From contig NZ_CP007035.1 of assembly GCF_000243115.2 (NCBI RefSeq), positions 3,720,001 through 3,784,000 of the forward strand: a stretch of DNA of 64,000 nt, given 5' to 3'. The notes under the pieces are model-generated. The model had not been told where the DNA came from. It made no database searches and saw only the letters and a program-made list of their open reading frames with translations. Source of the DNA: Niabella soli DSM 19437 (GTDB lineage: Bacteria; Bacteroidota; Bacteroidia; Chitinophagales; Chitinophagaceae). Numbering within the stretch: position 1 is the stretch's first letter; each line of letters starts with the position of its first letter. Positions 1 to 64,000 of this stretch are shown here, piece by piece. Both the position numbers and the translations under genes were made by a program.

Positions 1-315
1 ATCTACAAACAGGGCGTTCCGTTGGCAAATCCGTCGCGCAAAGCAGGTGAATGGCAATCCTACGATGTGATCTGGACAGCCCCGGTTTTTGATGCCTCGG
101 GGAAACTGGTTACACCGGCCTACGCCACCGTTTTTTTCAATGGCGTTTTGGTCCAGGATCACTTTGAGCTGAAAGGACCTACCAAGTATATCGGGCAACC
201 TTCTTATGAGTTCGCGCACGGGCCCTCACCCATCAAATTGCAGGCGCATGGCGATAAAAGCAAACCCATCAGCTACCGCAATATATGGATACGGCCGGTT
301 GTGCAGCCGAAATAA
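1..315 (+). CDS. DUF1080 (3-keto-disaccharide hydrolase-like) protein, 3' part
   Basis: The reading frame is open from the first base, so this is the C-terminal part of a gene that starts outside the window. The visible residues IYKQGVPLANPSRKAGEW followed by QSYDVIW match the end of the DUF1080 concanavalin-like fold, which in Bacteroidota is usually a secreted or periplasmic protein acting on sugars (family knowledge). The typical last strand NIWIRPV lies just before the stop. The N-terminal signal and most of the domain are not visible, so substrate and localisation cannot be judged here. Confidence 0.8.
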   Translation: MYKQGVPLANPSRKAGEWQSYDVIWTAPVFDASGKLVTPAYATVFFNGVLVQDHFELKGPTKYIGQPSYEFAHGPSPIKLQAHGDKSKPISYRNIWIRPVVQPK

Positions 316-333
316 GGGTAAAATATACGAAGC

Positions 334-371
334 AAAAAAGCAGCGTTTCTTTTAACAGACGCTGCTTTTTT
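334..371. terminator. Bidirectional Rho-independent terminator
   Basis: A 7-bp stem GCAGCGT/ACGCTGC (340-346 with 359-365) is flanked by six A on the left and six T on the right. It can end transcription of the DUF1080 gene on the plus strand and, read from the other side, that of leuS. Confidence 0.85.
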
Positions 372-410
372 GTTATGAGTTTATCTGAATTAAACGGCGG
401 TTAATTTTCC

Positions 411-488
411 CGCTGATCTTCGCAGATTAAGATACAACGCTGATTTTTCAGATGGGCCTTCTCCCGGTTATCTGCGAAAAGATCAGCG
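411..488. repeat. Imperfect inverted repeat of a dispersed intergenic type
   Basis: The left arm CGCTGATCTTCGCAGAT (411-427) is matched in reverse complement by 470-488, which has two extra bases in the arm. Repeats built from the words 'CGCTGAT' and 'CGCAGAT' are common between genes in Bacteroidota (general knowledge). It sits between the terminator and the leuS stop. No coding potential was seen. Confidence 0.6.
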
Positions 489-505
489 CACATCTGCGGG
501 AATGA

Positions 506-3319
506 TCATACCACAATATTTACCATTTTGTTTTTAACATAAATGATCTTTTTGGGCGGTTTGCCATCCAGCCATTTTTGCACCACTTCGCTGGCCAGCA
601 CCAATTGTTCCACCTCTGGCTGTGTAGCTTCCAGCGAAAGAGTCATCGTAGTACGCATTTTACCATTAACAGAAATAGGATATTCTTTCTCTGATTCCTT
701 AATGTATGCTGCATTAAACACGGGAAACGGTTCGTCCAGGACACTGGTAGTATTCCCTAACGCATGCCATAATTCTTCTGCTATATGAGGGGCATAGGAA
801 GAGATCATGATCAGCAGCGGTTCCAGCACCTTTTTCTTATGCGCTTTCAGATCGGTCAGTTCATTCACCAGGATCATAAAGGCGCTTACACCGGTATTAA
901 AACTGAAGCGTTCGTTATCTTCTTCAATTTTTTTGATCGCTTTATGCAACACTTTTAATTCAGGCGGTGTTGGAGTGTCATTGGTCCAAAGGGCTTGCGC
1001 CTGCTGCGCTGTGCCCGGTACAGCATCCTTATAAAACAGGCGCCACAGCTTTTTCAAAAAGCGGTGCACGCCTTCAATGCCCTTGGTATCCCAGGGTTTG
1101 CTCATTTCTACGGGCCCCAGGAACATTTCGTACATACGAAAGGTATCGGCTCCGTATTTATTGACCAGGTCGTCAGGGTTTACCGTGTTGAATTTGGATT
1201 TGGACATTTTCTCTACCTCCGCACCGCAGGTATATTTTCCATCCTCCAGAATAAATTCAGCATTGGCAAACTCGCCATTACGCCACTGTTTGAATTTTTC
1301 AATATCCAATTCAAATCCGTCAACAATATTTACATCTACATGAATTTTATCAAGCAGTTTCCCTTCATAACTTTGTTCATTAGTAAGCAACCCATGCGAT
1401 ACAAAGGTGTTGGTGCCATTGATCCGGTACACAAAACGGCTGCTGCCCTGTATCATGCCCTGGTTTACCAATCTTTTAAAAGGCTCATCAAAGCTCAAAT
1501 ACCCCAGATCATACAACGCTTTTGTCCACATACGGCTGTAGAGTAAATGCCCCACCGCGTGTTCTGTTCCGCCGATATACAGGTCCACCTGGTTCCAGTA
1601 ATCCGTTGCCTGGCGGGAGGCAAACTCCGTGTCATTATGCGGATCCATATAGCGTAAAAAATACCAACTGGAGCCTGCATAGCCCGGCATGGTATTGGTT
1701 TCCAGTTCCTGTGCCACCCATTCGGGGATATTTGCCAAAGGGCCTTCGCCTTCAGGGCCCGGCTTGTAGCTGTCTACCGCCGGCAATTCGAGCGGCAGCG
1801 CAGCGGCGTCCAGTGCGTACGCGGTGCCGTTCTTCCATTGGATCGGGAAGGGCTCGCCCCAGTAACGCTGCCGGCTAAAGGCGGCGTCACGCATTTTATA
1901 ATTCACCTTGCGTTTGCCGATGCCTTTTTCTTCAATGGTTTGTATCACCAGTTCCATAGCTTCCCGCATGGGTATTCCATTTAGGAATCCGGAATTTTCC
2001 AAAACAGCGTCCTTTGTGGCATTGGCTTCTTCCCCATTAAAATGACTGCCGATAATATTGGTGATGGGGATATTGAAATGTTTTGCGAATTTAAAATCAC
2101 GCTCATCGCCACAAGGCACCGCCATAATAGCGCCCGTACCATAACCTGCTAAAACATATTCACTGATCCAGATGGGGATCAGCCGCCCGTCGAACGGATT
2201 AACCGCATAAGCGCCGGTAAAAACCCCACTGATCTTTTTTTCGGCCATCCGCTCCCGTTCGCTCCGGCTTTTTACATAAGCGATATAATCATCCACCGCG
2301 GTTGCCTGCTCCGGCGTTTTGATCTGATCAACAAGATCCAGTTCGGGCGCGATCACCATAAAGTCCACACCCATGATGGTATCGGGGCGGGTAGTGTAAA
2401 CGGTTAGCGTCAATGGTGAATGGTCAATGGCGAATTGGATCTCAGCACCGCTCGATTTTCCGATCCAGTTGGTCTGCATTTCCTTCATGGCTTCGCTGAA
2501 ATCCACTTCCTGTAAGCCTTTCAGCAGGCGGTCTGCATATTCGGTGATGCGCAGGTACCATTGACGCAATTTCTTTTTCACTACCGGGTAACCGCCCCGC
2601 TCACTAACGCCGTTTACCACTTCATCGTTGGCCAGCACCGTTCCCAGCGCCTCGCACCAGTTCACCTCTCCGTACCCGCAATAAGCCAGGCGGTATTCCA
2701 TTAGGACGGTTTGTTGGGTGGCTGCATCAAATGCCAGCCATTCTTCCGCTGTAAAAATTGGATGTTTAAAATTGGATATTCGAAATTTTTCATTCGGGAA
2801 CGGATGATTTTTATTTCCTTCTTTCTCAAACAGCGCAATCAATTCGGGGATCGGCGTTGCCTTTTGCGTTTGCCGGTTAAACCAACTGTTGAACAACTGC
2901 AGGAAGATCCATTGCGTCCATTTGTAATAATGAGGGTCACTGGTGCGCACTTCGCGTGTCCAGTCGAAGCAAAAGCCTATATTATCCAATTGTTTGCGGA
3001 AGGTGGCAATATTCTTATCTGTAGAAACGGCGGGATGAATACCGTTTTCAATCGCATATTGTTCTGCAGGAAGGCCAAAAGCATCATATCCCATCGGATG
3101 CAGCACGTTAAAACCTTTCAGCCGCTTGTACCGGGAAAAGATGTCGCTGGCGATATATCCTAAGGGATGGCCTACATGCAAACCGGCGCCGCTGGGGTAA
3201 GGAAACATATCCAGCACATAATACTTGGGTTTAGCCGTGTTATTGGAAACGGTATACTCACCTTCTTCCACCCATGTTCTTTGCCATTTACGCTCTATTT
3301 CATTAAAATTATATTCCAT
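506..3319 (-). CDS. leuS: Leucyl-tRNA synthetase
   Basis: Cytoplasmic class I aminoacyl-tRNA synthetase that charges tRNA-Leu. The HIGH-type motif lies in PYPSGAGLHVGHPLGY near residues 41-56, the KMSKS loop appears as EKMSKSKFNTVN in the last third, and the CP1 editing region contains YTTRPDTI. At 937 residues it is within the usual bacterial range. The start MEYNFNEIERKW is standard for the family. Two variable stretches (about residues 174-189 and 294-304) are encoded by DNA resembling this genome's degenerate intergenic repeats (see findings). A Bacteroidota -7 box lies 44 bases upstream, and the gene is transcribed alone. Confidence 0.97.
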   Translation of the reverse strand: MEYNFNEIERKWQRTWVEEGEYTVSNNTAKPKYYVLDMFPYPSGAGLHVGHPLGYIASDIFSRYKRLKGFNVLHPMGYDAFGLPAEQYAIENGIHPAVSTDKNIATFRKQLDNIGFCFDWTREVRTSDPHYYKWTQWIFLQLFNSWFNRQTQKATPIPELIALFEKEGNKNHPFPNEKFRISNFKHPIFTAEEWLAFDAATQQTVLMEYRLAYCGYGEVNWCEALGTVLANDEVVNGVSERGGYPVVKKKLRQWYLRITEYADRLLKGLQEVDFSEAMKEMQTNWIGKSSGAEIQFAIDHSPLTLTVYTTRPDTIMGVDFMVIAPELDLVDQIKTPEQATAVDDYIAYVKSRSERERMAEKKISGVFTGAYAVNPFDGRLIPIWISEYVLAGYGTGAIMAVPCGDERDFKFAKHFNIPITNIIGSHFNGEEANATKDAVLENSGFLNGIPMREAMELVIQTIEEKGIGKRKVNYKMRDAAFSRQRYWGEPFPIQWKNGTAYALDAAALPLELPAVDSYKPGPEGEGPLANIPEWVAQELETNTMPGYAGSSWYFLRYMDPHNDTEFASRQATDYWNQVDLYIGGTEHAVGHLLYSRMWTKALYDLGYLSFDEPFKRLVNQGMIQGSSRFVYRINGTNTFVSHGLLTNEQSYEGKLLDKIHVDVNIVDGFELDIEKFKQWRNGEFANAEFILEDGKYTCGAEVEKMSKSKFNTVNPDDLVNKYGADTFRMYEMFLGPVEMSKPWDTKGIEGVHRFLKKLWRLFYKDAVPGTAQQAQALWTNDTPTPPELKVLHKAIKKIEEDNERFSFNTGVSAFMILVNELTDLKAHKKKVLEPLLIMISSYAPHIAEELWHALGNTTSVLDEPFPVFNAAYIKESEKEYPISVNGKMRTTMTLSLEATQPEVEQLVLASEVVQKWLDGKPPKKIIYVKNKMVNIVV

Positions 3320-3362
3320 AAATCCGTTCAGGGGTTAATTATAGCTGCCCTCGCAGGGGCGG

Positions 3363-3370
3363 CAAATTTA
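3363..3370 (-). promoter_or_regulatory. Putative leuS -7 promoter box
   Basis: Read on the minus strand this is TAAATTTG, a perfect match to the Bacteroidota consensus TAnnTTTG, 44 bases before the leuS start. No clear -33 TTTG was seen at the usual spacing. Confidence 0.5.
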
Positions 3371-3522
3371 CAGAATGTACCCCTGAAACAGCTATTTTAC
3401 ACCGGTTAATACACCAGAAGGGGCAAAAAACCTTAAAAAACTATTAAATACGCCGATTTTAGCTGGCAGGGAATGGAGAATCGTAATTTGATAGTATATT
3501 GCGCACTCAAAAAACTGGAAAA

Positions 3523-3792
3523 ATGGCAACTGGTAAAAGTGCTCCTGCTGTTGTAAAAGAAGTGCCCGCAATATTTGGCAAATCCAATTACCTGCTGATG
3601 CTGGTGGGTGCCATTGTGATCGCGGCCGGCATGTTTTTGATGGCCGGAGGAAAAAGCGATAACCCCGCAGTTTTTAACAAGGCTGAGGTATACAGTGCCC
3701 GCCGGATTACCGTTGCGCCGATCGTGATTATGATTGGCCTGGCAATTGAAGGCATTGCCATCTTTAGAAGATCTTCAAAAAAAGAAAACTAG
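3523..3792 (+). CDS. DUF3098 small membrane protein
   Basis: An 89-residue protein with two hydrophobic segments (LLMLVGAIVIAAGMFLMAG and VAPIVIMIGLAIEGIAIF) joined by a short polar loop. This pattern and length match the Bacteroidota family DUF3098. In many members of the phylum the gene sits beside the undecaprenyl-diphosphatase gene, as here. Function is unknown. The ATG at 3523 is preferred over a TTG 24 bases upstream. The sequence TATATTGCGCAC just upstream recurs before the Fic gene at about 32.9 kb and may be a promoter variant. Confidence 0.85.
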   Translation: MATGKSAPAVVKEVPAIFGKSNYLLMLVGAIVIAAGMFLMAGGKSDNPAVFNKAEVYSARRITVAPIVIMIGLAIEGIAIFRRSSKKEN

Positions 3793-3815
3793 CCAATTTC
3801 TGATAAAAGAATTTT

Positions 3816-3845
3816 AAAGGCGGCTCTCTTATGTCGCCTTTTTTT
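3816..3845 (+). terminator. Rho-independent terminator after the DUF3098 gene
   Basis: The stem AAAGGCG/CGCCTTT (3816-3822 with 3835-3841) is followed by a run of T. It spans an in-frame ATG at 3831, which argues that the downstream uppP gene starts at 3858 instead. Confidence 0.75.
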
Positions 3846-3857
3846 AAATCTATCTAT

Positions 3858-4655
3858 ATGAACATTATCCAGACCATTATATTGGCTGTGATTGAGGGGC
3901 TGACCGAATTTTTACCGATCTCTTCTACCGGGCATATGATCATTGCCTCTGCGGTTATGAAAATTGACCAGGATCCTTTTGTAAAACTATTTGAAGTGGC
4001 CGTGCAACTGGGAGCCATTATATCGGTGATCGTGTTTTACTATAAAAAATTTTTCCCGCTCAATAAGTGGAGTTTTTACCTAAAACTTTTAGTGGCGGTG
4101 ATTCCTGCACTGGTATTGGGGGCCTTATTTTCAAAGAAAATTGATATGTTGTTCGAAAACCCCCTTATCGTAGCTATTATGCTGTTTGCTGGAGGGTTTG
4201 TATTATTATTTATAGACAGCTTATTTAAGCGCCCTCTTATTACGGCGGAAGGGGAGATAACTTATAAAAAAGCCTTTGTTATAGGGATCTGGCAGTGTTT
4301 GGCAATGTTGCCGGGAATTAGTCGCAGCGCGGCTTCTATTATAGGTGGCATGCAGCAGAAACTGACGCGTAGCCTGGCTGCAGAATTTTCTTTTTTCCTG
4401 GCCGTGCCCACCATGTGCGCCGCTACCGGGAAAAAACTTCTGGATGCCTACAATGAAACGCCTCAAATACTAATGGATAAACATAACCTGTTTTTACTGG
4501 GCATTGGAAATCTTATTGCATTTGTGGTAGCGTTAATCGCGATAAAATTCTTTATCAGCTATTTGCAGAAACACGGCTTTAAGCTCTTTGGCTGGTACCG
4601 GATCATTGTTGGCGCGGTGTTGTTGGTTTTGATTTATAAGGGTATTATTGTTTAA
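3858..4655 (+). CDS. uppP: Undecaprenyl-diphosphatase UppP (BacA family)
   Basis: Integral membrane enzyme that dephosphorylates undecaprenyl diphosphate and so recycles the lipid carrier for peptidoglycan and other surface glycans. The two family signatures are present: EGLTEFLPISSTGHMI near the N-terminus and PGISRSAASIIGG in the middle. Several hydrophobic helices follow. From the ATG at 3858 the protein has 265 residues, the normal size. The earlier in-frame ATG at 3831 lies inside the preceding terminator hairpin, so it was not used. Confidence 0.95.
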   Translation: MNIIQTIILAVIEGLTEFLPISSTGHMIIASAVMKIDQDPFVKLFEVAVQLGAIISVIVFYYKKFFPLNKWSFYLKLLVAVIPALVLGALFSKKIDMLFENPLIVAIMLFAGGFVLLFIDSLFKRPLITAEGEITYKKAFVIGIWQCLAMLPGISRSAASIIGGMQQKLTRSLAAEFSFFLAVPTMCAATGKKLLDAYNETPQILMDKHNLFLLGIGNLIAFVVALIAIKFFISYLQKHGFKLFGWYRIIVGAVLLVLIYKGIIV

Positions 4656-4740
4656 ACCAGACTGTTTCTTTTTTTGTTCATTGTTGTGGTCAGCAACAGA
4701 ACATATAGCATCGGTGTTGCGTCGCACACTTCGGCTGCAG

Positions 4741-4785
4741 TGCAGCAATTAGCACATTTTCACATTTTCAAATTAGCACATTAAG
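4741..4785. repeat. Degenerate word-like AT-rich repeat tract
   Basis: Reiterated words 'AATTAGCACATT', 'TTCACATTTTC' and 'AAATTAGCACATT' fill the gap directly upstream of hemL. The tract resembles other quasi-periodic intergenic tracts in this window. It leaves little room for a conventional promoter next to hemL. Confidence 0.6.
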
Positions 4786-4786
4786 C

Positions 4787-6076
4787 ATGTATACGTACCA
4801 ATCCAGCAAATCCCTCTTCGACCGCGCTCAACAAAGCATTCCCGGCGGCGTTAACTCTCCTGTCCGGGCCTTTAAAAGCGTGGGTGGGACGCCCGTTTTT
4901 TTTGAAAAAGCAAAAGGCGCGTATTTATACGATGTACAGGGGCAGCAATACATCGATTATATTGCCTCCTGGGGCCCCATGATCCTGGGGCATGGTTATG
5001 AGCGGGTGGTAAAAGCCATTCAGCAGCAGGTGGCAAAAGCCACTTCCTTTGGGGCGCCAACGGCGCTGGAGATCGAAATGGCGGAATTGATCAGATCTAT
5101 GGCGCCCAATATAGACCTGGTGCGTATGGTAAACAGTGGAACGGAAGCCTGTATGAGCGCCTTGCGGGTAGCACGGGGGTACACAGGAAAAAATAAATTC
5201 ATCAAATTTGAAGGATGTTACCACGGGCATGCCGATGCGTTTTTGGTAAAGGCCGGCAGCGGCGTGGCTACATTTAACATCCAAACCGTGCCCGGCGTTA
5301 CAGCAGGCGCGGCTAACGACACGCTCACCTGCGCCTATAACGACCTGGCAGCAGTTCAGCAACTGGTAAAAGAAAATAAAGGAACAATTGCCGCCATTAT
5401 TGTGGAACCTGTAGCCGGCAATATGGGCTGTATTTTGCCCAAACCAGGCTTTCTCGAGGGGCTTCGGCAACTTTGCAATGAAGAGGGAATGGTGCTGATC
5501 TTTGATGAGGTAATGAATGGCTTTCGCCTGGCTTTAGGCGGCGCGCAGGAGCGGTTAGGCATTGATGCGGACCTCGTTACCTACGGAAAGGTCATCGGCG
5601 CAGGCATGCCGGTGGGGGCCTTTGGAGGCAAGCGGCATATTATGGAAGTGGTGGCCCCGCTGGGAAGCGTGTATCAGGCCGGTACTTTAAGTGGCAACCC
5701 GGTAGCCATGACAGCGGGACTTACCTTGCTAAACGAATTAAAAAACAATCCGCAACTATTAACGGAACTGGACAATAAAACCCAATACCTGAAAGAAGGG
5801 CTCGAAAAAGAATTAAACGCATGGGGCCAGCCTTATGTGATCAATCATTTCGGAAGTATGATCAGTGTGCATTTCAGCGATCATCCCGTTACCAATTTTG
5901 AAGAAGCGGCTGCTGCCAATAACGAACGCTTTAAGCACTTTTTTCATGCCTTGTTGAAACGGGGCATTTACCTGCCGCCTTCGGCTTTTGAAAGTTGGTT
6001 CCTGAACAATGCGCTTACCAAAGAAGATCTGGACAAAACCATACAAGCGGTAAAAGATAGTTTGGAAGAGCTTTGA
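4787..6076 (+). CDS. hemL: Glutamate-1-semialdehyde 2,1-aminomutase
   Basis: PLP enzyme that converts glutamate-1-semialdehyde to 5-aminolevulinate, the C5 route into heme and other tetrapyrroles. Seen in sequence: SIPGGVNSPVRAF at the N-terminus, NSGTEACMSALRVAR, the PLP aspartate in FDEVMNGFR, and the Schiff-base lysine in TYGKVIGAGMPVGAFGG. The length of 429 residues is standard. The start MYTYQSSKSLF fits the family. It is followed by a convergent toxin gene only 9 bases away. No other heme genes are in the window. Confidence 0.97.
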   Translation: MYTYQSSKSLFDRAQQSIPGGVNSPVRAFKSVGGTPVFFEKAKGAYLYDVQGQQYIDYIASWGPMILGHGYERVVKAIQQQVAKATSFGAPTALEIEMAELIRSMAPNIDLVRMVNSGTEACMSALRVARGYTGKNKFIKFEGCYHGHADAFLVKAGSGVATFNIQTVPGVTAGAANDTLTCAYNDLAAVQQLVKENKGTIAAIIVEPVAGNMGCILPKPGFLEGLRQLCNEEGMVLIFDEVMNGFRLALGGAQERLGIDADLVTYGKVIGAGMPVGAFGGKRHIMEVVAPLGSVYQAGTLSGNPVAMTAGLTLLNELKNNPQLLTELDNKTQYLKEGLEKELNAWGQPYVINHFGSMISVHFSDHPVTNFEEAAAANNERFKHFFHALLKRGIYLPPSAFESWFLNNALTKEDLDKTIQAVKDSLEEL

Positions 6077-6085
6077 TGTTGTTCT

Positions 6086-6502
6086 TCATTTAACGCGACT
6101 GCAAAATTCATCCGGGGCAACCACTTCAATGGGGCAATCTCTGAAATCTTTAATGTTTCGGGTGATCAGGTAGCTGATTTTTGAGACGGATTGCGCTGCC
6201 ATTATTTGTATCGCATCTTCAAAATCTTTATAGGAAGACCTCAGACTCTTTTGAATCACATTTAGATCAACGGGAATGATTGTTATAAAATACAACAGAT
6301 CGGACAATAGCGCCCGCAACTCTTTTTCGCCGGTATATTTTTTCATCAAATAATGAGTCGTTGCAAAAGAGTGCGAAGAGGTATAGAGTTTTACCGTATT
6401 CGTTTCAGCCTTTTCAAATAATTCAACGGCAAACCGGCTGAACGGCTTCCGGTCAGCAATAAGGTCAATTAAAATGTTGGTGTCTACAAAGGCGTGACTC
6501 AT
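6086..6502 (-). CDS. PIN-domain toxin (VapC-like RNase)
   Basis: A 138-residue PIN-domain protein, the presumed ribonuclease toxin of a type II toxin-antitoxin pair. The N-terminal FVDTNILIDLI gives the first acidic metal ligand, KDFEDAIQ a central pair, and ITRNIKDF the C-terminal aspartate, so the PIN active site looks complete. Its start overlaps the stop of the upstream gene by four bases (ATGA), which indicates translational coupling to the antitoxin. The RNA target cannot be inferred from sequence. Confidence 0.9.
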   Translation of the reverse strand: MSHAFVDTNILIDLIADRKPFSRFAVELFEKAETNTVKLYTSSHSFATTHYLMKKYTGEKELRALLSDLLYFITIIPVDLNVIQKSLRSSYKDFEDAIQIMAAQSVSKISYLITRNIKDFRDCPIEVVAPDEFCSRVK

Positions 6503-6741
6503 AGGTGTTTTTTTTCAAAATAAGAAAGTAACGCTTCTTTTTCATCAAAATCGTCCGGCAATTTTACCGCACCCGCTATTTTTTTTAATCGTGATGAAAT
6601 TTTTTCGTCCGGGGGGGCTTCCGTGAGCGTTTCCAGGTAACGTTCCACCAGGTCAGATAGACTTCTGCCCGTATGCTTTGCGTAATGCTTGGCTTTTTCA
6701 ATAACAACCGCTTCAATGGTCAGGGTAAGTTTTGTTACCAT
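6499..6741 (-). CDS. Ribbon-helix-helix type antitoxin (DUF6364-like)
   Basis: An 80-residue protein whose N-terminus (KLTLTIEAVVIEKAKHYAK) has the alternating strand and helix of a ribbon-helix-helix DNA-binding domain. The C-terminal part, rich in charged residues, is the expected toxin-binding arm. It is the first gene of the pair and overlaps the PIN toxin by four bases. Antitoxins of this class usually repress their own promoter, and two ATACGTGT direct repeats flank the likely -7 box. The family assignment is by pattern; the DUF6364 label is less certain. Confidence 0.85.
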   Translation of the reverse strand: MVTKLTLTIEAVVIEKAKHYAKHTGRSLSDLVERYLETLTEAPPDEKISSRLKKIAGAVKLPDDFDEKEALLSYFEKKHL

Positions 6742-6770
6742 ATACGTGTGCTTTCGGCAAAGATACGTGT
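6742..6770 (-). promoter_or_regulatory. Toxin-antitoxin promoter with paired direct repeats
   Basis: On the minus strand TATCTTTG (6765-6758) matches the -7 consensus. Two exact copies of ATACGTGT on the plus strand (6742-6749 and 6763-6770) start 21 bases apart, two helical turns. One lies against the antitoxin start codon and the other overlaps the -7 box. This is the layout expected of an autoregulatory operator. Confidence 0.6.
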
Positions 6771-6844
6771 ACTTTTTGTAATGCCCTGTTTTTACTAATA
6801 AGAGCGCCCTCTTATCATCTCTTTCCTGCCATTGTTATATTTCG

Positions 6845-6852
6845 TACCTTTG
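6845..6852 (+). promoter_or_regulatory. ileS -7 promoter box
   Basis: TACCTTTG is a perfect TAnnTTTG match located 19 bases before the ileS ATG. No strong -33 box was seen. Confidence 0.6.
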
Positions 6853-6871
6853 CACTCATTTTTTATCCAAT

Positions 6872-9800
6872 ATGAGCGTGAAATACAGAGAATTTACGGG
6901 GTTGAACCTGCCATCCATCGAGCAGGAAATACTTGCAAAATGGCAGGAGCACCAGGCATTTGAAAAAAGCGTTTCGCTGCGCGACGGCGCTCCTTCCTTT
7001 GTTTTTTATGAAGGGCCGCCCAGCGCCAATGGTATGCCCGGTATTCACCACGTTATTTCACGTACCTTAAAAGATCTGGTTTGTCGCTATAAAACCATGC
7101 AGGGTTTCCAGGTAAAACGCAAAGGCGGCTGGGATACGCACGGCTTGCCGGTGGAACTGGGCGTGGAAAAAGAACTGGGCATCACTAAAGAGGATATTGG
7201 TAAAAAAATATCAGTAGAAGAATATAACCAGAAATGCCGGGAGGCCGTACTGCGGTTTAAAGACAAATGGGATGACCTGACCCGCAAAATGGGCTATTGG
7301 GTGGATCTGAACGATCCGTATATCACCTTTAAGAATGAGTATATTGAAACCCTTTGGTATTTGCTTAAGCAATTGTATAACAAAGGGTTACTCTATAAAA
7401 GTGTTAGTATACAACCCTATTCTCCTGCTGCCGGAACCGGGTTAAGTTCTCACGAATTGAACCAGCCGGGTACGTATAAAGATGTAAAAGATACCAGCGC
7501 CACGGTGTTGTTCAAAGCGATCAAATCAGGCGTTTTGGAAAATATCGCGGGCGATGTATACTTTATGGCATGGACCACCACCCCGTGGACGTTGCCCTCC
7601 AACCTGGGGTTAACGGTAGGCGGCACTATCGAATATGCTTTGGTGGAATCGTATAATCCGTATACGCATGAGCCGCAAAAAGTAATCATTGCGCTTCCTT
7701 TATTCTATAGGTATTTTAAGGAGGGTGGAGAAACGGCAGATTTTGACAGTTATACCGCAGAGAGCAAGCTGATTCCCTGGAGAATACTAACCACTTTCAA
7801 AGGAAAGGACCTGGAAGGCCTTCAGTACGAACAATTGCTGCCTTTTGAATCCAACGCTCCCGAAAAAATACAGGAAACCACTCCGGGCGCCACACCCTTT
7901 AAAGTAATGGTGGGCGATTTTGTAACCACGGAAGATGGTACCGGTATTGTGCACACGGCGCCGGCTTTTGGAGCAGACGACTATAAAGTAGGTAAGAAAA
8001 ATAATATAGGAATCCTGACATTGGTAGACAAGGAGGGAAAATTCATTGATGGTACCGGGGAATTTAGCGGGCGGTATGTGAAAGACTATAAAGACCAGAA
8101 GGATTATGTAGATGTGAACGTGGACATCAGCGTAAAATTAAAGAAGGAAGGCCGTGCTTTTAAAGTAGAAAAATACGAGCACAACTATCCCCATTGCTGG
8201 CGCACTGATAAACCGATCCTCTATTATCCATTGGATGCCTGGTTTATAAAGACCACTGCGCTGCGCGACCGCATGGTGGAGCTGAACAAAACCATTCACT
8301 GGAAACCCAAATCCACCGGCGAAGGCCGTTTTGGCAACTGGCTGGAAAATATGGTGGACTGGAACCTGAGCCGCAGTCGTTTCTGGGGCACGCCGCTGCC
8401 CATATGGGCTACGGAAGATGGTTCAGAAATGAAATGTATCGGTTCGGTTGAAGAGCTGAACGAAGAGATCAAAAAAGCAAACGGGGTTTTAGGCGGTGAC
8501 GTAAATAAAGGGTACCTGCATAACGGTATATTGGATCTGCACAAACCTTATGTAGATGAGGTAGTTCTGGTAAGCGATTCGGGCAAACCGATGCACCGGG
8601 AACCGGATCTGATTGATGTTTGGTTCGATAGTGGTGCCATGCCCTACGCACAATGGGGCCTGAACTACGAAAAACTAAAAGCCGGTGATGCGCAGCCGTT
8701 CAATCAGCCTTTTGACACCAATTTCCCTGCTGATTTTATTTGTGAAGGCGTGGACCAAACCCGCGGCTGGTTCTATACCCTGCACGCGATTGCGTCGCTG
8801 CTGTTCGACAGTGTGGCCTACAAAACCGTGGTAAGCAACGGGCTGGTGCTGGATAAGAACGGTAATAAAATGAGCAAGCGCCTGGGCAATGTGGTAGACC
8901 CTTTTACTACTATCGAAACCTTTGGCGCCGATGCAACACGTTGGTACTTAATAACAAACGCCTCCCCCTGGGATAACCTTAAGTTTGATATTGATGGTAT
9001 TAAAGAAGTACAACGCAAGTTCTTTGGTACCTTATATAATACCTACCAGTTTTTTGCACTTTACGCCAATGTAGATGGATTCACGTTTAAAGAAGCAAAA
9101 ATTCCGCTTAGCGAGCGCCCCGAAATTGACCGCTGGATTATTTCCTCCTTAAATACATTGGTAAAAGAAGTAACAACGGCTATGGACGATTATGAGCCTA
9201 CGCAGGCAGGCCGTTTGATCGAAGATTTTGTTGATGAACACCTAAGTAACTGGTATGTAAGGCTTTGCAGGAGAAGGTTCTGGAAAGGTGAGTATGAGAA
9301 AGATAAGATAGCAGCCTATCAAACCTTGTTTGAATGCCTGGAAACCGTAACCCGGTTAATGGCGCCGATTGCACCGTTTTTCAGTGATGCCGTTTTTCAA
9401 AACCTGAACAGCGTGGCCAATCATTTTGATGTAACGTCGGTGCACCATGCCCTGTTTCCCAAAGCGGATGAAAGTGCGATCGACCCGTCCCTGGAAGAAC
9501 GGATGCAACTGGCACAGGATATTTCCTCTTTAATACTCTCCCTGAGGAAAAAAGTGAACATTAAGGTTCGTCAACCGTTACAGAAGGTATTAATTCCGGT
9601 TTTGAACCCGGCAATGACCGAACAGCTTCAAAAAGTAGAGGCGCTGATCCAGTCGGAAGTGAATGTAAAGCAAGTAGAGTACCTTGTTGACACTGAAGGA
9701 TTTATAAAGAAGAAGATCAAGCCTAATTTCGTGGCGCTGGGGAAAAAACTGGGACCAAAAATGAAGGCCGTTTCCAATAAACTGGCCGGTTTTAGCCAGG

Positions 9801-10231
9801 AAGAGATCAGCAACCTGGAAAAGAACGGGCAGATTGTACTGGATATTGAGGGTGAAGCCGTTCCGATCCTGGTAAATGAGGTGGATATCAGCAGCGAAGA
9901 TATTCCGGGTTGGACAGTGGCAAATAAAGGCACCCTAACAGTGGCGCTGGATATTACCATTACAGAGGGGCTGAAGCAGGAAGGAGAGGCGCGGGAATTT
10001 GTAAACCGCATCCAGAAAATCAGGAAGGACAGTGGTTTTGATTTAACCGATCGCGTATCCGTTCAGGTAGATACAAATACCGCATTAAAAAATGCGTTAA
10101 ACACGTATAAAGACTATATTTGCGCAGAAATTTTGGCAGATGATCTGGATTTTAGTCCGATTTCATCCGGAGGTACCGAAATTGAAGTGAATGAACACAA
10201 GTTGTGTACGATTGTAACAAAAAAAGGGTAA
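6872..10231 (+). CDS. ileS: Isoleucyl-tRNA synthetase, long eukaryote-like type
   Basis: Class I synthetase for tRNA-Ile, 1119 residues. The HIGH-type motif reads ANGMPGIHHVISRTLKD, the tryptophan-containing block is KRKGGWDTHGLPVE, and the KMSKS loop is KMSKRLGN. The length and the absence of a C-terminal cysteine zinc finger fit the type 2 (eukaryote-like) enzyme found in many Bacteroidota. That type is generally insensitive to mupirocin (family knowledge, not shown here). The CP1 editing region with TTTPWTLPSN is intact. A DksA-like gene follows 5 bases after the stop, suggesting co-transcription. Confidence 0.97.
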   Translation: MSVKYREFTGLNLPSIEQEILAKWQEHQAFEKSVSLRDGAPSFVFYEGPPSANGMPGIHHVISRTLKDLVCRYKTMQGFQVKRKGGWDTHGLPVELGVEKELGITKEDIGKKISVEEYNQKCREAVLRFKDKWDDLTRKMGYWVDLNDPYITFKNEYIETLWYLLKQLYNKGLLYKSVSIQPYSPAAGTGLSSHELNQPGTYKDVKDTSATVLFKAIKSGVLENIAGDVYFMAWTTTPWTLPSNLGLTVGGTIEYALVESYNPYTHEPQKVIIALPLFYRYFKEGGETADFDSYTAESKLIPWRILTTFKGKDLEGLQYEQLLPFESNAPEKIQETTPGATPFKVMVGDFVTTEDGTGIVHTAPAFGADDYKVGKKNNIGILTLVDKEGKFIDGTGEFSGRYVKDYKDQKDYVDVNVDISVKLKKEGRAFKVEKYEHNYPHCWRTDKPILYYPLDAWFIKTTALRDRMVELNKTIHWKPKSTGEGRFGNWLENMVDWNLSRSRFWGTPLPIWATEDGSEMKCIGSVEELNEEIKKANGVLGGDVNKGYLHNGILDLHKPYVDEVVLVSDSGKPMHREPDLIDVWFDSGAMPYAQWGLNYEKLKAGDAQPFNQPFDTNFPADFICEGVDQTRGWFYTLHAIASLLFDSVAYKTVVSNGLVLDKNGNKMSKRLGNVVDPFTTIETFGADATRWYLITNASPWDNLKFDIDGIKEVQRKFFGTLYNTYQFFALYANVDGFTFKEAKIPLSERPEIDRWIISSLNTLVKEVTTAMDDYEPTQAGRLIEDFVDEHLSNWYVRLCRRRFWKGEYEKDKIAAYQTLFECLETVTRLMAPIAPFFSDAVFQNLNSVANHFDVTSVHHALFPKADESAIDPSLEERMQLAQDISSLILSLRKKVNIKVRQPLQKVLIPVLNPAMTEQLQKVEALIQSEVNVKQVEYLVDTEGFIKKKIKPNFVALGKKLGPKMKAVSNKLAGFSQEEISNLEKNGQIVLDIEGEAVPILVNEVDISSEDIPGWTVANKGTLTVALDITITEGLKQEGEAREFVNRIQKIRKDSGFDLTDRVSVQVDTNTALKNALNTYKDYICAEILADDLDFSPISSGGTEIEVNEHKLCTIVTKKG

Positions 10232-10236
10232 CAACA

Positions 10237-11115
10237 ATGGCTACAAAGAAAAAAACAGCGGTAAAGTCGGCCACGGCCCGAGCCGGACATTCAGCTAAGA
10301 AAGCAGCGCCTGCAAAACCTGCTCGTTCTGCAGCGGGAAAAGCAGTTGCTCCTAAAAAGGCTGCCAAGCCTGCCGCGAAAGCACCTGCAAAAGCTGCCTC
10401 TAAAACAGCGAAAAAACCGGTTGTATCAAAAAAACCGGTGGCAAAACCTGCCCGCCCGGCAACAGTAAAAGCTGCAAAACCTTCTGCTAAGAAGGTAACA
10501 GCAAAGCCTGTGGTTAAAGCTTCGTCAAAAAAAACGGTACCGGAGAAAAAGCCGCCTGTTAAGAAAACCGTAGTTAAAGAGATACCCGTAATAGAAAAAA
10601 AAGTGGCAAAGAAAGAAGAAAAAAAAGTAGTAAAAGCTCCTAAAAAGGTGGTGGTTCCTAAACTTTCAACCAGGAGTTCGGTAAAATATCAACCCGATTT
10701 TACAAAAAGTGTACTGGATACGCCGGCTATTGAAAAAGCGCCGTCTGTAATACGGTATTCTGACAGTGATCTCGCAGAGTTCAAGGAGATCATTTTAAGA
10801 AAATTGGATGCTGCAAAAAAAGAACTGGCCTATTTGCAGGGATTGATCACCCGCAGGGATGAGGGGGGTGATATGGACGAAGGCCGGTACATGACCATGG
10901 AAGATGGCAGTGTAAGTATGGAGCGCGAGCAGTTGAGCCAGCTCGCCAGCCGGCAGATCACTTTTATTGATCATTTGGAAAAAGCCTTGATGCGCGTGGA
11001 AAATAAGACATATGGCATTTGCCGCGTAACCGGTCATTTGATAGACAAAGCGCGGTTACGTGCAGTACCCCACGCTACGTTGAGCATGGAGGCTAAATCA
11101 ATGATGAACCGTTAA
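10237..11115 (+). CDS. DksA/TraR-like protein with histone H1-like Lys/Ala/Pro tail
   Basis: From the ATG at 10237 the protein has 292 residues. About the first 140 are a low-complexity lysine, alanine and proline tail reminiscent of histone H1. The remainder has the helical hairpin of DksA/TraR (FKEIILRKLDAAKKELAYL onward) and the C-terminal TYGICRVTGHLIDKARLRAV block. Only one cysteine remains in that block where the classical DksA zinc finger has four, so zinc binding is unlikely. DksA proteins act at the RNA polymerase secondary channel; the tail may bind nucleic acid (inference). The gene follows ileS closely and ends at a strong terminator. Confidence 0.85.
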   Translation: MATKKKTAVKSATARAGHSAKKAAPAKPARSAAGKAVAPKKAAKPAAKAPAKAASKTAKKPVVSKKPVAKPARPATVKAAKPSAKKVTAKPVVKASSKKTVPEKKPPVKKTVVKEIPVIEKKVAKKEEKKVVKAPKKVVVPKLSTRSSVKYQPDFTKSVLDTPAIEKAPSVIRYSDSDLAEFKEIILRKLDAAKKELAYLQGLITRRDEGGDMDEGRYMTMEDGSVSMEREQLSQLASRQITFIDHLEKALMRVENKTYGICRVTGHLIDKARLRAVPHATLSMEAKSMMNR

Positions 11116-11138
11116 TTCAAAATAATTCAACAACAGGC

Positions 11139-11170
11139 AAAGCGAACCCCCCGATGATTGGTTCGCTTTT
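11139..11170 (+). terminator. Rho-independent terminator
   Basis: The 10-bp stem AAAGCGAACC/GGTTCGCTTT (11139-11148 with 11160-11169) is followed by T residues. It ends the ileS/DksA-like unit. Confidence 0.85.
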
Positions 11171-11211
11171 CTGTTTAGGCCGGCGCCGGGGGTAGATTGC
11201 CGGACACATTC

Positions 11212-11237
11212 TAATAAAATTGACTCCGGTTCATTAT
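11212..11237 (+). repeat. Dispersed 26-base repeat, copy 1
   Basis: The segment beginning TAATAAAATTGACTCCGG and ending TTCATTAT recurs at 28954-28979 with two mismatches, 17.7 kb away and also in non-coding DNA. It lies in the 205-base gap between a terminator and a small membrane-protein gene. Confidence 0.65.
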
Positions 11238-11320
11238 TAATCATTGACGTTGATGGGTAGCCCCGCCGGTAAAAAGACAATATTTTATATATAATTATTC
11301 AGTTTTGATATAAACAGACT

Positions 11321-11800
11321 ATGACAATCAACTTTGGATATGACAAAAGGCAGGTAATTCAGGCATTACGGTATCATTTCATTTCCAAAAAGGAGATCAG
11401 GATCATGATCATCCTGGTTAACGTGTTTGCTGCGCTGGCGTTGGTTTTATACGCGCTGCACAAAATAACGCCGGCGGCCTTCCTCATCAATTCATTTCTT
11501 TGGCTGTTGTTGATGATAAGCCTGTGGTTTGTTTTACCCGGCGTGGTGTACAGAAAAGCGGAAACATTTAAGCATAGCTTTACAATGTATTTTAATGAAA
11601 ATGATTTTACGTTGGAGCACACCAATGGTAAAAGGAGCTGGCCTTACACTGCGTTAGCCAATTATAAAGAAAGCCCACACTTTTTTCACCTGTATTTTGA
11701 CGAACGGTCTTTTTTGCTGGTGCCAAAAACGGCATTTGCCAATGCTGATGAGGCTTCTGCATTCCGGCACTTGCTGATGGAAAAAGTACGTACAAAATAA
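11321..11800 (+). CDS. Small membrane protein with YcxB-like C-terminal domain
   Basis: A 159-residue protein with an N-terminal soluble stretch, two adjacent hydrophobic segments at about residues 30-75 (MIILVNVFAALALVLYAL and FLINSFLWLLLMISLWFVL), and a C-terminal part with W-P-Y-T-A-L and a phenylalanine-rich strand (HFFHLYFDERSFLLVPKTAF). That layout matches the YcxB-like family of uncharacterised membrane proteins. It appears to be transcribed alone. The function is not known. Confidence 0.75.
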   Translation: MTINFGYDKRQVIQALRYHFISKKEIRIMIILVNVFAALALVLYALHKITPAAFLINSFLWLLLMISLWFVLPGVVYRKAETFKHSFTMYFNENDFTLEHTNGKRSWPYTALANYKESPHFFHLYFDERSFLLVPKTAFANADEASAFRHLLMEKVRTK

Positions 11801-11838
11801 GCGCAGGGTACAACCTTAAGGCGGCCACTCCGGCAGGA

Positions 11839-12267
11839 TCAGATGTATTTCTTCATAATAATATGAGGAATGGTGAGGTTGGTGAATTCGTTACTTGCTT
11901 CCTGGTACCCCATCTTTTCATAAAATCCCAATGCGTTCTTACGCGCCTGCATGGATATTTCACGATAGCCCATATCGCGCGCAATATTTTCCGCAAAAAG
12001 CAGCAAGGCCCTTCCGATACCCTTTCCCTGCAGATCGTTCAATACGGCCATTTGTCGTAACAGCACTAATTGAGCAGATTGCTTGACCAACATACAACAG
12101 CCCAGCATCTTCTCATCCTCAAAAGCCCCGATCAGCACATTGTTTTTGTCGGCATTAAGATCGTCTTCAGTAAGTACCAGACCCAATGGTTTTCGCAAAA
12201 TTTCATTGCGGAGGTCCACCATTTGCCGGTATTCTTTGGAACCGTGATCTATAATCTTTAATGCCAT
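11839..12267 (-). CDS. GNAT-family N-acetyltransferase
   Basis: A 142-residue acetyltransferase of the GNAT fold, which transfers an acetyl group from acetyl-CoA to an amine. The acetyl-CoA pyrophosphate loop is seen in VLNDLQGKGIGRALL (motif Q/RxxGxG), and the C-terminal motif B region in ARKNALGFYEKMGYQ. The substrate cannot be predicted. The gene is divergent from acpP, and the 160-base gap between them carries the acpP promoter. Confidence 0.9.
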   Translation of the reverse strand: MALKIIDHGSKEYRQMVDLRNEILRKPLGLVLTEDDLNADKNNVLIGAFEDEKMLGCCMLVKQSAQLVLLRQMAVLNDLQGKGIGRALLLFAENIARDMGYREISMQARKNALGFYEKMGYQEASNEFTNLTIPHIIMKKYI

Positions 12268-12399
12268 AAATATTCCTGTTAATAGTAGGGATCATAGGTG
12301 TTTCAGCTACTTTATTTGATTTGTAAATTAAGGATTTTTAACCGGTTCAATACATTTTTAGTTTTTTTTTTCTTTTTATGCAGTTTTAGTCAAAAACTC

Positions 12400-12407
12400 T
12401 ATTTTTG
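12400..12407 (+). promoter_or_regulatory. acpP -7 promoter box
   Basis: TATTTTTG matches TAnnTTTG exactly and lies 24 bases before the acpP ATG. T-rich DNA precedes it, but no exact -33 TTTG is placed at the usual distance. Confidence 0.6.
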
Positions 12408-12431
12408 CAGCAATAACTAAATTAATAAGAT

Positions 12432-12668
12432 ATGTCAGACATTGCATCAAGAGTTAAAAAAATTATCGTTGACAAGTTAGGCGTTGACGAAGCAGAAGTA
12501 ACTAATGAAGCCTCTTTTACAAATGATCTGGGTGCCGATTCATTGGACACCGTTGAACTGATCATGGAATTTGAAAAAGAATTCAATATTTCTATTCCAG
12601 ATGAGCAAGCCGAAACGATTACTACTGTTGGTCAGGCGGTATCTTATTTGGAAGAACACGCTAAGTAA
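12432..12668 (+). CDS. acpP: Acyl carrier protein
   Basis: The 78-residue carrier protein of type II fatty-acid synthesis. The phosphopantetheine serine is in [10 protein letters not shown], and the protein is acidic throughout as expected. It is followed by a hairpin terminator or attenuator and then fabF, the common acpP-fabF-rnc order of Bacteroidota. High expression is likely given the clear promoter and the isolated terminator. Confidence 0.98.
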
Positions 12669-12717
12669 CTGACAGGGTTTCAGACAAAGCTTGGCTTTTA
12701 GTAAAGACAACAAGTAC

Positions 12718-12758
12718 ACCGCCTTTGACTGTGGTATTCCATAATTAAAGGCGGTTTT
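12718..12758 (+). terminator. Terminator between acpP and fabF
   Basis: The 9-bp stem ACCGCCTTT/AAAGGCGGT (12718-12726 with 12747-12755) is followed by TTTT. It may be partial, so that acpP is made in excess over fabF while the genes stay co-transcribed (inference). Confidence 0.75.
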
Positions 12759-12788
12759 AGTTATATTTAAATAAGGATAAACAGTATT

Positions 12789-14039
12789 ATGGAGTTAAAA
12801 AGGGTAGTAGTAACCGGAATGGGTGCATTAACACCGATCGGCAATACTGTTGAGGAATATTGGAATGGGCTGATCAATGGCGTTCCGGGCGCCGCCCCCA
12901 TCACCTTATTTGATGCCAGTAAGTTCAGAACGAGATTCGCCTGTGAAGTAAAGAACTTTGAGCCAACCGATTTTCTTGACAAAAAAGAAGCAAGGAAGGT
13001 TGACCGGTTTACGCAGTTTGCTTTAGTGGCAAGCGACCAGGCTGTAAAAGACGCGGGGCTTACTAAAGAGAATATTAACCCTGATCGGATCGGAGTGGTT
13101 TTAGGAAGTGGCATCGGTGGACTGACCACTTTTCAAAATGAAGTAATGGATTTTGCAAAAGGAGACGGCACGCCCCGCTTTAATCCGTTCTTCATTCCCA
13201 AAATGATCCTGGATATCGCGGCCGGACAGATCAGCATGCGGCATAATTTCCGCGGACCCAATTATTCTGTGGTAAGCGCCTGCGCCAGCAGCACCAATGC
13301 CATGATTGATGCCGTTAATCTTTTGCGTTTGGGCAAGGCAGATATAATTGCTACCGGGGGTAGTGAAGCCGTAATCGGCGAGGCCGGTGTTGGTGGCTTT
13401 AACTCCATGAAAGCCATGAGCGAGCGCAATGACGACCCTGCCACTGCAAGCCGCCCGTATGATAAAGACCGCGACGGTTTTGTAATGGGCGAAGGCGCGG
13501 GTATATTGATATTTGAAGAACTGGAGCATGCAAAAAAGCGCGGCGCCAGAATTTATTGTGAAGTGATTGGCGGAGGAGCAACAGCCGATGCCTATCATAT
13601 TACAGCTCCCCACCCGGAAGGGCTGGGTGCTAAAAATGTAATGATCGTTGCACTGAATGACGCGGGAATCCAGGCAGCCGACGTGGACTATATTAACACG
13701 CACGGAACCTCGACCCCCCTGGGCGATATTGCAGAAACAAAAGCCATATTGGAAGTTTTTGGAGCACATTCGTATGATCTAAATATCAGCTCCACCAAAA
13801 GTATGACGGGGCATTGCCTTGGGGCTGCCGGGGTACTGGAGGCTATCGCCTGTATTAAAAGTGTGCTGCACGATATTGTACCGCCTACCATTAATCATTT
13901 TACAGATGATCCGGAGTTGGATCCGCGATTGAATTTTACATTCAACAAGGCACAGGAACGGAAGGTAAACATTGCCTTAAGCAATACCTTTGGTTTTGGC
14001 GGGCATAATGCCTGTGTAATCGTAAAAAAATATTCATAG
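12789..14039 (+). CDS. fabF: Beta-ketoacyl-ACP synthase II
   Basis: Condensing enzyme of fatty-acid elongation, 416 residues. The Cys-His-His triad is visible: VSACASSTNAM (nucleophile cysteine), NTHGTSTPLGD and SMTGHCLGAAG. The glycine-rich C-terminus NTFGFGGHNA is typical. It lies between acpP and rnc, with only 6 bases before the rnc start, so fabF and rnc are almost certainly one transcript. Confidence 0.97.
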   Translation: MELKRVVVTGMGALTPIGNTVEEYWNGLINGVPGAAPITLFDASKFRTRFACEVKNFEPTDFLDKKEARKVDRFTQFALVASDQAVKDAGLTKENINPDRIGVVLGSGIGGLTTFQNEVMDFAKGDGTPRFNPFFIPKMILDIAAGQISMRHNFRGPNYSVVSACASSTNAMIDAVNLLRLGKADIIATGGSEAVIGEAGVGGFNSMKAMSERNDDPATASRPYDKDRDGFVMGEGAGILIFEELEHAKKRGARIYCEVIGGGATADAYHITAPHPEGLGAKNVMIVALNDAGIQAADVDYINTHGTSTPLGDIAETKAILEVFGAHSYDLNISSTKSMTGHCLGAAGVLEAIACIKSVLHDIVPPTINHFTDDPELDPRLNFTFNKAQERKVNIALSNTFGFGGHNACVIVKKYS

Positions 14040-14045
14040 TGCGCT

Positions 14046-14786
14046 GTGAATTTTATAAAAGGGATTTTTAAAAAACAATCGGGCACTGCCTTAAAAAAAC
14101 AGTTGCGGAACATATTGGGTTTTACACCCGATAATATGTCCTTATACAAAACCGCACTAACGCATCGTTCCCTTAAAGAAAATGTTGATGAAAACAATGA
14201 ACGCCTGGAGTACCTGGGGGATGCTGTCCTGAGCGCACTCATTGCCGATTACCTGTTTAAAAGATATCCTTACCAGGGAGAAGGCTTTTTGACGGAAATG
14301 CGCAGTAAAATGGTAAATCGCCAGCAATTGAACGAAGTGGCGTTAAAAATGAACCTGAAAAAGATCGCCAATTTTAATAAACTGGACCATACTTTACGGG
14401 GCAGTCATATTTTTGGTAATACGCTGGAGGCCCTTGTGGGGGCCATTTACCTGGATATAGGGTATAAAAAGACCTGCAAATGGGTGTATGACTATATCAT
14501 TTCCCCCCATATGTTCATGGAGGAGCTGGAACTACGCGAGATCAATCATAAAAATAAACTTTACGGATGGGCAAATAAGCTGGGTAAAACGCTTGAGTTC
14601 ACCACAATTGAAGAAAAGCTGGAAAATGGGCGCAGATTATTCACAATTGGTGCAGTTGTTGATGGAGAGATAATTGCCCGGGGGAAAGCGTTCAATAAAA
14701 AGGATGCTTCTCAAATTGCAGCAAGCCTTGCAGTTAACACCCTTGGGATTAATAATAATGAGGAAGGGCTTATTTCATCACATTAA
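14046..14786 (+). CDS. rnc: Ribonuclease III
   Basis: Double-strand-specific endoribonuclease, 246 residues, starting at a GTG. The signature NERLEYLGDAVLSALIAD is present with its acidic metal ligands, followed by the second acidic site around NTLEALVGAIYLD. The C-terminal third (NHKNKLYGWANKLGK onward) is the double-stranded RNA-binding domain. It acts in rRNA and mRNA processing. It is cotranscribed with fabF. Confidence 0.96.
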   Translation: MNFIKGIFKKQSGTALKKQLRNILGFTPDNMSLYKTALTHRSLKENVDENNERLEYLGDAVLSALIADYLFKRYPYQGEGFLTEMRSKMVNRQQLNEVALKMNLKKIANFNKLDHTLRGSHIFGNTLEALVGAIYLDIGYKKTCKWVYDYIISPHMFMEELELREINHKNKLYGWANKLGKTLEFTTIEEKLENGRRLFTIGAVVDGEIIARGKAFNKKDASQIAASLAVNTLGINNNEEGLISSH

Positions 14787-14798
14787 AACAAGCTATTC

Positions 14799-15299
14799 AT
14801 GAAAAAAATTTTGATTGCGACTGTAGCGTTACTGGGCATTATTGCCTGTTCCAACCAGGAAAAATCTTCTGAGGCAATGAAGTATGACCAGGTAGTAATG
14901 GATCATATGGAGAAAATGCATCAGACCCTGTTTGCCGTACAGCGGCTGGCTACCAGCGATAGTATTGATCTGCAGCGGGCAGCAGCTAAATTTGGATCGG
15001 AGATCGACTCTTCTGCAAAGGCTATAAAAGATCTTTCCGATTTTGATGGCAATACCGCCTATCGCGATGCGGCATTAAAACTGGCCGACTTTTACAAGAG
15101 CTCGGTTATGGGCCCTTATCTTGAAATAGGCAAGGCTTATAAAGAAGTAAAAGATACCGCAGCGTTGCATAGTAAGGTAGACGCGATCATTACAAAATTG
15201 CAGCAGGATGAGTCCGTTGCCGATGATGATTTTATCAAACAAAGGAATGCCTTTGCAGCAAAGAATAATTTTAAAATAGACTCAATGATCGCTCAATAA
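14799..15299 (+). CDS. Hypothetical lipoprotein, helical
   Basis: A 166-residue protein with a lipoprotein signal peptide ending in LLGIIAC, so the mature form should be lipid-anchored at the cysteine near residue 17. The rest is predicted to be mostly helical with a charged, heptad-like pattern (MEKMHQTLFAVQRLATSDS onward) and no recognised catalytic motif. It starts 12 bases after rnc and is followed by a terminator, so it may be read with rnc. Function unknown. Confidence 0.75.
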   Translation: MKKILIATVALLGIIACSNQEKSSEAMKYDQVVMDHMEKMHQTLFAVQRLATSDSIDLQRAAAKFGSEIDSSAKAIKDLSDFDGNTAYRDAALKLADFYKSSVMGPYLEIGKAYKEVKDTAALHSKVDAIITKLQQDESVADDDFIKQRNAFAAKNNFKIDSMIAQ

Positions 15300-15317
15300 A
15301 ATTCTTTTGATTAATTT

Positions 15318-15352
15318 TAAAGGTGCTGCACTAACAGGCTGCACCTTTTTTT
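15318..15352 (+). terminator. Rho-independent terminator
   Basis: The stem AAAGGTGC/GCACCTTT (15319-15326 with 15341-15348) is followed by a T run. It closes the fabF-rnc-lipoprotein unit, only a few bases before the next start codon. Confidence 0.8.
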
Positions 15353-15360
15353 ATTAAATA

Positions 15361-16539
15361 ATGCTCCGTTTTCCCATCTATCTGGATAATTGTGCTACGA
15401 CCGCCTGCGATGCCCGTGTGGTGGACACGCTCCTGCCTTATTTTACCCAATATTTTGGGAACCCCTCCAGCCGGAATCATTCGTTTGGTTGGAAAGCAGC
15501 GATAGCCGTGGAAGCGGCGCAACAACAGGTGGCGGGGTTAATAAATGCAACGGCCGATGAAGTGTATTTTACCTCCGGGGCCACCGAAAGTTGCAACCTT
15601 GCCCTGAGAGGGATCTGTTCCATGTATGCAGGAAAAGGGGATCATATTATTACAACTAAAGTGGAGCACAAAGCCGTTTTGGATACCTGTAAAACACTTG
15701 AAAAAAAGGGCGCTCATGTTACCTATCTTGATGTAAATGCTGATGGACAAATTGATCTGAATGTACTAAAAGCGTCGCTCCGGGCCAACACGATATTAAT
15801 CGCCGTGCAGTGGGCCAATAACGAAACGGGGGTGCTGATGCCCGTAGAAGCAATAGGCGCTATTGCCCATGAAAAGAATATATTATTCTTTTGCGACGCA
15901 ACACAGGCGGTTGGTAAGATCCCCGTTGATGTAAAAAAAGCAAAGCCGGCTTTAATGGCTTTCAGCAGTCATAAGTTGTACGGGCCCAAGGGCGTGGGTG
16001 CCTTGTATATAAGCCGCAAAGACCCCCGGGTAAAAATAACATCGCAAATAACGGGGGGCGGGCAGCAAAAAAATATCCGTAGCGGCACGTTAAATGTCCC
16101 GGGCATTGTGGGGTTCGGGAAAGCTTGCGCGCTTGCAGGCGAAGAGATGGATGCTGATGGGCATCGCCTTTTAAACCTGCGCAATAAGCTGGAGCAGGCC
16201 TTATTATCCCTTCCGGAAACCTTTGTGAACGGGCATTCCTCCCAGCGTTTACCGCAGGTAACCAACCTGTCGTTCGGCTACCTTAACAGTAATGAAATAC
16301 TGTCGATATTAAATAAAAACATCGCTGTTTCATCCGGCTCGGCCTGCACTTCCGGGTCGCTGGACCCCTCTTATGTGCTAAAAGCAATGCAGCAAACCGA
16401 CGACCGCGCAAAAGCAGCCATCCGCTTTAGTTTGGGCCGCTTTACAACAGCAGAAGAGATTGATTATACGCTGCAATTTGTGCGTACGGCTATAACAAAC
16501 CTGAGAGAGAATAGCCCCGCCTGGCAATTGCGGCATTGA
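15361..16539 (+). CDS. Cysteine desulfurase (NifS/IscS-like)
   Basis: Class V PLP enzyme, 392 residues, that takes sulfur from cysteine for Fe-S clusters or tRNA thiolation. The N-terminal IYLDNCATTACDARV, the PLP lysine in SSHKLYGPKGVGAL and the active-site cysteine loop SSGSACTSGS are all present. It is not next to isc or suf partners, so the physiological acceptor is unclear. The start lies directly after a terminator with almost no leader. Confidence 0.93.
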   Translation: MLRFPIYLDNCATTACDARVVDTLLPYFTQYFGNPSSRNHSFGWKAAIAVEAAQQQVAGLINATADEVYFTSGATESCNLALRGICSMYAGKGDHIITTKVEHKAVLDTCKTLEKKGAHVTYLDVNADGQIDLNVLKASLRANTILIAVQWANNETGVLMPVEAIGAIAHEKNILFFCDATQAVGKIPVDVKKAKPALMAFSSHKLYGPKGVGALYISRKDPRVKITSQITGGGQQKNIRSGTLNVPGIVGFGKACALAGEEMDADGHRLLNLRNKLEQALLSLPETFVNGHSSQRLPQVTNLSFGYLNSNEILSILNKNIAVSSGSACTSGSLDPSYVLKAMQQTDDRAKAAIRFSLGRFTTAEEIDYTLQFVRTAITNLRENSPAWQLRH

Positions 16540-16586
16540 TTTTTTTTGTAATTTTAATTATACCAATTGCCGGTGGGCCTCCCTGA

Positions 16587-17786
16587 ATGATACGCGTGCT
16601 ATTCATATGTTTAACGTTACAGACTGCCTGTATATTTGATGCGAGCGCGCAGGAGGAATTTGTTGACCCCCCCAGTAAATTATTAACCACCCTCCATTTT
16701 GAGCAATTTACCGGTGGCGTAATCGTGCTGAATGCGTTGCTTGATGATTTTAAAGATTCGCTCTCTTTTATCCTTGATACCGGAAGTGGCGGCATTTCAT
16801 TGGATTCAACAACGGTTGCGATGTTGCACCTGCAACCTACGGCTCCGGAAAGAATTATACGGGGCATCGGCGGCATAAGAAAAGTAGGGTTCTTAAAAGA
16901 GCACCGGTTAAAAATAGGCAATCATGAAATAGACAGCCTGAATTTTCACGTGATCGATTATGATGTGCTAACGTCTTTATACGGGCGAAAAATCGATGGG
17001 ATCATCGGTTACTCCGTTTTGAGCCGTTATATTGTAAAAATAGATTATGAAAAACAGGTGCTGAGCTTTTATACAAAGGGAACCATTAAATATCCTAAAG
17101 GGGGCTATCTTTTAAAGCCCTATATACGCATGCTTCCCTACTCCAAAGCCAGTATTGAGGATCTGAAGAAAAGGGGCTTCAATTACCTGTTCGATATTGG
17201 TGCAGGTCTGACGGCTTTATTTTCGGATGACTTTATTAATGACAGTACTTTTTTAAAACCCAAAAGAAAACGTTATTTAAAACAGGGGGAAGGCCTGGGT
17301 GGACGGGTAGATATGTACCTGACGGTAATGAAATCGCTGCGGATTGGCCCCTACCGGTTCAGGAATGTGCCCATAAATATTTTTAACGATGATTATAATG
17401 TAACCTCTTATCCGTCACTCGGCGGGTTGCTGGGTAATGAAATTTTCAGAAGGTTCAATGTGATACTCAATTACGACAAACAACAGATCTATTTAACCCC
17501 CAACCAGTTTTTTAATACTCCGTTCGATTATGCCTACTCAGGTATTGAACTTTACCTGATCGGCAATGCCGCCATCACCGGAAAAATTCCCGCAGGGTCG
17601 CCTGCGGAAAAAGCCGGGCTACAGGAAGGCGACGAAATACTGGCTGTGAATAACAAATTTGGAATGACGCTCGATGATTTAAAGCAGTCGCTTCAGTCCA
17701 GTTACGGAAAGGTAAAGATCATTTACCGGCGCAACGGGGAGCTGCAATCCACCATTCTGGATGTAATCAATATCTTGCGGAAATAG
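16587..17786 (+). CDS. Secreted retropepsin-like aspartic protease with PDZ domain
   Basis: A 399-residue protein with a signal peptide ending near DASAQ. It carries two aspartic-protease half-motifs, ILDTGSGGISLDS near residues 62-74 and FDIGAGLTALFSDD near 205, the pattern of the retropepsin-like aspartyl protease family found as single-chain duplicates in bacteria. A PDZ domain forms the C-terminus (GKIPAGSPAEKAGLQEGD onward). It is probably periplasmic or surface exposed. Substrates are unknown, and it is transcribed alone. Confidence 0.85.
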   Translation: MIRVLFICLTLQTACIFDASAQEEFVDPPSKLLTTLHFEQFTGGVIVLNALLDDFKDSLSFILDTGSGGISLDSTTVAMLHLQPTAPERIIRGIGGIRKVGFLKEHRLKIGNHEIDSLNFHVIDYDVLTSLYGRKIDGIIGYSVLSRYIVKIDYEKQVLSFYTKGTIKYPKGGYLLKPYIRMLPYSKASIEDLKKRGFNYLFDIGAGLTALFSDDFINDSTFLKPKRKRYLKQGEGLGGRVDMYLTVMKSLRIGPYRFRNVPINIFNDDYNVTSYPSLGGLLGNEIFRRFNVILNYDKQQIYLTPNQFFNTPFDYAYSGIELYLIGNAAITGKIPAGSPAEKAGLQEGDEILAVNNKFGMTLDDLKQSLQSSYGKVKIIYRRNGELQSTILDVINILRK

Positions 17787-17805
17787 GTTTCCCGCAAGCT
17801 TTGTT

Positions 17806-20517
17806 TTAGTGCTGCTGCTTTTCTGCCTGCATCGAAAAATGATACTTGCCGGAACCTGTCTGTATTTTTATATACCCCTCTTCGCTTCCAAGATCTTGAA
17901 TGTCTTTTATGGCGCTTAGGGGTTTGCCGGACTCTGTTACGGAACTGGCGTTACCCGCTGGCAGATAGATGGTAGCAACCGTATTGGCTGGTACTTCTAC
18001 ATCCATCGTTACGGTATTGCCTTCAATTTTCCAGCCTGCAGCAGCCGTTCCATAATTGGTTTCCAATGTTGCAGAAGCATTTTTAAAATCGCCCCCAATG
18101 TGCGGTTGTACTTTTATGTGTTTGTAGCCGGGCCCGTCGGCATAGGTATCGAGCCCTACCATTTTTCGATACATCCAGTCGCCGATCGCGCCATAAGCAT
18201 AGTGGTTATAGGAATTCATGCTTGGTGTCTGGAAAGAGCCGTCAGGCTTAATGCCATCCCAACGCTCCCATATGGTTGTTGCACCCTTTGTTACCGGGTA
18301 CAGCCAGGAAGGATACGATTGCTGCAGTAATAATGTATAGGCTACATCGCTGTGGCCGAAGCGGGTCAGCACATGACATAAATAAGGCGTTCCCAGGAAC
18401 CCGGTGGTCAAATGATTATTGTAACTTTTAATATTTTCTACCAGGCGGTCGGCAGCCTGTTTACGCAGGTTTTCCGGCAGCATATCAAACTGCAGCGCCA
18501 GTACGTACGCCGTTTGTGTGCCCGAAACCAATCGTCCCGAGGGCGTCATATATTCTTTTAAAAACGCGGTCTTTACCTCTTGTAAAAGATCAGTATAGGA
18601 GGCGGCATCGTCTGTTTTGCCTAAAACTGTTGCTGCATTGATCAACAATTGCAGCGAGTTTGCATAGAAACACTGCGCAATAAGATATTTGTCCGTAACA
18701 GCAGAGCGTCCGTCGTTATCATCTGCCGGACGGTAAAATAACCAATCACCATAGTGGAACCCGGTGTTCCACAGGTTGTCTTTTGTGGTGCGGCGGACGC
18801 TTTCCACATAGTTTTTCATGCTGCTGTACTGTGCGGCCAATGTGCGTTTATCGCCGTAGGCAATATACAGTTCCCAGGGAATAATGGTGGCCACATCTGC
18901 CCAGCCGGCGCTATTGCCTCCATTGCCCAATACATTCGGAATTACGGAAGGAACGCGCCCTTCCATCTGATCGGCTTCCAGATCTTTCAGCCATTTGGTA
19001 AAGAAATTATTGACACCCCGGTTAAAGGATGCGGTGCGAAAAAAGGCCTGGGCATCTCCGGTCCATCCCAACCGCTCATCCCGTTGCGGGCAATCAGTGG
19101 GCACATCCAGGAAGTTACCTTTTTGCCCCCATTGGATATTGTGCTGCAGTTGGTTGATGAGCGGATTGGAAGTAGTGAAGGTGCCGGTAGGAGCCATGTT
19201 TGAATGAAAAACCACCGCTTCAAAATTTTCCGGATGAATGGTTCCCGGGTAGCCGGTTATTTTTATGTACCGGAAGCCCTGCCAGGTAAAGTGCGGGGCA
19301 AAGGTCTCGGTACCGCCGCCTTTAAGAATATAAGTGTCTGTTGCTTTTGCCGCGCGGAGGTTCTCTGTGTAAAAATTACCGGCTTTGTCCAATACTTCAG
19401 CATGATTCAACACAATAGAATCCCCGGCCTTACCGTTTGCTTTAACCCGAACCCAGCCTACCAGGTTTTGCCCAAAATCCAGCACCGTTTCGCCTTTGGG
19501 GGTGGTGATCATTTTTACCGGCTTAATCACTTCGTGAGGCGTGATCATCTCGTTATAAGTGGCCAGGAGATTGTCTTTCCCAAAAGAAGCCTGCTTAACA
19601 TTGCTCCAGCCGGCATCGTCATAGCCCGCTTGCATCCAGCCTGTTTTTTGTTTACGGGCATCAATCGTTTCGCCATTATAAATTTCGGAGTAAGTGATTT
19701 CCCCCGTTGCCGATTTCCAGGATCCGTCAGAAACCAGGGTTTCATCCGTTCCGTCGGTATAAGTGATGTTCACCTGCAACAACAATGCAATATCCTTTCC
19801 ATAAAAGTTTTTCTGACCCCTGAAACCGATAAAGCCGCGGTACCACCCATTGCCCAGTATAACACCAAGCGCATTTTTTCCCTGCCGGAGGAGATTCGTT
19901 ATATCGTAAGTCTGATATTGCAGCCGTGTCTTATAAGAGGTCCAGCCGGGCGTAAAATGCGCATCGCCCACCCGGTTCCCGTTCACATAAGCTTCGTACA
20001 TGCCGTGGGCTGTAATATAAGCCGTTGCTTTGGCAATTTTTTTTGTGGTGCTGAATTCTTTGCGCAGTAAAGGACTTGGACGCAGCACAGAGTCTTCCGT
20101 ATAGCCCGGTTCAATCCAGGAAGCTCTCCAATCGGAAGGTTGTAACAGGGCCATTTGAAAACTGGCGGGCTGGCTCCAGGCCGATGGCTTGCCGCTGTTG
20201 TCCCATACCCGCACCTGCCAGGTATATTTTTCGCCACTATGCAGGGCGGAGCCTTTATAGGCTACATGAACAGACGAATCGGAGTTGATTTTACCGCTGT
20301 TCCATGCGGATTCTTTTTTTCCTGTAACTTTTATTTCGTAGGCGGTTTGGGCAATATTTCTTTTATTGTTTTTCAGTTGCCAACTAAAACGAGGCACGGT
20401 AACATCCAGTCCAAGGGGGTTTACAAGATTTTCAGTTCTCAGATTAGTAACGGAAGACTGCGCGTTCGCAGTTGCTGCAAATAGCAACAGGGAAAAGGGC
20501 AAGCATAATTTGTTCAT
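17806..20517 (-). CDS. Alpha-L-rhamnosidase, GH78
   Basis: A secreted glycoside hydrolase of 903 residues that removes terminal alpha-L-rhamnose from plant or bacterial glycans. The start MNKLCLPFSLLLFAATANAQ is a signal peptide and is preferred over an ATG 51 bases upstream. The N-terminal beta domains (TNLRTENLVNPLGLD, the family opening) are followed by the (alpha/alpha)6 barrel with DCPQRDERLGWTGDAQAF, which holds catalytic acidic residues, and TTIWERWDG. A C-terminal beta domain ends the protein. No polysaccharide-utilisation genes (SusC/D) are adjacent. Confidence 0.94.
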   Translation of the reverse strand: MNKLCLPFSLLLFAATANAQSSVTNLRTENLVNPLGLDVTVPRFSWQLKNNKRNIAQTAYEIKVTGKKESAWNSGKINSDSSVHVAYKGSALHSGEKYTWQVRVWDNSGKPSAWSQPASFQMALLQPSDWRASWIEPGYTEDSVLRPSPLLRKEFSTTKKIAKATAYITAHGMYEAYVNGNRVGDAHFTPGWTSYKTRLQYQTYDITNLLRQGKNALGVILGNGWYRGFIGFRGQKNFYGKDIALLLQVNITYTDGTDETLVSDGSWKSATGEITYSEIYNGETIDARKQKTGWMQAGYDDAGWSNVKQASFGKDNLLATYNEMITPHEVIKPVKMITTPKGETVLDFGQNLVGWVRVKANGKAGDSIVLNHAEVLDKAGNFYTENLRAAKATDTYILKGGGTETFAPHFTWQGFRYIKITGYPGTIHPENFEAVVFHSNMAPTGTFTTSNPLINQLQHNIQWGQKGNFLDVPTDCPQRDERLGWTGDAQAFFRTASFNRGVNNFFTKWLKDLEADQMEGRVPSVIPNVLGNGGNSAGWADVATIIPWELYIAYGDKRTLAAQYSSMKNYVESVRRTTKDNLWNTGFHYGDWLFYRPADDNDGRSAVTDKYLIAQCFYANSLQLLINAATVLGKTDDAASYTDLLQEVKTAFLKEYMTPSGRLVSGTQTAYVLALQFDMLPENLRKQAADRLVENIKSYNNHLTTGFLGTPYLCHVLTRFGHSDVAYTLLLQQSYPSWLYPVTKGATTIWERWDGIKPDGSFQTPSMNSYNHYAYGAIGDWMYRKMVGLDTYADGPGYKHIKVQPHIGGDFKNASATLETNYGTAAAGWKIEGNTVTMDVEVPANTVATIYLPAGNASSVTESGKPLSAIKDIQDLGSEEGYIKIQTGSGKYHFSMQAEKQQH

Positions 20518-20612
20518 AAAAGCAAGTATTGTATTTGTATATCCCAATAAAGGGGTTTCAAAGTACAACTATTTATAAAAGCAACTGTCCTGTACTCTCC
20601 TGAAAAGAATGG

Positions 20613-21626
20613 TTATGGAACGGCCTCGGGCTCCGTATTCAATATTTCCCAAAGCTTATCTTTTAATTGAGTAAGCCCTTGCTGGGTAACAGAAGAAATG
20701 AATAAATGCGGAATATGATCCGGCATTTCTTTACTAATGGCCTCTTTCAACTCCTCATCCAGCATATCACTTTTGCTGATGGCGATCAGAAATTGTTTAT
20801 GCAGCAGGTCCGGGTTATACCGTTCCAGTTCATTCATCAAAATGTCAAATTCCTTCCGGTGATCAGCACTGTCTGCCGGGATCAGGAACAGTAAGACGGG
20901 ATTCCGTTCGATATGTCTTAAAAAGCGATGCCCCAGGCCTTTTCCTTCAGCAGCGCCTTCAATAATACCCGGCATATCTGCCATGCAAAAACTGCGACCG
21001 TCCCGGTAATCAATGATCCCCAGGTTCGGCGTCAGCGTAGTAAAAGCATAGTTGCCGATTTTTGGTTTGGCAGCCGTGATGGAAGACAATAAGGTGGATT
21101 TGCCTGCGTTGGGAAACCCTACCAGTCCTACATCTGCCAGTACTTTTAATTCCAGGGTTTTCCAGCCTTCCAGGCCGGGCAGGCCGGGTTGTGCATATTC
21201 GGGGGCCTGGTTGGTAGCCGTGGCAAAGTTGGCATTGCCCAGGCCGCCTTTTCCGCCGGGCATCCAGATGATTTCCTGCCCGTCTTCCATGATCTCCGCT
21301 TCTTTTTCACCGGTTTCTTCATCCAATGCGATCGTGCCCAATGGAACTTCAATAATAAAATCTTTACCACTGCGGCCGGTCATATTATTGTGCCCGCCAT
21401 TTTCTCCGTTCTCGGCCAGCACATTTTTATAATACCGTAAATGTAATAGTGTCCACAGGTTGCGGTTCCCTCTTAAGATAATGTGGGCGCCTCTTCCGCC
21501 ATCACCACCATCGGGGCCGCCTTTTGAAGTAAATTTATCGCGTAAAAAATGCTTAATGCCCGCGCCCCCATGGCCACTGCGGCAAAAAACACGTATCTGG
21601 TCTACAAAATTGCTTTTTTCCATCAT
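20613..21626 (-). CDS. obgE: GTPase ObgE/CgtA
   Basis: Ribosome-associated GTPase of large-subunit assembly and stress control, 337 residues. The glycine-rich Obg fold ([28 protein letters not shown]) precedes the G domain with GFPNAGKST (P-loop), DMPGIIEGA (G3) and the NKXD-like SKSD. The start may be the first or second methionine. A -7 box lies only about 8 bases upstream, so the message is nearly leaderless. Confidence 0.96.
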
Positions 21627-21633
21627 CCTTCAA

Positions 21634-21663
21634 CAAAGATAACGGCATTCTTTTAAACGCAAA
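21634..21663 (-). promoter_or_regulatory. obgE promoter (-33 and -7)
   Basis: On the minus strand TTTG (21663-21660) is followed after 18 bases by TATCTTTG (21641-21634), the full Bacteroidota promoter pattern. Transcription would start within a few bases of the obgE start codon. Confidence 0.6.
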
Positions 21664-21780
21664 GCTCAACGCGTAATGCCCAACGCCAAATGCAGCATGC
21701 AAAATCCAAAATATTGCATCAAACGGCAATCAGCAACCAGTAACAATCTTTAGCGTTAAGCTTTATGCGTTCAGCATGGA
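21655..21780. repeat. Degenerate word-like intergenic tract
   Basis: A 125-base stretch of near-repeated words (CAACGCGTAATGCCCAACGCC, AATCCAAAATATTGCATCAAA and AGCAACCAGTAAC style) lies between the obgE and SET genes. No reading frame or RNA was recognised. It resembles other tracts in this window. Confidence 0.45.
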
Positions 21781-21788
21781 GCATTCGT

Positions 21789-22232
21789 TCAGCCCCGTTT
21801 CCCTGCTTTCTTTTTTGCTTTTTGTTTATCCTGCAGCATATTTTCTTTTATCTGTTTCCAGTACCCCGGACCATAGGAAACAAATACCTCATTGCCTGCG
21901 GCGATTTTTCTTTTAGCTCTTATAAACACCCGGGTATCTTCTTCAAAATATTCCGCGTTATTGGTTAATCCTTTCACCCGGGTTAAACCGGTAGCGTCAT
22001 TGGCATAGCGGCCAAAAGATCCCTTGTCTTTGCTGGCGTCAATTACCAGTTCGTCGTTAATATGAAAAATATACCCATTCTCAAAATCGTCCTCCACATC
22101 TTTCCAGGCAGCCAGTCGTCCGAGGTACTCGGTAACAATTTCATTTTTTGCGATATCAACTTTTGCGAATAAGCCCTTGCCGGCATTGGGAAGGGTGGAG
22201 GTTTTTACAAATAATCGTTTTGACGATGGCAT
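21789..22232 (-). CDS. SET-domain protein (putative lysine methyltransferase)
   Basis: A 147-residue stand-alone SET domain. NAGKGLFAKVDIAKNEIVTEY is the N-terminal SET strand, RYANDATG takes the place of the RFINHSC-type SAM/pseudoknot motif, and GNEVFVSYGPGYW gives the C-terminal catalytic-tyrosine motif. The tail is lysine rich. SET proteins methylate protein lysines with SAM; the bacterial target is unknown. The start MPSSKRLFVKTS is preferred over an ATG 39 bases upstream. It is divergent from the thiamine riboswitch. Confidence 0.85.
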   Translation of the reverse strand: MPSSKRLFVKTSTLPNAGKGLFAKVDIAKNEIVTEYLGRLAAWKDVEDDFENGYIFHINDELVIDASKDKGSFGRYANDATGLTRVKGLTNNAEYFEEDTRVFIRAKRKIAAGNEVFVSYGPGYWKQIKENMLQDKQKAKKKAGKRG

Positions 22233-22333
22233 TGATTTATGAATTAGGAGGGCGAATATATTGCAAAACACGATGCAAGGTGACGAACGCCCCTATTATT
22301 TTTTCGCTAACGAACAAGGGGCTTGCATCTAAA

Positions 22334-22478
22334 ATCTTTTACCTACCTTCATCCCCACACGGGGTGCCTTTTCCCGCCGGAGGCGGGGATGAAATAAAGG
22401 CTGAGAATATACCCATTCTGTTCCGCCAATGGCGGGACTGATGCACCTGATCCGGGTAATGCCGGCGTAGGAAAAGAT
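22334..22478 (+). promoter_or_regulatory. TPP (thiamine pyrophosphate) riboswitch
   Basis: The THI-box core is clear: GGGGTGCC (22361-22368), GGCTGAGAATATACCC (22399-22414), and ACCTGATCCGGGTAATGCC followed by GGCGTAGG (22445-22471). A long P1 helix pairs 22334-22346 with 22467-22478. An optional hairpin CCGCC/GGCGG sits before the ACCTGA block. The ATG of the downstream transporter is 32 bases past the aptamer. No clear intrinsic terminator is visible, so control of translation start is the likelier mechanism (inference). Confidence 0.95.
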
Positions 22479-22510
22479 CAGCCGGATAAAGCTTTGTGTT
22501 TTCGTATCGA

Positions 22511-23113
22511 ATGACAAATTGGGTTACCGTATTTATTGATGAATTAAAGAATACAAGTCTGTTAGAATGGCTGGGGGCGGGTTTTGGCGCGGCCGAAGTG
22601 CTGTTGGCAAAGGCAAATAAAGTTTGGCTATACCCTGCGGGAATTATATCGGTAGGAATAACCATCTACCTTTTTCAGCAGAGCGGGTTATATGCAGAAA
22701 CGGTGTTGAATGGGTATTATCTTGTAATGAGTATTTATGGCTGGTGGTTTTGGGTGCATAAACGTGCCGCCAAACCGCTACCCATTACCCGATCGGGTTC
22801 CCGGGACAAAAGAATAACGATGGCAATAGCCGCGGGTGGGTTTGTACTTTTATTTTTTGTATTAAAATATTTTACCAATTCTGTGGTTCCGGTAATGGAC
22901 GCTTTTGTAAGCGCCACGGCCTGGGCGGGCATGTGGTTGTTGGCCAAACGGAAATTGGAGAATTGGATATGGCTGAACATAAGCAATGCAGTAGCCATAC
23001 CTTTATTATTTTATAAACAACTTCCTGTTTATGCACTGCTGACCCTATTTTTATTTATAGTGGCGATCGCCGGATTTTTTGATTGGAGAAAAATGGTAAT
23101 AGAAAATGATTAA
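22511..23113 (+). CDS. pnuT: PnuC-family transporter, probable thiamine transporter PnuT
   Basis: A 200-residue membrane protein of the PnuC family with about seven hydrophobic segments, including YYLVMSIYGWWFWVHKR, which carries the aromatic motif of PnuC proteins. PnuC itself moves nicotinamide riboside, but family members under a TPP riboswitch are assigned to thiamine uptake (PnuT). The riboswitch directly upstream supports that here. The start at 22511 is the first methionine beyond the aptamer that begins the conserved region. Its stop overlaps the next gene by eight bases. Confidence 0.9.
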   Translation: MTNWVTVFIDELKNTSLLEWLGAGFGAAEVLLAKANKVWLYPAGIISVGITIYLFQQSGLYAETVLNGYYLVMSIYGWWFWVHKRAAKPLPITRSGSRDKRITMAIAAGGFVLLFFVLKYFTNSVVPVMDAFVSATAWAGMWLLAKRKLENWIWLNISNAVAIPLLFYKQLPVYALLTLFLFIVAIAGFFDWRKMVIEND

Positions 23114-24179
23114 TGAACAAACAGCAAAAGAGTTGGCGGCGCTGGCGCAACTATCGGATGAGCAGGGGGTCTTATTGCCGGAGCAATTGGTCATTATTCA
23201 TAAGGAGCGATGGTTTAAACTGTTTGTGCCCAAAACACAGGGTGGACTGGAACTGGGCCTGCCGGAAGGATTGGCAATGGAAGAAGCCCTGGCACGGATT
23301 GATGGCAGTCTTGGGTGGACGGTAACGCTTTGCGCGGGCGCCTCCCTTTTCACAGGCTACCTGCCGCAACAGTTAACCGACAGGCTCTTTGAAGATCCCG
23401 CTGTCTGTTTTGGCGGAAGCGGGGCGCTCTCCGGTATTGCAAAAGAAGTACCGGATGGTTACCAGGTGAGTGGATCCTGGAAGTATGCCACCGGAACTCC
23501 CTACAGTACCTGCTTTACGGCTAATTGCAAAATAGAACGGGCTGGCCAGGTGCTTATGGATGATGCAGGCGCACCGGTTTATCGTTCTTTTATATTCAAA
23601 CGTGAGGAGGTTACCGTAAAAAATGACTGGAATGCTATGGGGCTAAAAGCCACTGCCAGTAATAGTTTTAATGTCGATGGACTAACAGTTTCTCCGGACA
23701 GGAGTTTTATGATCGATCCCGGAGCCACCACCTTACCCGGGGCCATTTTTAAATATCCGTTTTTGCAATTTGCAGAAGCAACCCTTGCCGTGAACACGTT
23801 CGGAATGGCGCAACATTTTCTTGAGGAGTTTGACAAACTGTTGCAGCATAAAATAACCTCCGGCAGTTTTGCTGCCGGGCAGGAAGTGTTGATGCAAACC
23901 CGGCAAACAATGGCCGCCAACCACCTGCAAAAGTTACGCGCCCGTTTTTATACTGCTATTGAAGAATCATGGTTGATAGTTGTAAAAGGAGGCAAAATAC
24001 CACAGGCGCTCCTGGAGCATATTACACAACTAAGCCGGGGGCTTGCAAAATCATCGCGGGAGCTGGTAGGTGATCTATATCCGTATTGTGGCGTCGGCGC
24101 CACTCAGAACGGCACAACCCTCAATCGCATTTTCAGGGATGTTTTTACCGCCAGTCAGCACCTGCTGCTGAATTTATAA
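23106..24179 (+). CDS. Acyl-CoA dehydrogenase-like flavoprotein
   Basis: A 357-residue protein with the acyl-CoA dehydrogenase fold: helical N-terminus (ERWFKLFVPKTQGGLELG), a middle beta region (GSGALSGIAKEVPDGYQVSG and SWKYATGTP), and a C-terminal helical domain. It is closest in pattern to the monooxygenase-like subgroup (acyl-CoA_dh_2, DszC/HpaA-like), with no recognisable catalytic glutamate block. Its ATG overlaps the pnuT stop by eight bases, so it is translationally coupled to a thiamine transporter and under the TPP riboswitch. A role in handling thiamine or a thiamine precursor is inference. Confidence 0.8.
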   Translation: MINEQTAKELAALAQLSDEQGVLLPEQLVIIHKERWFKLFVPKTQGGLELGLPEGLAMEEALARIDGSLGWTVTLCAGASLFTGYLPQQLTDRLFEDPAVCFGGSGALSGIAKEVPDGYQVSGSWKYATGTPYSTCFTANCKIERAGQVLMDDAGAPVYRSFIFKREEVTVKNDWNAMGLKATASNSFNVDGLTVSPDRSFMIDPGATTLPGAIFKYPFLQFAEATLAVNTFGMAQHFLEEFDKLLQHKITSGSFAAGQEVLMQTRQTMAANHLQKLRARFYTAIEESWLIVVKGGKIPQALLEHITQLSRGLAKSSRELVGDLYPYCGVGATQNGTTLNRIFRDVFTASQHLLLNL

Positions 24180-24185
24180 AAAGAA

Positions 24186-24208
24186 AAGCCCCGGCAGCGC
24201 CGGGACTT
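24186..24208. terminator. Terminator between convergent genes
   Basis: CCCGGC/GCCGGG (24190-24195 with 24199-24204) with a 3-base loop is flanked by AAAAG and CTT. It has only a weak T run and may act for both converging genes. Confidence 0.6.
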
Positions 24209-24241
24209 CCAATAGTTTTAAAAGGCTTGTTTTAGCTGAGC

Positions 24242-24436
24242 CTAAGAAGCGGACTGTGTCGAATTTCCCTGGTTCACCTGATTTTTCAGGTTGTTCAGAT
24301 TGTCTTTAAGCTTATTGCCTAAATCCGATACTTTATTTTTAACAGATGATTTCTGCTCCGGGCTCATCTTGTACCAGGCAGCCACAGCAGCCAAACCCAA
24401 AGCTAAAAGACCATTTCTTGTGTTTCTGTTCATCAT
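24242..24436 (-). CDS. Small helical protein with N-terminal membrane segment
   Basis: A 64-residue protein with a short hydrophobic N-terminal segment (GLLALGLAAVAAWYKM) and an amphipathic, asparagine- and lysine-rich tail (NKVSDLGNKLKDNLNNLKNQ). This is YtxH-like in outline, but the family is not certain. A possible -7 box (minus strand TACATTTG, 24482-24475) lies 39 bases upstream, which supports expression. Function unknown. Confidence 0.65.
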   Translation of the reverse strand: MMNRNTRNGLLALGLAAVAAWYKMSPEQKSSVKNKVSDLGNKLKDNLNNLKNQVNQGNSTQSAS

Positions 24437-24492
24437 TAATGCGTTTTAAAAAGTTAGTTAATAACAAATGTAACAAAAAATTGTGCCATAAA

Positions 24493-24993
24493 TCATCCAA
24501 AGTGCTGATCGTCTGCTGAAGGTCCGTAACTGGCGGGCAAAGCAATATCATTTAAACGGTAATATACCCCAAGTTGTGCCCGGTGATGCGTGATCTGGCT
24601 TAGCGAATGGCGGATAGCGCCGTATTTGGACCATTCCGCTAATTTATGCCCGTTGCTGGCGATACTCCAGGAAGGCTCCAGGTCGGCCTCGGCCGCAGCG
24701 GCCAGGGTATCTTTACTGGCCTTATAGTTTTTATCCAGTACTTCTAACAATTGTTCCCTTGAGGTGATCTGCGTGGGCTTGTAATCGCCTGTGGCAAAAT
24801 CCAGGGTATCCGTGGGCAATATAAAGGATGGCCAGGCGAAAATTTCGGCTATATGTCCCACGAGATGATCGAGCTTCATGCTCTTTTGATGAGGCGCGTA
24901 GCTGGCTTTACCTGACGGATACAACTCAAAGAACTTTTTTGTGGTTTGATATTCATGTTCCAGTTCGGAACTTAATTGCTGCAACGTGTCCAT
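24493..24993 (-). CDS. DinB-family protein
   Basis: A 166-residue four-helix-bundle protein of the DinB/YfiT type. The metal-binding histidines are visible in LVGHIAEIF and SQITHHRAQLGVYYRL, the expected positions on helices 2 and 4. Some relatives are thiol transferases that use bacillithiol; the substrate here is unknown. It lies 56 bases upstream of the small helical gene on the same strand. Confidence 0.88.
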   Translation of the reverse strand: MDTLQQLSSELEHEYQTTKKFFELYPSGKASYAPHQKSMKLDHLVGHIAEIFAWPSFILPTDTLDFATGDYKPTQITSREQLLEVLDKNYKASKDTLAAAAEADLEPSWSIASNGHKLAEWSKYGAIRHSLSQITHHRAQLGVYYRLNDIALPASYGPSADDQHFG

Positions 24994-25163
24994 AGTCTAA
25001 AGGTGATTTTTAGTGAGTATTAAAGATACAGTTTAAATAGGCCTGACCTGAAATTATAGGTTAAATAAACTTTAAACCCGGAATCCACTTTTGCCGAACT
25101 TTTTGATAGCTTATATGTTTATGGAATAACTATTTATAAACTGATAAAAATTAAAGAACAGAC

Positions 25164-25724
25164 ATGATGACCTTTCAGCACTACCAGGGCTATTTTGATG
25201 AAATTCTGAAAACGGTAAATCCACAACCGCCCTATGATAATGAAAGTTATCTTCAGTATACAAAATTAAACTGGTCAAGGTCGCAGCGGTGGCTAAAACA
25301 AAACCCATTAACAACGGAAACGGTAAAGGCAATAGCGGCGATCACTCAAAAACAGCAATGGGCGGTTATTACGGAGCCCTGGTGCGGGGATGCGGCGCAT
25401 ATTGTTCCCATCCTGTACCTGATGAGTGCGCTGAATGATAAAATTGATTTTAAGTTGCAGTTGCGGGACACTGATTCGGAAATTGAACGATATCTTACCA
25501 ATGGCACCCGGTCCATTCCCATCCTGATTGTACGGGATGAAAAAGGAGCGGACCTGTTTCACTGGGGACCAAGACCCGCGGTAGCTAAAAAAGTGTATGA
25601 GGAGCTGAAAGAAAAAAAAGCCGATTTTGAAACAGCAAAGATCGCATTACAACAGGTGTATAATGCTGATAAAAGCCTGGGCATACAGGAAGAAGTAAGC
25701 CGGTTATTGTTGGAATACAACTAA
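25164..25724 (+). CDS. Thioredoxin-fold protein with a single active-site cysteine
   Basis: A 186-residue thioredoxin-like protein of the Thioredoxin_9 type. The active-site loop reads TEPWCGDAAH, so the second cysteine of CxxC is absent. The cis-proline strand is present as TRSIPILIV. It could act as a thiol reductase by a monothiol mechanism or as a binding protein (inference). It is monocistronic, and a degenerate repeat tract follows it. Confidence 0.85.
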   Translation: MMTFQHYQGYFDEILKTVNPQPPYDNESYLQYTKLNWSRSQRWLKQNPLTTETVKAIAAITQKQQWAVITEPWCGDAAHIVPILYLMSALNDKIDFKLQLRDTDSEIERYLTNGTRSIPILIVRDEKGADLFHWGPRPAVAKKVYEELKEKKADFETAKIALQQVYNADKSLGIQEEVSRLLLEYN

Positions 25725-25770
25725 ATTTCTTTTTAATAAAGTGATATTCGTTGAATAATAACCCGATGGC

Positions 25771-25810
25771 TCATAGTTAATAGTCAATGGTCAATAGTGA
25801 ATAGATCATA
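25771..25810. repeat. Degenerate tract of the 'GTCAATGGT' type
   Basis: Reiterated words such as TCATAGTTAATAGTCAATGG and TCAATAGTGAATAG fill the space before acpH. The same words, with GTCAATGGTGAATGG, occur inside leuS at 2409-2438. Confidence 0.7.
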
Positions 25811-25875
25811 GTTGCCTGGTAGCGTTCCGCGTTTTGCGGTAACCAGCAACCCCGGTATCATTCCTTTCATATCAT

Positions 25876-25883
25876 TATTTTTG
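25876..25883 (+). promoter_or_regulatory. acpH -7 promoter box at the start codon
   Basis: TATTTTTG matches the -7 consensus and ends only 4 bases before the ATG at 25888, so the transcript would be leaderless or nearly so. Confidence 0.55.
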
Positions 25884-25887
25884 CATC

Positions 25888-26481
25888 ATGAACTTCCTGG
25901 CACACGCATACCTGTCATTTGATGATGAAGGGGTACTGGCAGGCAACATGATCAGTGATTTTGTAAAAGGCAACAAACAGTTTGAATATCCTGAATCTGT
26001 TCGTGCCGGTATCAAGCTGCATCGCAGCATCGATAGTTTTACAGATAACCATCCGGCTACTATAGCTGCCAAACAGGTGTTCCGCAATGATTATCGCCTG
26101 TACAGTGGCGCCTTTATGGATGTGGCATACGATTATTTCCTGGCCAATGACCCGCAGGAATTTTCAGCCGAAAGCCTTTCGGTATTTGCCCAAAAAACTT
26201 ATAGTACACTCGCCGGGCATTTTGAGCTGTTGCCCAAACCATTTCAGCAATTGTTCTATTATATGAAAACGCAGAACTGGTTATATGGCTACCGGACGAC
26301 TTCAGGTCTGTTTAAAAGTTTTGCTGGGCTGGTACGAAGGGCGCAGTATCTCACGGACAGTCACCCCGCGGAGCGGATATTTTTGGCAAACAGGGAATTC
26401 CTCCAGGCACAATACCAATTTTTCTGGATCGACCTGAAATCTTTTACCCAGCAAGAATTTGATAAACTTTTGAAAAAATAA
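25888..26481 (+). CDS. acpH: ACP phosphodiesterase-like protein (AcpH/DUF479)
   Basis: A 197-residue HD-like helical protein matching AcpH, which removes the 4'-phosphopantetheine group from acyl carrier protein. The opening MNFLAHAYLSFDDEG, the metal-binding residues in GNMISDFVKG and LHRSIDSFTDNHP, and DVAYDYFLAND are characteristic. Length agrees with the E. coli enzyme. The DUF2911 gene begins 3 bases after the stop, suggesting one transcript. Confidence 0.93.
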   Translation: MNFLAHAYLSFDDEGVLAGNMISDFVKGNKQFEYPESVRAGIKLHRSIDSFTDNHPATIAAKQVFRNDYRLYSGAFMDVAYDYFLANDPQEFSAESLSVFAQKTYSTLAGHFELLPKPFQQLFYYMKTQNWLYGYRTTSGLFKSFAGLVRRAQYLTDSHPAERIFLANREFLQAQYQFFWIDLKSFTQQEFDKLLKK

Positions 26482-26484
26482 AAA

Positions 26485-27045
26485 ATGATGAAATACCTGT
26501 TTCTGAGCTTTATTGCAATTACCTGTTGCTTTTCAGCCAAAAGTCAATCCTGGATACCAGTTGATAAGTCGCCGATGGACCAGATCTACTACCCTGTAGA
26601 TTACCCATCAAAGAAAATAAGAGGGCTCAATGAACCGCTGCGTATGCGGGTGATTTATAGCCGGCCGGCAAAAAATAACCGCCCGGTCTTTGGATCGGAC
26701 CTGGTTCCTTACGGAAAGGTTTGGCGCATGGGCGCTAATGAAGCTACGGAGATCGATTTTTTTACCCCTGTAACCGTAAACGGTAAAAAAATAGCGGCGG
26801 GGCGCTATACTATGTATTGCATACCCAATGAAAAAGAATGGACCTTTATTATTAATAAGGACACGGATGCCTGGGGCGCTTTTAATTATGATAGTGCTAA
26901 AGATGTGGTACGTGCCACGGCTCCTGTGGAAGCGGTAAAAGACCAGGTAGAATCACTGACAATTAATTTTGAGAAAAGCGGGCCGAAAGTTAACTTGGTG
27001 GTAGAATGGGATCAAAAGAAAGCATCCCTTCCCATTAATTTTTAA
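26485..27045 (+). CDS. DUF2911 secreted protein
   Basis: A 186-residue protein with a signal peptide ending around CCFSAKSQS. The body carries the DUF2911 pattern SPMDQIYYPVDYP, MRVIYSRPAKNNRPVFG and GKVWRMGANEATEIDFF. It is a Bacteroidota family of unknown function with a beta-sandwich-like composition. It follows acpH directly and is followed 9 bases later by a second DUF2911 gene. Confidence 0.9.
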   Translation: MMKYLFLSFIAITCCFSAKSQSWIPVDKSPMDQIYYPVDYPSKKIRGLNEPLRMRVIYSRPAKNNRPVFGSDLVPYGKVWRMGANEATEIDFFTPVTVNGKKIAAGRYTMYCIPNEKEWTFIINKDTDAWGAFNYDSAKDVVRATAPVEAVKDQVESLTINFEKSGPKVNLVVEWDQKKASLPINF

Positions 27046-27054
27046 TTGTAACGA

Positions 27055-27699
27055 ATGAATTGTTTAAAAGGCGGATGGAGCGTGTTGCTTGTATTGTTTA
27101 TAATAGCCTGCAACCAGCAGTCAAAAACAGGGAACGCCGGGCAGGACGAACAACCGGTCAATACCCTGCGGCAACCGGCGCAGCCTTCAACGGCTACCAA
27201 TCTTTACGAGCCCATAGATGTTTCTCCTATGGATATGAGCTATTTCCCCGTACACTACCCGTTAAAAAAGCTGGCGGGGAAAATGGTAACGCCGCCTGTA
27301 ATGAGGGTTATTTATAGCAGGCCGCATTTGCAGGGGCGCGCCTTATTTAATGGCATTTTGAAATATAATGAGCCCTGGCGATTGGGCGCTAACGAAGCTA
27401 CAGAACTTGATGTGTTTAAAACGGTAACCCTGGGCAGCAGGAAAATTGCCCCCGGCCGCTATACGCTTTATGTAATTCCGCATGAAAAAAACTGGACCCT
27501 TGTGCTGAGCAGCAATATTGATAGCTGGGGATTAAAACAGGATAGCACCAGGGATCTTCAACGAATTGAAATTGCAGCCACTACCGGTAATCCCAAAGCA
27601 GAATATTTTACGATGGTGTTTAAAAGAACAGCACAGGGCGCTGATTTATTAATGGCGTGGGATGATGTGCTGGCAGTAGCCCCGTTTGGTATAAATTAA
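27055..27699 (+). CDS. DUF2911 lipoprotein
   Basis: A 214-residue paralogue of the preceding gene with the same blocks (VSPMDMSYFPVHYP, MRVIYSRPHLQGRALF, WRLGANEATELDVFK). It differs in carrying a lipoprotein signal (LLVLFIIAC) and a short low-complexity linker after the cysteine. The pair looks like a tandem duplication whose products go to different places: one soluble, one lipid-anchored (inference). Function unknown. Confidence 0.9.
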   Translation: MNCLKGGWSVLLVLFIIACNQQSKTGNAGQDEQPVNTLRQPAQPSTATNLYEPIDVSPMDMSYFPVHYPLKKLAGKMVTPPVMRVIYSRPHLQGRALFNGILKYNEPWRLGANEATELDVFKTVTLGSRKIAPGRYTLYVIPHEKNWTLVLSSNIDSWGLKQDSTRDLQRIEIAATTGNPKAEYFTMVFKRTAQGADLLMAWDDVLAVAPFGIN

Positions 27700-27766
27700 A
27701 AGGAGCGAACAAGAATGCTCACTCCGTATTATATACATGAGAAATGTACGGGGTTGTAAAACCGGG

Positions 27767-28225
27767 CTATAGATCGGCCCGTATTAGTTTGTCTGTCTGT
27801 GTCAGGCTGCCGCTGTTATCTGCTGTTACTTTATAAATATTTTTAGCGTCGCGGATGGTAATAAAATAGTTAGTATCAGATTCAGTGGCCACTTCGGCTA
27901 CACCATAAATTTCTTTTCCCTCGTATTTTTTCCTGATCTTATATAAAATATTTGAAGGCAGGTGGCTTTCTCCGTAATAACGAATGGTGCGGATCAGTTT
28001 ACCATTGTTGTCGATGATGGCGCGTGTTTTGATCATTCCGGAATTGAAGCTGGCTTCATTATATTCTTTGGTAGAGCTCCATTGTACGTTTTGTGCATCT
28101 GCAAAAACCAGGTGAAAGGTTTTCAAAACTTTTTCATTAACCGTGGGGTTGATAACCGGAGTGCTGGTAGCGGCCATTGTAGTTAATCCTAAAGAAAGAG
28201 CGGCGGCGAGAATAAGGAGTTTCAT
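27767..28225 (-). CDS. Secreted PepSY-like protein, copy 1
   Basis: A 152-residue protein with a signal peptide (MKLLILAAALSLGLTTMAAT) and a mature part with DAQNVQWSSTKEYNEASF, an aromatic beta pattern like the BLIP/PepSY-like domain of Bacteroidota. Its closest relative is the gene at 29278-29736, with most residues shared. A -7 box (minus TATTTTTG, 28279-28272) with a TTG about 20 bases further upstream precedes it. Expected to be periplasmic; function unknown. Confidence 0.8.
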   Translation of the reverse strand: MKLLILAAALSLGLTTMAATSTPVINPTVNEKVLKTFHLVFADAQNVQWSSTKEYNEASFNSGMIKTRAIIDNNGKLIRTIRYYGESHLPSNILYKIRKKYEGKEIYGVAEVATESDTNYFITIRDAKNIYKVTADNSGSLTQTDKLIRADL

Positions 28226-28797
28226 TTTTTTTAAATTTTATAAGTTAAATGTGTTGATTGCTTTAATAATTCAAAAATAGTATCGCTGTCAGCAGATGTC
28301 AAGCGCTTTGTGGCAGATTGCGGGAGAAATGGGGCGAATGACCGGTTTTGCCGGGTGAATCTTCTTGTTATTGCCAATAGGTGTGCGTAGTGCAGCATGG
28401 TTGTTTTATTGTGAACTGCCGGGGCTTCCGCGGATTTTTGCAGAAGAACAATGTGCGCCGGTGCAACAGCCTGCATCACCGATAAACTATGAATGGGCTC
28501 CAACTCAGATGATTTTAAAGTGATTTAAATAAAAGGAATGACTATCCGAATTACTGTTAACAATTGTATCCCTGATAAAAAGTCGCAGGCGACATCAATT
28601 TGTTACAGCTATAGCGATGAATAAATTGTTAAATTGGTGGGAATCCTATCGTGCGGACAGGTCTTCGAGTTCATCGCAATGCAATACCTGTCGGGTTAAT
28701 CCCATTCAATCGAAATAAAGCCTATTGAGCTATCTGAGCCCAGGGAGCGTAATGTGCATAGCCTCTTGGTTAACTGGGAGCAATGGATAGGTAGCGA

Positions 28798-29009
28798 GCG
28801 GCCCCGGCAGGGGTCGAATCTTTAATGTTTCAAGAGGCTTCTGGGTTTAGTAATGAACCGGCATTAATAATATTTCTCTTTTCGGTCAGTAAGACACTGA
28901 CCCTGGTGCGGCAATGGTTTGTGTCCTCACAAACCAATTATGTTACCCATTTTTAATAAAATTGATTCCGGCTCATTATAACAAAAACGTTCGACCCTTT
29001 CAGGGCCGC
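28798..29009. repeat. Inverted repeat with GC-rich arms
   Basis: GCGGCCCCGGCAGGGGTCGA at 28798-28817 is matched in reverse complement by TTCGACCCTTTCAGGGCCGC at 28990-29009, with a few mismatches in the arm centre. About 170 bases lie between. The ends could mark a small non-autonomous mobile element or a remnant. Confidence 0.55.
28954..28979 (+). repeat. Dispersed 26-base repeat, copy 2
   Basis: TAATAAAATTGATTCCGG followed by CTCATTAT differs at two positions from 11212-11237. It lies inside the GC-rich inverted repeat. Confidence 0.65.
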
Positions 29010-29277
29010 GCCCTCTACGCATTGTAACTCCTGGCGCAGCCAGGGGCATGTACATTATACCCTTCGGTCACTTTCAGGATGGAGTACGATCGGTTCGTCA
29101 CGGCCTAAATCCTGAGGATGTACCAAATTATTTCAATCATTTTCAAGAGATGTGTTCAAACGATAGGATGAGAAGGAGGGGTGCTTATAACGAAGGCCAG
29201 GCTTAAATAAAAAAGGGAGCAAACAAGAATGCTTACTCCGTATTATACATGAGAAATGTTTGTGTTGTCAGCAGGTA

Positions 29278-29736
29278 CTACAGATCCCCTCTTTTGAATT
29301 TTCCTGTTTGTGTAAGGGCACCGTTGGCGTCTATGTGAACGGTGTACATTTTTTGACTGTCACGCATCACTATTTCGTAAGCGGTTCCTGCATCATTGGT
29401 GATTTCAGTTACTCCATAAACTTCTTTTCCTTCATATTTGCTTTTAACCTTGTACAATATGTTTGAGGGAAGATTAGTTTCTTTATAATAACGGATCGTG
29501 CGCACCAACTTGCCATTGTTGTCGATTATGGCACGGGCGGCAATGGCGCCTGAATTAAAGCTGGCTTCATTGTATTCGGCAGTGGCTTTCCATTGTACAT
29601 TTTTTGCATCGGCAAAAACCTGGTGAAAAGTTTTTAATACTTTTTCATTAACGGTTGGGTTAATAACCGGGTTGCTGGTGGCAGCCATTGCATTTAATCC
29701 TAAAGAAAGAGCGGCAGTAAGAATAAAGAGTTTCAT
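29278..29736 (-). CDS. Secreted PepSY-like protein, copy 2
   Basis: A 152-residue paralogue of the gene at 27767, with the same signal peptide plan (MKLFILTAALSLGLNAMAAT) and the same core VINPTVNEKVLKTFHQVFAD. The 3' flank, signal and promoter region are also similar, so the duplication included regulatory DNA. The -7 box TACTTTTG (minus, 29787-29780) and a TTG 21 bases upstream match the first copy in layout. Function unknown. Confidence 0.8.
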   Translation of the reverse strand: MKLFILTAALSLGLNAMAATSNPVINPTVNEKVLKTFHQVFADAKNVQWKATAEYNEASFNSGAIAARAIIDNNGKLVRTIRYYKETNLPSNILYKVKSKYEGKEVYGVTEITNDAGTAYEIVMRDSQKMYTVHIDANGALTQTGKFKRGDL

Positions 29737-30132
29737 TTTTTAAAGTTTTATAAGTTTATAATTTTATCGTTTGATGATTCAAAAGTAGTGGCAACAGGCC
29801 CGCTGAGGCAACCCCTTAATGGCAAACGGTTCAATAAAAGGGGGTGAATGGCGGATTTGCCAGGGCGAAAAACTTTTAAATACATCATACGGGTTTAATT
29901 TTTAAGGAAGATCAACTTTCTGTATATAAATCGCCCGAACTTGTTTTTTGTTACAGATCCGTTTATGAAGAAAATGTTAATGCTGACGGCCCTGTTCCCG
30001 CCAGGCATTCAAGTTGCAACATCAATTATCAGCTTTCGCAACAGATCCAGCATCTAGTATCCAGTATCCTGTATCCAGTTCCCGCATCCGGTAACCAACC
30101 CTTACCTTTGTGCCTTCTAAAATGAGCGGATT
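29737..30132. other. Intergenic region with repeat tract and metB promoter
   Basis: The left side holds the promoter of the secreted protein gene. The frame at 29965-30057 (MKKMLMLTALF then a quick stop, 30 codons) looks like a signal-peptide start without a body, possibly a gene remnant. 30038-30096 is a degenerate tract of TCCAGTATC/GTATCC words. A -7 box, TACCTTTG (30103-30110), precedes the next gene by 22 bases. Confidence 0.6.
30103..30110 (+). promoter_or_regulatory. -7 promoter box of the Cys/Met-metabolism gene
   Basis: TACCTTTG, an exact consensus match, lies 22 bases upstream of the ATG at 30133, directly after a degenerate repeat tract. Confidence 0.6.
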
Positions 30133-31272
30133 ATGAAGTTGAATACCAAGATCATTCACGCCGGCGTGGAGCCGGACCCGTCAACGGGAGCAATTATGAC
30201 CCCGATCTTTCAAACCTCAACCTTTGTGCAGTCGGGGCCCAACCAACACCAGGGCTACGATTATTCCCGGGCAGGGAACCCAACACGTACGGCTCTTGAA
30301 AAATCGCTGGCGGCCCTGGAAAATGCAAAGCATGGGTTGGCATTCAGTAGTGGTGTGGCGGCAACAGAAACCGTTGTAAAGTTGCTGAAACCGGGTGATG
30401 AAGTAATTGCGGCCAGCGATATGTACGGCGGCACGTATCGCCTTTTTTCTAAAATATGGGAGGGGTTTGGAATAAAATTTATTTACACCGATACCAGTGT
30501 TGCCGAAAACGTGGCGAAGGCGGTCACCGATAAGACTAAACTCATCTGGATTGAAACACCTACCAACCCGCTGATGAATATTACGGATATAGCGGCAGTG
30601 GCAGCAATCGCTAAAAAAGCAGGTGCCCTGCTTTGTGTGGATAATACTTTTGCATCGCCCTATTTGCAAAACCCTATTGACCTGGGCGCAGATATCGTTA
30701 TGCATTCTGCTACTAAATACCTTGGGGGGCATAGTGATGTGGTAATGGGGGCCCTGATGTTTAACCATAATGATCTGTTGGAAAAATTGTTCTTTATCCA
30801 GAAAAGCAGCGGTGCGGTGCCGGGGCCAATGGATTGTTTTCTGGTTTTAAGGGGAATTAAAACCCTGCACGTACGGATGCAGCGTCATTGCGAGAACGGA
30901 AAAAAAGTGGCGGCATTTTTAGCGGCCAATGAAAAAGTAAAGAAAGTGTACTGGTGCGGTTTTGAAGCAGCGCCGGGTCATGCCGTTGCAAAAAAGCAGA
31001 TGCGTGATTTTGGTGGCATGATGAGTTTTGAACTGCAGGACGATTCGGTTGAAGCGGCTACAAAGGTATTAACCTCCACCAAACTGATTGCCCTGGCTGA
31101 AAGCCTGGGTGGCGTGGAATCGCTGATCAATCACCCGGCAACGATGACACATGCTTCCATTCCGCGCGAGGAACGCATAAAAAATGGTTTGAGCGATTCG
31201 CTCATCCGCCTGAGCATTGGTATTGAAGATGCCGATGATCTGATTGAGGACCTGCGCGAGGCCATTGGCTAA
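30133..31272 (+). CDS. Cystathionine gamma-synthase / gamma-lyase family PLP enzyme
   Basis: A 379-residue Cys/Met-metabolism PLP enzyme. Seen: TPIFQTSTFVQSGPN, YDYSRAGNPTRTALE, the PLP lysine block HSATKYLGGHSDVVMG, and SLGGVESLINHPATMTHAS. The family makes or splits cystathionine, or cleaves methionine. The sequence alone does not decide between metB, metC-like lyase and methionine gamma-lyase. Its stop overlaps the stop of the convergent MutS-like gene by four bases. Confidence 0.92.
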   Translation: MKLNTKIIHAGVEPDPSTGAIMTPIFQTSTFVQSGPNQHQGYDYSRAGNPTRTALEKSLAALENAKHGLAFSSGVAATETVVKLLKPGDEVIAASDMYGGTYRLFSKIWEGFGIKFIYTDTSVAENVAKAVTDKTKLIWIETPTNPLMNITDIAAVAAIAKKAGALLCVDNTFASPYLQNPIDLGADIVMHSATKYLGGHSDVVMGALMFNHNDLLEKLFFIQKSSGAVPGPMDCFLVLRGIKTLHVRMQRHCENGKKVAAFLAANEKVKKVYWCGFEAAPGHAVAKKQMRDFGGMMSFELQDDSVEAATKVLTSTKLIALAESLGGVESLINHPATMTHASIPREERIKNGLSDSLIRLSIGIEDADDLIEDLREAIG

Positions 31273-32867
31273 TGCTCTTTTGTGACAAACAACTTTGTAT
31301 ATTCCATCGCCTGTTGAATAACGGGCGGTGGATATTTTTCTATAGCCGCTAACTTTATGGCGTTGCGCGATTGCACTGCACCTTCTTTAATATGATAATC
31401 AAACACCAGTTGATCGTTATGTATCGATTCTGAAAAATGATACATTTTATAACTTCCCTTAAGAAAGGTTACAAGCTCAAGGTCATGTGAGGAGGCTATT
31501 ACCAGGTCTTTATTCCGGTTCAGATACTGAAGCACGGCTAATGACAGGGCCATTCGCTCCGTTGTGTTTGTGCCTTTATAGATCTCATCAATAAGAAATA
31601 AATGGTTAAAAGGCGCTTCACTTTGCTGCACCATGGCGCGGATCACTTCCAGCTCCTTGTAAAAATAGCTTTCGTTCTCAAAAAGGTTGTCGGCTATTTT
31701 GATGGCAGAATACTGCTTGTACATACTGGTAATAAAGCTTTCTGCAAAACAGAAGTAAAGCGTTTGGGCTAAAATGCTATTGATAAGTACCGTACGCAAA
31801 AAAGTGGATTTTCCGGACATATTGGAGCCAGTGATAAAAATATGCTGTTGCTGTACCTGGAACGAATTGCTTACCGGGTCTGTAATTAAGGGATGATAAG
31901 CATTTGAGAAGCGGAGTGTCTTTTCTTCGATCGTAAATTCAGGTATGCAGTTCTTGTAAGCCGAATCACTACGCAGTGAGGCCTTGCTCAGGGCAAGGTC
32001 GATAGAGCCGATGAACTGATAAATGGTTTTGAAGGCGGCTTCATTGTGCAGGGCTAGTTTGTAACACCTGTTTAAAGCCAGCGGTTCTACCAGGAAAAAA
32101 CCTTTCAGCAATTCAAAAATCAGCAGCACGATTATGGAAAGATCGTCCGACGGGGTAGGGGCTCCCAGGAACCGGAAAAGCCGGTTAATGGAGGATAATT
32201 TTTGTATCGCCGTTTTGATGGCCGCCTGGTTTTCCATAGGCAAATCCAGCGCCACCAGTTTTTGTGCGGTAGTGATGGTGGAAAAGGCTTCGGATACCGT
32301 TTGTATACGGTTCTGGCTCCTGTTGCGGTGAATAAAATGAACCAGAATATTTACGAAGAACAAAATAATAAGCAATGAGAATAAAGTATGTACAAATAAA
32401 CTAAGCACTGTAAGTGTTGCAGCGGCAAGTGCCAGGGTTTTGTAAATGGGGTTTTTCCTTTTATCCTCCCGCCCGGGTGCAAACAAATCGACAATAAAGT
32501 AGGTGCCGCTCTGCTCCAGGCGGTATAAATGATATTGAATATTTTTTCGGATTTGTGGATTCGATAAAAAATAATCCGAAAGTTGGTGCGTTACCTTAAG
32601 CGCTTCAATATCGTTGGTTGGATGCAGGAGCGTGTGAAAAAGGACTTGCTGTCCGATTCCTGTTTCGGTGCGATCTATACAGGCAAACAGGTCTTCAACA
32701 TCAATATCCGAAAGCGTTTGATCCGTCAGTCGGTAAAAGGCACTGCCGGTACCAGTTGCCGCGTACCGGCTGATCAGGTCAAAATTCCTGCGTTTTTCTT
32801 TTATCTTTCCCCAGGAAGCTGCTGTTTTTTCCTGTATTTTTCTGCGACTACTCCTGAACAAACCCAT
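31269..32867 (-). CDS. Membrane-anchored MutS-family ATPase
   Basis: A 532-residue protein with the MutS ATPase at the C-terminus: Walker A in FITGSNMSGKSTFLRT (about residues 345-360), Walker B near HLFLIDEIYKGTNT, and the downstream SSHDLELV. It lacks the mismatch-recognition domain of MutS1 and instead has two hydrophobic segments at about residues 144-180 (LALAAATLTVLSLFVHTLF and SLLIILFFVNILVHFI). MutS relatives of this shape occur in Bacteroidota but their role is not established; post-replicative mismatch repair is unlikely without domain I. Confidence 0.88.
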   Translation of the reverse strand: MGLFRSSRRKIQEKTAASWGKIKEKRRNFDLISRYAATGTGSAFYRLTDQTLSDIDVEDLFACIDRTETGIGQQVLFHTLLHPTNDIEALKVTHQLSDYFLSNPQIRKNIQYHLYRLEQSGTYFIVDLFAPGREDKRKNPIYKTLALAAATLTVLSLFVHTLFSLLIILFFVNILVHFIHRNRSQNRIQTVSEAFSTITTAQKLVALDLPMENQAAIKTAIQKLSSINRLFRFLGAPTPSDDLSIIVLLIFELLKGFFLVEPLALNRCYKLALHNEAAFKTIYQFIGSIDLALSKASLRSDSAYKNCIPEFTIEEKTLRFSNAYHPLITDPVSNSFQVQQQHIFITGSNMSGKSTFLRTVLINSILAQTLYFCFAESFITSMYKQYSAIKIADNLFENESYFYKELEVIRAMVQQSEAPFNHLFLIDEIYKGTNTTERMALSLAVLQYLNRNKDLVIASSHDLELVTFLKGSYKMYHFSESIHNDQLVFDYHIKEGAVQSRNAIKLAAIEKYPPPVIQQAMEYTKLFVTKEH

Positions 32868-32968
32868 ATATCTTGATTAACGATTGGTAAAGGAATGAAT
32901 TAATTTTTCAATTTAAAAAATAAAAAACCAACTATATTGCGCACGATTGGTCAATAAAAGCGCAATTT

Positions 32969-34243
32969 ATGAGCAAGGAACTAACGGAAGCGGAACAAAA
33001 GGAATTATTTCAGACGATTCTTCAGATCAATAACGGTTATCTCGATTGGGAAAAAGTGCAGCACATGACCCTGCAACCGTTGCTGCTTACCAATGAAGCG
33101 ATCTGGCAAACAGCAAAAGCGGCAAGAGAGCAAGGCGCTACCAAAAAATTGGAGATGGGAAGCATCGCTTTTACCTGGTCGGTGCCCAATGACACAGAGC
33201 AGCTCCTTCACGACCTGGATGTGCATGTAGCCGGTGGTAAAAGCATCCGGGAAGTAATGAATCCCAAAAATGACCACAGGTATATCATAAATGCTCTTAT
33301 GGATGAGACCATGGCTTCTGCCCAGTTGGCAGGATTTTCCGTCACAAAAAAAATGGTAAAAGAGCTGTTGCTTAAAAAAAAGCCGGCTGCCAATCATACA
33401 GAACAGGTCGTGGTTAATCTTTATAAATGTTTGCAGAAAGTAAAGGAATGGGGCAATGATGACTTTACGGAAGTAAAACTTCAGGAGTTGCACCAGTTAC
33501 TGACAAGAGACACTATTAAATTAAAGGGGATCGGCCGTTATCGAACCAATAATAAATTTGACGTATCTAATATTGAGGACCCTTCCTATAAAGCCGCTGA
33601 TGTAAAAGAACTGAAGGCGCGGATGCAATGGCTGGAAACATTTATTAACGAAAATAAAAGCCCCTTTTACATTCACCCGCTCATTAAAGCCGGCATCATC
33701 GAATTCCTGATCACTTCCTTACGACCTTTTAAAGATGCCAACGGTCGCCTGGCGCGTTTGGTGCGCTATTGGTATTTATTAAAGCAGGGCTACTGGGCAT
33801 TGGAATACATGCCGGTATCCAACGTTATTATTAAGCTCAAACCTCAATACCATAAGGCATTTGTGCAGGTGCGTACAAATGAAGACCTGGGGTATTTCGT
33901 TCATTTTATACTGCAGTCCATAAGAATGAGCTACCGCTCTTTAAAAGAAGGGCTGCAGCGCACCAACCGGGAAAAGGAACAAAACCCATTTGTGAAAATC
34001 GACGGACTGAACAACCGGCAGGCTGCGGCGTTACAGTGGATCAAAGAAGATGCGGAAAAGATCATCACCATACGGGAGCTGCGTTCCGGTTTTGGCGTGT
34101 CGAAAGAAACGGCCCGTACAGACCTGACCGCGTTAACTGAAACAGGTTGGTTACAATTTTATCATTTAAATAAAAAGACCTATGCCTTTGTAAAAGGAGA
34201 TCGTTATGATCAGTTAATATATGAAAGCAACGCTCAACAATAA
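32969..34243 (+). CDS. Fic-domain protein with degenerate active site and C-terminal winged helix
   Basis: A 424-residue protein with the Fic fold in the middle and a winged-helix-like C-terminus (KIITIRELRSGFGVSKETARTD). Active Fic enzymes transfer AMP or similar groups using HxFx(D/E)GNGR. Here the motif is SLRPFKDANGRLAR, so the catalytic histidine is arginine at residue 252. The usual inhibitory S/TxxxEG motif reads SAQLAG (residues 117-122), so its glutamate is alanine. Loss of both suggests a non-AMPylating regulator (inference). It overlaps the TIGR02757 gene by 23 bases. Confidence 0.88.
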   Translation: MSKELTEAEQKELFQTILQINNGYLDWEKVQHMTLQPLLLTNEAIWQTAKAAREQGATKKLEMGSIAFTWSVPNDTEQLLHDLDVHVAGGKSIREVMNPKNDHRYIINALMDETMASAQLAGFSVTKKMVKELLLKKKPAANHTEQVVVNLYKCLQKVKEWGNDDFTEVKLQELHQLLTRDTIKLKGIGRYRTNNKFDVSNIEDPSYKAADVKELKARMQWLETFINENKSPFYIHPLIKAGIIEFLITSLRPFKDANGRLARLVRYWYLLKQGYWALEYMPVSNVIIKLKPQYHKAFVQVRTNEDLGYFVHFILQSIRMSYRSLKEGLQRTNREKEQNPFVKIDGLNNRQAAALQWIKEDAEKIITIRELRSGFGVSKETARTDLTALTETGWLQFYHLNKKTYAFVKGDRYDQLIYESNAQQ

Positions 34244-35018
34244 CCTGGAAGCATTTTTAAATGCCAAGGCGGCTTACTATGAACAACCGGCATTTATTGC
34301 GGATGACCCCATCTCAATCCCCCACCAGTTCTCCCGGAAACAGGATATAGAAATAGCCGGATTTTTTGCCGCTATCCTTGCCTGGGGCAATCGAAAAAGC
34401 ATTATCAATTCGTGTAAGCGCCTGCTGCAACTGATGGATAACGCGCCCTACGATTTTGTACTGAATTTTGAAGAGCCGGACCTGGAAATGTTACTGAAAT
34501 TTGTACACCGTACTTTTAACGCAGTTGACCTGTTTCATTTCCTGGACGTACTACAATATCATTATAAAACAAGGAGGCAAACATCATTTGAAACGGCCTT
34601 TAGTGATCACCTGATTTCGGGTGACGATTCTGTTGAAAAAGCGCTGATTGGGTTTCATCATTATTTTTTTGATGCAAAAATTTTTCCGCACCTGCCCAAA
34701 CGCACTCAAAAACATATTGCCACTCCTGAACGTAAATCGGCCTGCAAACGGCTGAATATGTACCTGCGCTGGATGGTGCGCAGCAACGCCAGAGGGGTTG
34801 ATTTTGGGTTATGGAAAAATATCCGGCCGCATCAATTAATATGCCCGCTGGATCTGCATGTGGCCCGGGTAGCCCGGCATTTTAATTTGCTGCATCGCAC
34901 CAATAACGACTGGAAGGCGGCAACCGATCTTACAGAGCACCTGAAAACACTGGATCCCACGGATCCCTGCAAATATGACTTTGCCTTATTCGGATTAGGG
35001 GTAATTGAACGATTTTAA
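34221..35018 (+). CDS. TIGR02757 (DUF2400) family protein
   Basis: A 265-residue cytosolic protein recognised by the blocks ADDPISIPHQFSRKQDIEIA, FAAILAWGNRKSIINSC and PLDLHVARVARHFNLL of the Bacteroidota family TIGR02757. Function is unknown; the helical pattern of the C-terminal half recalls HhH-GPD DNA glycosylases (inference, weak). The ATG lies inside the Fic gene, so the two genes are probably co-transcribed. Confidence 0.9.
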   Translation: MKATLNNNLEAFLNAKAAYYEQPAFIADDPISIPHQFSRKQDIEIAGFFAAILAWGNRKSIINSCKRLLQLMDNAPYDFVLNFEEPDLEMLLKFVHRTFNAVDLFHFLDVLQYHYKTRRQTSFETAFSDHLISGDDSVEKALIGFHHYFFDAKIFPHLPKRTQKHIATPERKSACKRLNMYLRWMVRSNARGVDFGLWKNIRPHQLICPLDLHVARVARHFNLLHRTNNDWKAATDLTEHLKTLDPTDPCKYDFALFGLGVIERF

Positions 35019-35148
35019 TTGATCGTCGTCAACTTAGATGTAAAAGGAACGTTAAACACCGGTTTGGCTTGTGTAACCAGAAAAAAGTTATCATCATTAA
35101 AGCAAATCAGAAACCTTATTTATGAATTATTCTTTAAAATTTAATTGT

Positions 35149-35838
35149 ATGAAAAAAGTATTCGCATTGATGGCAGTATCGTTAATGGCATTTGGAGCAC
35201 TAAAAGCACAGGGGCCGGACCTGCGCCGGAAAATAACCGTAAGCGGCACTGCCGAAACAGAAGTTACACCTGATATTATTTACGTAAGTATTTCATTGAA
35301 AGAATACCTGGATAATGGCAAAAAGAAAATAGCCATCGGTACACTGGAAAATCAATTGTTTGATGCGGTGAAGAAAGCGGGCATTGTAAAAGAAAACCTT
35401 ACTATCAACAATATCAATAGCTGGCAGAATACAACCGGGAAAAAGAAGAATCCCGATTTCCTGGCCAGTAAACAATACCTGTTAAAAATGAGTGACCTGA
35501 ACAAACTGGAGCAGATCCTGGGCGATGTTGATGCAAAAGGAATTCAGAGCACCGGCATCCAAAGCTATGATTACTCAAAAATGGATCAGTTAAAAAAAGA
35601 CCTGAAAATTAAAGCATTAAAAGCTGCCAGGGAAAAAGCCGCGTATATGGTGGAAGCCCTGGGTGGTAAACTGGGGGATGTACTGGAGATACAGGATGGA
35701 GGCGATAGTCCTGTGCAGCCGGTAGTATACCGTGCTTATGCAATGAAAGCCGATTCCGAAGCCGTTGGCGGCGCGGACCTCGACTTCAAAAAAATTAAAT
35801 TAAACTTTACGGTAAATACCGTTTTTGAGATCAAATAA
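35149..35838 (+). CDS. SIMPL-domain (DUF541) secreted protein
   Basis: A 229-residue protein starting at MKKVFALMAVSLMAFGALKA, a signal peptide; an ATG 27 bases upstream would place nine extra residues before it and is disfavoured. The mature part has the SIMPL pattern RKITVSGTAETEVTPDIIYV near the start and ALKAAREKAAYMVEALGGKLG in the second half. SIMPL proteins are periplasmic or outer-membrane-associated, with roles proposed in stress tolerance. A strong terminator follows. Confidence 0.9.
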   Translation: MKKVFALMAVSLMAFGALKAQGPDLRRKITVSGTAETEVTPDIIYVSISLKEYLDNGKKKIAIGTLENQLFDAVKKAGIVKENLTINNINSWQNTTGKKKNPDFLASKQYLLKMSDLNKLEQILGDVDAKGIQSTGIQSYDYSKMDQLKKDLKIKALKAAREKAAYMVEALGGKLGDVLEIQDGGDSPVQPVVYRAYAMKADSEAVGGADLDFKKIKLNFTVNTVFEIK

Positions 35839-35856
35839 GGATTAAGAGCGAGGAAT

Positions 35857-35889
35857 AAAAAGAGGCTGTTTTTTGACAGCCTCTTTTTT
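35857..35889. terminator. Strong bidirectional terminator
   Basis: The 13-bp stem AAAAAGAGGCTGT/ACAGCCTCTTTTT (35857-35869 with 35876-35888... arms) has a short T-rich loop and T/A runs on both sides. Confidence 0.9.
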
Positions 35890-35890
35890 A

Positions 35891-36012
35891 TCGTCATGTT
35901 GAACGAAGCGCAACGTAGTCGAAACATCTCATTAATTAGCGGCGCTCTTTTTTTCTAAAAGTCGAAAGGTTTCCTGCTTTGAAGAGATGCCTCCGCTTCG
36001 GTCGGCATGACG
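35891..36012. repeat. Imperfect inverted repeat element (MITE/REP-like)
   Basis: The left arm, TCGTCATGTTGAACGAAGCG through AAACATCTC (35891-35930), and the right arm, GAGATGCCTCCGCTTCGG through GGCATGACG (35984-36012), are imperfect reverse complements around about 50 bases. Elements of this 'GTCATGTTGAACG...GCATGACG' kind are common non-coding repeats in Bacteroidota. It fills the gap between the SIMPL and fumC terminator sides. Confidence 0.75.
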
Positions 36013-36056
36013 TTTCCTTATGCAGATCTATTCTCGCCAACGTACTGCATTTGGTA

Positions 36057-37454
36057 TTAAATCTTTCCTACCATTTTCGCGGGCACCACCCATTCGTCAA
36101 ATTCTTTTTCGGTAAGGTAGCCCAGTTTTACCGCCATTTGTTTCAGGGTTGTATTTTCTTTATGCGCTTTTTGTGCGATCTCAGCCGCTTTGTAATAACC
36201 GATCTTTGTATTCAGCGCCGTTACCAGCATCAGTGAATTGTCCAGGTGTTTCTTGATGTTCTCTTTAATAGGCTCAATGCCCACTGCGCACTTATCATTA
36301 AAGGATACACAACCCTCCCCGATCAGCCGGGCGCTGTGCAGGAAGTTATAGATCATCATGGGTTTGAATACATTCAACTCAAAATGGCCGCTGGCGCCGC
36401 CTATGTTAATGGCCACGTCATTACCTAATACCTGGGCGGCGATCATTGTTAATGCTTCGCATTGTGTGGGATTCACCTTGCCGGGCATAATGGAAGAGCC
36501 TGGCTCATTGTCCGGGATATGGATTTCGCCAATACCACTGCGTGGTCCCGAGGACAGCATGCGTACATCATTTGCAATCTTCATCAGGCTTACGGCTATG
36601 GTTTTTAACGCGCCATGTGCTTCTACGATGGCGTCATGCGCGGCCAGGGCCTCAAATTTATTTTCAGCAGTTTTAAAGGGTAGTTTTGTCAGCCTTGCTA
36701 TTTCTGCCGCTACATTTTTTGCATAGTCGGGAGGGGTGTTAATACCGGTGCCTACAGCGGTTCCACCCAACGCCAGTTCCGATAAATGCGGCAGTGTGTT
36801 TTTGATGGCTTTCAGACCATGATTTAACTGGGAAACATACCCGCTTATTTCCTGTCCAAGCGTAAGGGGTGTGGCATCCATGAAATGGGTACGACCGATT
36901 TTTACCACTTTCATAAATTGCCTGCTTTTCTTTTGCAGGGTATCCCTCAATTTCTCAATTCCGGGGATTGTAACTTCTACCAGTATTTTGTAAGCGGCAA
37001 TATGCATGGCCGTAGGAAAAGTGTCATTGCTGCTTTGCGATTTATTAACGTCATCGTTAGGATGCAGGACCTTTTCTTTATCAGTTAGTTTGCCTCCATT
37101 CAGAACATGGCCTCTGTAGGCAACCACTTCGTTCACATTCATATTGCTTTGAGTGCCGCTGCCTGTTTGCCATACCACCAGTGGAAAACTATCGTCCAGC
37201 TTGCCTTCCAGAATTTCATCGCAAACCTTCCCGATCAACACGGCCTTTTTCTTTTCAAGTACTTTAGCTTTATTATTGGTATTGGCCGCTGCTTTTTTTA
37301 AATAGGCAAAGGCCCTGATGATTTCTTTGGGCATCCGGTTAATGTCGGTAGCGATCCGGAAGTTTTCAACAGAGCGTTCGGTTTGGGCGCCATAGAGCGC
37401 ATCGGCAGGTACTTTTACCTCACCCATCGTGTCTTTTTCAATTCTGTAATCCAT
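36057..37454 (-). CDS. fumC: Fumarate hydratase class II
   Basis: Iron-independent fumarase of the TCA cycle, 465 residues from the ATG at 37454. Family signature [17 protein letters not shown] is present, as are [14 protein letters not shown] and [16 protein letters not shown]. An ATG 51 bases upstream overlaps the promoter region and is not the likely start. The -7 box TACCTTTG (minus, 37491-37484) lies 30 bases upstream. It is transcribed alone. Confidence 0.96.
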
Positions 37455-37483
37455 ATTCTTGTTTTTAGTAGCTATTAGGAGCA

Positions 37484-37491
37484 CAAAGGTA
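37484..37491 (-). promoter_or_regulatory. fumC -7 promoter box
   Basis: The minus strand reads TACCTTTG, an exact consensus match, 30 bases upstream of the ATG at 37454. The position excludes the longer reading frame start at 37505. Confidence 0.6.
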
Positions 37492-37606
37492 TCATTAATA
37501 AACATTCAGTACCTTCAATCCGGATTTTGTTTCAGGGCGCATACACAAATTCATAAAAGACGTCTAACATTCAGGTCTGAATTGAAAATCTGTTTAAATG
37601 TGTGTT

Positions 37607-38608
37607 ATGAAAAACATGAAATTATATATGGTGCTGATAGTGTTACTGGTACCGGTACTGTTATTCGCCCAGCAACGGCTGTATTATTTCCAGGACCAAC
37701 GTACCGGTTTAATAGGTGTAAGAGATCAGGCGGGCACTGTTATTATACCGGCGCGCGGGCACTTCTACCGGGAACTGGATTCCCGCCAGCCTATTGCTGA
37801 TTCACTCATCAATCTTTTGGATGTGCGGCATCGCCGCGACAGCACTGCTGCCGTTGCGTTTGGAAGCACTTATGACCGCCGGGGAAATTTTAAGTTTCAT
37901 CCGATGGCATTTGATAACGGGCCCGATTATTTTGTAGAAGGGCTATCCCGCTGTGTAGATAATGGAAAAGTTGGATTTGTAAATCTTCAGGGCGCTGTGG
38001 TGATCCGGCCGCAATGGGATTGGATGTCGCCGTTTAATTATGGTTATGCATCGGGTTGTAATAAGTGCTACCTGGATCGTAGCACGGATCCCGAACATGC
38101 CTCAGTTGCATTGAATGCCGGAGGCGAAAAAATTTATATCAACCGGCAGGGACAATCGGTACCACTGATGAACCATCGCCAGTCGGACAAAGACCTGCCC
38201 ATTGACGGAGGCTTTCTGCCGTATCCCTTTCATTACGATGCTTCCGAACAAAGCATCGTGGATAGTTTGAATGCATTAGAGGCGTTGTCAAAAATTTATG
38301 CAGCCTATCTGCCCAAGCCGGTAACCGGAACATCAGGGCAATTGCATTTTGAGATCCTGGAAGCGCCTACCGCGGCCGATCCGTATTACCAGATACAGGG
38401 ATTTACTTATGATGATATGCAGGGAGTGGACCAGTTTTTATTTTTCAGGGACCGGGCCGGCCGGTTCTATCATGCGGGTCCGGGAGGCAGGTTGATCCCG
38501 ATGAACAACTGGCTGAAGGCATCGCTCCAGAATTGTGGCCGGTATTTTAATGAGCACCGGAATGCTCCCAATAAATTTAACGTAAACCAATACCTGAAAG
38601 AACTATAA
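37607..38608 (+). CDS. Secreted protein with WG-repeat-like segments
   Basis: A protein of about 333 residues with a signal peptide (KLYMVLIVLLVPVLLFAQ). The segments TGLIGVRDQAGTVIIPARG and NGKVGFVNLQGAVVIRPQWD have the WG-repeat pattern (G-hydrophobic-D/N-x-x-G-x-hydrophobic-I-P). The second half has no recognised domain. Extracytoplasmic location is likely; function unknown. The exact start among three nearby methionines is uncertain. Confidence 0.75.
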   Translation: MKNMKLYMVLIVLLVPVLLFAQQRLYYFQDQRTGLIGVRDQAGTVIIPARGHFYRELDSRQPIADSLINLLDVRHRRDSTAAVAFGSTYDRRGNFKFHPMAFDNGPDYFVEGLSRCVDNGKVGFVNLQGAVVIRPQWDWMSPFNYGYASGCNKCYLDRSTDPEHASVALNAGGEKIYINRQGQSVPLMNHRQSDKDLPIDGGFLPYPFHYDASEQSIVDSLNALEALSKIYAAYLPKPVTGTSGQLHFEILEAPTAADPYYQIQGFTYDDMQGVDQFLFFRDRAGRFYHAGPGGRLIPMNNWLKASLQNCGRYFNEHRNAPNKFNVNQYLKEL

Positions 38609-38611
38609 CGC

Positions 38612-39391
38612 TCAGGAGCCTTTGAAAACAGCCTTCCGTTTTTCCAGGAACGCGGCAATGCCCTCTTTTGCGTCTTCAGTAGCGATCAGTTTTCCAAAGT
38701 TTTGGGCCTCCCTTTTGTATCCCGCGTTTCCTGTTTCATATGCAAGGTTAGCGGCCTCGATACAACCTGCTATGGCCAGCGGGGCTTTGGTATTAATAAG
38801 AGAAAGGAGTGCTTTTGCTTTAGTGAGCAGGTCGGCCTGTGGCACTACATGATTTACGAGGCCGTAATTGAATGCAGTAACCGCATCGATCATGTTTCCC
38901 ATAAGCAATAGCTCGATCGCCCGGCCCTTGCCAACGAGCTGGGTCAGCCGTTGGGTACCCCCATAGCCGGGTAATAATCCAAGGTTCACTTCGGGTTGCC
39001 CGAACTTTGCATTTTCGCTGGCAATACGAAAATGACAGGCCATCGCCAACTCACAGCCGCCGCCTAATGCAAATCCGTTTACTGCAGCGATGACCGGTTT
39101 ACCCGAATGTTCTATTTTTGAGAACAAACGCTGTCCTTTTGCCGAAAGCGCTTGTCCTGTTTGCGCATCCAGGGCCGTAAACTCGGCAATGTCCGCTCCT
39201 GCAATAAAGGCTTTTTCACCGCTTCCCGTAATAATCGCCGATTTTAAAGAATCATTTGCAATAAGGTCATCGATGGCGTGTTCCAGTTCATTTAAGACCA
39301 TCTGGTTTAAAGCATTAAGTTTTTCTGGCCGGTTTATTGTTATGAGTAAAATAGCGTTTTCTATACTGGTAGTAAGGGTCTGATAGCTCAT
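38612..39391 (-). CDS. Enoyl-CoA hydratase/isomerase family protein
   Basis: A 259-residue crotonase-fold enzyme, probably enoyl-CoA hydratase of beta-oxidation. The oxyanion-hole block AFIAGADIAEF and the catalytic glutamate region HFRIASENAKFGQPEVNLGLLP are seen, with GYGGTQRLTQLVGKGRA following. The start MSYQTLTTSIEN at 39391 is chosen because a -7 box lies 15 bases upstream; longer starts would overlap it. It converges on the WG-like gene with 3 bases between stops. Confidence 0.94.
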   Translation of the reverse strand: MSYQTLTTSIENAILLITINRPEKLNALNQMVLNELEHAIDDLIANDSLKSAIITGSGEKAFIAGADIAEFTALDAQTGQALSAKGQRLFSKIEHSGKPVIAAVNGFALGGGCELAMACHFRIASENAKFGQPEVNLGLLPGYGGTQRLTQLVGKGRAIELLLMGNMIDAVTAFNYGLVNHVVPQADLLTKAKALLSLINTKAPLAIAGCIEAANLAYETGNAGYKREAQNFGKLIATEDAKEGIAAFLEKRKAVFKGS

Positions 39392-39405
39392 ATTGATCAT
39401 TTTTA

Positions 39406-39413
39406 CAAACCTA
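39406..39413 (-). promoter_or_regulatory. Enoyl-CoA hydratase -7 box
   Basis: The minus strand reads TAGGTTTG, which fits TAnnTTTG, 15 bases before the chosen ATG. Confidence 0.5.
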
Positions 39414-39454
39414 CATGAAATTTCTTGTTCATGAAATTTACCGGCCGCTGCCAT

Positions 39455-39620
39455 TATGGATTAAAGATGATGCCCGCGAAAGGGGCATCCACGCGCAAGA
39501 AAGGTTCTCACGGATGCCACAGAAAAGCACAGAAGCATGAGGTTTCGAAGTGTGAGCGTGATGTTATTGAGGGATTGCAAGGGAATAAATCCGTGAAATC
39601 TGTAAGCCTACATTTCTCTT
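39455..39620. repeat. 'TCACGGAT ... ATCCGTGA' intergenic repeat
   Basis: TCACGGATGCCACAGAAAAG (39508 on) and AAATCCGTGAAATCTGT (39587-39603) carry complementary cores TCACGGAT/ATCCGTGA. Such words make up dispersed intergenic repeats in Bacteroidota. Nothing coding is seen in the 299 bases between 39392 and 39690. Confidence 0.55.
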
Positions 39621-39690
39621 GAATTTGGTATATTTATTCAAGCCGTTAAACCATAAGGATAAAATAAGGTCAACAATAAAAAACAATGCA

Positions 39691-41172
39691 ATGGCGGCCT
39701 CCAATCAAAAAAAGAATCAGCATCTGCTATGGCGTGCAGGTTTCGGGCCAGCGGTAGAACAACTGCAGGAACTGGCAAAGTACACGCCCCAGGAATATTA
39801 CCAGGCATTGGTGAATGCCTCAAACAAAAAACCGGCGTATATCAACATCGCAAGCCCCGATTTAATGGAATTGTATGAGGCTTATCTGGATCCGGCAAAA
39901 AGATCAAAACTTACAGGGGATGACCGGAAAATATTGAACCGTAAACAGCAGCAAAGTGTAAAAGACCTTAATTTATACTGGCTAAAAGAGTTGATAGCCA
40001 GTGATGCCCAGTTGCGCGAAAAAATGGCCTTTTTCTGGCATGGCCATTTTGCCAGCCGGAATGGGAACCTTTTTTACAACCAGCTATTTCTTCAGACACT
40101 GCGTGAAAATGCCCTTGGGAACTTTCGAACCTTGCTGAAAGAAGTTTCCAAATCGGCCTCCATGCTGTATTTTCTCAACAATCAGCAAAACCGGAAGGGG
40201 CATCCCAATGAGAACTTCGCCAGGGAAGTAATGGAATTATTTACTCTGGGACGCGGACATTATACGGAAACGGATATTAAAGAGGGCGCGCGGGCTTTTA
40301 CGGGCTGGACGGCTAACGCCAGGGGCGAATTTAATTTTGCAAAGAACCAGCACGATACAGGAGTAAAAAATTTCCTGGGGAAGAAGGGTAATTTTGACGG
40401 CGATGAAGTGCTGGATATTATTGCCGATAACCCGCAGACGGCGCGGTTTATAACAGAAAAGATTTATAAATTTTTTGTAAATGAAACGGTTGATAAAAAT
40501 ATTGTTCAATCGTTATCCGATTCGTTTTACAAAGATTATGACATTGGAAAACTGATGGGGCAGATCTTTACATCGGATTGGTTTTACGATGAAAAAAATA
40601 TCGGTTCGCGTATTAAATCACCTATAGAGTTGTTGGCGGGCATTCAACGGATGGTGCCCATGCAACTGGATAATGACAATGCATTAATGAACCTGCAGCG
40701 CATACTGGGACAGCAGTTGCTTTATCCGCCCAATGTGGCAGGATGGCCCGGAGGAAAATCATGGATCGATAGCAGTACCCTGATGATGCGGCTGCGCATT
40801 CCTCAGTTGTTTAACGACAAGGACCTGTTGAACGTAAAGCCCAAACAGGACGATGATATTATGATGGGCCGCAAAGCGGATGGTATGGCAAATATCCCGG
40901 GCGCGAAACCCGCAGTTAAAAAGCAACCGGCGAAACCCAATCCTGGTGCAGGTTTGATCAACGCCAAAATAGATTGGGGGCAATATGTTTCGAAATTTGA
41001 AAAAACGAAAAGGGAAGCTATTTTTCCTGCCATTTCTGATTATTTATTCCAGGTAAATGCTGTAAACGTAGACCAGGTAGCTACTAAATACGTCGATGCT
41101 TCTGACAGAGACGCCTATATTCGCTCCGTCACCATACAGCTCATGAGTACACCCGAATATCAAATGTGTTAA
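39691..41172 (+). CDS. DUF1800 domain protein
   Basis: A protein of 493 residues from the ATG at 39691, matching the DUF1800 family: LLWRAGFGPAVEQLQELA, REKMAFFWHGHFASRN, NENFAREVMELFTLGRGHY, EGARAFTGWT and PPNVAGWPGGKSWIDSS. The family is widespread, usually paired with DUF1501 as here (11-base gap). Function is unresolved. Both are probably exported or envelope-associated, though no signal peptide is visible here. A low-complexity insertion precedes the C-terminus (KPAVKKQPAKPNPGAG). Confidence 0.92.
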   Translation: MAASNQKKNQHLLWRAGFGPAVEQLQELAKYTPQEYYQALVNASNKKPAYINIASPDLMELYEAYLDPAKRSKLTGDDRKILNRKQQQSVKDLNLYWLKELIASDAQLREKMAFFWHGHFASRNGNLFYNQLFLQTLRENALGNFRTLLKEVSKSASMLYFLNNQQNRKGHPNENFAREVMELFTLGRGHYTETDIKEGARAFTGWTANARGEFNFAKNQHDTGVKNFLGKKGNFDGDEVLDIIADNPQTARFITEKIYKFFVNETVDKNIVQSLSDSFYKDYDIGKLMGQIFTSDWFYDEKNIGSRIKSPIELLAGIQRMVPMQLDNDNALMNLQRILGQQLLYPPNVAGWPGGKSWIDSSTLMMRLRIPQLFNDKDLLNVKPKQDDDIMMGRKADGMANIPGAKPAVKKQPAKPNPGAGLINAKIDWGQYVSKFEKTKREAIFPAISDYLFQVNAVNVDQVATKYVDASDRDAYIRSVTIQLMSTPEYQMC

Positions 41173-41182
41173 ACCACGATCT

Positions 41183-42436
41183 ATGAACAAGAAAAGCGCA
41201 TCCTTCCTCAGTAAAAAATATTCCGGTTTTGGCCCTTTGATCCGGCGTAAAGAATTTTTACAAATAAGTTCTTTTGCAACGGCAGCTATGATGATGCCCA
41301 AATTTTTAAAAGCGCTGGAAAATAATACAGCCGTGCCGCCGGGAAATAAGGTGGTAGTGGTATTACAACTGAGCGGAGGCAACGACGGGCTTAATACGGT
41401 AATCCCCGTTCGCAACGATATCTATTACAAATCAAGACCGGGCATTGGTGTGCAAAAGGACAAAACCCTGGCGTTAACGGATGAAGTTAGCCTGCACCCT
41501 TCGCTGGTTGCCTTAAAAGCGTTATATGATGAAGGCAACCTGGCTATTTTGAACAATGTGGGTTACCCCAACCCGGATCGCTCCCATTTCAGGAGTATGG
41601 ATATCTGGCATTCTGCAAGCCAGTCCAGTGAGTTCTGGAATAACGGCTGGATCGGCCGCTACCTCGATGCACAGTGCCAGGGTTGTGATAAACCCACTCA
41701 GGCCCTTGAAGTAGATGACGTGCTCAGCCTTGCATTAAAAGGAGAACAGAACAATGCGCTTGCGGTGAAAGATCCCCGTCGGCTGTTCGGAACCTCCAAT
41801 GAAAAGTACTTCCGCGATATCGACAAAAATTTTCATAACGATCATCATGATGAAAAACCGGTGGATTACCTGTACAAGACCTTATCAGAAACCTTATCGT
41901 CCGCCGATTATATTTTTAAACAAAGCAAACTGCATCCTACTTCCGGCACGTATCCCAATACTGAGCTTGGGAGCGGCCTGAAAACCATTGCCTCGCTTAT
42001 ATTTTCAGACATCAACACCAAGGTATATTATATTTCGCTGGGAAGTTTTGACACGCACGTGGGGCAGGAAGCCCAGCAATCGCGCCTCTTTACGCAATTG
42101 AGCGATGCGGTTAAGGCGTTTACCGATGATCTGAAAAAGAATGGCCGGATGGAAGATGTACTGTTGTTTACGTTTTCAGAGTTTGGTCGCAGGGTGGCGC
42201 AAAATGCCAGTAATGGCACCGATCACGGAACCGCCAATAATATGTTTTTAATAAGCGGAGGGTTGAAGCAAAAAGGACTTTTAAACGGCATGCCCAACCT
42301 GGAAGATCTGAACCAGGGAGACTTAAAATATAATATAGATTTTAAGAACGTGTATGCCACCGTATTGGAAAAATGGCTGGCAGCAGATTCCGGTAAAATT
42401 TTAAAGGCGCATTATAATACCATGGACTTTATTTAG
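41183..42436 (+). CDS. DUF1501 (sulfatase-like fold) protein
   Basis: A 417-residue protein of the alkaline phosphatase/sulfatase superfamily branch DUF1501. The N-terminus has a twin-arginine-like export motif, IRRKEFLQISSFATAA, about 20 residues in. Then come VVVLQLSGGNDGLNTVIPV, NPDRSHFRSMDIWHSAS, GSFDTHVGQEAQQSRLF and FSEFGRRVAQNASNGTDHG, the conserved metal-binding blocks. It is cotranscribed with the DUF1800 gene. The substrate is unknown. Confidence 0.93.
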   Translation: MNKKSASFLSKKYSGFGPLIRRKEFLQISSFATAAMMMPKFLKALENNTAVPPGNKVVVVLQLSGGNDGLNTVIPVRNDIYYKSRPGIGVQKDKTLALTDEVSLHPSLVALKALYDEGNLAILNNVGYPNPDRSHFRSMDIWHSASQSSEFWNNGWIGRYLDAQCQGCDKPTQALEVDDVLSLALKGEQNNALAVKDPRRLFGTSNEKYFRDIDKNFHNDHHDEKPVDYLYKTLSETLSSADYIFKQSKLHPTSGTYPNTELGSGLKTIASLIFSDINTKVYYISLGSFDTHVGQEAQQSRLFTQLSDAVKAFTDDLKKNGRMEDVLLFTFSEFGRRVAQNASNGTDHGTANNMFLISGGLKQKGLLNGMPNLEDLNQGDLKYNIDFKNVYATVLEKWLAADSGKILKAHYNTMDFI

Positions 42437-42453
42437 TAAGCAAAATTCGAACA

Positions 42454-42489
42454 AAAAACCCTGCACCTGTTTTAGATGCAGGGTTTTTT
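42454..42489. terminator. Bidirectional terminator
   Basis: The stem AAAAACCCTGCA/TGCAGGGTTTTT (42454-42465 with 42477-42488) serves the DUF1501 gene and the convergent small gene. Confidence 0.9.
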
Positions 42490-42507
42490 ATGATTCCCTC
42501 AAAAAAA

Positions 42508-42735
42508 CTAAAGACTTTCTGCTTTTATATTCTGGGCCTCATCGTGCACATAGTCTTCAAGCTCATCTGCCCTGTCTTCAAAGCGGTTGGCTATATTGTC
42601 GATAAAATCCGCAAACTGATCCTTAAGATCGTTTCCTTTATCGGCTATCCGCCGGCGGGTAGTGGTACCCTTTTCCGGGGCATACAAAATTCCAACCAAA
42701 AGACCAAGGGCAAAGCCGGTAACTAGCTTATTCAT
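42508..42735 (-). CDS. YtxH-like small membrane protein
   Basis: A 75-residue protein with the YtxH pattern: glycine-rich N-terminal membrane segment (FALGLLVGILYAPEKGTTTR), then KGNDLKDQFADFIDNIANRF and an acidic amphipathic tail. YtxH proteins are general-stress-associated in other bacteria; here the role is unknown. It resembles the 64-residue gene at 24242 in outline. Confidence 0.85.
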   Translation of the reverse strand: MNKLVTGFALGLLVGILYAPEKGTTTRRRIADKGNDLKDQFADFIDNIANRFEDRADELEDYVHDEAQNIKAESL

Positions 42736-42902
42736 AATAATGTATTTTTAGGGGTTAAACTTATAGTTGTTATAATAAAGGTACACAAATAGCTGGCCAA
42801 AAACAGGATGCCATTCAAATTTTCATGATCGTCATGCCCATCTTAGGGAGGCATCCTGTTAAAACAGCAATTGAAAACAAGGAAGATTGATGAACCGTAT
42901 CA

Positions 42903-43652
42903 TTAGTCCCGGTAGGCCCTGCCGGTCAGTTGTAAAAATAATCCTTCCAAGTCTTCCTGCTGATGTGTTTTCGTCAGCTCATTTAACGTGCCCTGACTGA
43001 TGATGCTACCCCCGTCAATCAACGCGATTTCCGTGCAAAGATCTTCGGCTTCTTTTAATTGGTGCGAGGTATATACCAAAGTGGTGCCATCCTTATTGAT
43101 CTCTTTTAAAAAAGCAATGATCGCATTGCGCGATTGCACATCCACGCCCACGGTGGGCTCATCCAGGAATAAAACAGCCGGCCGGTTCATCACGCCGATG
43201 GCAAGGTTGATCCGGCGTTTCATGCCCCCGGAAAACTCTTTTAAAAGTTTATCGGCCACATGACTTAGCCCCATAACAGCTAAGAGCTGTTGGGTTCTTG
43301 TTTTGATTTCTGTTTTTTTTAACCCATACCAGGCGCCAAAAAATTCCAGGTTTTCAACAGGGGTTAACTCTTCATAAAAGGAAAAGTCCTGCGGCACAAA
43401 CCCGATATTATTTTTTACAAAATCAGCGTTGTCTTTGATTTCTGTATCGAACAATTGAATCGATCCGGACCGGTAGGGAAGCAGGCCCGTCATTAAATTC
43501 ATTAATGTGGTTTTCCCCGCGCCATTAGGCCCAAACAGACCAAAACGGCTGCCCTCTTTTACCCGCAGTGACAGTTGGTGTATCACCGGTTGCCCGGCTT
43601 TACGATAACGGTAACTCAGATCTTTTATGATCAGTGCCTGCTGTTCGTTCAT
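42903..43652 (-). CDS. ABC transporter ATP-binding protein
   Basis: A 249-residue nucleotide-binding subunit. Walker A LFGPNGAGKTTL, signature EFSGGMKRRINLA, Walker B AVLFLDEPTVGVD and the H-loop TSHQL are all intact. The subfamily resembles NatA/DRA-type exporters. No permease gene is adjacent, so the partner must be elsewhere. It follows the DUF3109 gene by 11 bases on the same strand. Confidence 0.94.
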   Translation of the reverse strand: MNEQQALIIKDLSYRYRKAGQPVIHQLSLRVKEGSRFGLFGPNGAGKTTLMNLMTGLLPYRSGSIQLFDTEIKDNADFVKNNIGFVPQDFSFYEELTPVENLEFFGAWYGLKKTEIKTRTQQLLAVMGLSHVADKLLKEFSGGMKRRINLAIGVMNRPAVLFLDEPTVGVDVQSRNAIIAFLKEINKDGTTLVYTSHQLKEAEDLCTEIALIDGGSIISQGTLNELTKTHQQEDLEGLFLQLTGRAYRD

Positions 43653-43663
43653 TGCGTATAAGA

Positions 43664-44260
43664 TTATTCTTCAGAGCCGGCTGCGCCTTGTTTTGCTATC
43701 TGGTCCAACACATCATAAAACTCCTGGCCATATTTTCTTACCAGCGGTTCTTTTAGAAATTTATATACGGGTACCTGCAACGATTCCCCCAGGGCACAGG
43801 CGGGACTGCATAATCTTTTCCGCGGTTCATAATTTAACCGTTCATAATCGCCGTGCTTGCCCTCATAGGCGATGATGGGATAAAGGTGGCAACTGATGGG
43901 TTTTTTCCAGGAGATCTTTCCTTCATTATACGCCTGTTCAAAGGCGCATTTGATCAGGCCATCGGGTTCGCGGTAGGCATATACGCAAATCTCATTGTCA
44001 CTGGGGAGCGTAGGGGTTACCCAGCCAAATTCTTCATCGTACTGGTATTTGCCTTTCTTCTCTATCTGTTTGACGGCCGCTTTGGTAAGATAGGGTTTGA
44101 TGGTGGGATAGTACTCGTCCACCAGGTCCAGCTCTTCCTTGGTAAGCGGCGCGCCGGCATCTCCTTCTTCACAGCAACCGCCCTTGCATTTGGAAAGATC
44201 GCAAACAAAGGCATGGTCTATTACATCGTCGCTTATTAATTTATTTTCAATTATGATCAC
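43664..44260 (-). CDS. DUF3109 cysteine-rich protein
   Basis: A 198-residue soluble protein with a CDLSKCKGGCCEEGDAGAP cluster near residues 20-40 and further cysteines (CVYAY, IKCAFEQAY, SCHLYPI, CSPACALG). This matches DUF3109, related to the YkgJ-type zinc/iron-binding fold. Metal or Fe-S binding is likely from the cysteine pattern (inference). It is the first gene of a pair with the ABC ATPase. Confidence 0.92.
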   Translation of the reverse strand: MIIIENKLISDDVIDHAFVCDLSKCKGGCCEEGDAGAPLTKEELDLVDEYYPTIKPYLTKAAVKQIEKKGKYQYDEEFGWVTPTLPSDNEICVYAYREPDGLIKCAFEQAYNEGKISWKKPISCHLYPIIAYEGKHGDYERLNYEPRKRLCSPACALGESLQVPVYKFLKEPLVRKYGQEFYDVLDQIAKQGAAGSEE

Positions 44261-44433
44261 TTCAGTTTTTTTTTGTAAAAAGAGGTTATCTCAAAAGCAA
44301 TAGCTGTCGGGAAGGCGGTGCGGCGGTACCTTAAGGGCAATTAAAAAACAACCCCTTTCCGCTTTACCGGCAACACATTCACTTCCGGTTTTTATATAGC
44401 CTTGTATTTTTTTAATGTTTAAGTTCTGTTTTA

Positions 44434-45783
44434 TTAGTTCCCTGTAAGCGTAAGTGTAACCTTTGCGGTTTTAACCCGGTTTTTTTCCGTTTCCATAACG
44501 GTAAAAGCAAAATCACCGGTTTTTACAACGTCTCCCGCATGGGGAAGCTCACCGGAAAGTTCGTTGATCAGGCCGCCCAGAGATTCACTGTCGCCCCGCA
44601 CGGCATCGAAGGTCTCAATGGGTAGCCTCATTGCTTTGCACATATCGTGCAGCATCGTGCGCCCTTCAAAAATATAATTGTTGTCGTCAATCCTATTGAT
44701 CATCAGATCGTCGTCATCAAATTCATCCTTGATCTCGCCAATCACTTCTTCAATAATATCCTCCATGGTAACAATACCGCTGGTACCGCCAAACTCATCC
44801 ACCACAACTGCAAAATGAATATGCCGCTTTTGAAAATCCAGCAGCAGGTCTTCAATCAATTTTGTTTCCGGTACAAAATACGGCGGTCGTATTTTTACAT
44901 GCCAGTCGCCCAATCCGGTTGGGTCATTAAGATAAGGGATCAGGTCTTTTGTATTTAATACGCCGGCAATCTCGTCCAGGCTGCCTTTGTAAACCGGAAG
45001 CCGGGAGTAATGCAGGCGTTCTACTTTTTTTATGAGTGCTTCAAAAGAAGTATTGTATTCCACACCGCTTACATACAACCGGCTGCGCATTACTTTTTTT
45101 ACAGAGATCTTGCCGAATTTGACAATCCCCTTCATGATATTTTTTTCCTCCGGGGATATTTCGTCCGTTTGTACCTCTATGGCTTCGTCCAGTTGCTGGC
45201 TATTGGTTTCTTCCGCTTTGTTGGCGCCCACGGTACGGCTGAATCCGTCGGCAACCGCAACCGTCCACCGGCTGATGCGCCGCAGCAACAGGTAAATCGC
45301 TTCAACAATCATAATAAGCACCGGCCATTCAAATGCGAAACGCAGGTTATTTTGAGCCGCCCACACCCGCGGAAATATTTCCACCAGGAATAACACGGAA
45401 AACGCGATAATGGCAAATTTTAAAAAAATACCAATGGCCGTGTCGAGGTAGGTTGACGGAACATAATAGCTGATCAGGTAATTGGTCAATACCACAATGC
45501 AAATGTTTACCAGGGTTTTGGCAATCAGCATGGAGGCAAAAACCTCCTTGGGCTCTTCCAGCAGGTTCAGGATCCTTTTCGCAGAAGATTGTTGCTTGGT
45601 TTTTAAAACATCAATATCTTTTTCATCGAGAGAAAATATGGCCGCCTGCGAACCGGCAATAGAAAAAGAAATGATCACCAGCAACGCCAATGCCACCGCC
45701 AGAAAAGTGGCATTTTGAATGCCAACAGGCAATTGCCCCGGCGCCACATCTGAAAGAATAAATACGGTAAACAAATGTTCCAA
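44434..45783 (-). CDS. gldE: GldE-like CNNM/CorC-HlyC family membrane protein
   Basis: A 449-residue protein. Hydrophobic helices of the CNNM/DUF21 domain fill about residues 20-180. A CBS pair follows (VSGVEYNTSFEALIKKVERL to VDEFGGTSGIVTMEDIIEEV), then a CorC/HlyC C-terminal domain. Its position directly after ssb and mutY is the arrangement of gldE in gliding Bacteroidota. GldE supports the gliding/type IX secretion lipoprotein GldD, but gldD is not the next gene here. As a CNNM protein it may move divalent metal ions. Confidence 0.88.
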   Translation of the reverse strand: MEHLFTVFILSDVAPGQLPVGIQNATFLAVALALLVIISFSIAGSQAAIFSLDEKDIDVLKTKQQSSAKRILNLLEEPKEVFASMLIAKTLVNICIVVLTNYLISYYVPSTYLDTAIGIFLKFAIIAFSVLFLVEIFPRVWAAQNNLRFAFEWPVLIMIVEAIYLLLRRISRWTVAVADGFSRTVGANKAEETNSQQLDEAIEVQTDEISPEEKNIMKGIVKFGKISVKKVMRSRLYVSGVEYNTSFEALIKKVERLHYSRLPVYKGSLDEIAGVLNTKDLIPYLNDPTGLGDWHVKIRPPYFVPETKLIEDLLLDFQKRHIHFAVVVDEFGGTSGIVTMEDIIEEVIGEIKDEFDDDDLMINRIDDNNYIFEGRTMLHDMCKAMRLPIETFDAVRGDSESLGGLINELSGELPHAGDVVKTGDFAFTVMETEKNRVKTAKVTLTLTGN

Positions 45784-45835
45784 AATTGTAGTTTTCGTAA
45801 AGGGACCTTTTAACGTCAGCCAACTTTAAAGATGC

Positions 45836-46231
45836 TTAAAAAGGATGTAAGTCAAATCCTTCAATGCCGTGTTGCTCATCGGGCGAAGGAGTGCCCTCCG
45901 CTTTTTTATCAAGCATAATAAGGTTTTCACCCACCACTTCCGTTACATATTTTTTTACACCATCCTTGTCTTCCCAACTGCGGGTTCTTAAACGCCCTTC
46001 AATATAGACGAGACTCGATTTGTGTAAAAATTTCTGAGCCAGCTCCGCCAGCCCGCGCCACAATACAACGGTGTGCCATTCGGTTTGGGAAATCAATTTG
46101 CCGGTCCGGTCTTTGAAGGTTTCTGTTGTGGCCAGCGGAAATTTTGCTACCGCAATATTACCTTCCAGTGTTTGTACATCGGGGTCTTTTCCTAAATTTC
46201 CAATCAGCATAACTCTGTTAACTCCTCTCAT
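45836..46231 (-). CDS. ssb: Single-stranded DNA-binding protein
   Basis: A 131-residue OB-fold protein opening MRGVNRVMLIGNLGKDPDVQ, with WHTVVLWRGLAELAQKF and the strand SSLVYIEGRLRTRSWED. It protects single-stranded DNA in replication and repair. The start at 46231 follows the family; the longer frame start 36 bases upstream overlaps the promoter zone (near-consensus AACCTTTG on the minus strand). The C-terminal tip ends DLHPF, a departure from the usual acidic DDDIPF type. Confidence 0.96.
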   Translation of the reverse strand: MRGVNRVMLIGNLGKDPDVQTLEGNIAVAKFPLATTETFKDRTGKLISQTEWHTVVLWRGLAELAQKFLHKSSLVYIEGRLRTRSWEDKDGVKKYVTEVVGENLIMLDKKAEGTPSPDEQHGIEGFDLHPF

Positions 46232-46314
46232 AGTGTATATTTCCTGTTTAATTTGACAAAGGTTCACACAAAAATCTAACTAAAAGTAATTTTTTTGGGT
46301 GGATAAACAAAAAA

Positions 46315-47364
46315 TTATGACCGGTTTAAGTACTGGGTAATGGTTTTGGGAAAAGGCAGGGTTTTTAATGCCCGTTTCGATACCCATTGGAAGGATTGAA
46401 GCGCTTCAGGCCTGCGATTGACTTTGCAGGAGATAAACACCGATTTAATAACCTGGTGACTGAGTTTTTGGGAAAAGGCAGAGCTGATGTCAGTAATGGT
46501 TCCCTCATCGATCCACCCTTTTTTAATTCCTTTGCTAATAATGGCTTTGGGAGCCCGGGCAACTGTGGTTTCAATCATTGGAAATTCATATAAATGTTGC
46601 CAGATATCTTTTCCCGTCCGTTCCCGAACGGGGACCGTATTGCGGAAGAGAGGGATCAAATAATAAAAATAGCGGGTGCGGACGGCAATTTTTTTGCTTT
46701 TTACGGGGAGCCCGGTAACCAACTCTTTTTTGAAAGCGACACAGTGTTTTTGGAAAGGGCATTGGACGCAAAGCGGCGCTGCGGGTTTGCAAACGGTGGC
46801 TCCAAAATCCATAATAGCCTGATTGTAAATGCCCGGCTCTTGTTTGTTCAGCAATTTTTCAGCCAATGCCGAAAATATTTTTTTTCCGGAAGGCATGTCA
46901 ATCGGTTCCCCAATACCAAAGATCCGTGACAGCACCCTGAAAACATTGCCGTCCAGCACGGCATGAGGCAGGTTGAATGCAAAAGAGGCGATTGCCGCGG
47001 CGGTGTAGGGACCGATGCCTTTTAATTTTAATATCGATTCATAGGTATCCGGAAAAACACCGCCCATTTCGTTGCTTATTAATTTTGCGGTGAAAATCAG
47101 GTTTTTACAGCGGGAATAATAGCCCAGCCCTTCCCAAAGTTTAAAAACTGATTTTTCTGAAGCATTGGCCAGGTCGCCGATAGTCGGGTAATTTTTTATA
47201 AAATTTTTGTAGTAGTTTAATCCCTGCTCCACACGGGTTTGCTGCAGGATCACCTCACTCAACCATATCTTATACGGGTCCTTTTGTCCTTTCCAGGGCA
47301 TTTGACGGGTGTTCTCTGTTTGGTTCCATAGTGCCAGAATATGTTGAAAATTATTGTTATTCAA
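46315..47364 (-). CDS. mutY: A/G-specific adenine glycosylase
   Basis: DNA repair glycosylase that removes adenine mispaired with 8-oxoguanine, 349 residues. The helix-hairpin-helix block LKLKGIGPYTAAAIASFAF, the catalytic aspartate in AVLDGNVFRVLSRIF, and the [4Fe-4S] ligands CX6CX2CX5C (from CKPAAPLCVQC) are all present. The C-terminal NUDIX-like domain recognises oxoG. It lies upstream of ssb and gldE on the same strand. Confidence 0.96.
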   Translation of the reverse strand: MNNNNFQHILALWNQTENTRQMPWKGQKDPYKIWLSEVILQQTRVEQGLNYYKNFIKNYPTIGDLANASEKSVFKLWEGLGYYSRCKNLIFTAKLISNEMGGVFPDTYESILKLKGIGPYTAAAIASFAFNLPHAVLDGNVFRVLSRIFGIGEPIDMPSGKKIFSALAEKLLNKQEPGIYNQAIMDFGATVCKPAAPLCVQCPFQKHCVAFKKELVTGLPVKSKKIAVRTRYFYYLIPLFRNTVPVRERTGKDIWQHLYEFPMIETTVARAPKAIISKGIKKGWIDEGTITDISSAFSQKLSHQVIKSVFISCKVNRRPEALQSFQWVSKRALKTLPFPKTITQYLNRS

Positions 47365-47521
47365 TGTTTTCTCAATTTATTTTCGTAAATTACCTCAAAA
47401 ATCCTCAATTTTATAAAAATTGGATTAATAATTGATTGTAAGTTATTTATTAAAGTTTTGCACACTTCTTGCTATAACTTTACAAAGCAACAGGCATTGA
47501 ATTATTTTAATATTAAAAACT

Positions 47522-47845
47522 ATGCGAAAAGCGGATTTAGTAAACAAGATTTCAGATAAAACAGGTATTCCCAAAGTGGACGTACTCGTTACTTTGGAAA
47601 ACATGTTTAAAGAAGTTAAGGACACGCTGGCTTCCGGTGAAAATATCTATATCCGGGGGTTTGGTAGTTTTATTACCAAAAAAAGGGCTGCTAAGATCGG
47701 TAGAAACATCAAAAAAAATGTAGCCGTACATATTCCGGAGCACTACATTCCTGCATTTAAACCGGCTAAAGAATTCACAGCCGAGGTAAAAAAGCTCGTG
47801 GAGCCAAAGCCTGACCAAGGCCCTGGTGAAGATGCAGATGACTAG
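47522..47845 (+). CDS. HU-family DNA-binding protein
   Basis: A 107-residue histone-like protein: MRKADLVNKISDKTGIPKVD opens the HU fold, followed by GENIYIRGFGSFITKKRAAK, the arm-base signature. A short charged extension ends the protein (EPKPDQGPGEDADD). It is divergent from mutY. In many Bacteroidota this HU gene stands next to the rng gene, as it does here after two small genes. Confidence 0.95.
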   Translation: MRKADLVNKISDKTGIPKVDVLVTLENMFKEVKDTLASGENIYIRGFGSFITKKRAAKIGRNIKKNVAVHIPEHYIPAFKPAKEFTAEVKKLVEPKPDQGPGEDADD

Positions 47846-47883
47846 AATTCTTTAAAAAATCTTCGTTTTACACTCAATTGCGT

Positions 47884-47891
47884 TACCTTTG
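47884..47891 (+). promoter_or_regulatory. -7 promoter box of the TPR gene
   Basis: TACCTTTG, exact consensus, 21 bases upstream of the GTG at 47912. Confidence 0.6.
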
Positions 47892-47911
47892 CCGTCCAAT
47901 TTAACGGATAG

Positions 47912-48775
47912 GTGAAGAAACCCCAGATTATAACAGCAACAGTGGCGGTAGTGGCCTTAATAGTGCTTTTGGCATTTGGGCGTACTATACCCAGACCTGG
48001 CGCTAAAACCGCGCCCGCTATGGCTGAAAAAGGCGACACTGCATCTGAAGGCGCTGTTGCTGGTTTTTCTATTGATACCGTGCTGGCTGTATCAAAAAAA
48101 GAACTGAAACCCGAACAGGCACTACGCCTGGATTTACTGGAGAAAAGCATTACACGCGGCGCTGTTAAACAGCAGCAACTGGATGTATATCAGCATTTAG
48201 CGAATTTCTGGCGGGATACGGCGCAAGCCTTTATTCCCTTTGCCTGGTACACGGCACAGGCAGCCCGATTGGAAAATTCAGAAAAAAAGCTCAATTTTGC
48301 AGGCCAATTATTCCTGAATCAGTTGACGCGGCAGGACAATGACGCACAGCGGCATTGGATGGCGGAACAGGCAGCGGATCTTTTTGAGAAGACGCTGGAG
48401 CTGAATGCGGCAAATGATTCTGCAAAAGTTGGCCTGGGCGCCACTTATCTTTATGGTGGCCTGGGCTCCCCGATGGAAGGTATTGGAAAGATCAGAGAAG
48501 TTGTTGAAAAAGACAGCAATAATGTTTATGCGCAAATGACCCTGGCCACGGCTTCCCTTATGAGTGGTCAAAAGGAAAAGGCAAAAGAACGTTTGGAAAC
48601 TGTTTTGAGAATGCAACCCCAGAATCTTCAGGCGATCCTGATGTTGGGCGACCTGTTCGAAAAGGACGGGGATAAGCCCCAGGCGGCAGCCCTTTATTCC
48701 AAAGCGGCAAAGCTGGTACAACGGAAGGATCTGAAAGAAGAACTGGAGAAAAGGATCGAAGAACTAAAGAAGTAA
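47912..48775 (+). CDS. Membrane-anchored TPR protein
   Basis: A 287-residue protein starting at a GTG, with one N-terminal transmembrane segment (IITATVAVVALIVLLAFG) and TPR-like helical repeats in the second half (NVYAQMTLATASLMSGQKEK, NLQAILMLGDLFEKDGDKPQ). The soluble part should be outside the cytoplasm. The role is not known. It lies between HU and rng, a conserved neighbourhood, and may be read through to the next small gene. Confidence 0.85.
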   Translation: MKKPQIITATVAVVALIVLLAFGRTIPRPGAKTAPAMAEKGDTASEGAVAGFSIDTVLAVSKKELKPEQALRLDLLEKSITRGAVKQQQLDVYQHLANFWRDTAQAFIPFAWYTAQAARLENSEKKLNFAGQLFLNQLTRQDNDAQRHWMAEQAADLFEKTLELNAANDSAKVGLGATYLYGGLGSPMEGIGKIREVVEKDSNNVYAQMTLATASLMSGQKEKAKERLETVLRMQPQNLQAILMLGDLFEKDGDKPQAAALYSKAAKLVQRKDLKEELEKRIEELKK

Positions 48776-48812
48776 AATAATTATTTAAAAATCATTAAAA
48801 AAGTTATTGAGT

Positions 48813-48905
48813 ATGCCTTGTGGTAAAAAAAGAAAACGTCATAAAATTGCGACACACAAACGTAAAAAAAGACTAAGAAAAAATCGTCATAAGAAAAGAA
48901 AATAA
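48813..48905 (+). CDS. 30-residue basic COX24/AURKAIP1-like protein (possible ribosomal protein)
   Basis: MPCGKKRKRHKIATHKRKKR and ten further residues make a 30-residue protein that is almost all Lys, Arg and His. The RKRHKIATHKRKKRLRKNRH pattern fits the short COX24/AURKAIP1 domain, whose relatives are the mitoribosomal protein mS38 and mycobacterial bS22. A ribosomal role is inference. Homologous tiny genes beside rng are common in Bacteroidota (general knowledge). It is followed by a strong terminator. Confidence 0.8.
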   Translation: MPCGKKRKRHKIATHKRKKRLRKNRHKKRK

Positions 48906-48930
48906 GAACTCGTTTTCTTTTTGGGTATAG

Positions 48931-48975
48931 AAGTAACAGGTAATCTGAATATGCAAATTACCTGTTACTTATTTT
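48931..48975 (+). terminator. Rho-independent terminator with 14-bp stem
   Basis: AAGTAACAGGTAAT/ATTACCTGTTACTT (48931-48944 with 48957-48970) is a perfect stem with a 12-base loop, followed by ATTTTG. It ends the TPR/small basic protein transcript. Confidence 0.85.
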
Positions 48976-49116
48976 GCCGGTATACCGGTTTGGGTAATGA
49001 TGGGCATGTATGCTAACGTTTCTGCTGCCATTTAGTTTGATCTTATTGTGCCTTCATTATGCTGTTAGCTGGTTATTCTTTAACACTATCAAGATGAGTA
49101 CTCATGGTGGTTTCTC

Positions 49117-50670
49117 ATGAATAAGGACCTTATTATTAATGCCACCCCTGCGGGTGTAGATATAGCATTGCTGGAGAATAGCAAACTTGTAGAATTACAC
49201 AACGAAAAAACGGATTCGCAGTTTGCCGTGGGAGATTTATACCTCGGGAAGGTAAAAAAATTAATGCCTGCGCTCAACGCGGCTTTTATTGACCTGGGCT
49301 ATGAAAAAGACGCATTCCTGCATTATACCGACCTAAGCCCTTACGTAAAATCATTACTGAAGTTTACCCAACAGGCGATGAAAGCCCAGGGCGATACGGT
49401 AATGGATTTTTCAAAATTTGAAATAGAACCGGAAATTATCAAAACCGGGAAAATTACAGAAGTGCTTGGCGGAAAGCCACATATCCTGGTGCAGATACTG
49501 AAAGAGCCTATCGCGGCAAAAGGCCCGCGCCTGAGTTGTGAATTATCCCTCCCGGGAAGATATATTGTAATTACCCCTTTCAATAATATTGTTGCTGTTT
49601 CCAAAAAGATCCATTCTTCAGAAGAGCGCAAGCGCCTGCAAAAGATCATTGAAGCGGTACGACCCAGGAACTTTGGCGTTATTGTACGCACGGCGGCCGA
49701 AGGAAAAAATACGGCAGAACTTTACGAAGACCTGACGAACCTGCTGAACTCCTGGAAAACAATTGAACAGAACCTGAAAGGTGCGGTAGCCCCGGCAAAG
49801 ATCCTGAGTGAACAAAATAAGACAAATAGTATTTTGAGGGATCTGCTCAACGCGGATTTTAACCGGATCATCGTAAACTCAAAGAACGTTTATAACGAAA
49901 CCAAAAGCTATCTTCAAAAAATAGCCCCGGAAAAAGAGGGGATCGTTTCTTTATACCAGAGCCCCGGCGGCATTTTCGATTCCTTTGGTATTACCAAACA
50001 AGTAAAAGCTTCTTTTGGCAAAACCGTCAATCTGAACAGCGGCGCTTACCTCATCATTGAGCATACCGAAGCCCTGCACGTGATTGATGTAAACAGCGGC
50101 TACAAAAATGTTGGCAATAACCAGGAACAAAACGCACTGGCCACCAACCTGGAAGCTGCTGAAGAAATTTCCAGGCAACTGCGGCTACGAGATATAGGCG
50201 GTATTATCGTAGTCGATTTCATAGATATGAAACTGGCGGAGAATAAAAGAGCGCTTTATGAAAAAATGGAAGAGTTCATGAAGACGGACCGCGCCAGGCA
50301 TTCTGTTTTACCGATTTCGAAATTTGGGCTGATGCAGATCACGCGGCAGCGGATGCGTCCCGAAGTGAATATCAATACCCAGGAAATTTGCCCCACTTGT
50401 AACGGCACCGGGAAGATCGGGTCTTCGCTGATCCTCGAAGATGAAATGGAGAAGAACCTGAATTACCTGATCACGCACCGGCATACAGGTTTAAAACTGG
50501 TGGTGCATCCTATCATGTATGCCTATCTTACTAAAGGCTGGTGGTTCAACAGCAAGCTGTCGAAGTGGAATAAAAAATTCGGCCAAAAAATAAAACTGGA
50601 ACCCAATAGCGCTTACCAACTGGTTGAATACCGGTTTTTCAATAAGGAAAATGAGGAAATAAAGATGTAA
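49117..50670 (+). CDS. rng: Ribonuclease G/E family protein
   Basis: A 517-residue endoribonuclease. The S1 domain is seen in FAVGDLYLGKVKKLMPALNA, the catalytic DNase-like region in RDIGGIIVVDFIDM with its acidic metal ligands, and the Zn-link in CPTCNGTGK. It lacks the long C-terminal scaffold of E. coli RNase E, so it is closer to RNase G. It processes rRNA and decays mRNA. A GGGCC/GGCCC hairpin follows the stop. Confidence 0.95.
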   Translation: MNKDLIINATPAGVDIALLENSKLVELHNEKTDSQFAVGDLYLGKVKKLMPALNAAFIDLGYEKDAFLHYTDLSPYVKSLLKFTQQAMKAQGDTVMDFSKFEIEPEIIKTGKITEVLGGKPHILVQILKEPIAAKGPRLSCELSLPGRYIVITPFNNIVAVSKKIHSSEERKRLQKIIEAVRPRNFGVIVRTAAEGKNTAELYEDLTNLLNSWKTIEQNLKGAVAPAKILSEQNKTNSILRDLLNADFNRIIVNSKNVYNETKSYLQKIAPEKEGIVSLYQSPGGIFDSFGITKQVKASFGKTVNLNSGAYLIIEHTEALHVIDVNSGYKNVGNNQEQNALATNLEAAEEISRQLRLRDIGGIIVVDFIDMKLAENKRALYEKMEEFMKTDRARHSVLPISKFGLMQITRQRMRPEVNINTQEICPTCNGTGKIGSSLILEDEMEKNLNYLITHRHTGLKLVVHPIMYAYLTKGWWFNSKLSKWNKKFGQKIKLEPNSAYQLVEYRFFNKENEEIKM

Positions 50671-50790
50671 TGGGCCAGAGGCCCGAAAGAGAAAGAAGTT
50701 GATAAGTTTAAAGGTTTATAATGAGTTGCCTAAAGATTGATAAGGGAACTATTATTAAAGCCCCCCTTTTCAACCTGTAAACTTGTAACT
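50671..50790. repeat. Hairpin and degenerate tract after rng
   Basis: GGGCCAGAGGCCC (50672-50684) forms a short hairpin after the rng stop. 50702-50790 is a tract of words like GTTTAAAGGTTTATAATGAG and AACCTGTAAACTTGTAAC, a type common between genes in Bacteroidota. Confidence 0.5.
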
Positions 50791-51033
50791 CTAGTTCTTA
50801 TTAAGAAGAAAATAAAAAGATTTCAGCCGTGTACGGCTTATCGCTTTTACAATAGGTTTTCTTTTATTGGTGATACGATTGCGCTTTACTAACTCATGCG
50901 CGCTGCAGAACGTATCGTTATTATCCACGGAGGCCACAATTTTATGAACAAAACTCATTTCCTGCTTTAAATATTCTTTTGTAAAGCAGGTCTCTCTTAG
51001 CAGGAAGATAATATCGCGGCTGTAATCGTTCAT
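50791..51033 (-). CDS. Hypothetical 80-residue basic protein
   Basis: A small protein with a hydrophobic patch (SRDIIFLLRETCFTKEYL) and a basic C-terminal half (VKRNRITNKRKPIVKAISR). No family was recognised. It is kept because the reading frame fills the gap between two plus-strand genes and near-consensus TAACTTTA (minus, about 51066-51059) stands upstream. It could be spurious. Confidence 0.5.
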   Translation of the reverse strand: MNDYSRDIIFLLRETCFTKEYLKQEMSFVHKIVASVDNNDTFCSAHELVKRNRITNKRKPIVKAISRTRLKSFYFLLNKN

Positions 51034-51135
51034 TTAATACGTCATAAAAATTGTAATACTAAAGTTAATTTTTTTTATTAGTTAAAACAACTATTATTCC
51101 TATTTTATCAGAATTTTAATAATCAAATTTTTGGT

Positions 51136-52236
51136 ATGCCGGGTGTAAGAAAAAAAAATATTCTTGTAGCGCCGCTCGACTGGGGACTGGGACATACAAC
51201 ACGATGTATTCCAATAATTTGGGAATTAATAAATAATAATTGTACTATTATTATTGCAGGAAATACTACTCAGGTTTATTTACTGAAACAGGAATTTCCC
51301 CAGCTCACTTTTATTGATCTCGAAGGCTATAATGTGCATTATTCCAAAAAAGGAAATCGTTTTTTGGCCACCATAGCCCGTCAATTACCCCGCATTGCCA
51401 AAGCCATACGAAGAGAAAATGAATGGTTGAAAAAGATTGTAAATACTCATAGGATCGATGGTATTATCAGCGACAACCGGTTTGGGTTATATCACAAAAA
51501 GGTTCCTTCCGTTTTTATTACACACCAGTTAAATATTCAGACGCCCCTGGGAAGCCCGGCTGGCCTGTTGACCCGGAAAATGAATTATAGCCGGATCAAC
51601 CGGTTTACCCATTGCTGGATCCCGGATTTTGAAGCGTCACCGGGGCTGGCCGGCGCGCTGTCGCATCCTCCAAAAATGCCATCGATTTCCTGCACGTATA
51701 CCGGCCCCTTATCCAGGATGCAACCGGCAATTGCCGGTGAGCCAAAAAAAATGGTATTGATCCTGCTGTCCGGTCCCGAGCCGCAACGATCGTTATTCGA
51801 GCGGCTGATTTTTAGTCAACTGCGCCCAACAGAATTGTCTTTTGTTGTTGTAAGGGGGCTTCCTGATGGTAAGGGGCCGCAGGTGCCAGCGCTCCCTAAT
51901 ATTGTGGTGTACGATCATTTGCCTGCAAAGGAACTAAACCGTTGCCTGGCGGAAGCCGCTGTGGTCGTATGCAGGAGCGGCTACAGTACGGTAATGGATG
52001 TGTGTGTGGTGGGGGCCAAAGCGATCATGGTGCCCACGCCGGGGCAAACGGAACAGGAATACCTTGCGGCATTGCTGGCGGGATCCGGTAGCATCATTAC
52101 GGCTTCCCAGGATGATTTTGATTTGTACGCCTTGCTGGAACGGGCGCAACAATCAAATTGCCGGCTCAGCGCTCCGCAGGAGGAACAATTGCTGAAAAAG
52201 GCCGTGCGTGATTTTGTTGGGAGCTTAGCAGGCTGA
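51136..52236 (+). CDS. Glycosyltransferase (GT28/MurG-like fold)
   Basis: A 366-residue GT-B enzyme. The N-terminal domain opens NILVAPLDWGLGHTTRCIPI, a nucleotide-fold start shared with MurG-like transferases. The C-terminal domain shows LILLSGPEPQRSLFERLI, VVCRSGYSTVMDVCVVGAKA and PTPGQTEQEYLA, the UDP-sugar-binding block. The acceptor and sugar are unknown; a cell-envelope role is likely from the family. Confidence 0.9.
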   Translation: MPGVRKKNILVAPLDWGLGHTTRCIPIIWELINNNCTIIIAGNTTQVYLLKQEFPQLTFIDLEGYNVHYSKKGNRFLATIARQLPRIAKAIRRENEWLKKIVNTHRIDGIISDNRFGLYHKKVPSVFITHQLNIQTPLGSPAGLLTRKMNYSRINRFTHCWIPDFEASPGLAGALSHPPKMPSISCTYTGPLSRMQPAIAGEPKKMVLILLSGPEPQRSLFERLIFSQLRPTELSFVVVRGLPDGKGPQVPALPNIVVYDHLPAKELNRCLAEAAVVVCRSGYSTVMDVCVVGAKAIMVPTPGQTEQEYLAALLAGSGSIITASQDDFDLYALLERAQQSNCRLSAPQEEQLLKKAVRDFVGSLAG

Positions 52237-52439
52237 TAGCGGGTAAACCGATAAAATGAAGAATAAAAAATAATGAATAAGAAATGTAAAAGGGCCTTAT
52301 TTCAATAATATTCAATGTGTGTCCCTTTTGATATTTTTTGATTGAGGTGCAAAGCATCTGAACGTACGCCCCATGAATATTTTATATTGAATCCAGTATC
52401 AGGTATCCCGCATCGGGTAACAATGGAACATTTACAAAT
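52237..52439. repeat. Degenerate tracts between glycosyltransferase and ketosynthase genes
   Basis: Words of the AATGAAGAATAAAAAATAATG type (52255-52288) and ATTGAATCCAGTATCAGG with CCCGCATCGGGTAAC (52387-52421) fill the gap. The second tract matches 30038-30096. Nothing coding was seen. Confidence 0.55.
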
Positions 52440-53636
52440 TCAATATCTGCCAAAAATCAGCGAGCTGCAATTGCCTCCGAATCCAAAAGAATTGGACATT
52501 ACATAATTTAATTCTTTTTGCTGATAGCTTAAAACAGGCGTTAATCCCGTTTTTTCAATCGGGGTTTCAAAATTAAGTGAAGGGTATACTTCCTGGTGGT
52601 GAAGATTCAGGATGCTGAAAATGGCTTCCACGGCTCCCGCGGCGCCTAATGTATGACCCGTATAGGATTTGGTGCTGGCAAAGGCAGGTACTTTTTCGAA
52701 CAGACGTAACATGGCTACGCTTTCCGTTTCGTCGTTATTTTCCGTTGCCGTGCCGTGGGCGTTTATAAAATCGATATCCGAAGGATTTAGATTGGCGGTT
52801 TTAAGCGCTTCTTTCATGCATAAATAAGGCCCGTCCGCGTTTTCCGAGGTAGACGAAGGGTGATAGGCGTCATTGCTGTTGCCAAACCCTTTTACAACGG
52901 CATAAACTTTTTTACCTGGTGGGAGGTCTTCTGCCCGTTCCAGTACCAAAAAGCCACCGGCCTCTCCCAGGTTTAATCCCTTCCGGTTCGCATCAAAGGG
53001 CCTGCAGGCTTCCGGAGAGAGGATCATTAATGAATTGAACCCATTTACCGTGTATTTCGAAAGGCTGTCGATACCTCCCACTATCGCTTTTGTCGCCAAC
53101 CCGTTTTGTAACAGGCGTGCGCCATACATAATGGCATTAGCGGAAGAAGAACAGGCAGTGTTGAACGTGTTTACGGGTCCCCCGATATTAAAATAAGTCT
53201 GCAGAAATAAAGTGCACGCGCTATTGGAATAGGCTTCCAGGTAAGGGCTGTCGGATGATGGGTCCGGATTATTGGCATCGCGATACATCTCGTCTGTGAG
53301 GCACATGCCGCCAACCGTACTGGCGCCGATCAGCGCGGTGGTGTTTGCCATAAGCGTTTTTTCGGAAAGTTGTGCGTCGGCAATTGCTTCTGTCATTGCC
53401 TTTAAGCCGATCAGGTCTGTCCTGGTAGCTTGTGGGGTTCTTTCGGTCAGTAAAGAAGCCAGTGTGTCAGTATCGGATCTTATTGCGCCAAACGGCATTG
53501 TTTCGGCATACCTGGAGGGAAAATGGCTGGCTTCCCCAATACCGGTGCACCCGTTGATCAGTGCTTCCCGGTTTTCGGCTACGGATGCACCAATGGCCGA
53601 AAAAAGCCCGATACCTGTAACGATAACAGCGCCCAA
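52440..53636 (-). CDS. Beta-ketoacyl-ACP synthase family protein
   Basis: A 398-residue FabF-like condensing enzyme. The triad is intact: FNTACSSSANAIMYG (cysteine), NAHGTATENND and SYTGHTLGAAGAVEA (histidines). It is distinct from the fatty-acid fabF at 12.8 kb and pairs with its own ACP gene 8 bases upstream. Such KAS/ACP pairs serve specialised polyene or lipid synthesis in Bacteroidota (family knowledge); the product here is unknown. Confidence 0.9.
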   Translation of the reverse strand: MGAVIVTGIGLFSAIGASVAENREALINGCTGIGEASHFPSRYAETMPFGAIRSDTDTLASLLTERTPQATRTDLIGLKAMTEAIADAQLSEKTLMANTTALIGASTVGGMCLTDEMYRDANNPDPSSDSPYLEAYSNSACTLFLQTYFNIGGPVNTFNTACSSSANAIMYGARLLQNGLATKAIVGGIDSLSKYTVNGFNSLMILSPEACRPFDANRKGLNLGEAGGFLVLERAEDLPPGKKVYAVVKGFGNSNDAYHPSSTSENADGPYLCMKEALKTANLNPSDIDFINAHGTATENNDETESVAMLRLFEKVPAFASTKSYTGHTLGAAGAVEAIFSILNLHHQEVYPSLNFETPIEKTGLTPVLSYQQKELNYVMSNSFGFGGNCSSLIFGRY

Positions 53637-53644
53637 AACTTACT

Positions 53645-53908
53645 TTATTTAGTGCGATGTTGATCGATATAATCCACCATCGTGTTTACAGTAGTCAATA
53701 TCTTCCGGCCTTCTTTGGGATCCTGGATGTTAATTCCATATTCCCTGGAGAGCATTACGATCAACTCGATAGAATCAATAGAATCCAACCCCAGCCCCTC
53801 GCCGAACAAGGGCTCATCATCTTTTATTTCCTCAGGTTTTACACTATTCAGATTCAGAAATTTAATGATCTGTTCCTTTACCTGTTGTTTTAATTGTTCT
53901 TTTTCCAT
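53645..53908 (-). CDS. Acyl carrier protein (specialised)
   Basis: An 87-residue carrier protein with phosphopantetheine serine in GLGLDSIDSIELIV and an acidic helix composition. It precedes the ketosynthase by 8 bases and is separate from the main acpP at 12.4 kb. No thioesterase, ketoreductase or dehydratase is adjacent, so the pathway is incomplete within the window. Confidence 0.93.
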   Translation of the reverse strand: MEKEQLKQQVKEQIIKFLNLNSVKPEEIKDDEPLFGEGLGLDSIDSIELIVMLSREYGINIQDPKEGRKILTTVNTMVDYIDQHRTK

Positions 53909-53941
53909 TAGTTTAAATAAAAATATTTAATACAATCCATT

Positions 53942-54988
53942 TCAGGTGGCACTGGTAAATTGTCTTAAAAATCGCACGTCATTTTCACTGAAAAGACGGA
54001 TATCATTAATGCCATATTTTAACATAGCCGGTCGTTCCACGCCCATTCCAAAGGCAAATCCGGTATATTTTTCGGGGTCAATGCCACAGTTTTGCAAAAC
54101 ATTCGGGTGTATCATACCACATCCCAGGATCTCCACCCAACCGGTTTTTTTACAAATATTACAGCCCTTGCCGCCACAGATGAAACAACTTACATCCATT
54201 TCCGCGCTGGGTTCCGTAAACGGGAAATAGGACGGGCGAAAGCGCACGCGCACGTCGCCGCCATACATTTCCTTTACGAAGAAATAAAGGGTTTGTTTCA
54301 GGTCGGCAAAGGAAACATTCTCATCAATATACAGGCCTTCTACCTGGTGAAAGAAGCAGTGGCTGCGGGCACTGATGGTTTCATTACGGTATACACGACC
54401 GGGGCAAATAACCCGAATGGGCAGCACGCCTTTTTCCATAACACGGATCTGCGTATTGCTGGTGTGGGTGCGTAACAGCCAATCCACGGCGCTGTTAGAA
54501 CCAGCGTCCACATAAAAAGTGTCCTGCATATCACGGGCCGGGTGGTGGGCAGGCATATTCAGCGCGGTGAAATTGTGCCAGTCGTCTTCAATCTCAGGGC
54601 CTTCCGCTACCGCAAATCCCAGCCGCTGAAAGATGGATATAATTTTATTGCGCATTAAAGTAATAGGGTGGCGGCTGCCCAGCGCAATGGTATCGCCGGG
54701 TAAGGAAAGATCGGGTCTTGCCTTTTCGGCTCCGCCGGAGGAAGCAGTAGCAGCCTCTTTCAGGTCGCTGAATTTTGCCTCAACAAATAGTTTAAAGTCG
54801 TTCAATAGTTGACCGGCCTCCTTCTTTTGCTCAACGGGCACATCTTTCATGGCCCCCATCACGGTTTTTACCAGGCCTTTGGATCCCAGCCATTTAATGC
54901 GAAAGGCTTCCACAGACGGTTCGTCTGTGGCCGTATATTCACCGATCTCTGATTTATATATCTGAAGCTTCTGAACTAAATCCTGCAT
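53942..54988 (-). CDS. pheS: Phenylalanyl-tRNA synthetase alpha subunit
   Basis: Class II synthetase alpha chain, 348 residues from the ATG at 54988. The N-terminal coiled coil is followed by motif 2 RTHTSNTQIRVME and the glycine-rich GFAFGMGVERPAMLKYGI of motif 3. Cysteines in CFICGGKGCNICKKTGWVEI are a Bacteroidota-type insertion. A -7 box ends 7 bases before this ATG, so the message is essentially leaderless; an ATG nine bases upstream overlaps that box. The beta-subunit gene is not in the window. Confidence 0.97.
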   Translation of the reverse strand: MQDLVQKLQIYKSEIGEYTATDEPSVEAFRIKWLGSKGLVKTVMGAMKDVPVEQKKEAGQLLNDFKLFVEAKFSDLKEAATASSGGAEKARPDLSLPGDTIALGSRHPITLMRNKIISIFQRLGFAVAEGPEIEDDWHNFTALNMPAHHPARDMQDTFYVDAGSNSAVDWLLRTHTSNTQIRVMEKGVLPIRVICPGRVYRNETISARSHCFFHQVEGLYIDENVSFADLKQTLYFFVKEMYGGDVRVRFRPSYFPFTEPSAEMDVSCFICGGKGCNICKKTGWVEILGCGMIHPNVLQNCGIDPEKYTGFAFGMGVERPAMLKYGINDIRLFSENDVRFLRQFTSAT

Positions 54989-54994
54989 AGCGAA

Positions 54995-55002
54995 CAAAGA
55001 TA
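54995..55002 (-). promoter_or_regulatory. pheS -7 promoter box
   Basis: Minus strand TATCTTTG, exact consensus, ending 7 bases before the chosen start codon. Confidence 0.6.
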
Positions 55003-55127
55003 ATCAAAATGGGGCAGGCAATGGAGAGGTAATTTAAAGGGTGTTTTGGCTTCAGATGCTTTTCGAAAATTTTTTGTAGATTAGAGGTGCTAACCCTATT
55101 TTGTAATACTCAATAAAGAAAAACACA

Positions 55128-55769
55128 ATGCAATTGACTGTTATTCAGCAAAGAATTTATGAGATAAAGGGACAACGCGTTATGCTCGATTTTGATCTGG
55201 CCAGTCTGTACCAAATTGAGACCAAAAGACTGAAAGAGGCCGTAAGACGAAATAAAAAACGCTTTCCGGAAGATTTTATGTTTGAGCTTACCAAAGTGGA
55301 ATACGAGCAGTTAAAGGCGCATTGTTTGGATTTGAGCTCTGGAAATGACACCGAAGCCGCTACCGCAGCGGATTGTTTAAGGTCGCAAATTGCGTCCTTA
55401 AACAATCCTGTTGCTGCTGATGGGCAAAGGATTGCTTCGAAAAGAGGGCGGCATTCAAAATACCTGCCTTTTGCTTTTACCGAACATGGTGTAACGATGT
55501 TAGCATCTGTTTTAAACAGTGGCAGAGCTATAGAAATGAATATTGACATTGTTCGGGCCTTTATAAGTTTACGGCAATTAGCCATAGAGCATAAAGATTT
55601 TATACAACAACTGAAAAATTTGAGAACGGAATTACATGAACGTATTGATGTGCATGATGCCCAACTAGGGCAGATATATGAGGCTTTGGAAAATATGCTG
55701 GACACAGAAGCTGAAAAGAAAGCCAAAGAAGATGCCTGGAAAGACCGGAAACGGATTGGGTATAGATAA
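55128..55769 (+). CDS. ORF6N-domain (phage-type regulatory) protein
   Basis: A 213-residue protein with an N-terminal ORF6N domain: IYEIKGQRVMLDFDLASLYQ and RFPEDFMFELTKVEYEQL, then YLPFAFTEHGVTMLASVLNS. These domains come from phages and mobile elements and are thought to bind DNA. The segment around residues 82-97 includes LRSQIASLNN, encoded by one half of a 39-base palindrome (see finding). The C-terminal half is coiled. No other phage genes are near, so it may be a stray domesticated gene. Confidence 0.88.
   Translation: MQLTVIQQRIYEIKGQRVMLDFDLASLYQIETKRLKEAVRRNKKRFPEDFMFELTKVEYEQLKAHCLDLSSGNDTEAATAADCLRSQIASLNNPVAADGQRIASKRGRHSKYLPFAFTEHGVTMLASVLNSGRAIEMNIDIVRAFISLRQLAIEHKDFIQQLKNLRTELHERIDVHDAQLGQIYEALENMLDTEAEKKAKEDAWKDRKRIGYR
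55370..55408. repeat. 39-base near-perfect palindrome inside the ORF6N gene
   Basis: GGATTGTTTAAGG, T, CGCAA, a central A, TTGCG, T, CCTTAAACAATCC: 13-bp and 5-bp arms with a single T/T mismatch and a one-base centre at 55389. A further GCAGC/GCTGC pair can extend it after a bulge. Confidence 0.85.
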
Positions 55770-55800
55770 TATACTTTCTACCGATTTATTTCCGGGCAAT

Positions 55801-55830
55801 AAAAAACCCTCACAACCGAAGCTGCAAGGG
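55801..55830 (-). terminator. Rho-independent terminator of the tRNA-like RNA
   Basis: Minus strand CCCTTGCAGC, TTCG, GTTGTGAGGG, then six T: a 10-bp stem with G-U pairs, a UUCG tetraloop and a U run. It lies 13 bases beyond the end of the tRNA-like fold and could also end the ORF6N gene weakly on the plus strand. Confidence 0.85.
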
Positions 55831-55842
55831 TTTAAATAATGC

Positions 55843-56015
55843 TGTAGGGGGAGGGCTCGAACCTCCACGAGGCAGTTAGCCGCAACACAAAATCCGTGGT
55901 GGTCAACCCCGGTCGGTTTCAACCGAAGCAGAAACCGGCTCTATGCTGTGTTTATCCTGGACTCCTCACCCCCGAGACAAGAGGGCATGTCTGCCAAAAA
56001 TTTCATCACCCCACA
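55843..56015 (-). ncRNA. tRNA-Leu-like RNA with ~85-nt insertion in the variable arm
   Basis: A 173-nt RNA that folds on paper as a cloverleaf of leucine class. Acceptor TGTGGGG/CCCTACA; D arm ATG/CAT with a GG-containing loop; anticodon arm CCCTC-TTGTCTC-GGGGG (GTC at the anticodon place); T arm GGAGG-TTCGAGC-CCTCC. The variable arm GAGGAGT/ACTGCCTC encloses about 85 nt with a CGGTTTC/GAAACCG hairpin (55937-55914) and a possible crossing pairing AACACA/TGTGTT. No CCA is encoded. It has its own promoter, leader hairpin and terminator. It is not a recognisable tmRNA or RNase P RNA. Function unknown. Confidence 0.7.
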
Positions 56016-56016
56016 A

Positions 56017-56038
56017 TGTAAAAGAACCGCTTTTTACA
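56017..56038 (-). other. Leader hairpin before the tRNA-like RNA
   Basis: TGTAAAA/TTTTACA (56017-56023 with 56032-56038) forms a 7-bp stem directly 5' of the acceptor stem on the minus strand, as in precursor tRNAs that need 5' processing. Confidence 0.55.
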
Positions 56039-56051
56039 GCGTTTGATAGAA

Positions 56052-56084
56052 CAAAAATACCCATTTTGACCATGTGATTCCAAA
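56052..56084 (-). promoter_or_regulatory. Promoter of the tRNA-like RNA (-33 and -7)
   Basis: On the minus strand TTTG (56084-56081), 21 bases of spacer, then TATTTTTG (56059-56052): the complete Bacteroidota promoter pattern, about 37 bases upstream of the fold. Confidence 0.7.
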
Positions 56085-56168
56085 TAATTCAAGAAAAATT
56101 TTGAAAATATAGAAAATGTTTAAATATTTGCAATGATTGTTAAATTATTTAAAATCAATATTGCCTAA

Positions 56169-56636
56169 ATGAACAATAAATTGAATCTCGACAAACTGGA
56201 TCTCCAGATCATTCAGCATATGATGGAAGATGCTGAAATTTCCTATGCAGATCTTGGTAAAAAATTATTTGTATCTGGCGGAACCATTCACGTGCGTATT
56301 AAAAAATTGCAAAAGGATGGTATTGTGAAAGGTACGAAATTAAACACAGATTTAAAGCTTTTAGGCTATGATGTTATTGCATTTATCGGAATTTATCTGA
56401 AAGAAAGTTCCCTGTATGATTCTGTTGCCAAAGAATTATACAAATTAAAAGAAGTGGTGCGGTTAAATTACACCACGGGGAATTACAGCATGTTTGCCGA
56501 AATTATTTGTAAAGATATTAGCGAGCTGCGCGTGGTATTACATGAAAAATTGCAGAAGATAAAAGGAATTGAAAGAACAGAAACCCTGATCTCGCTTGAG
56601 GAAAGCTTTTCGAGGAATGTACGGGTACTGGATTAG
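56169..56636 (+). CDS. Lrp/AsnC-family transcriptional regulator
   Basis: A 155-residue regulator with an N-terminal winged helix (LDLQIIQHMMEDAEISYADL and FVSGGTIHVRIKKLQKDG) and a C-terminal RAM-type sensor domain (KEVVRLNYTTGNYSMFAEII). It probably responds to an amino acid or related metabolite. It is transcribed alone and divergent from the tRNA-like RNA, with AT-rich DNA between. Confidence 0.93.
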   Translation: MNNKLNLDKLDLQIIQHMMEDAEISYADLGKKLFVSGGTIHVRIKKLQKDGIVKGTKLNTDLKLLGYDVIAFIGIYLKESSLYDSVAKELYKLKEVVRLNYTTGNYSMFAEIICKDISELRVVLHEKLQKIKGIERTETLISLEESFSRNVRVLD

Positions 56637-56697
56637 TTCATAAGGTCATAGTTGATAGCACATAGTTCATAGTGTGCCATGAACCATGAACTGCCTT
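56634..56697. repeat. Degenerate 'TTCATAG' tract
   Basis: Words GTTCATAAGGTCATAG, ATAGTTCATAG and CCATGAACCATGAACTG fill the gap between the Lrp and permease stops. Same style as 25771-25810. Confidence 0.6.
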
Positions 56698-57781
56698 ACA
56701 ATTTCCCTTTTACATTTAACGCATCCCGTAACCCGTTGCCGAAAAGATTAAAGGCTAATACCAGGATCATGATTGCAAAGCCGGGAGCCAGCGCCAGCAT
56801 TGGGTTTTGTGTAATGATGAAATTATAATTCTCCTTGATCATCAGCCCCCAACTGGGTTGCGGAGGTTGTACACCAACGCCGAGGAAACTAAGCCCCGCT
56901 TCAATAACGATAGAGGAGGCAAAGTTGGCAGCAGCAATAACCAATACCGGTCCCATAATATTGGGCCATATATGCCGCATAATGATCCGCATATCATTGA
57001 AGCCAAGCGCTCTTGTTGCTTCAATATATTCCAGTTCTCTTACGGCTAAAACCTGCCCGCGCACCAGGCGTGCTACATTTACCCACATCGTTAATCCAAC
57101 GGCAATGAATACCTGCCAAAAACCTTTTCCCAAAGCAAGCGTAATGGCAAAGACCAGTAATAAAGTAGGAATGCTCCAGATAACGTTGATGAACCACATA
57201 ATAACATCATCCATTTTACCCCGGTAAAATCCCGCAAGCGACCCCAGCATCAAACCAATGCTGATGGAGATCAGCACGGTTATAATGCCCACGCTTAAAC
57301 TTACCCGTGTGCCTACAATAAGCCGGCTGAGTATGTCCCGGCCATAACTGTCCGTTCCCAGCCAGAATGTTTTAGTAACAACCGGTTGCAAAGAGGTTCG
57401 GGCTCTTGAGAACCCCAGGCGCTCACTTACACCCTCATCAATAAATTTGTCAACAATAATGCTGTCCTTTGTAATAGTGTAATGATTGACCGGTATGTAG
57501 TCGTACTGATCGGGTTTGCCATTGATAAGGCGTTCAAAAAATCCCGCCACTGCGGGTGGGTTTTCCTTTTTTAATAATAAAAAGGTTTGACGGAATCCCG
57601 GCTTTGAGCCGCCTATTTCTAAGATAATGCGGTTGGCATAGGGCGATGCATCTTCTGCCAGGAAATAACAAAAGATAGCAATGAAAACTGAAAGAAGGAT
57701 TGCGGATAACCCAATAAGCGCCCCTTTATTTTTGCGGAGCCGTTTCCAGGCCGGTTGACGGAATATTGAGAAAAGCTGCAT
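56696..57781 (-). CDS. Peptide/nickel-type ABC transporter permease (DppC-like)
   Basis: A 361-residue inner-membrane permease with five or six hydrophobic helices. The start MQLFSIFRQPAWKRLRKNKG is the usual OppC_N opening. The EAA loop that contacts the ATPase is EATRALGFNDMRIIMRHIWP. A large periplasmic loop lies between helices 1 and 2. The partner permease, ATPases and binding protein are not adjacent, so the transported substrate is unknown. It follows the GT2 gene by 17 bases. Confidence 0.92.
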   Translation of the reverse strand: MQLFSIFRQPAWKRLRKNKGALIGLSAILLSVFIAIFCYFLAEDASPYANRIILEIGGSKPGFRQTFLLLKKENPPAVAGFFERLINGKPDQYDYIPVNHYTITKDSIIVDKFIDEGVSERLGFSRARTSLQPVVTKTFWLGTDSYGRDILSRLIVGTRVSLSVGIITVLISISIGLMLGSLAGFYRGKMDDVIMWFINVIWSIPTLLLVFAITLALGKGFWQVFIAVGLTMWVNVARLVRGQVLAVRELEYIEATRALGFNDMRIIMRHIWPNIMGPVLVIAAANFASSIVIEAGLSFLGVGVQPPQPSWGLMIKENYNFIITQNPMLALAPGFAIMILVLAFNLFGNGLRDALNVKGKL

Positions 57782-57798
57782 GGATTTCAAATGTAAGA

Positions 57799-58941
57799 TT
57801 ATTTCACCCTTCTTCCTTTCCATTCATACTTGCCAAAGCTGCCTAAAAAACCGGCAAGTATGGTATACGCGATATGCAGGGGCTGAAAGATGAAGAAGAA
57901 AATTAATCGTTGTTGTTTGTTGAAAAAAGAAGCCACGCTGGTTATAAAAGGCAGCTCCACTATTGTTTTTAAAAGCCACCCTGCAAGAAATGCGTAAAAA
58001 TAGATCTTATTGAAAAAGCCTGCAATCAATAAGACCAGGAACGAAAAATTAAAAAGATATACCAGGATCAATACAGAAAAAATACGCTTATCATCATAAC
58101 TGGTGGCCTTGCTGGCCCAGCGGATGCGCTGGTTAATAAAAGCCTTCCAGTTGGCCGCCGCTTCTGTTCGTACAATGGCTTCTTTTGATTTCAGGTATTG
58201 AATTTTTTTGGGGTAGCATTTCCATATTTTATGCATCAGCAGCATATCATCGCCCGAGGCAATCGTATCAATACCCTTGAATCCTTCTACTTCATAAAAT
58301 ACTTTTCGTTGGTAGGCCAGGTTGGCGCCGTTGCACATGGTGTGCACATTTTTATAAACGGATGCACCGGTGATGCCCTGCAGGGTAAGAAAATCAAGGT
58401 CCTGGAAAAGATTAACCAGGGAACCTTCTTCAAGGAAGGCAACAGGGGCGGCTATAAAAACGGGATCCGTTTTTTTTATTGTTTCTGCAAAACTTTGCAA
58501 CCACTGAGCGGGTACTATACAATCTGCATCTGTGCAAATGATCCATTCATTTATCGCTGCGGCAATCCCTGTTTCAATAGCTTTCTTCTTATAAGAATTG
58601 ATCGCGTCGTTTTTTAAGGAGAGCAGCCGTATTGGAGGCCGCCCTTCGCCGTTGGTTATAAATGCTTCAACAAGGGCTGCTGTGGAATCATCGGAATGAT
58701 CATCGGCAACGATCACTTCAAAATGCGCAGAAGAATAGGTCTGTTCTTTGATAGATGTTAGTAAACGGATAATATGTTGCTCCTCATTGCGGGCGGGAAT
58801 GATTATTGAGAAGGTTGGTGGTGTACCCGGGGCTGTTTTCGTTAGAACCTGCAAGGGTATTTGTTTCCAGCTCCTGGTGTAAAACAGGATAAGGATCGCA
58901 TAAGCCAGGAATAAAAAAGCGGTGATACCAATAAGCCACAT
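57799..58941 (-). CDS. Glycosyltransferase family 2, membrane-bound
   Basis: A 380-residue GT2 enzyme with an N-terminal membrane helix, the GT-A fold (PTFSIIIPARNEEQHIIRLL, VIVADDHSDDSTAALVEAF, CTDADC as the D-x-D type metal site), the QRIRWASKATSY processive-type motif, and C-terminal membrane helices. Similar enzymes build surface polysaccharides or lipids. The product is unknown. It is the first gene of a short unit with the DppC-like permease. Confidence 0.92.
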   Translation of the reverse strand: MWLIGITAFLFLAYAILILFYTRSWKQIPLQVLTKTAPGTPPTFSIIIPARNEEQHIIRLLTSIKEQTYSSAHFEVIVADDHSDDSTAALVEAFITNGEGRPPIRLLSLKNDAINSYKKKAIETGIAAAINEWIICTDADCIVPAQWLQSFAETIKKTDPVFIAAPVAFLEEGSLVNLFQDLDFLTLQGITGASVYKNVHTMCNGANLAYQRKVFYEVEGFKGIDTIASGDDMLLMHKIWKCYPKKIQYLKSKEAIVRTEAAANWKAFINQRIRWASKATSYDDKRIFSVLILVYLFNFSFLVLLIAGFFNKIYFYAFLAGWLLKTIVELPFITSVASFFNKQQRLIFFFIFQPLHIAYTILAGFLGSFGKYEWKGRRVK

Positions 58942-58961
58942 GGCGGCAAAGCTAATGGTTT

Positions 58962-59080
58962 TCAGTTATCAGACGCGAGATGTTGGACGTCTGGTTTCAG
59001 CAATCAGTTATCAGAAATCAAACGTCAAACGAGAAAGGGCAGACGTATAGACTATTCACCATTCACTTTTCACTCAGATC
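58962..59080. repeat. Degenerate tract overlapping the hydrolase stop
   Basis: Words GTTATCAGAAATCAAACG, TATTCACCATTCAC and TTTTCACTCAG run through the intergenic DNA and across the last codons and stop (59063-59065) of the alpha/beta-hydrolase gene. Confidence 0.55.
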
Positions 59081-59881
59081 GTTTAACAATCCCTGCACTT
59101 CCCTTGCCTGTAATAGCCGGTGCCCGGTTTCCAAAACATGGATCGGGGCGTAAGCCTCAATGCCTTTTAGGAATTTGAATCCACTTGCGGCAGGAATAAC
59201 GTTATCATAGGCCCCAAAATAAAGCTGCAGGGGCGTTTTGTAACGCGCTATATTTTTTTTGATCTTCCGGGAATGAGGATCAAAAAAACGGAAAGCTGTC
59301 CAGGCTTTGTATAATATGTTACGCACGGCATCCTGGCTCAGGTACTGGACAACGAATTTTTTCACGCCGGTATTGATGATACCCAGCCTGGAAAAAAGCC
59401 CAGCCATACGGATGAACCAACCCGGGTGATGCATCGTAAAATGAAAAGCCCTGTTACCAATAGAAGTATGCGCCGCCAGCCAATACCAGCCATTAACTTT
59501 TAATCCATCGGGGGCAATAAGGACAAGCTGCTTTATTGATTGTGGGTAGTGCTCGTAAAAAGACAGGGCCAATCGTCCGCCCAGGCTAAAACCGATCAGG
59601 GTAAATGCTTCTTTTGGGGCGAAGCCTTCTGTTTTTAAAATAATACCTATAATTGCATAAAGATCTGCAGGGGAATAATGTAATCCTTCCCTCCATTGGG
59701 TAGCACCGTGAAACGGAGCGTCGATGGAAAAAACAGCATAACGATTGTTTTTGTTTTCCAAAACGGCAAAAGAACAGGCATCTTCATTAAATCCATGCAG
59801 GCATATAACCGGCTGCAACCCGCTTCCGCTGCGGAGATAGCTGATGTTGGACTGCTTGTATGAAATGAATTTCCGGGACAA
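59063..59881 (-). CDS. Alpha/beta-hydrolase
   Basis: A 272-residue cytosolic hydrolase. The oxyanion HGFNEDACSF block, nucleophile elbow GFSLGGRLAL, the acid in FGAYDNVIPA, and the histidine in LETGHRLLQ complete the triad. The substrate is not predictable. It is divergent from a MarR gene and has a complete promoter (-33 TTTG at 59954-59951, -7 TATTTTTG at 59930-59923) whose -33 box is the centre of a palindrome. Confidence 0.92.
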   Translation of the reverse strand: MSRKFISYKQSNISYLRSGSGLQPVICLHGFNEDACSFAVLENKNNRYAVFSIDAPFHGATQWREGLHYSPADLYAIIGIILKTEGFAPKEAFTLIGFSLGGRLALSFYEHYPQSIKQLVLIAPDGLKVNGWYWLAAHTSIGNRAFHFTMHHPGWFIRMAGLFSRLGIINTGVKKFVVQYLSQDAVRNILYKAWTAFRFFDPHSRKIKKNIARYKTPLQLYFGAYDNVIPAASGFKFLKGIEAYAPIHVLETGHRLLQAREVQGLLNDLSEK

Positions 59882-59922
59882 ATATTTTGATTAGAGTCAA
59901 TAGAAAAATAAAACATCCAATA

Positions 59923-59960
59923 CAAAAATAGACTAACTTTGGTTAGTTGTCAAAACAACT
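59923..59960. promoter_or_regulatory. Divergent promoters with two overlapping palindromes
   Basis: Plus strand ACTAAC-TTTG-GTTAGT (59932-59947) is centred on the TTTG of the MarR -7 box TAACTTTG (59934-59941). AGTTGT-CAAA-ACAACT (59945-59960) is centred on the complement of the hydrolase -33 TTTG. The hydrolase -7 is at 59930-59923. A dimeric MarR bound here would cover both promoters. The binding itself is inference. Confidence 0.7.
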
Positions 59961-59962
59961 AT

Positions 59963-60403
59963 ATGCCAAGCAACCAATTTAAAAAGAGTGATTTATACAG
60001 TTTTATTACGGGGATAGCCAGTACGGCCATCGCCCGCAGGCTGCAAAAAAAGTTCAATCAGGCAGATTTGAATATGACGATTGAGCAATGGAGTGTGTTG
60101 TATCATTTATGGAAGGAAGATGGTATTAGCCAACAGGATCTTTGTAAGGCAACCTTCCGGGATAAGCCAAGCATGACCCGGCTGGTGGATAACCTGGAAA
60201 AGGCGGGGATGGTAAAACGAATGCATTCCAAAGCCGATAGGAGGAAGAACCTGATCACGCTTACTGACAAAGCCAGGCAAATGCAGGATACCTGCTATGG
60301 CTTTGCTGAGGAAACCGTTGAAGAAGCGCTGAAAGGCGTAAGCGAAGATAAAATTGAGATTTGCAAACAGGTATTAAAGGTGGTATATGAAAACCTGAAA
60401 TAA
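59963..60403 (+). CDS. MarR-family transcriptional regulator
   Basis: A 146-residue winged-helix regulator. The helix-turn-helix is seen in ISQQDLCKATFRDKPSMTRL, with the wing after VKRMHSKADRRKNLITLTDK. MarR proteins are usually dimeric repressors released by phenolic or lipophilic ligands or by oxidation. The ATG at 59963 is taken because the promoter palindrome lies directly upstream. It likely controls itself and the divergent alpha/beta-hydrolase. Confidence 0.93.
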   Translation: MPSNQFKKSDLYSFITGIASTAIARRLQKKFNQADLNMTIEQWSVLYHLWKEDGISQQDLCKATFRDKPSMTRLVDNLEKAGMVKRMHSKADRRKNLITLTDKARQMQDTCYGFAEETVEEALKGVSEDKIEICKQVLKVVYENLK

Positions 60404-60407
60404 ATTT

Positions 60408-60522
60408 AACCGCGAAGGCGCGATGTCAATTGTCCTGATCGGCTTCCGACAGGAATACAGGTGCAGTCGGCGTTTGCAGGCGATGGATTAAAAAAACATT
60501 GCGCCCTGGCGTCATTGCGGTT
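60408..60522. repeat. 'AACCGC ... GCGGTT' inverted repeat element
   Basis: AACCGCGAAGGCGCGATG (60408 on) is matched in imperfect reverse complement by CATTGCGCCCTGGCG with TTGCGGTT (ending 60522). This is another dispersed intergenic element type of the phylum, and it fills most of the gap before the acyl-CoA dehydrogenase gene. Confidence 0.65.
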
Positions 60523-60578
60523 GAATAATTAGAAACCTTGTGCCTCCTGGCTATTTTTTAACTGTTAAAACAAAAACA

Positions 60579-62372
60579 ATGGATGCTGCTATAAATGCTG
60601 AAACAATTACCAGGGGCGCGGAGTGGCTCATTAAAGAACAAACTCCGGCGCAAACTTTTATTGCCAACGAATTTGATGAAGAGCAACTGATGATCCGGGA
60701 CCTCTGCAACCAGTTCCTGGCGGCGGATGTATGGCCGATACTGGATCGTATTGACAGTATGGAGCCAGGGCTCATGAAATCGCTCGTGCAAAAAGCCGGC
60801 GGGCAGGGGCTGCTGGCCACGTCGTTCCCTGAAGTATATGGTGGATTAGGCAAAGATTTTGTTACCTCAACCATCATTAATGAATACCTGGGGGCAGGGC
60901 ATTCGTTTTCTGTAGCCATTGCGGCACATACAGGCATTGGTACATTGCCGATCTTGTATTTTGGTACGGATGCGCAAAAAGAAAAATATATCCCCAAACT
61001 GATTACCGGTGAATGGGCGGGAGCTTACGGATTAACAGAGCCTAATAGTGGCAGCGATGCCCTGAGTGCAAAAACAACCGCCAAACTGAGCGCAGACGGA
61101 AAGTATTATTTACTGAATGGACAGAAATGCTGGATCACCAATGGCGGCTTTGCCGATGTGTATACGGTGTTTGCGAAAGTGGATGGAGATAAATTCACAG
61201 GGTTTATCGTGGAGCGGGGCACGGAAGGATTTACACAGGGGCCCGAAGAACAAAAAATGGGCATTAAAGGTTCCTCAACCGTACAATTATATTTCCAGGA
61301 TGCGAAAGTGCCGGTGGAGAATGTGCTGGGTGAGACCGGGAAAGGACATAAGATCGCTTTTAATATTCTGAATATCGGCCGGCTGAAACTCTGCGCTGCA
61401 GCGCTGGGTGGGGCGCGCAAGGCTTTTGACACCTCATTGGAATATGCAAAAACACGCGAACAGTTCAAACAGCCCATCAGCAATTTCGGGGCGATCAAAC
61501 ATAAACTGGCGGAGATGGCCATCGGCATGTTTGCGGCTGAGTCAGCCTTGTATCGCACCGCAAAATGGATCGACCAATTGGAACAAAAATTACTGACCGA
61601 AGGAAAACCTTTTAATGAGGCCGTATTGGGCGCAGCAGAGGAATATGCGATTGAATGCGCCATGCTGAAAATATTCGGGAGCGAACTGCTGGATTTTGTA
61701 GTGGACGAAGGCGTTCAGATTCATGGCGGTAATGGATTCAGTGCCGAGTACAATATTTCAAGGGCCTATCGCGACAGTCGCATTAATCGTATCTATGAAG
61801 GAACTAATGAAATTAACCGGTTACTGATCCTGGATATGACCCTTAAACGCGCTATGCAGGGGCGTTTGAACCTGATGGGGCCGGCAATGGAAGTACAAAA
61901 AGAGTTAATGAGCATTCCGGATTTCGGTGGTGAGGATGAAACGCCTTTTGCTGAAGAGAAAAAGCTAATCGCCAACCTGAAGAAGGCCATCCTGATGGTG
62001 GCCGGCGCTGCTGCGCAAAAGCTGATGATGAAAATAGAAAGTGAACAGGAGATCCTGATGAATATTTCCGATATGGCCATTGAAATATTCCATGCGGAAA
62101 GTATGCTGCTGCGCACGATGAAGATCGCGGCAGCAAAAGGCGACACAGCCGCTGCAGACTATGCAGCTATGACCCGCGTGTTTTTATACGATGCCGCTGA
62201 CAAAATAAATAAAGCCGGTAAAGATGCGATTAATGGTTTTGCGGAAGGAGATGAACAGCGAATGATACTGATGGGATTGAAGCGTTTTACAAAAGCACAG
62301 CCTTTTAACAGCAAGGACGCCCGCAGAAGCATTGCCGATAAATTAATCGCGGCCGGTCATTATTGTTTTTAG
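60579..62372 (+). CDS. Acyl-CoA dehydrogenase, VLCAD-like with C-terminal extension
   Basis: A 597-residue FAD enzyme of fatty-acid beta-oxidation. The FAD/substrate blocks GAYGLTEPNSGSDALSAKTT, KCWITNGGFADVYTVFAKVD and VQIHGGNGFSAEYNISRAYR are present, with the catalytic glutamate in RIYEGTNEINRLL. About 170 residues beyond the usual 380-residue core (from EDETPFAEEKKLIANLK) form a second helical domain as in very-long-chain or FadE-like forms. The start at 60579 follows the conserved region. It ends at a strong terminator. Confidence 0.95.
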   Translation: MDAAINAETITRGAEWLIKEQTPAQTFIANEFDEEQLMIRDLCNQFLAADVWPILDRIDSMEPGLMKSLVQKAGGQGLLATSFPEVYGGLGKDFVTSTIINEYLGAGHSFSVAIAAHTGIGTLPILYFGTDAQKEKYIPKLITGEWAGAYGLTEPNSGSDALSAKTTAKLSADGKYYLLNGQKCWITNGGFADVYTVFAKVDGDKFTGFIVERGTEGFTQGPEEQKMGIKGSSTVQLYFQDAKVPVENVLGETGKGHKIAFNILNIGRLKLCAAALGGARKAFDTSLEYAKTREQFKQPISNFGAIKHKLAEMAIGMFAAESALYRTAKWIDQLEQKLLTEGKPFNEAVLGAAEEYAIECAMLKIFGSELLDFVVDEGVQIHGGNGFSAEYNISRAYRDSRINRIYEGTNEINRLLILDMTLKRAMQGRLNLMGPAMEVQKELMSIPDFGGEDETPFAEEKKLIANLKKAILMVAGAAAQKLMMKIESEQEILMNISDMAIEIFHAESMLLRTMKIAAAKGDTAAADYAAMTRVFLYDAADKINKAGKDAINGFAEGDEQRMILMGLKRFTKAQPFNSKDARRSIADKLIAAGHYCF

Positions 62373-62426
62373 TTTTGCCTGCTTCTTAAAAGGGCGCAGG
62401 GACTGCACTTGCCCAAACCTACTTTT

Positions 62427-62470
62427 AACCACAACCTGTTCGGTTATGCAGCACAAGTTGTGGTTTTTTT
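62427..62470 (+). terminator. Rho-independent terminator
   Basis: AACCACAAC/GTTGTGGTT (62427-62435 with 62457-62465) followed by a run of T. Confidence 0.85.
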
Positions 62471-62551
62471 ATAAACCTGCACCAATACAAGAGCTGCCGC
62501 CGGCTGTTTTTTGCGTGTGCAAAAAAATTTTATAATTTTTGACTGCGGGTT

Positions 62552-62559
62552 TATATTTG
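62552..62559 (+). promoter_or_regulatory. -7 promoter box of the DUF3857 gene
   Basis: TATATTTG, exact consensus, 20 bases before the ATG. Confidence 0.55.
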
Positions 62560-62578
62560 GTATCTAAACATAACTGTC

Positions 62579-64000
62579 ATGAGAATTGCTTTGCTTGCTA
62601 TCGGGCTATTATTAGTTCCAATACTAACGGTTAAACTATATGCCCAGGAAGGGGTTAAATTCGGTAAAATATCAGCAACTGACTTTGACGTAAAATCGCC
62701 GGTTATCGATTCCAATACCAATGCGGTCATTCTTTCTGATGTAGGCAGTTCAAAAATTGATGGCAATAATAGCGGGTCGTTTTCTTTGATTCACAAACGC
62801 TCCACGCGCATTAAAGTGTTGAATAAAAAGGGGTTTGATGCTGCCAATATTTCCATTGAACTTTACGTTTCGGGTAATAATGAAGAACGGCTTTCAGATC
62901 TGAAAGCCGTTACCTATAACCTGGAAAATGGAGTCGTGCAGCAAACCAAGCTGGAAGCTTCTAATGTTTTTAAGGAGAAGCTAAATAAAAACTGGAACGC
63001 CAGGAAATTCACTTTCCCCAATTTAAAAGAAGGCTCTATTATCGAATATTCCTATACCATTGAGTCGGATTTTTTTAATTTTCTCAAGCCATGGGAATTC
63101 CAGGGAAACTATCCCCGCTTATACACCCAGTATACGGTTAATATTCCGGAGTTCTTCCAGTATGTATTTTTATCCCAGGGGTATTTTCCGCTAAAAAACA
63201 CAAAAAAAGATTTTTTTAAAACGTATTCCATTTCGGATGCCAATGGCACCCAGGCTACGGAGCATTACTCCCTTCCAGGGAGCGAAACGCAGAATAGCTG
63301 GTCTGCCACCAATGTACCAGCCATAAAAGAGGAGCCTTTTACTTCCACAACAGATAACTATATTTCAAAACTTGATTTTCAGCTTTCAAAGATCCAGTTC
63401 CCCAATGGCGTGCCAAAAGATATCATGGGCAACTGGGCCACTACAAGTGAACAGTTATTGAAATCCGAAGATTTTGGAGCGGGGCTCTCCAAACCGAATA
63501 TCTGGCTGAACGACGAAGTAAAAAAAGCTACCGCCGGTACGGCTTCGGGTATGGATGCCGCAAGGGGTATTTATGCTTTTGTGCGGGATAATTTTACCAA
63601 AACCCAAAACAGCGGGGCCTATCTGTCGGACAATACCACACTGAAAGATGTATTCCGGAAAAAGAGCGGCAATGTTGCCGAAATTAATATACTGCTTATC
63701 GCGATGCTCCGACAGGCCGGATTAACCGCGGACCCTGTTTTGTTAAGCACCCGCAGCCATGGATTTGCTCACCCGTTTTATCCGCTAATGAGCAAATACA
63801 ACTATACCATTTGCTGTTTAAAAATTGATGGACAAACGTACTACCTGGATGCTACACAACCCAACATGGGGTTCAGTCACCTGCCGCTCCAATGCTATAA
63901 CGGGCCCGCATTTGTAGTGGCCTCCTCACCCCAAAACATCAGTTTTGAATCCGATTCTTTAACGGAATCCAAATCCACGTTGATCTTTGTCGTTAATGAT
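62579..64000 (+). CDS. DUF3857/transglutaminase-domain protein, 5' part
   Basis: The gene runs off the window after 474 codons. A signal peptide (LLAIGLLLVPILTVKLYAQ) is followed by the DUF3857 beta domain (TRIKVLNKKGFDAANISIEL, GSIIEYSYTIESDFFNFLK) and a transglutaminase-like region beginning around ARGIYAFVRDNF. The cysteine of the transglutaminase triad has not been identified with certainty in the visible part. In Bacteroidota these are exported proteins of unknown substrate, often in glycan or peptide processing settings. Confidence 0.9.
   Translation, partial: MRIALLAIGLLLVPILTVKLYAQEGVKFGKISATDFDVKSPVIDSNTNAVILSDVGSSKIDGNNSGSFSLIHKRSTRIKVLNKKGFDAANISIELYVSGNNEERLSDLKAVTYNLENGVVQQTKLEASNVFKEKLNKNWNARKFTFPNLKEGSIIEYSYTIESDFFNFLKPWEFQGNYPRLYTQYTVNIPEFFQYVFLSQGYFPLKNTKKDFFKTYSISDANGTQATEHYSLPGSETQNSWSATNVPAIKEEPFTSTTDNYISKLDFQLSKIQFPNGVPKDIMGNWATTSEQLLKSEDFGAGLSKPNIWLNDEVKKATAGTASGMDAARGIYAFVRDNFTKTQNSGAYLSDNTTLKDVFRKKSGNVAEINILLIAMLRQAGLTADPVLLSTRSHGFAHPFYPLMSKYNYTICCLKIDGQTYYLDATQPNMGFSHLPLQCYNGPAFVVASSPQNISFESDSLTESKSTLIFVVND

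Follow-up and report, generated by a model that had tools for sequence, protein, structure and literature searches.

The closest described system is the synthesis of asparagine on tRNA-Asn, which in Bdellovibrio, Deinococcus and Thermus is carried out by a non-discriminating AspRS together with GatCAB (PMC4206432, in the part drawn on here). The same part of that paper lists 18 genera, some of them Bacteroidetes, that have AsnRS, GlnRS and GatCAB and no asparagine synthetase, a combination noted there as a puzzle, and the carrier it considers is tRNA-Asn, which requires a relaxed AspRS. According to the portion of PMC9976931 used here, the strong aspartate determinants are G73, G34, U35, C36 and C38, with G2-C71 as a minor one, the G1-C72 pair of bacterial tRNA-Asp helps AspRS to place the 3' end, and amidation of aspartyl-tRNA-Asn is conferred by U1-A72 whereas in tRNA-Asp it is prevented by G1-C72 and U20a. 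We describe here a tRNA-like RNA of Niabella soli DSM 19437 that is likely, in our judgement, to be a dedicated, non-decoding tRNA mimic acting as the RNA cofactor of tRNA-dependent asparagine biosynthesis, a reading built on the family, the fold, the identity elements, the gene neighbourhood, co-occurrence and the exclusion of full-length AsnB.

The window, by which we mean the whole stretch of 64,000 nucleotides analysed (contig NZ_CP007035.1, positions 3,720,001 to 3,784,000), carries the gene for this RNA on its minus strand at 55841-56016, with ends set by alignment and by covariance-model boundaries. An earlier note on this DNA had described a cloverleaf of 173 nt; the cloverleaf stands, but the length is 176 nt when base -1 and the encoded C74 are counted. 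The parts, all on the minus strand, are the 5' strand of the acceptor stem, reading U(-1), U1, G2, U3 onward (56009-56016), a Leu-like D arm with G18 G19 C20 A21 and without base 20a (55987-56006), an anticodon arm CCCUC/GGGGG (55969-55985) whose loop UUGUCUC (55974-55980) holds the aspartate determinants G34 U35 C36 and C38 and a pyrimidine at 37, a giant variable arm of 99 nt (55869-55967), a T arm with the loop UUCGAGC (55850-55866), and the 3' strand of the acceptor stem with the discriminator G73 and the encoded C74 (55841-55849). The acceptor, D, anticodon and T arms are all there, as is a long variable arm, and the gene parts that the note described are indeed found in the sequence, with pairing supported by relatives. 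The UUCG-loop terminator it reported was also found, as an intrinsic terminator with a 13-pair stem and a UUCG-type loop on the minus strand (55833-55804). The Bacteroidota-type -33/-7 promoter is there too (minus strand, 56084-56052), but it counts only for its place because such matches are at chance level in the window, 4 being found and 4.2 expected. That no CCA is encoded, which had been taken as an oddity, is true but ordinary here because only 5 of the 44 tRNA genes called by ARAGORN encode CCA, while C74 is encoded in all 44 (counted in the genome stretches examined, a few of whose loci overlap). An ORF6N-domain protein gene (window 55128-55769) converges on the RNA gene, and a similar gene lies in two loci of the same genus, L049 and L050.

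ARAGORN did not recognise the RNA locus in the window, Rfam, RF00005 included, gave no match at gathering score in the window, and YrlA, tmRNA and RNase P gave none at gathering in the window and none up to E 10 at the locus. Since Rfam thus offers no confident match to a known family, tRNA, tmRNA, RNase P and YrlA included, the opinion that no named family fits has held up, and the comparison with Y RNAs that accompanied it finds no support there. The RNA is unique in its own genome, where the family model described below scores it at 117 bits and the runner-up, an ordinary type II tRNA, at 56.5 bits.

Folded as a single sequence the RNA only mildly beats its shuffles (z -2.0), and the evidence for the fold is therefore comparative. 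In 12 short or outgroup RNAs all 336 of 336 cells are paired, both partners are changed in 12 of the 28 pairs, and covariation scores 0.44, as against 0.23 when shuffled and 0.08-0.12 when slid. In 77 distinct rows 99.0% of 2145 cells are paired, 17 of the 28 pairs are changed on both sides and none of 500 shuffles reaches the covariation score, although this larger alignment leans towards structure because it was fitted to the model. Homologues with compensatory changes, which the note proposed to look for in relatives, therefore exist, and its view that this is not simple decay is supported. The variable arm is made up, as covariation indicates, of an outer 4-bp stem (GAGG/CCUC), a freely covarying 3-bp stem (CAG/CUG), a conserved internal loop of GAUAAA (55951-55956, minus strand) opposite CUAA (55876-55879, minus strand), and an inner domain that differs between clades and is at its smallest a short hairpin, at its largest an extensive structure. 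Reading the GAUAAA/CUAA loop as Twister-like or riboswitch-like was dropped, as Rfam gave this no support. Since some members of the family are only 110-130 nt long and the inner domain changes between clades, the RNA is not a tRNA with one insertion, as had been suggested.

By blastn the RNA was found in 37 of 59 genomes, its own genome counted. For a covariance model, R1, we took 12 outgroup and short members from the rows parsed by a motif, which required TC[TC]C within the anticodon loop together with AGC at the 3' end. When R1 was run on 296 genomes of the phylum there was, among the matches listed and under stricter filters, a clean score gap between family members, at 91-130 bits and 110-197 nt, and ordinary tRNAs, which reach at most 65 bits and are mostly near 85 nt in length; one more family member scored 82 bits, and the presence of the RNA in our samples was read from this gap, that is, at least 82 bits as against at most 65 bits. 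Among 80 of the 120 loci found the named hosts include Chitinophaga, Niabella, Terrimonas, Flavihumibacter, Segetibacter, Saprospiraceae, Algoriphagus, Cyclobacterium, Belliella, Echinicola, Fulvivirga and Marinoscillum. The family spans Chitinophagaceae, Saprospiraceae, Cyclobacteriaceae, other Bacteroidota and large phages; seven contigs listed as viral in IMG/VR carry the RNA, in three of them adjoining tRNA genes (L091, L093 and L094), and so does a 636 kb uncultured phage record, within a 10 kb stretch holding nine ARAGORN genes.

Several observations were made in passing. Two or three neighbouring copies of the RNA occur in L016, L022, L034, L038, L073, L074 and L128, one long and one short in L016 and L022. 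In a GatB-bearing genome, L217 has at 1501-1578 (minus strand) a 78-nt relative without the giant arm, with the loop CTATCTC (manual reading) and the same UGU/ACAGC acceptor end. The IMG/VR contigs also hold a second kind of odd tRNA-like RNA, with near-constant Leu-like ends, AGTCAGGTGGCGGAATGGTAGACGC ... ACAGGTTCGAATCCTGTCCTGACTAC, and a middle part that is different in each copy and where no normal anticodon arm was seen (L090 9979-10113 and 4587-4707; L091 10173-10281, 10394-10518 and 10650-10809; L094 3169-3299). As to the literature, no such RNA was found among the matches listed in open-access papers, subscription papers and preprints being outside the scope and several of the queries having been aimed at other points; the parts consulted of PMC11109978 and PMC8632094, which report RNA discovery in 50 and 26 genomes, mention neither Bacteroidetes nor AsnC nor Chitinophaga. 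The family is undetected by Rfam 15.

Conservation was counted in 79 distinct RNAs, namely the 77 distinct rows of alignment A4, whose loci were obtained by blastn, by place and by R1, and the loci L235 and L239. Among 195 distinct matches 164 were parsed, and the 31 others consisted of 14 ordinary tRNAs or other RNAs, 13 members with other stems, which were re-parsed, and 4 that were cut or unparsed. The contig and viral scans relied on a pattern in which most of the GUCUC loop was fixed, and their loci were excluded from the count, which is nevertheless biased in that R1 was seeded from motif-parsed rows and similarity searches favour conserved positions. So counted, U35, C36 and C38 are present in 79/79 and position 34 is G in 78 and C in one (L076). 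U1, G2, C71, A72, G73 and C74 are each found in 79/79, and hence the pairs U1-A72 and G2-C71 are constant; base 20a is missing in 79/79. The GUC anticodon and the U at position 1, which the earlier note had listed as oddities, are real but turn out to be among the most constant features, and they point to AspRS and GatCAB. Its leucine-like body is likewise real in the D arm but hides the identity, the discriminator being G73 throughout. Bacterial leucine identity uses A73 (PMC9976931, in the portion used), and leucine identity was ruled out by G73. For serine the table in that portion gives G73 and a large arm, which the RNA shares, together with C72 and C11-G24, which it does not keep, and serine identity was rejected as well. 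What speaks against the cofactor reading is that U1-A72 replaces the G1-C72 of tRNA-Asp, which occurs in 0/79, and that G10 is rare (7/79). The ordinary tRNA-Asp of the same genome is present and has G1-C72 and, by manual numbering, a 20a base, and the rule on U20a may be weak here because the genome's own tRNA-Asn has U1-A72 with a 20a base.

The RNA, the AsnC-like gene, AsnA, GatB and AsnB were searched for in one sample of 117 Chitinophagaceae genomes, drawn with the same settings each time, GatCAB being read from GatB alone. The RNA and GatB occur together in 83 genomes, the RNA alone in one (G392, an assembly of 510 contigs), GatB alone in two (G360 and G431) and neither in 31, which gives a Fisher p of 8e-25 that overstates independence because the genomes are related and shared ancestry inflates it. 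In G431 a contig end falls inside the RNA, leaving a 53-nt partial match of 54 bits, and in G360 a contig ends after what would be the first 8 bases of the RNA, which is consistent but weak; if both are counted as bearers of the RNA the table becomes 85, 1, 0 and 31. The class and family tables rest on hand-compiled lists of matches, those for the family having been checked. In the sample of the class Bacteroidia (n=73) 29 genomes have both, none the RNA only, four GatB only and 40 neither, and outside Chitinophagaceae the same sample gives 20, 0, 4 and 38. Of the four genomes with GatB only (G127, G096, G209 and G257), loci were inspected in two: G127 holds a relative of 78 nt in which the giant arm is missing and position 34 is A, and the best match in G096 is merely an ordinary tRNA-Leu. 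Beyond the class Bacteroidia GatB is common without the RNA, as expected if GatB serves decoding there, and one family, f66 (2 genomes), has both. Co-occurrence of the RNA with GatB alone leaves substrate and regulator undivided, and it is the direction and the exceptions that matter and not the p-value.

With E. coli AsnB as query at 1e-30, 16 of the 117 genomes were matched. Full-length AsnB of the E. coli type (65-69%) is present in six, none with the RNA or GatB, the copy in G395 having an internal stop; the matches in the other ten, seven of which bear the RNA, are partial or weaker. AsnA is over the cut-off in three of the 117, one of them RNA-bearing (G373). It follows that 83 of the 84 RNA-bearing genomes are without AsnA over the cut-off and without full-length AsnB, and therefore, unless they are auxotrophs, they need another route to asparagine. 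Among the 33 RNA-free genomes seven have AsnA or full-length AsnB and most show neither. In genus g11 one genome (G026) has the RNA and GatB and another (G420) has neither and has AsnA. G373 has the RNA, GatB and AsnA; in this genome the AsnA gene and gatB lie within 8 kb of each other (L312 4026-12002), a stretch that also holds what we take to be aspartate ammonia-lyase-like and asparaginase-like genes.

In the RNA-bearing, GatB-bearing genome G422, of which 2.0 of 2.84 Mb was read, there are an AsnRS (53% to E. coli), a GlnRS (58%) and one AspRS (45%), and AsnB has distant matches only (28-29%). Since AsnRS and GlnRS are encoded there, decoding of Asn or Gln in this one genome seems not to depend on GatCAB. 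The AsnRS gene (L330 7470-8846) and the pair of RNA and AsnC-like gene are some 6 kb apart. Histidine at the place of Leu30 of E. coli AspRS marks relaxed enzymes, and at a glance the AspRS of G422 has Phe there. The 31 genomes without the RNA and GatB presumably use direct charging.

Divergent from the RNA gene is a gene for a regulator of the Lrp/AsnC family (56169-56636, plus strand), and the intergenic region 56017-56168 (no strand assigned) is common to both. Its best NCBIfam match among 11 families is AsnC (NF008384) at 165 bits, Lrp scoring 53 bits, and we call it AsnC-like only, because 165 bits is below the curated AsnC score of 227 bits. Leucine sensing was dropped since the regulator is nearer AsnC than Lrp. 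The AsnC-like gene is divergent within 300 nt of the RNA in 89 of 138 parsed loci and in 41 of 54 among the loci below L088, in a count from which the duplicates L003, L039-L052, L056, L063 and L064 were removed by hand, in which some genomes are counted twice (for example L035 + L157 and L013 + L139) and several loci fail the strict motif, and for which many stretches are only 3 kb. The divergent AsnC-like gene extends to a genome family from a different class (L073 and L074), but it is missing beside the RNA in Saprospiraceae, Algoriphagus-type Cyclobacteriaceae and phage contigs, and for that reason the adjacency is not essential. Among the 117 Chitinophagaceae 83 have both the RNA and the AsnC-like gene, one the RNA only (G390), six the regulator only and 27 neither; for the AsnC-like gene and GatB the numbers are 84 with both, five with AsnC only, one with GatB only and 27 with neither. 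The six genomes with the regulator and no RNA match are G356, G357, G428, G429, G360 and G431, and the first four all have full-length AsnB, as though asparagine synthesis had kept its regulator through a change of route. AsnA was rejected as the target of the regulator because it is over the cut-off in only three of the 117. In a further genome of the window's own genus (G007, locus L236) the AsnC-like gene is kept (90%), with no RNA next to it and none scoring over 53 bits in other places.

The strongest rival of the cofactor reading, and one that shares most of its evidence, is that the RNA is a regulatory RNA which binds AspRS or GatCAB (or AsnC), acting there as an inhibitor or by sensing aspartate/asparagine status, and is not a carrier of asparagine. 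The same identity elements and the same co-occurrence would serve it, the divergent AsnC-like regulator suits it, and the elaborate conserved inner domain would be unnecessary for mere charging. Nevertheless, a pure binder need not keep U1-A72 and lack base 20a in 79/79, and neither AsnA nor full-length AsnB is present in 83 of 84 RNA-bearing genomes; we therefore regard it as unlikely, though deserving to be carried along.

A small regulatory RNA that base-pairs through the anticodon loop or the GGGUUGACCAC loop and has nothing to do with asparagine is highly improbable. Unpaired stretches are indeed conserved; however, the motif GG(G/A)U(U/C)GACCAC, present here in the inner domain (55899-55909, minus strand), occurs in 44/79 members, all longer than 135 nt, and is missing in 35/79, and such an RNA would leave the conservation of the acceptor end and the correlation with GatB unexplained. 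A kissing-dimer reading of GGUUGACC was set aside as the motif is missing in those 35 members.

A decoding tRNA requires U33 and a purine at 37. In the 79 RNAs position 32 is U in 50 and C in 29, position 33 is U in 60, C in 11, A in 6 and G in 2, that is, other than U in 19/79, and position 37 is U in 74 and C in 5, a pyrimidine in 79/79. An unusual decoding tRNA, either for Asp codons or as a Leu isoacceptor with an insertion, is thus scarcely credible in spite of the full cloverleaf, the GUC anticodon and the Leu-like D arm, the more so as an ordinary tRNA-Asp is in the genome and G73 stands in 79/79 where bacterial tRNA-Leu has A73. Nor is a decoding role left to a second copy, as the tandem short copies in G024 and G025 retain the same loop. 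It is just as hard to credit a tRNA-like decoy or phage-derived RNA that shields tRNA-Asp-type anticodons from anticodon nucleases, for although the seven IMG/VR contigs and the 636 kb phage record carry the RNA, several adjoining tRNA genes, this reading predicts neither the near-perfect match with GatB nor the AsnC-like neighbour, and chromosomal copies are far commoner in the sequences searched.

We return to the dedicated cofactor of asparagine synthesis, which agrees with one of the possibilities raised in the earlier note, a tRNA mimic with a new function; that the RNA is such a mimic with a function outside decoding is the most likely reading. Judged from its bases, the RNA appears to join features read by AspRS to features read by GatCAB and to drop those read by the ribosome, purine 37 and U33. 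From this we infer transcription, end processing, CCA addition, charging, amidation, release of asparagine and a role for the giant arm, as follows. The RNA would be transcribed beside the AsnC-like regulator, processed at its ends as tRNAs are and supplied with CCA, and AspRS would load aspartate on it by way of G34, U35, C36, C38 and G73. Since U1-A72 is present and G1-C72 and U20a are missing, GatCAB would accept the Asp-RNA and amidate the bound aspartate to asparagine. Since its bases at 33 and 37 and its giant variable arm seem unsuited to decoding, the Asn-RNA would be unable to mistranslate Asp codons, and the asparagine would then be freed for AsnRS and metabolism. The giant arm may block EF-Tu and the ribosome, offer docking or aid release; that it also docks or holds the enzymes is probable but is the least certain step. 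An RNA that serves as a handle for asparagine would explain why an enzyme seemingly unneeded by protein synthesis is retained. The pathway is probably a variant of tRNA-dependent asparagine synthesis with, as we propose, a dedicated carrier excluded from translation.

A wider view, for which we see about as much to hope as to doubt, is that this is a metabolic RNA of a new class, in which a former tRNA has been withdrawn from translation and turned into a lasting cofactor for the making of amino acids; its giant arm would scaffold AspRS and GatCAB and perhaps promote release of asparagine, the regulator would sense asparagine, and huge phages would carry the RNA to feed their own translation. 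If the cofactor reading is true, a dedicated RNA with an Asp anticodon removes the need for a relaxed AspRS and avoids mistranslation, and a structured-RNA family across much of a phylum is used as a biosynthetic cofactor.

In comparison with known systems, the proposal is like the tRNA-Asn route, as presented in the part of PMC4206432 used here, in that AspRS puts aspartate on an RNA which GatCAB amidates by way of U1-A72, and in that this route is reported there beside AsnRS and GlnRS and without AsnA/AsnB. It differs in that the carrier of that route is the ordinary decoding tRNA-Asn, whereas the carrier proposed here is an RNA in its own right that has an Asp anticodon, is seemingly unfit for decoding, has a 99-nt variable arm in the window and would be chargeable by an AspRS specific for tRNA-Asp. 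With tRNA-Asp the RNA has in common G34 U35 C36, C38, G73 and G2-C71, but unlike tRNA-Asp it has U1-A72, no base 20a, a pyrimidine at 37, a long variable arm and a Leu-like D arm. It resembles tRNA-Leu and other type II tRNAs in D-arm sequence and in having a long variable arm, and differs from them in G73 in place of A73, in the GUC loop and in the giant structured arm. To YrlA and the Y-RNA tRNA mimics the likeness is one of tRNA-like shape only, whereas the RNA described here is without an Rfam match and has a full cloverleaf with synthetase determinants. The cell-wall tRNA-Gly of S. aureus and the pseudo-tRNA of B. cereus are tRNA-shaped RNAs with non-decoding roles, and these translation-excluded tRNAs differ from the present RNA in amino acid, pathway, structure and lineage.
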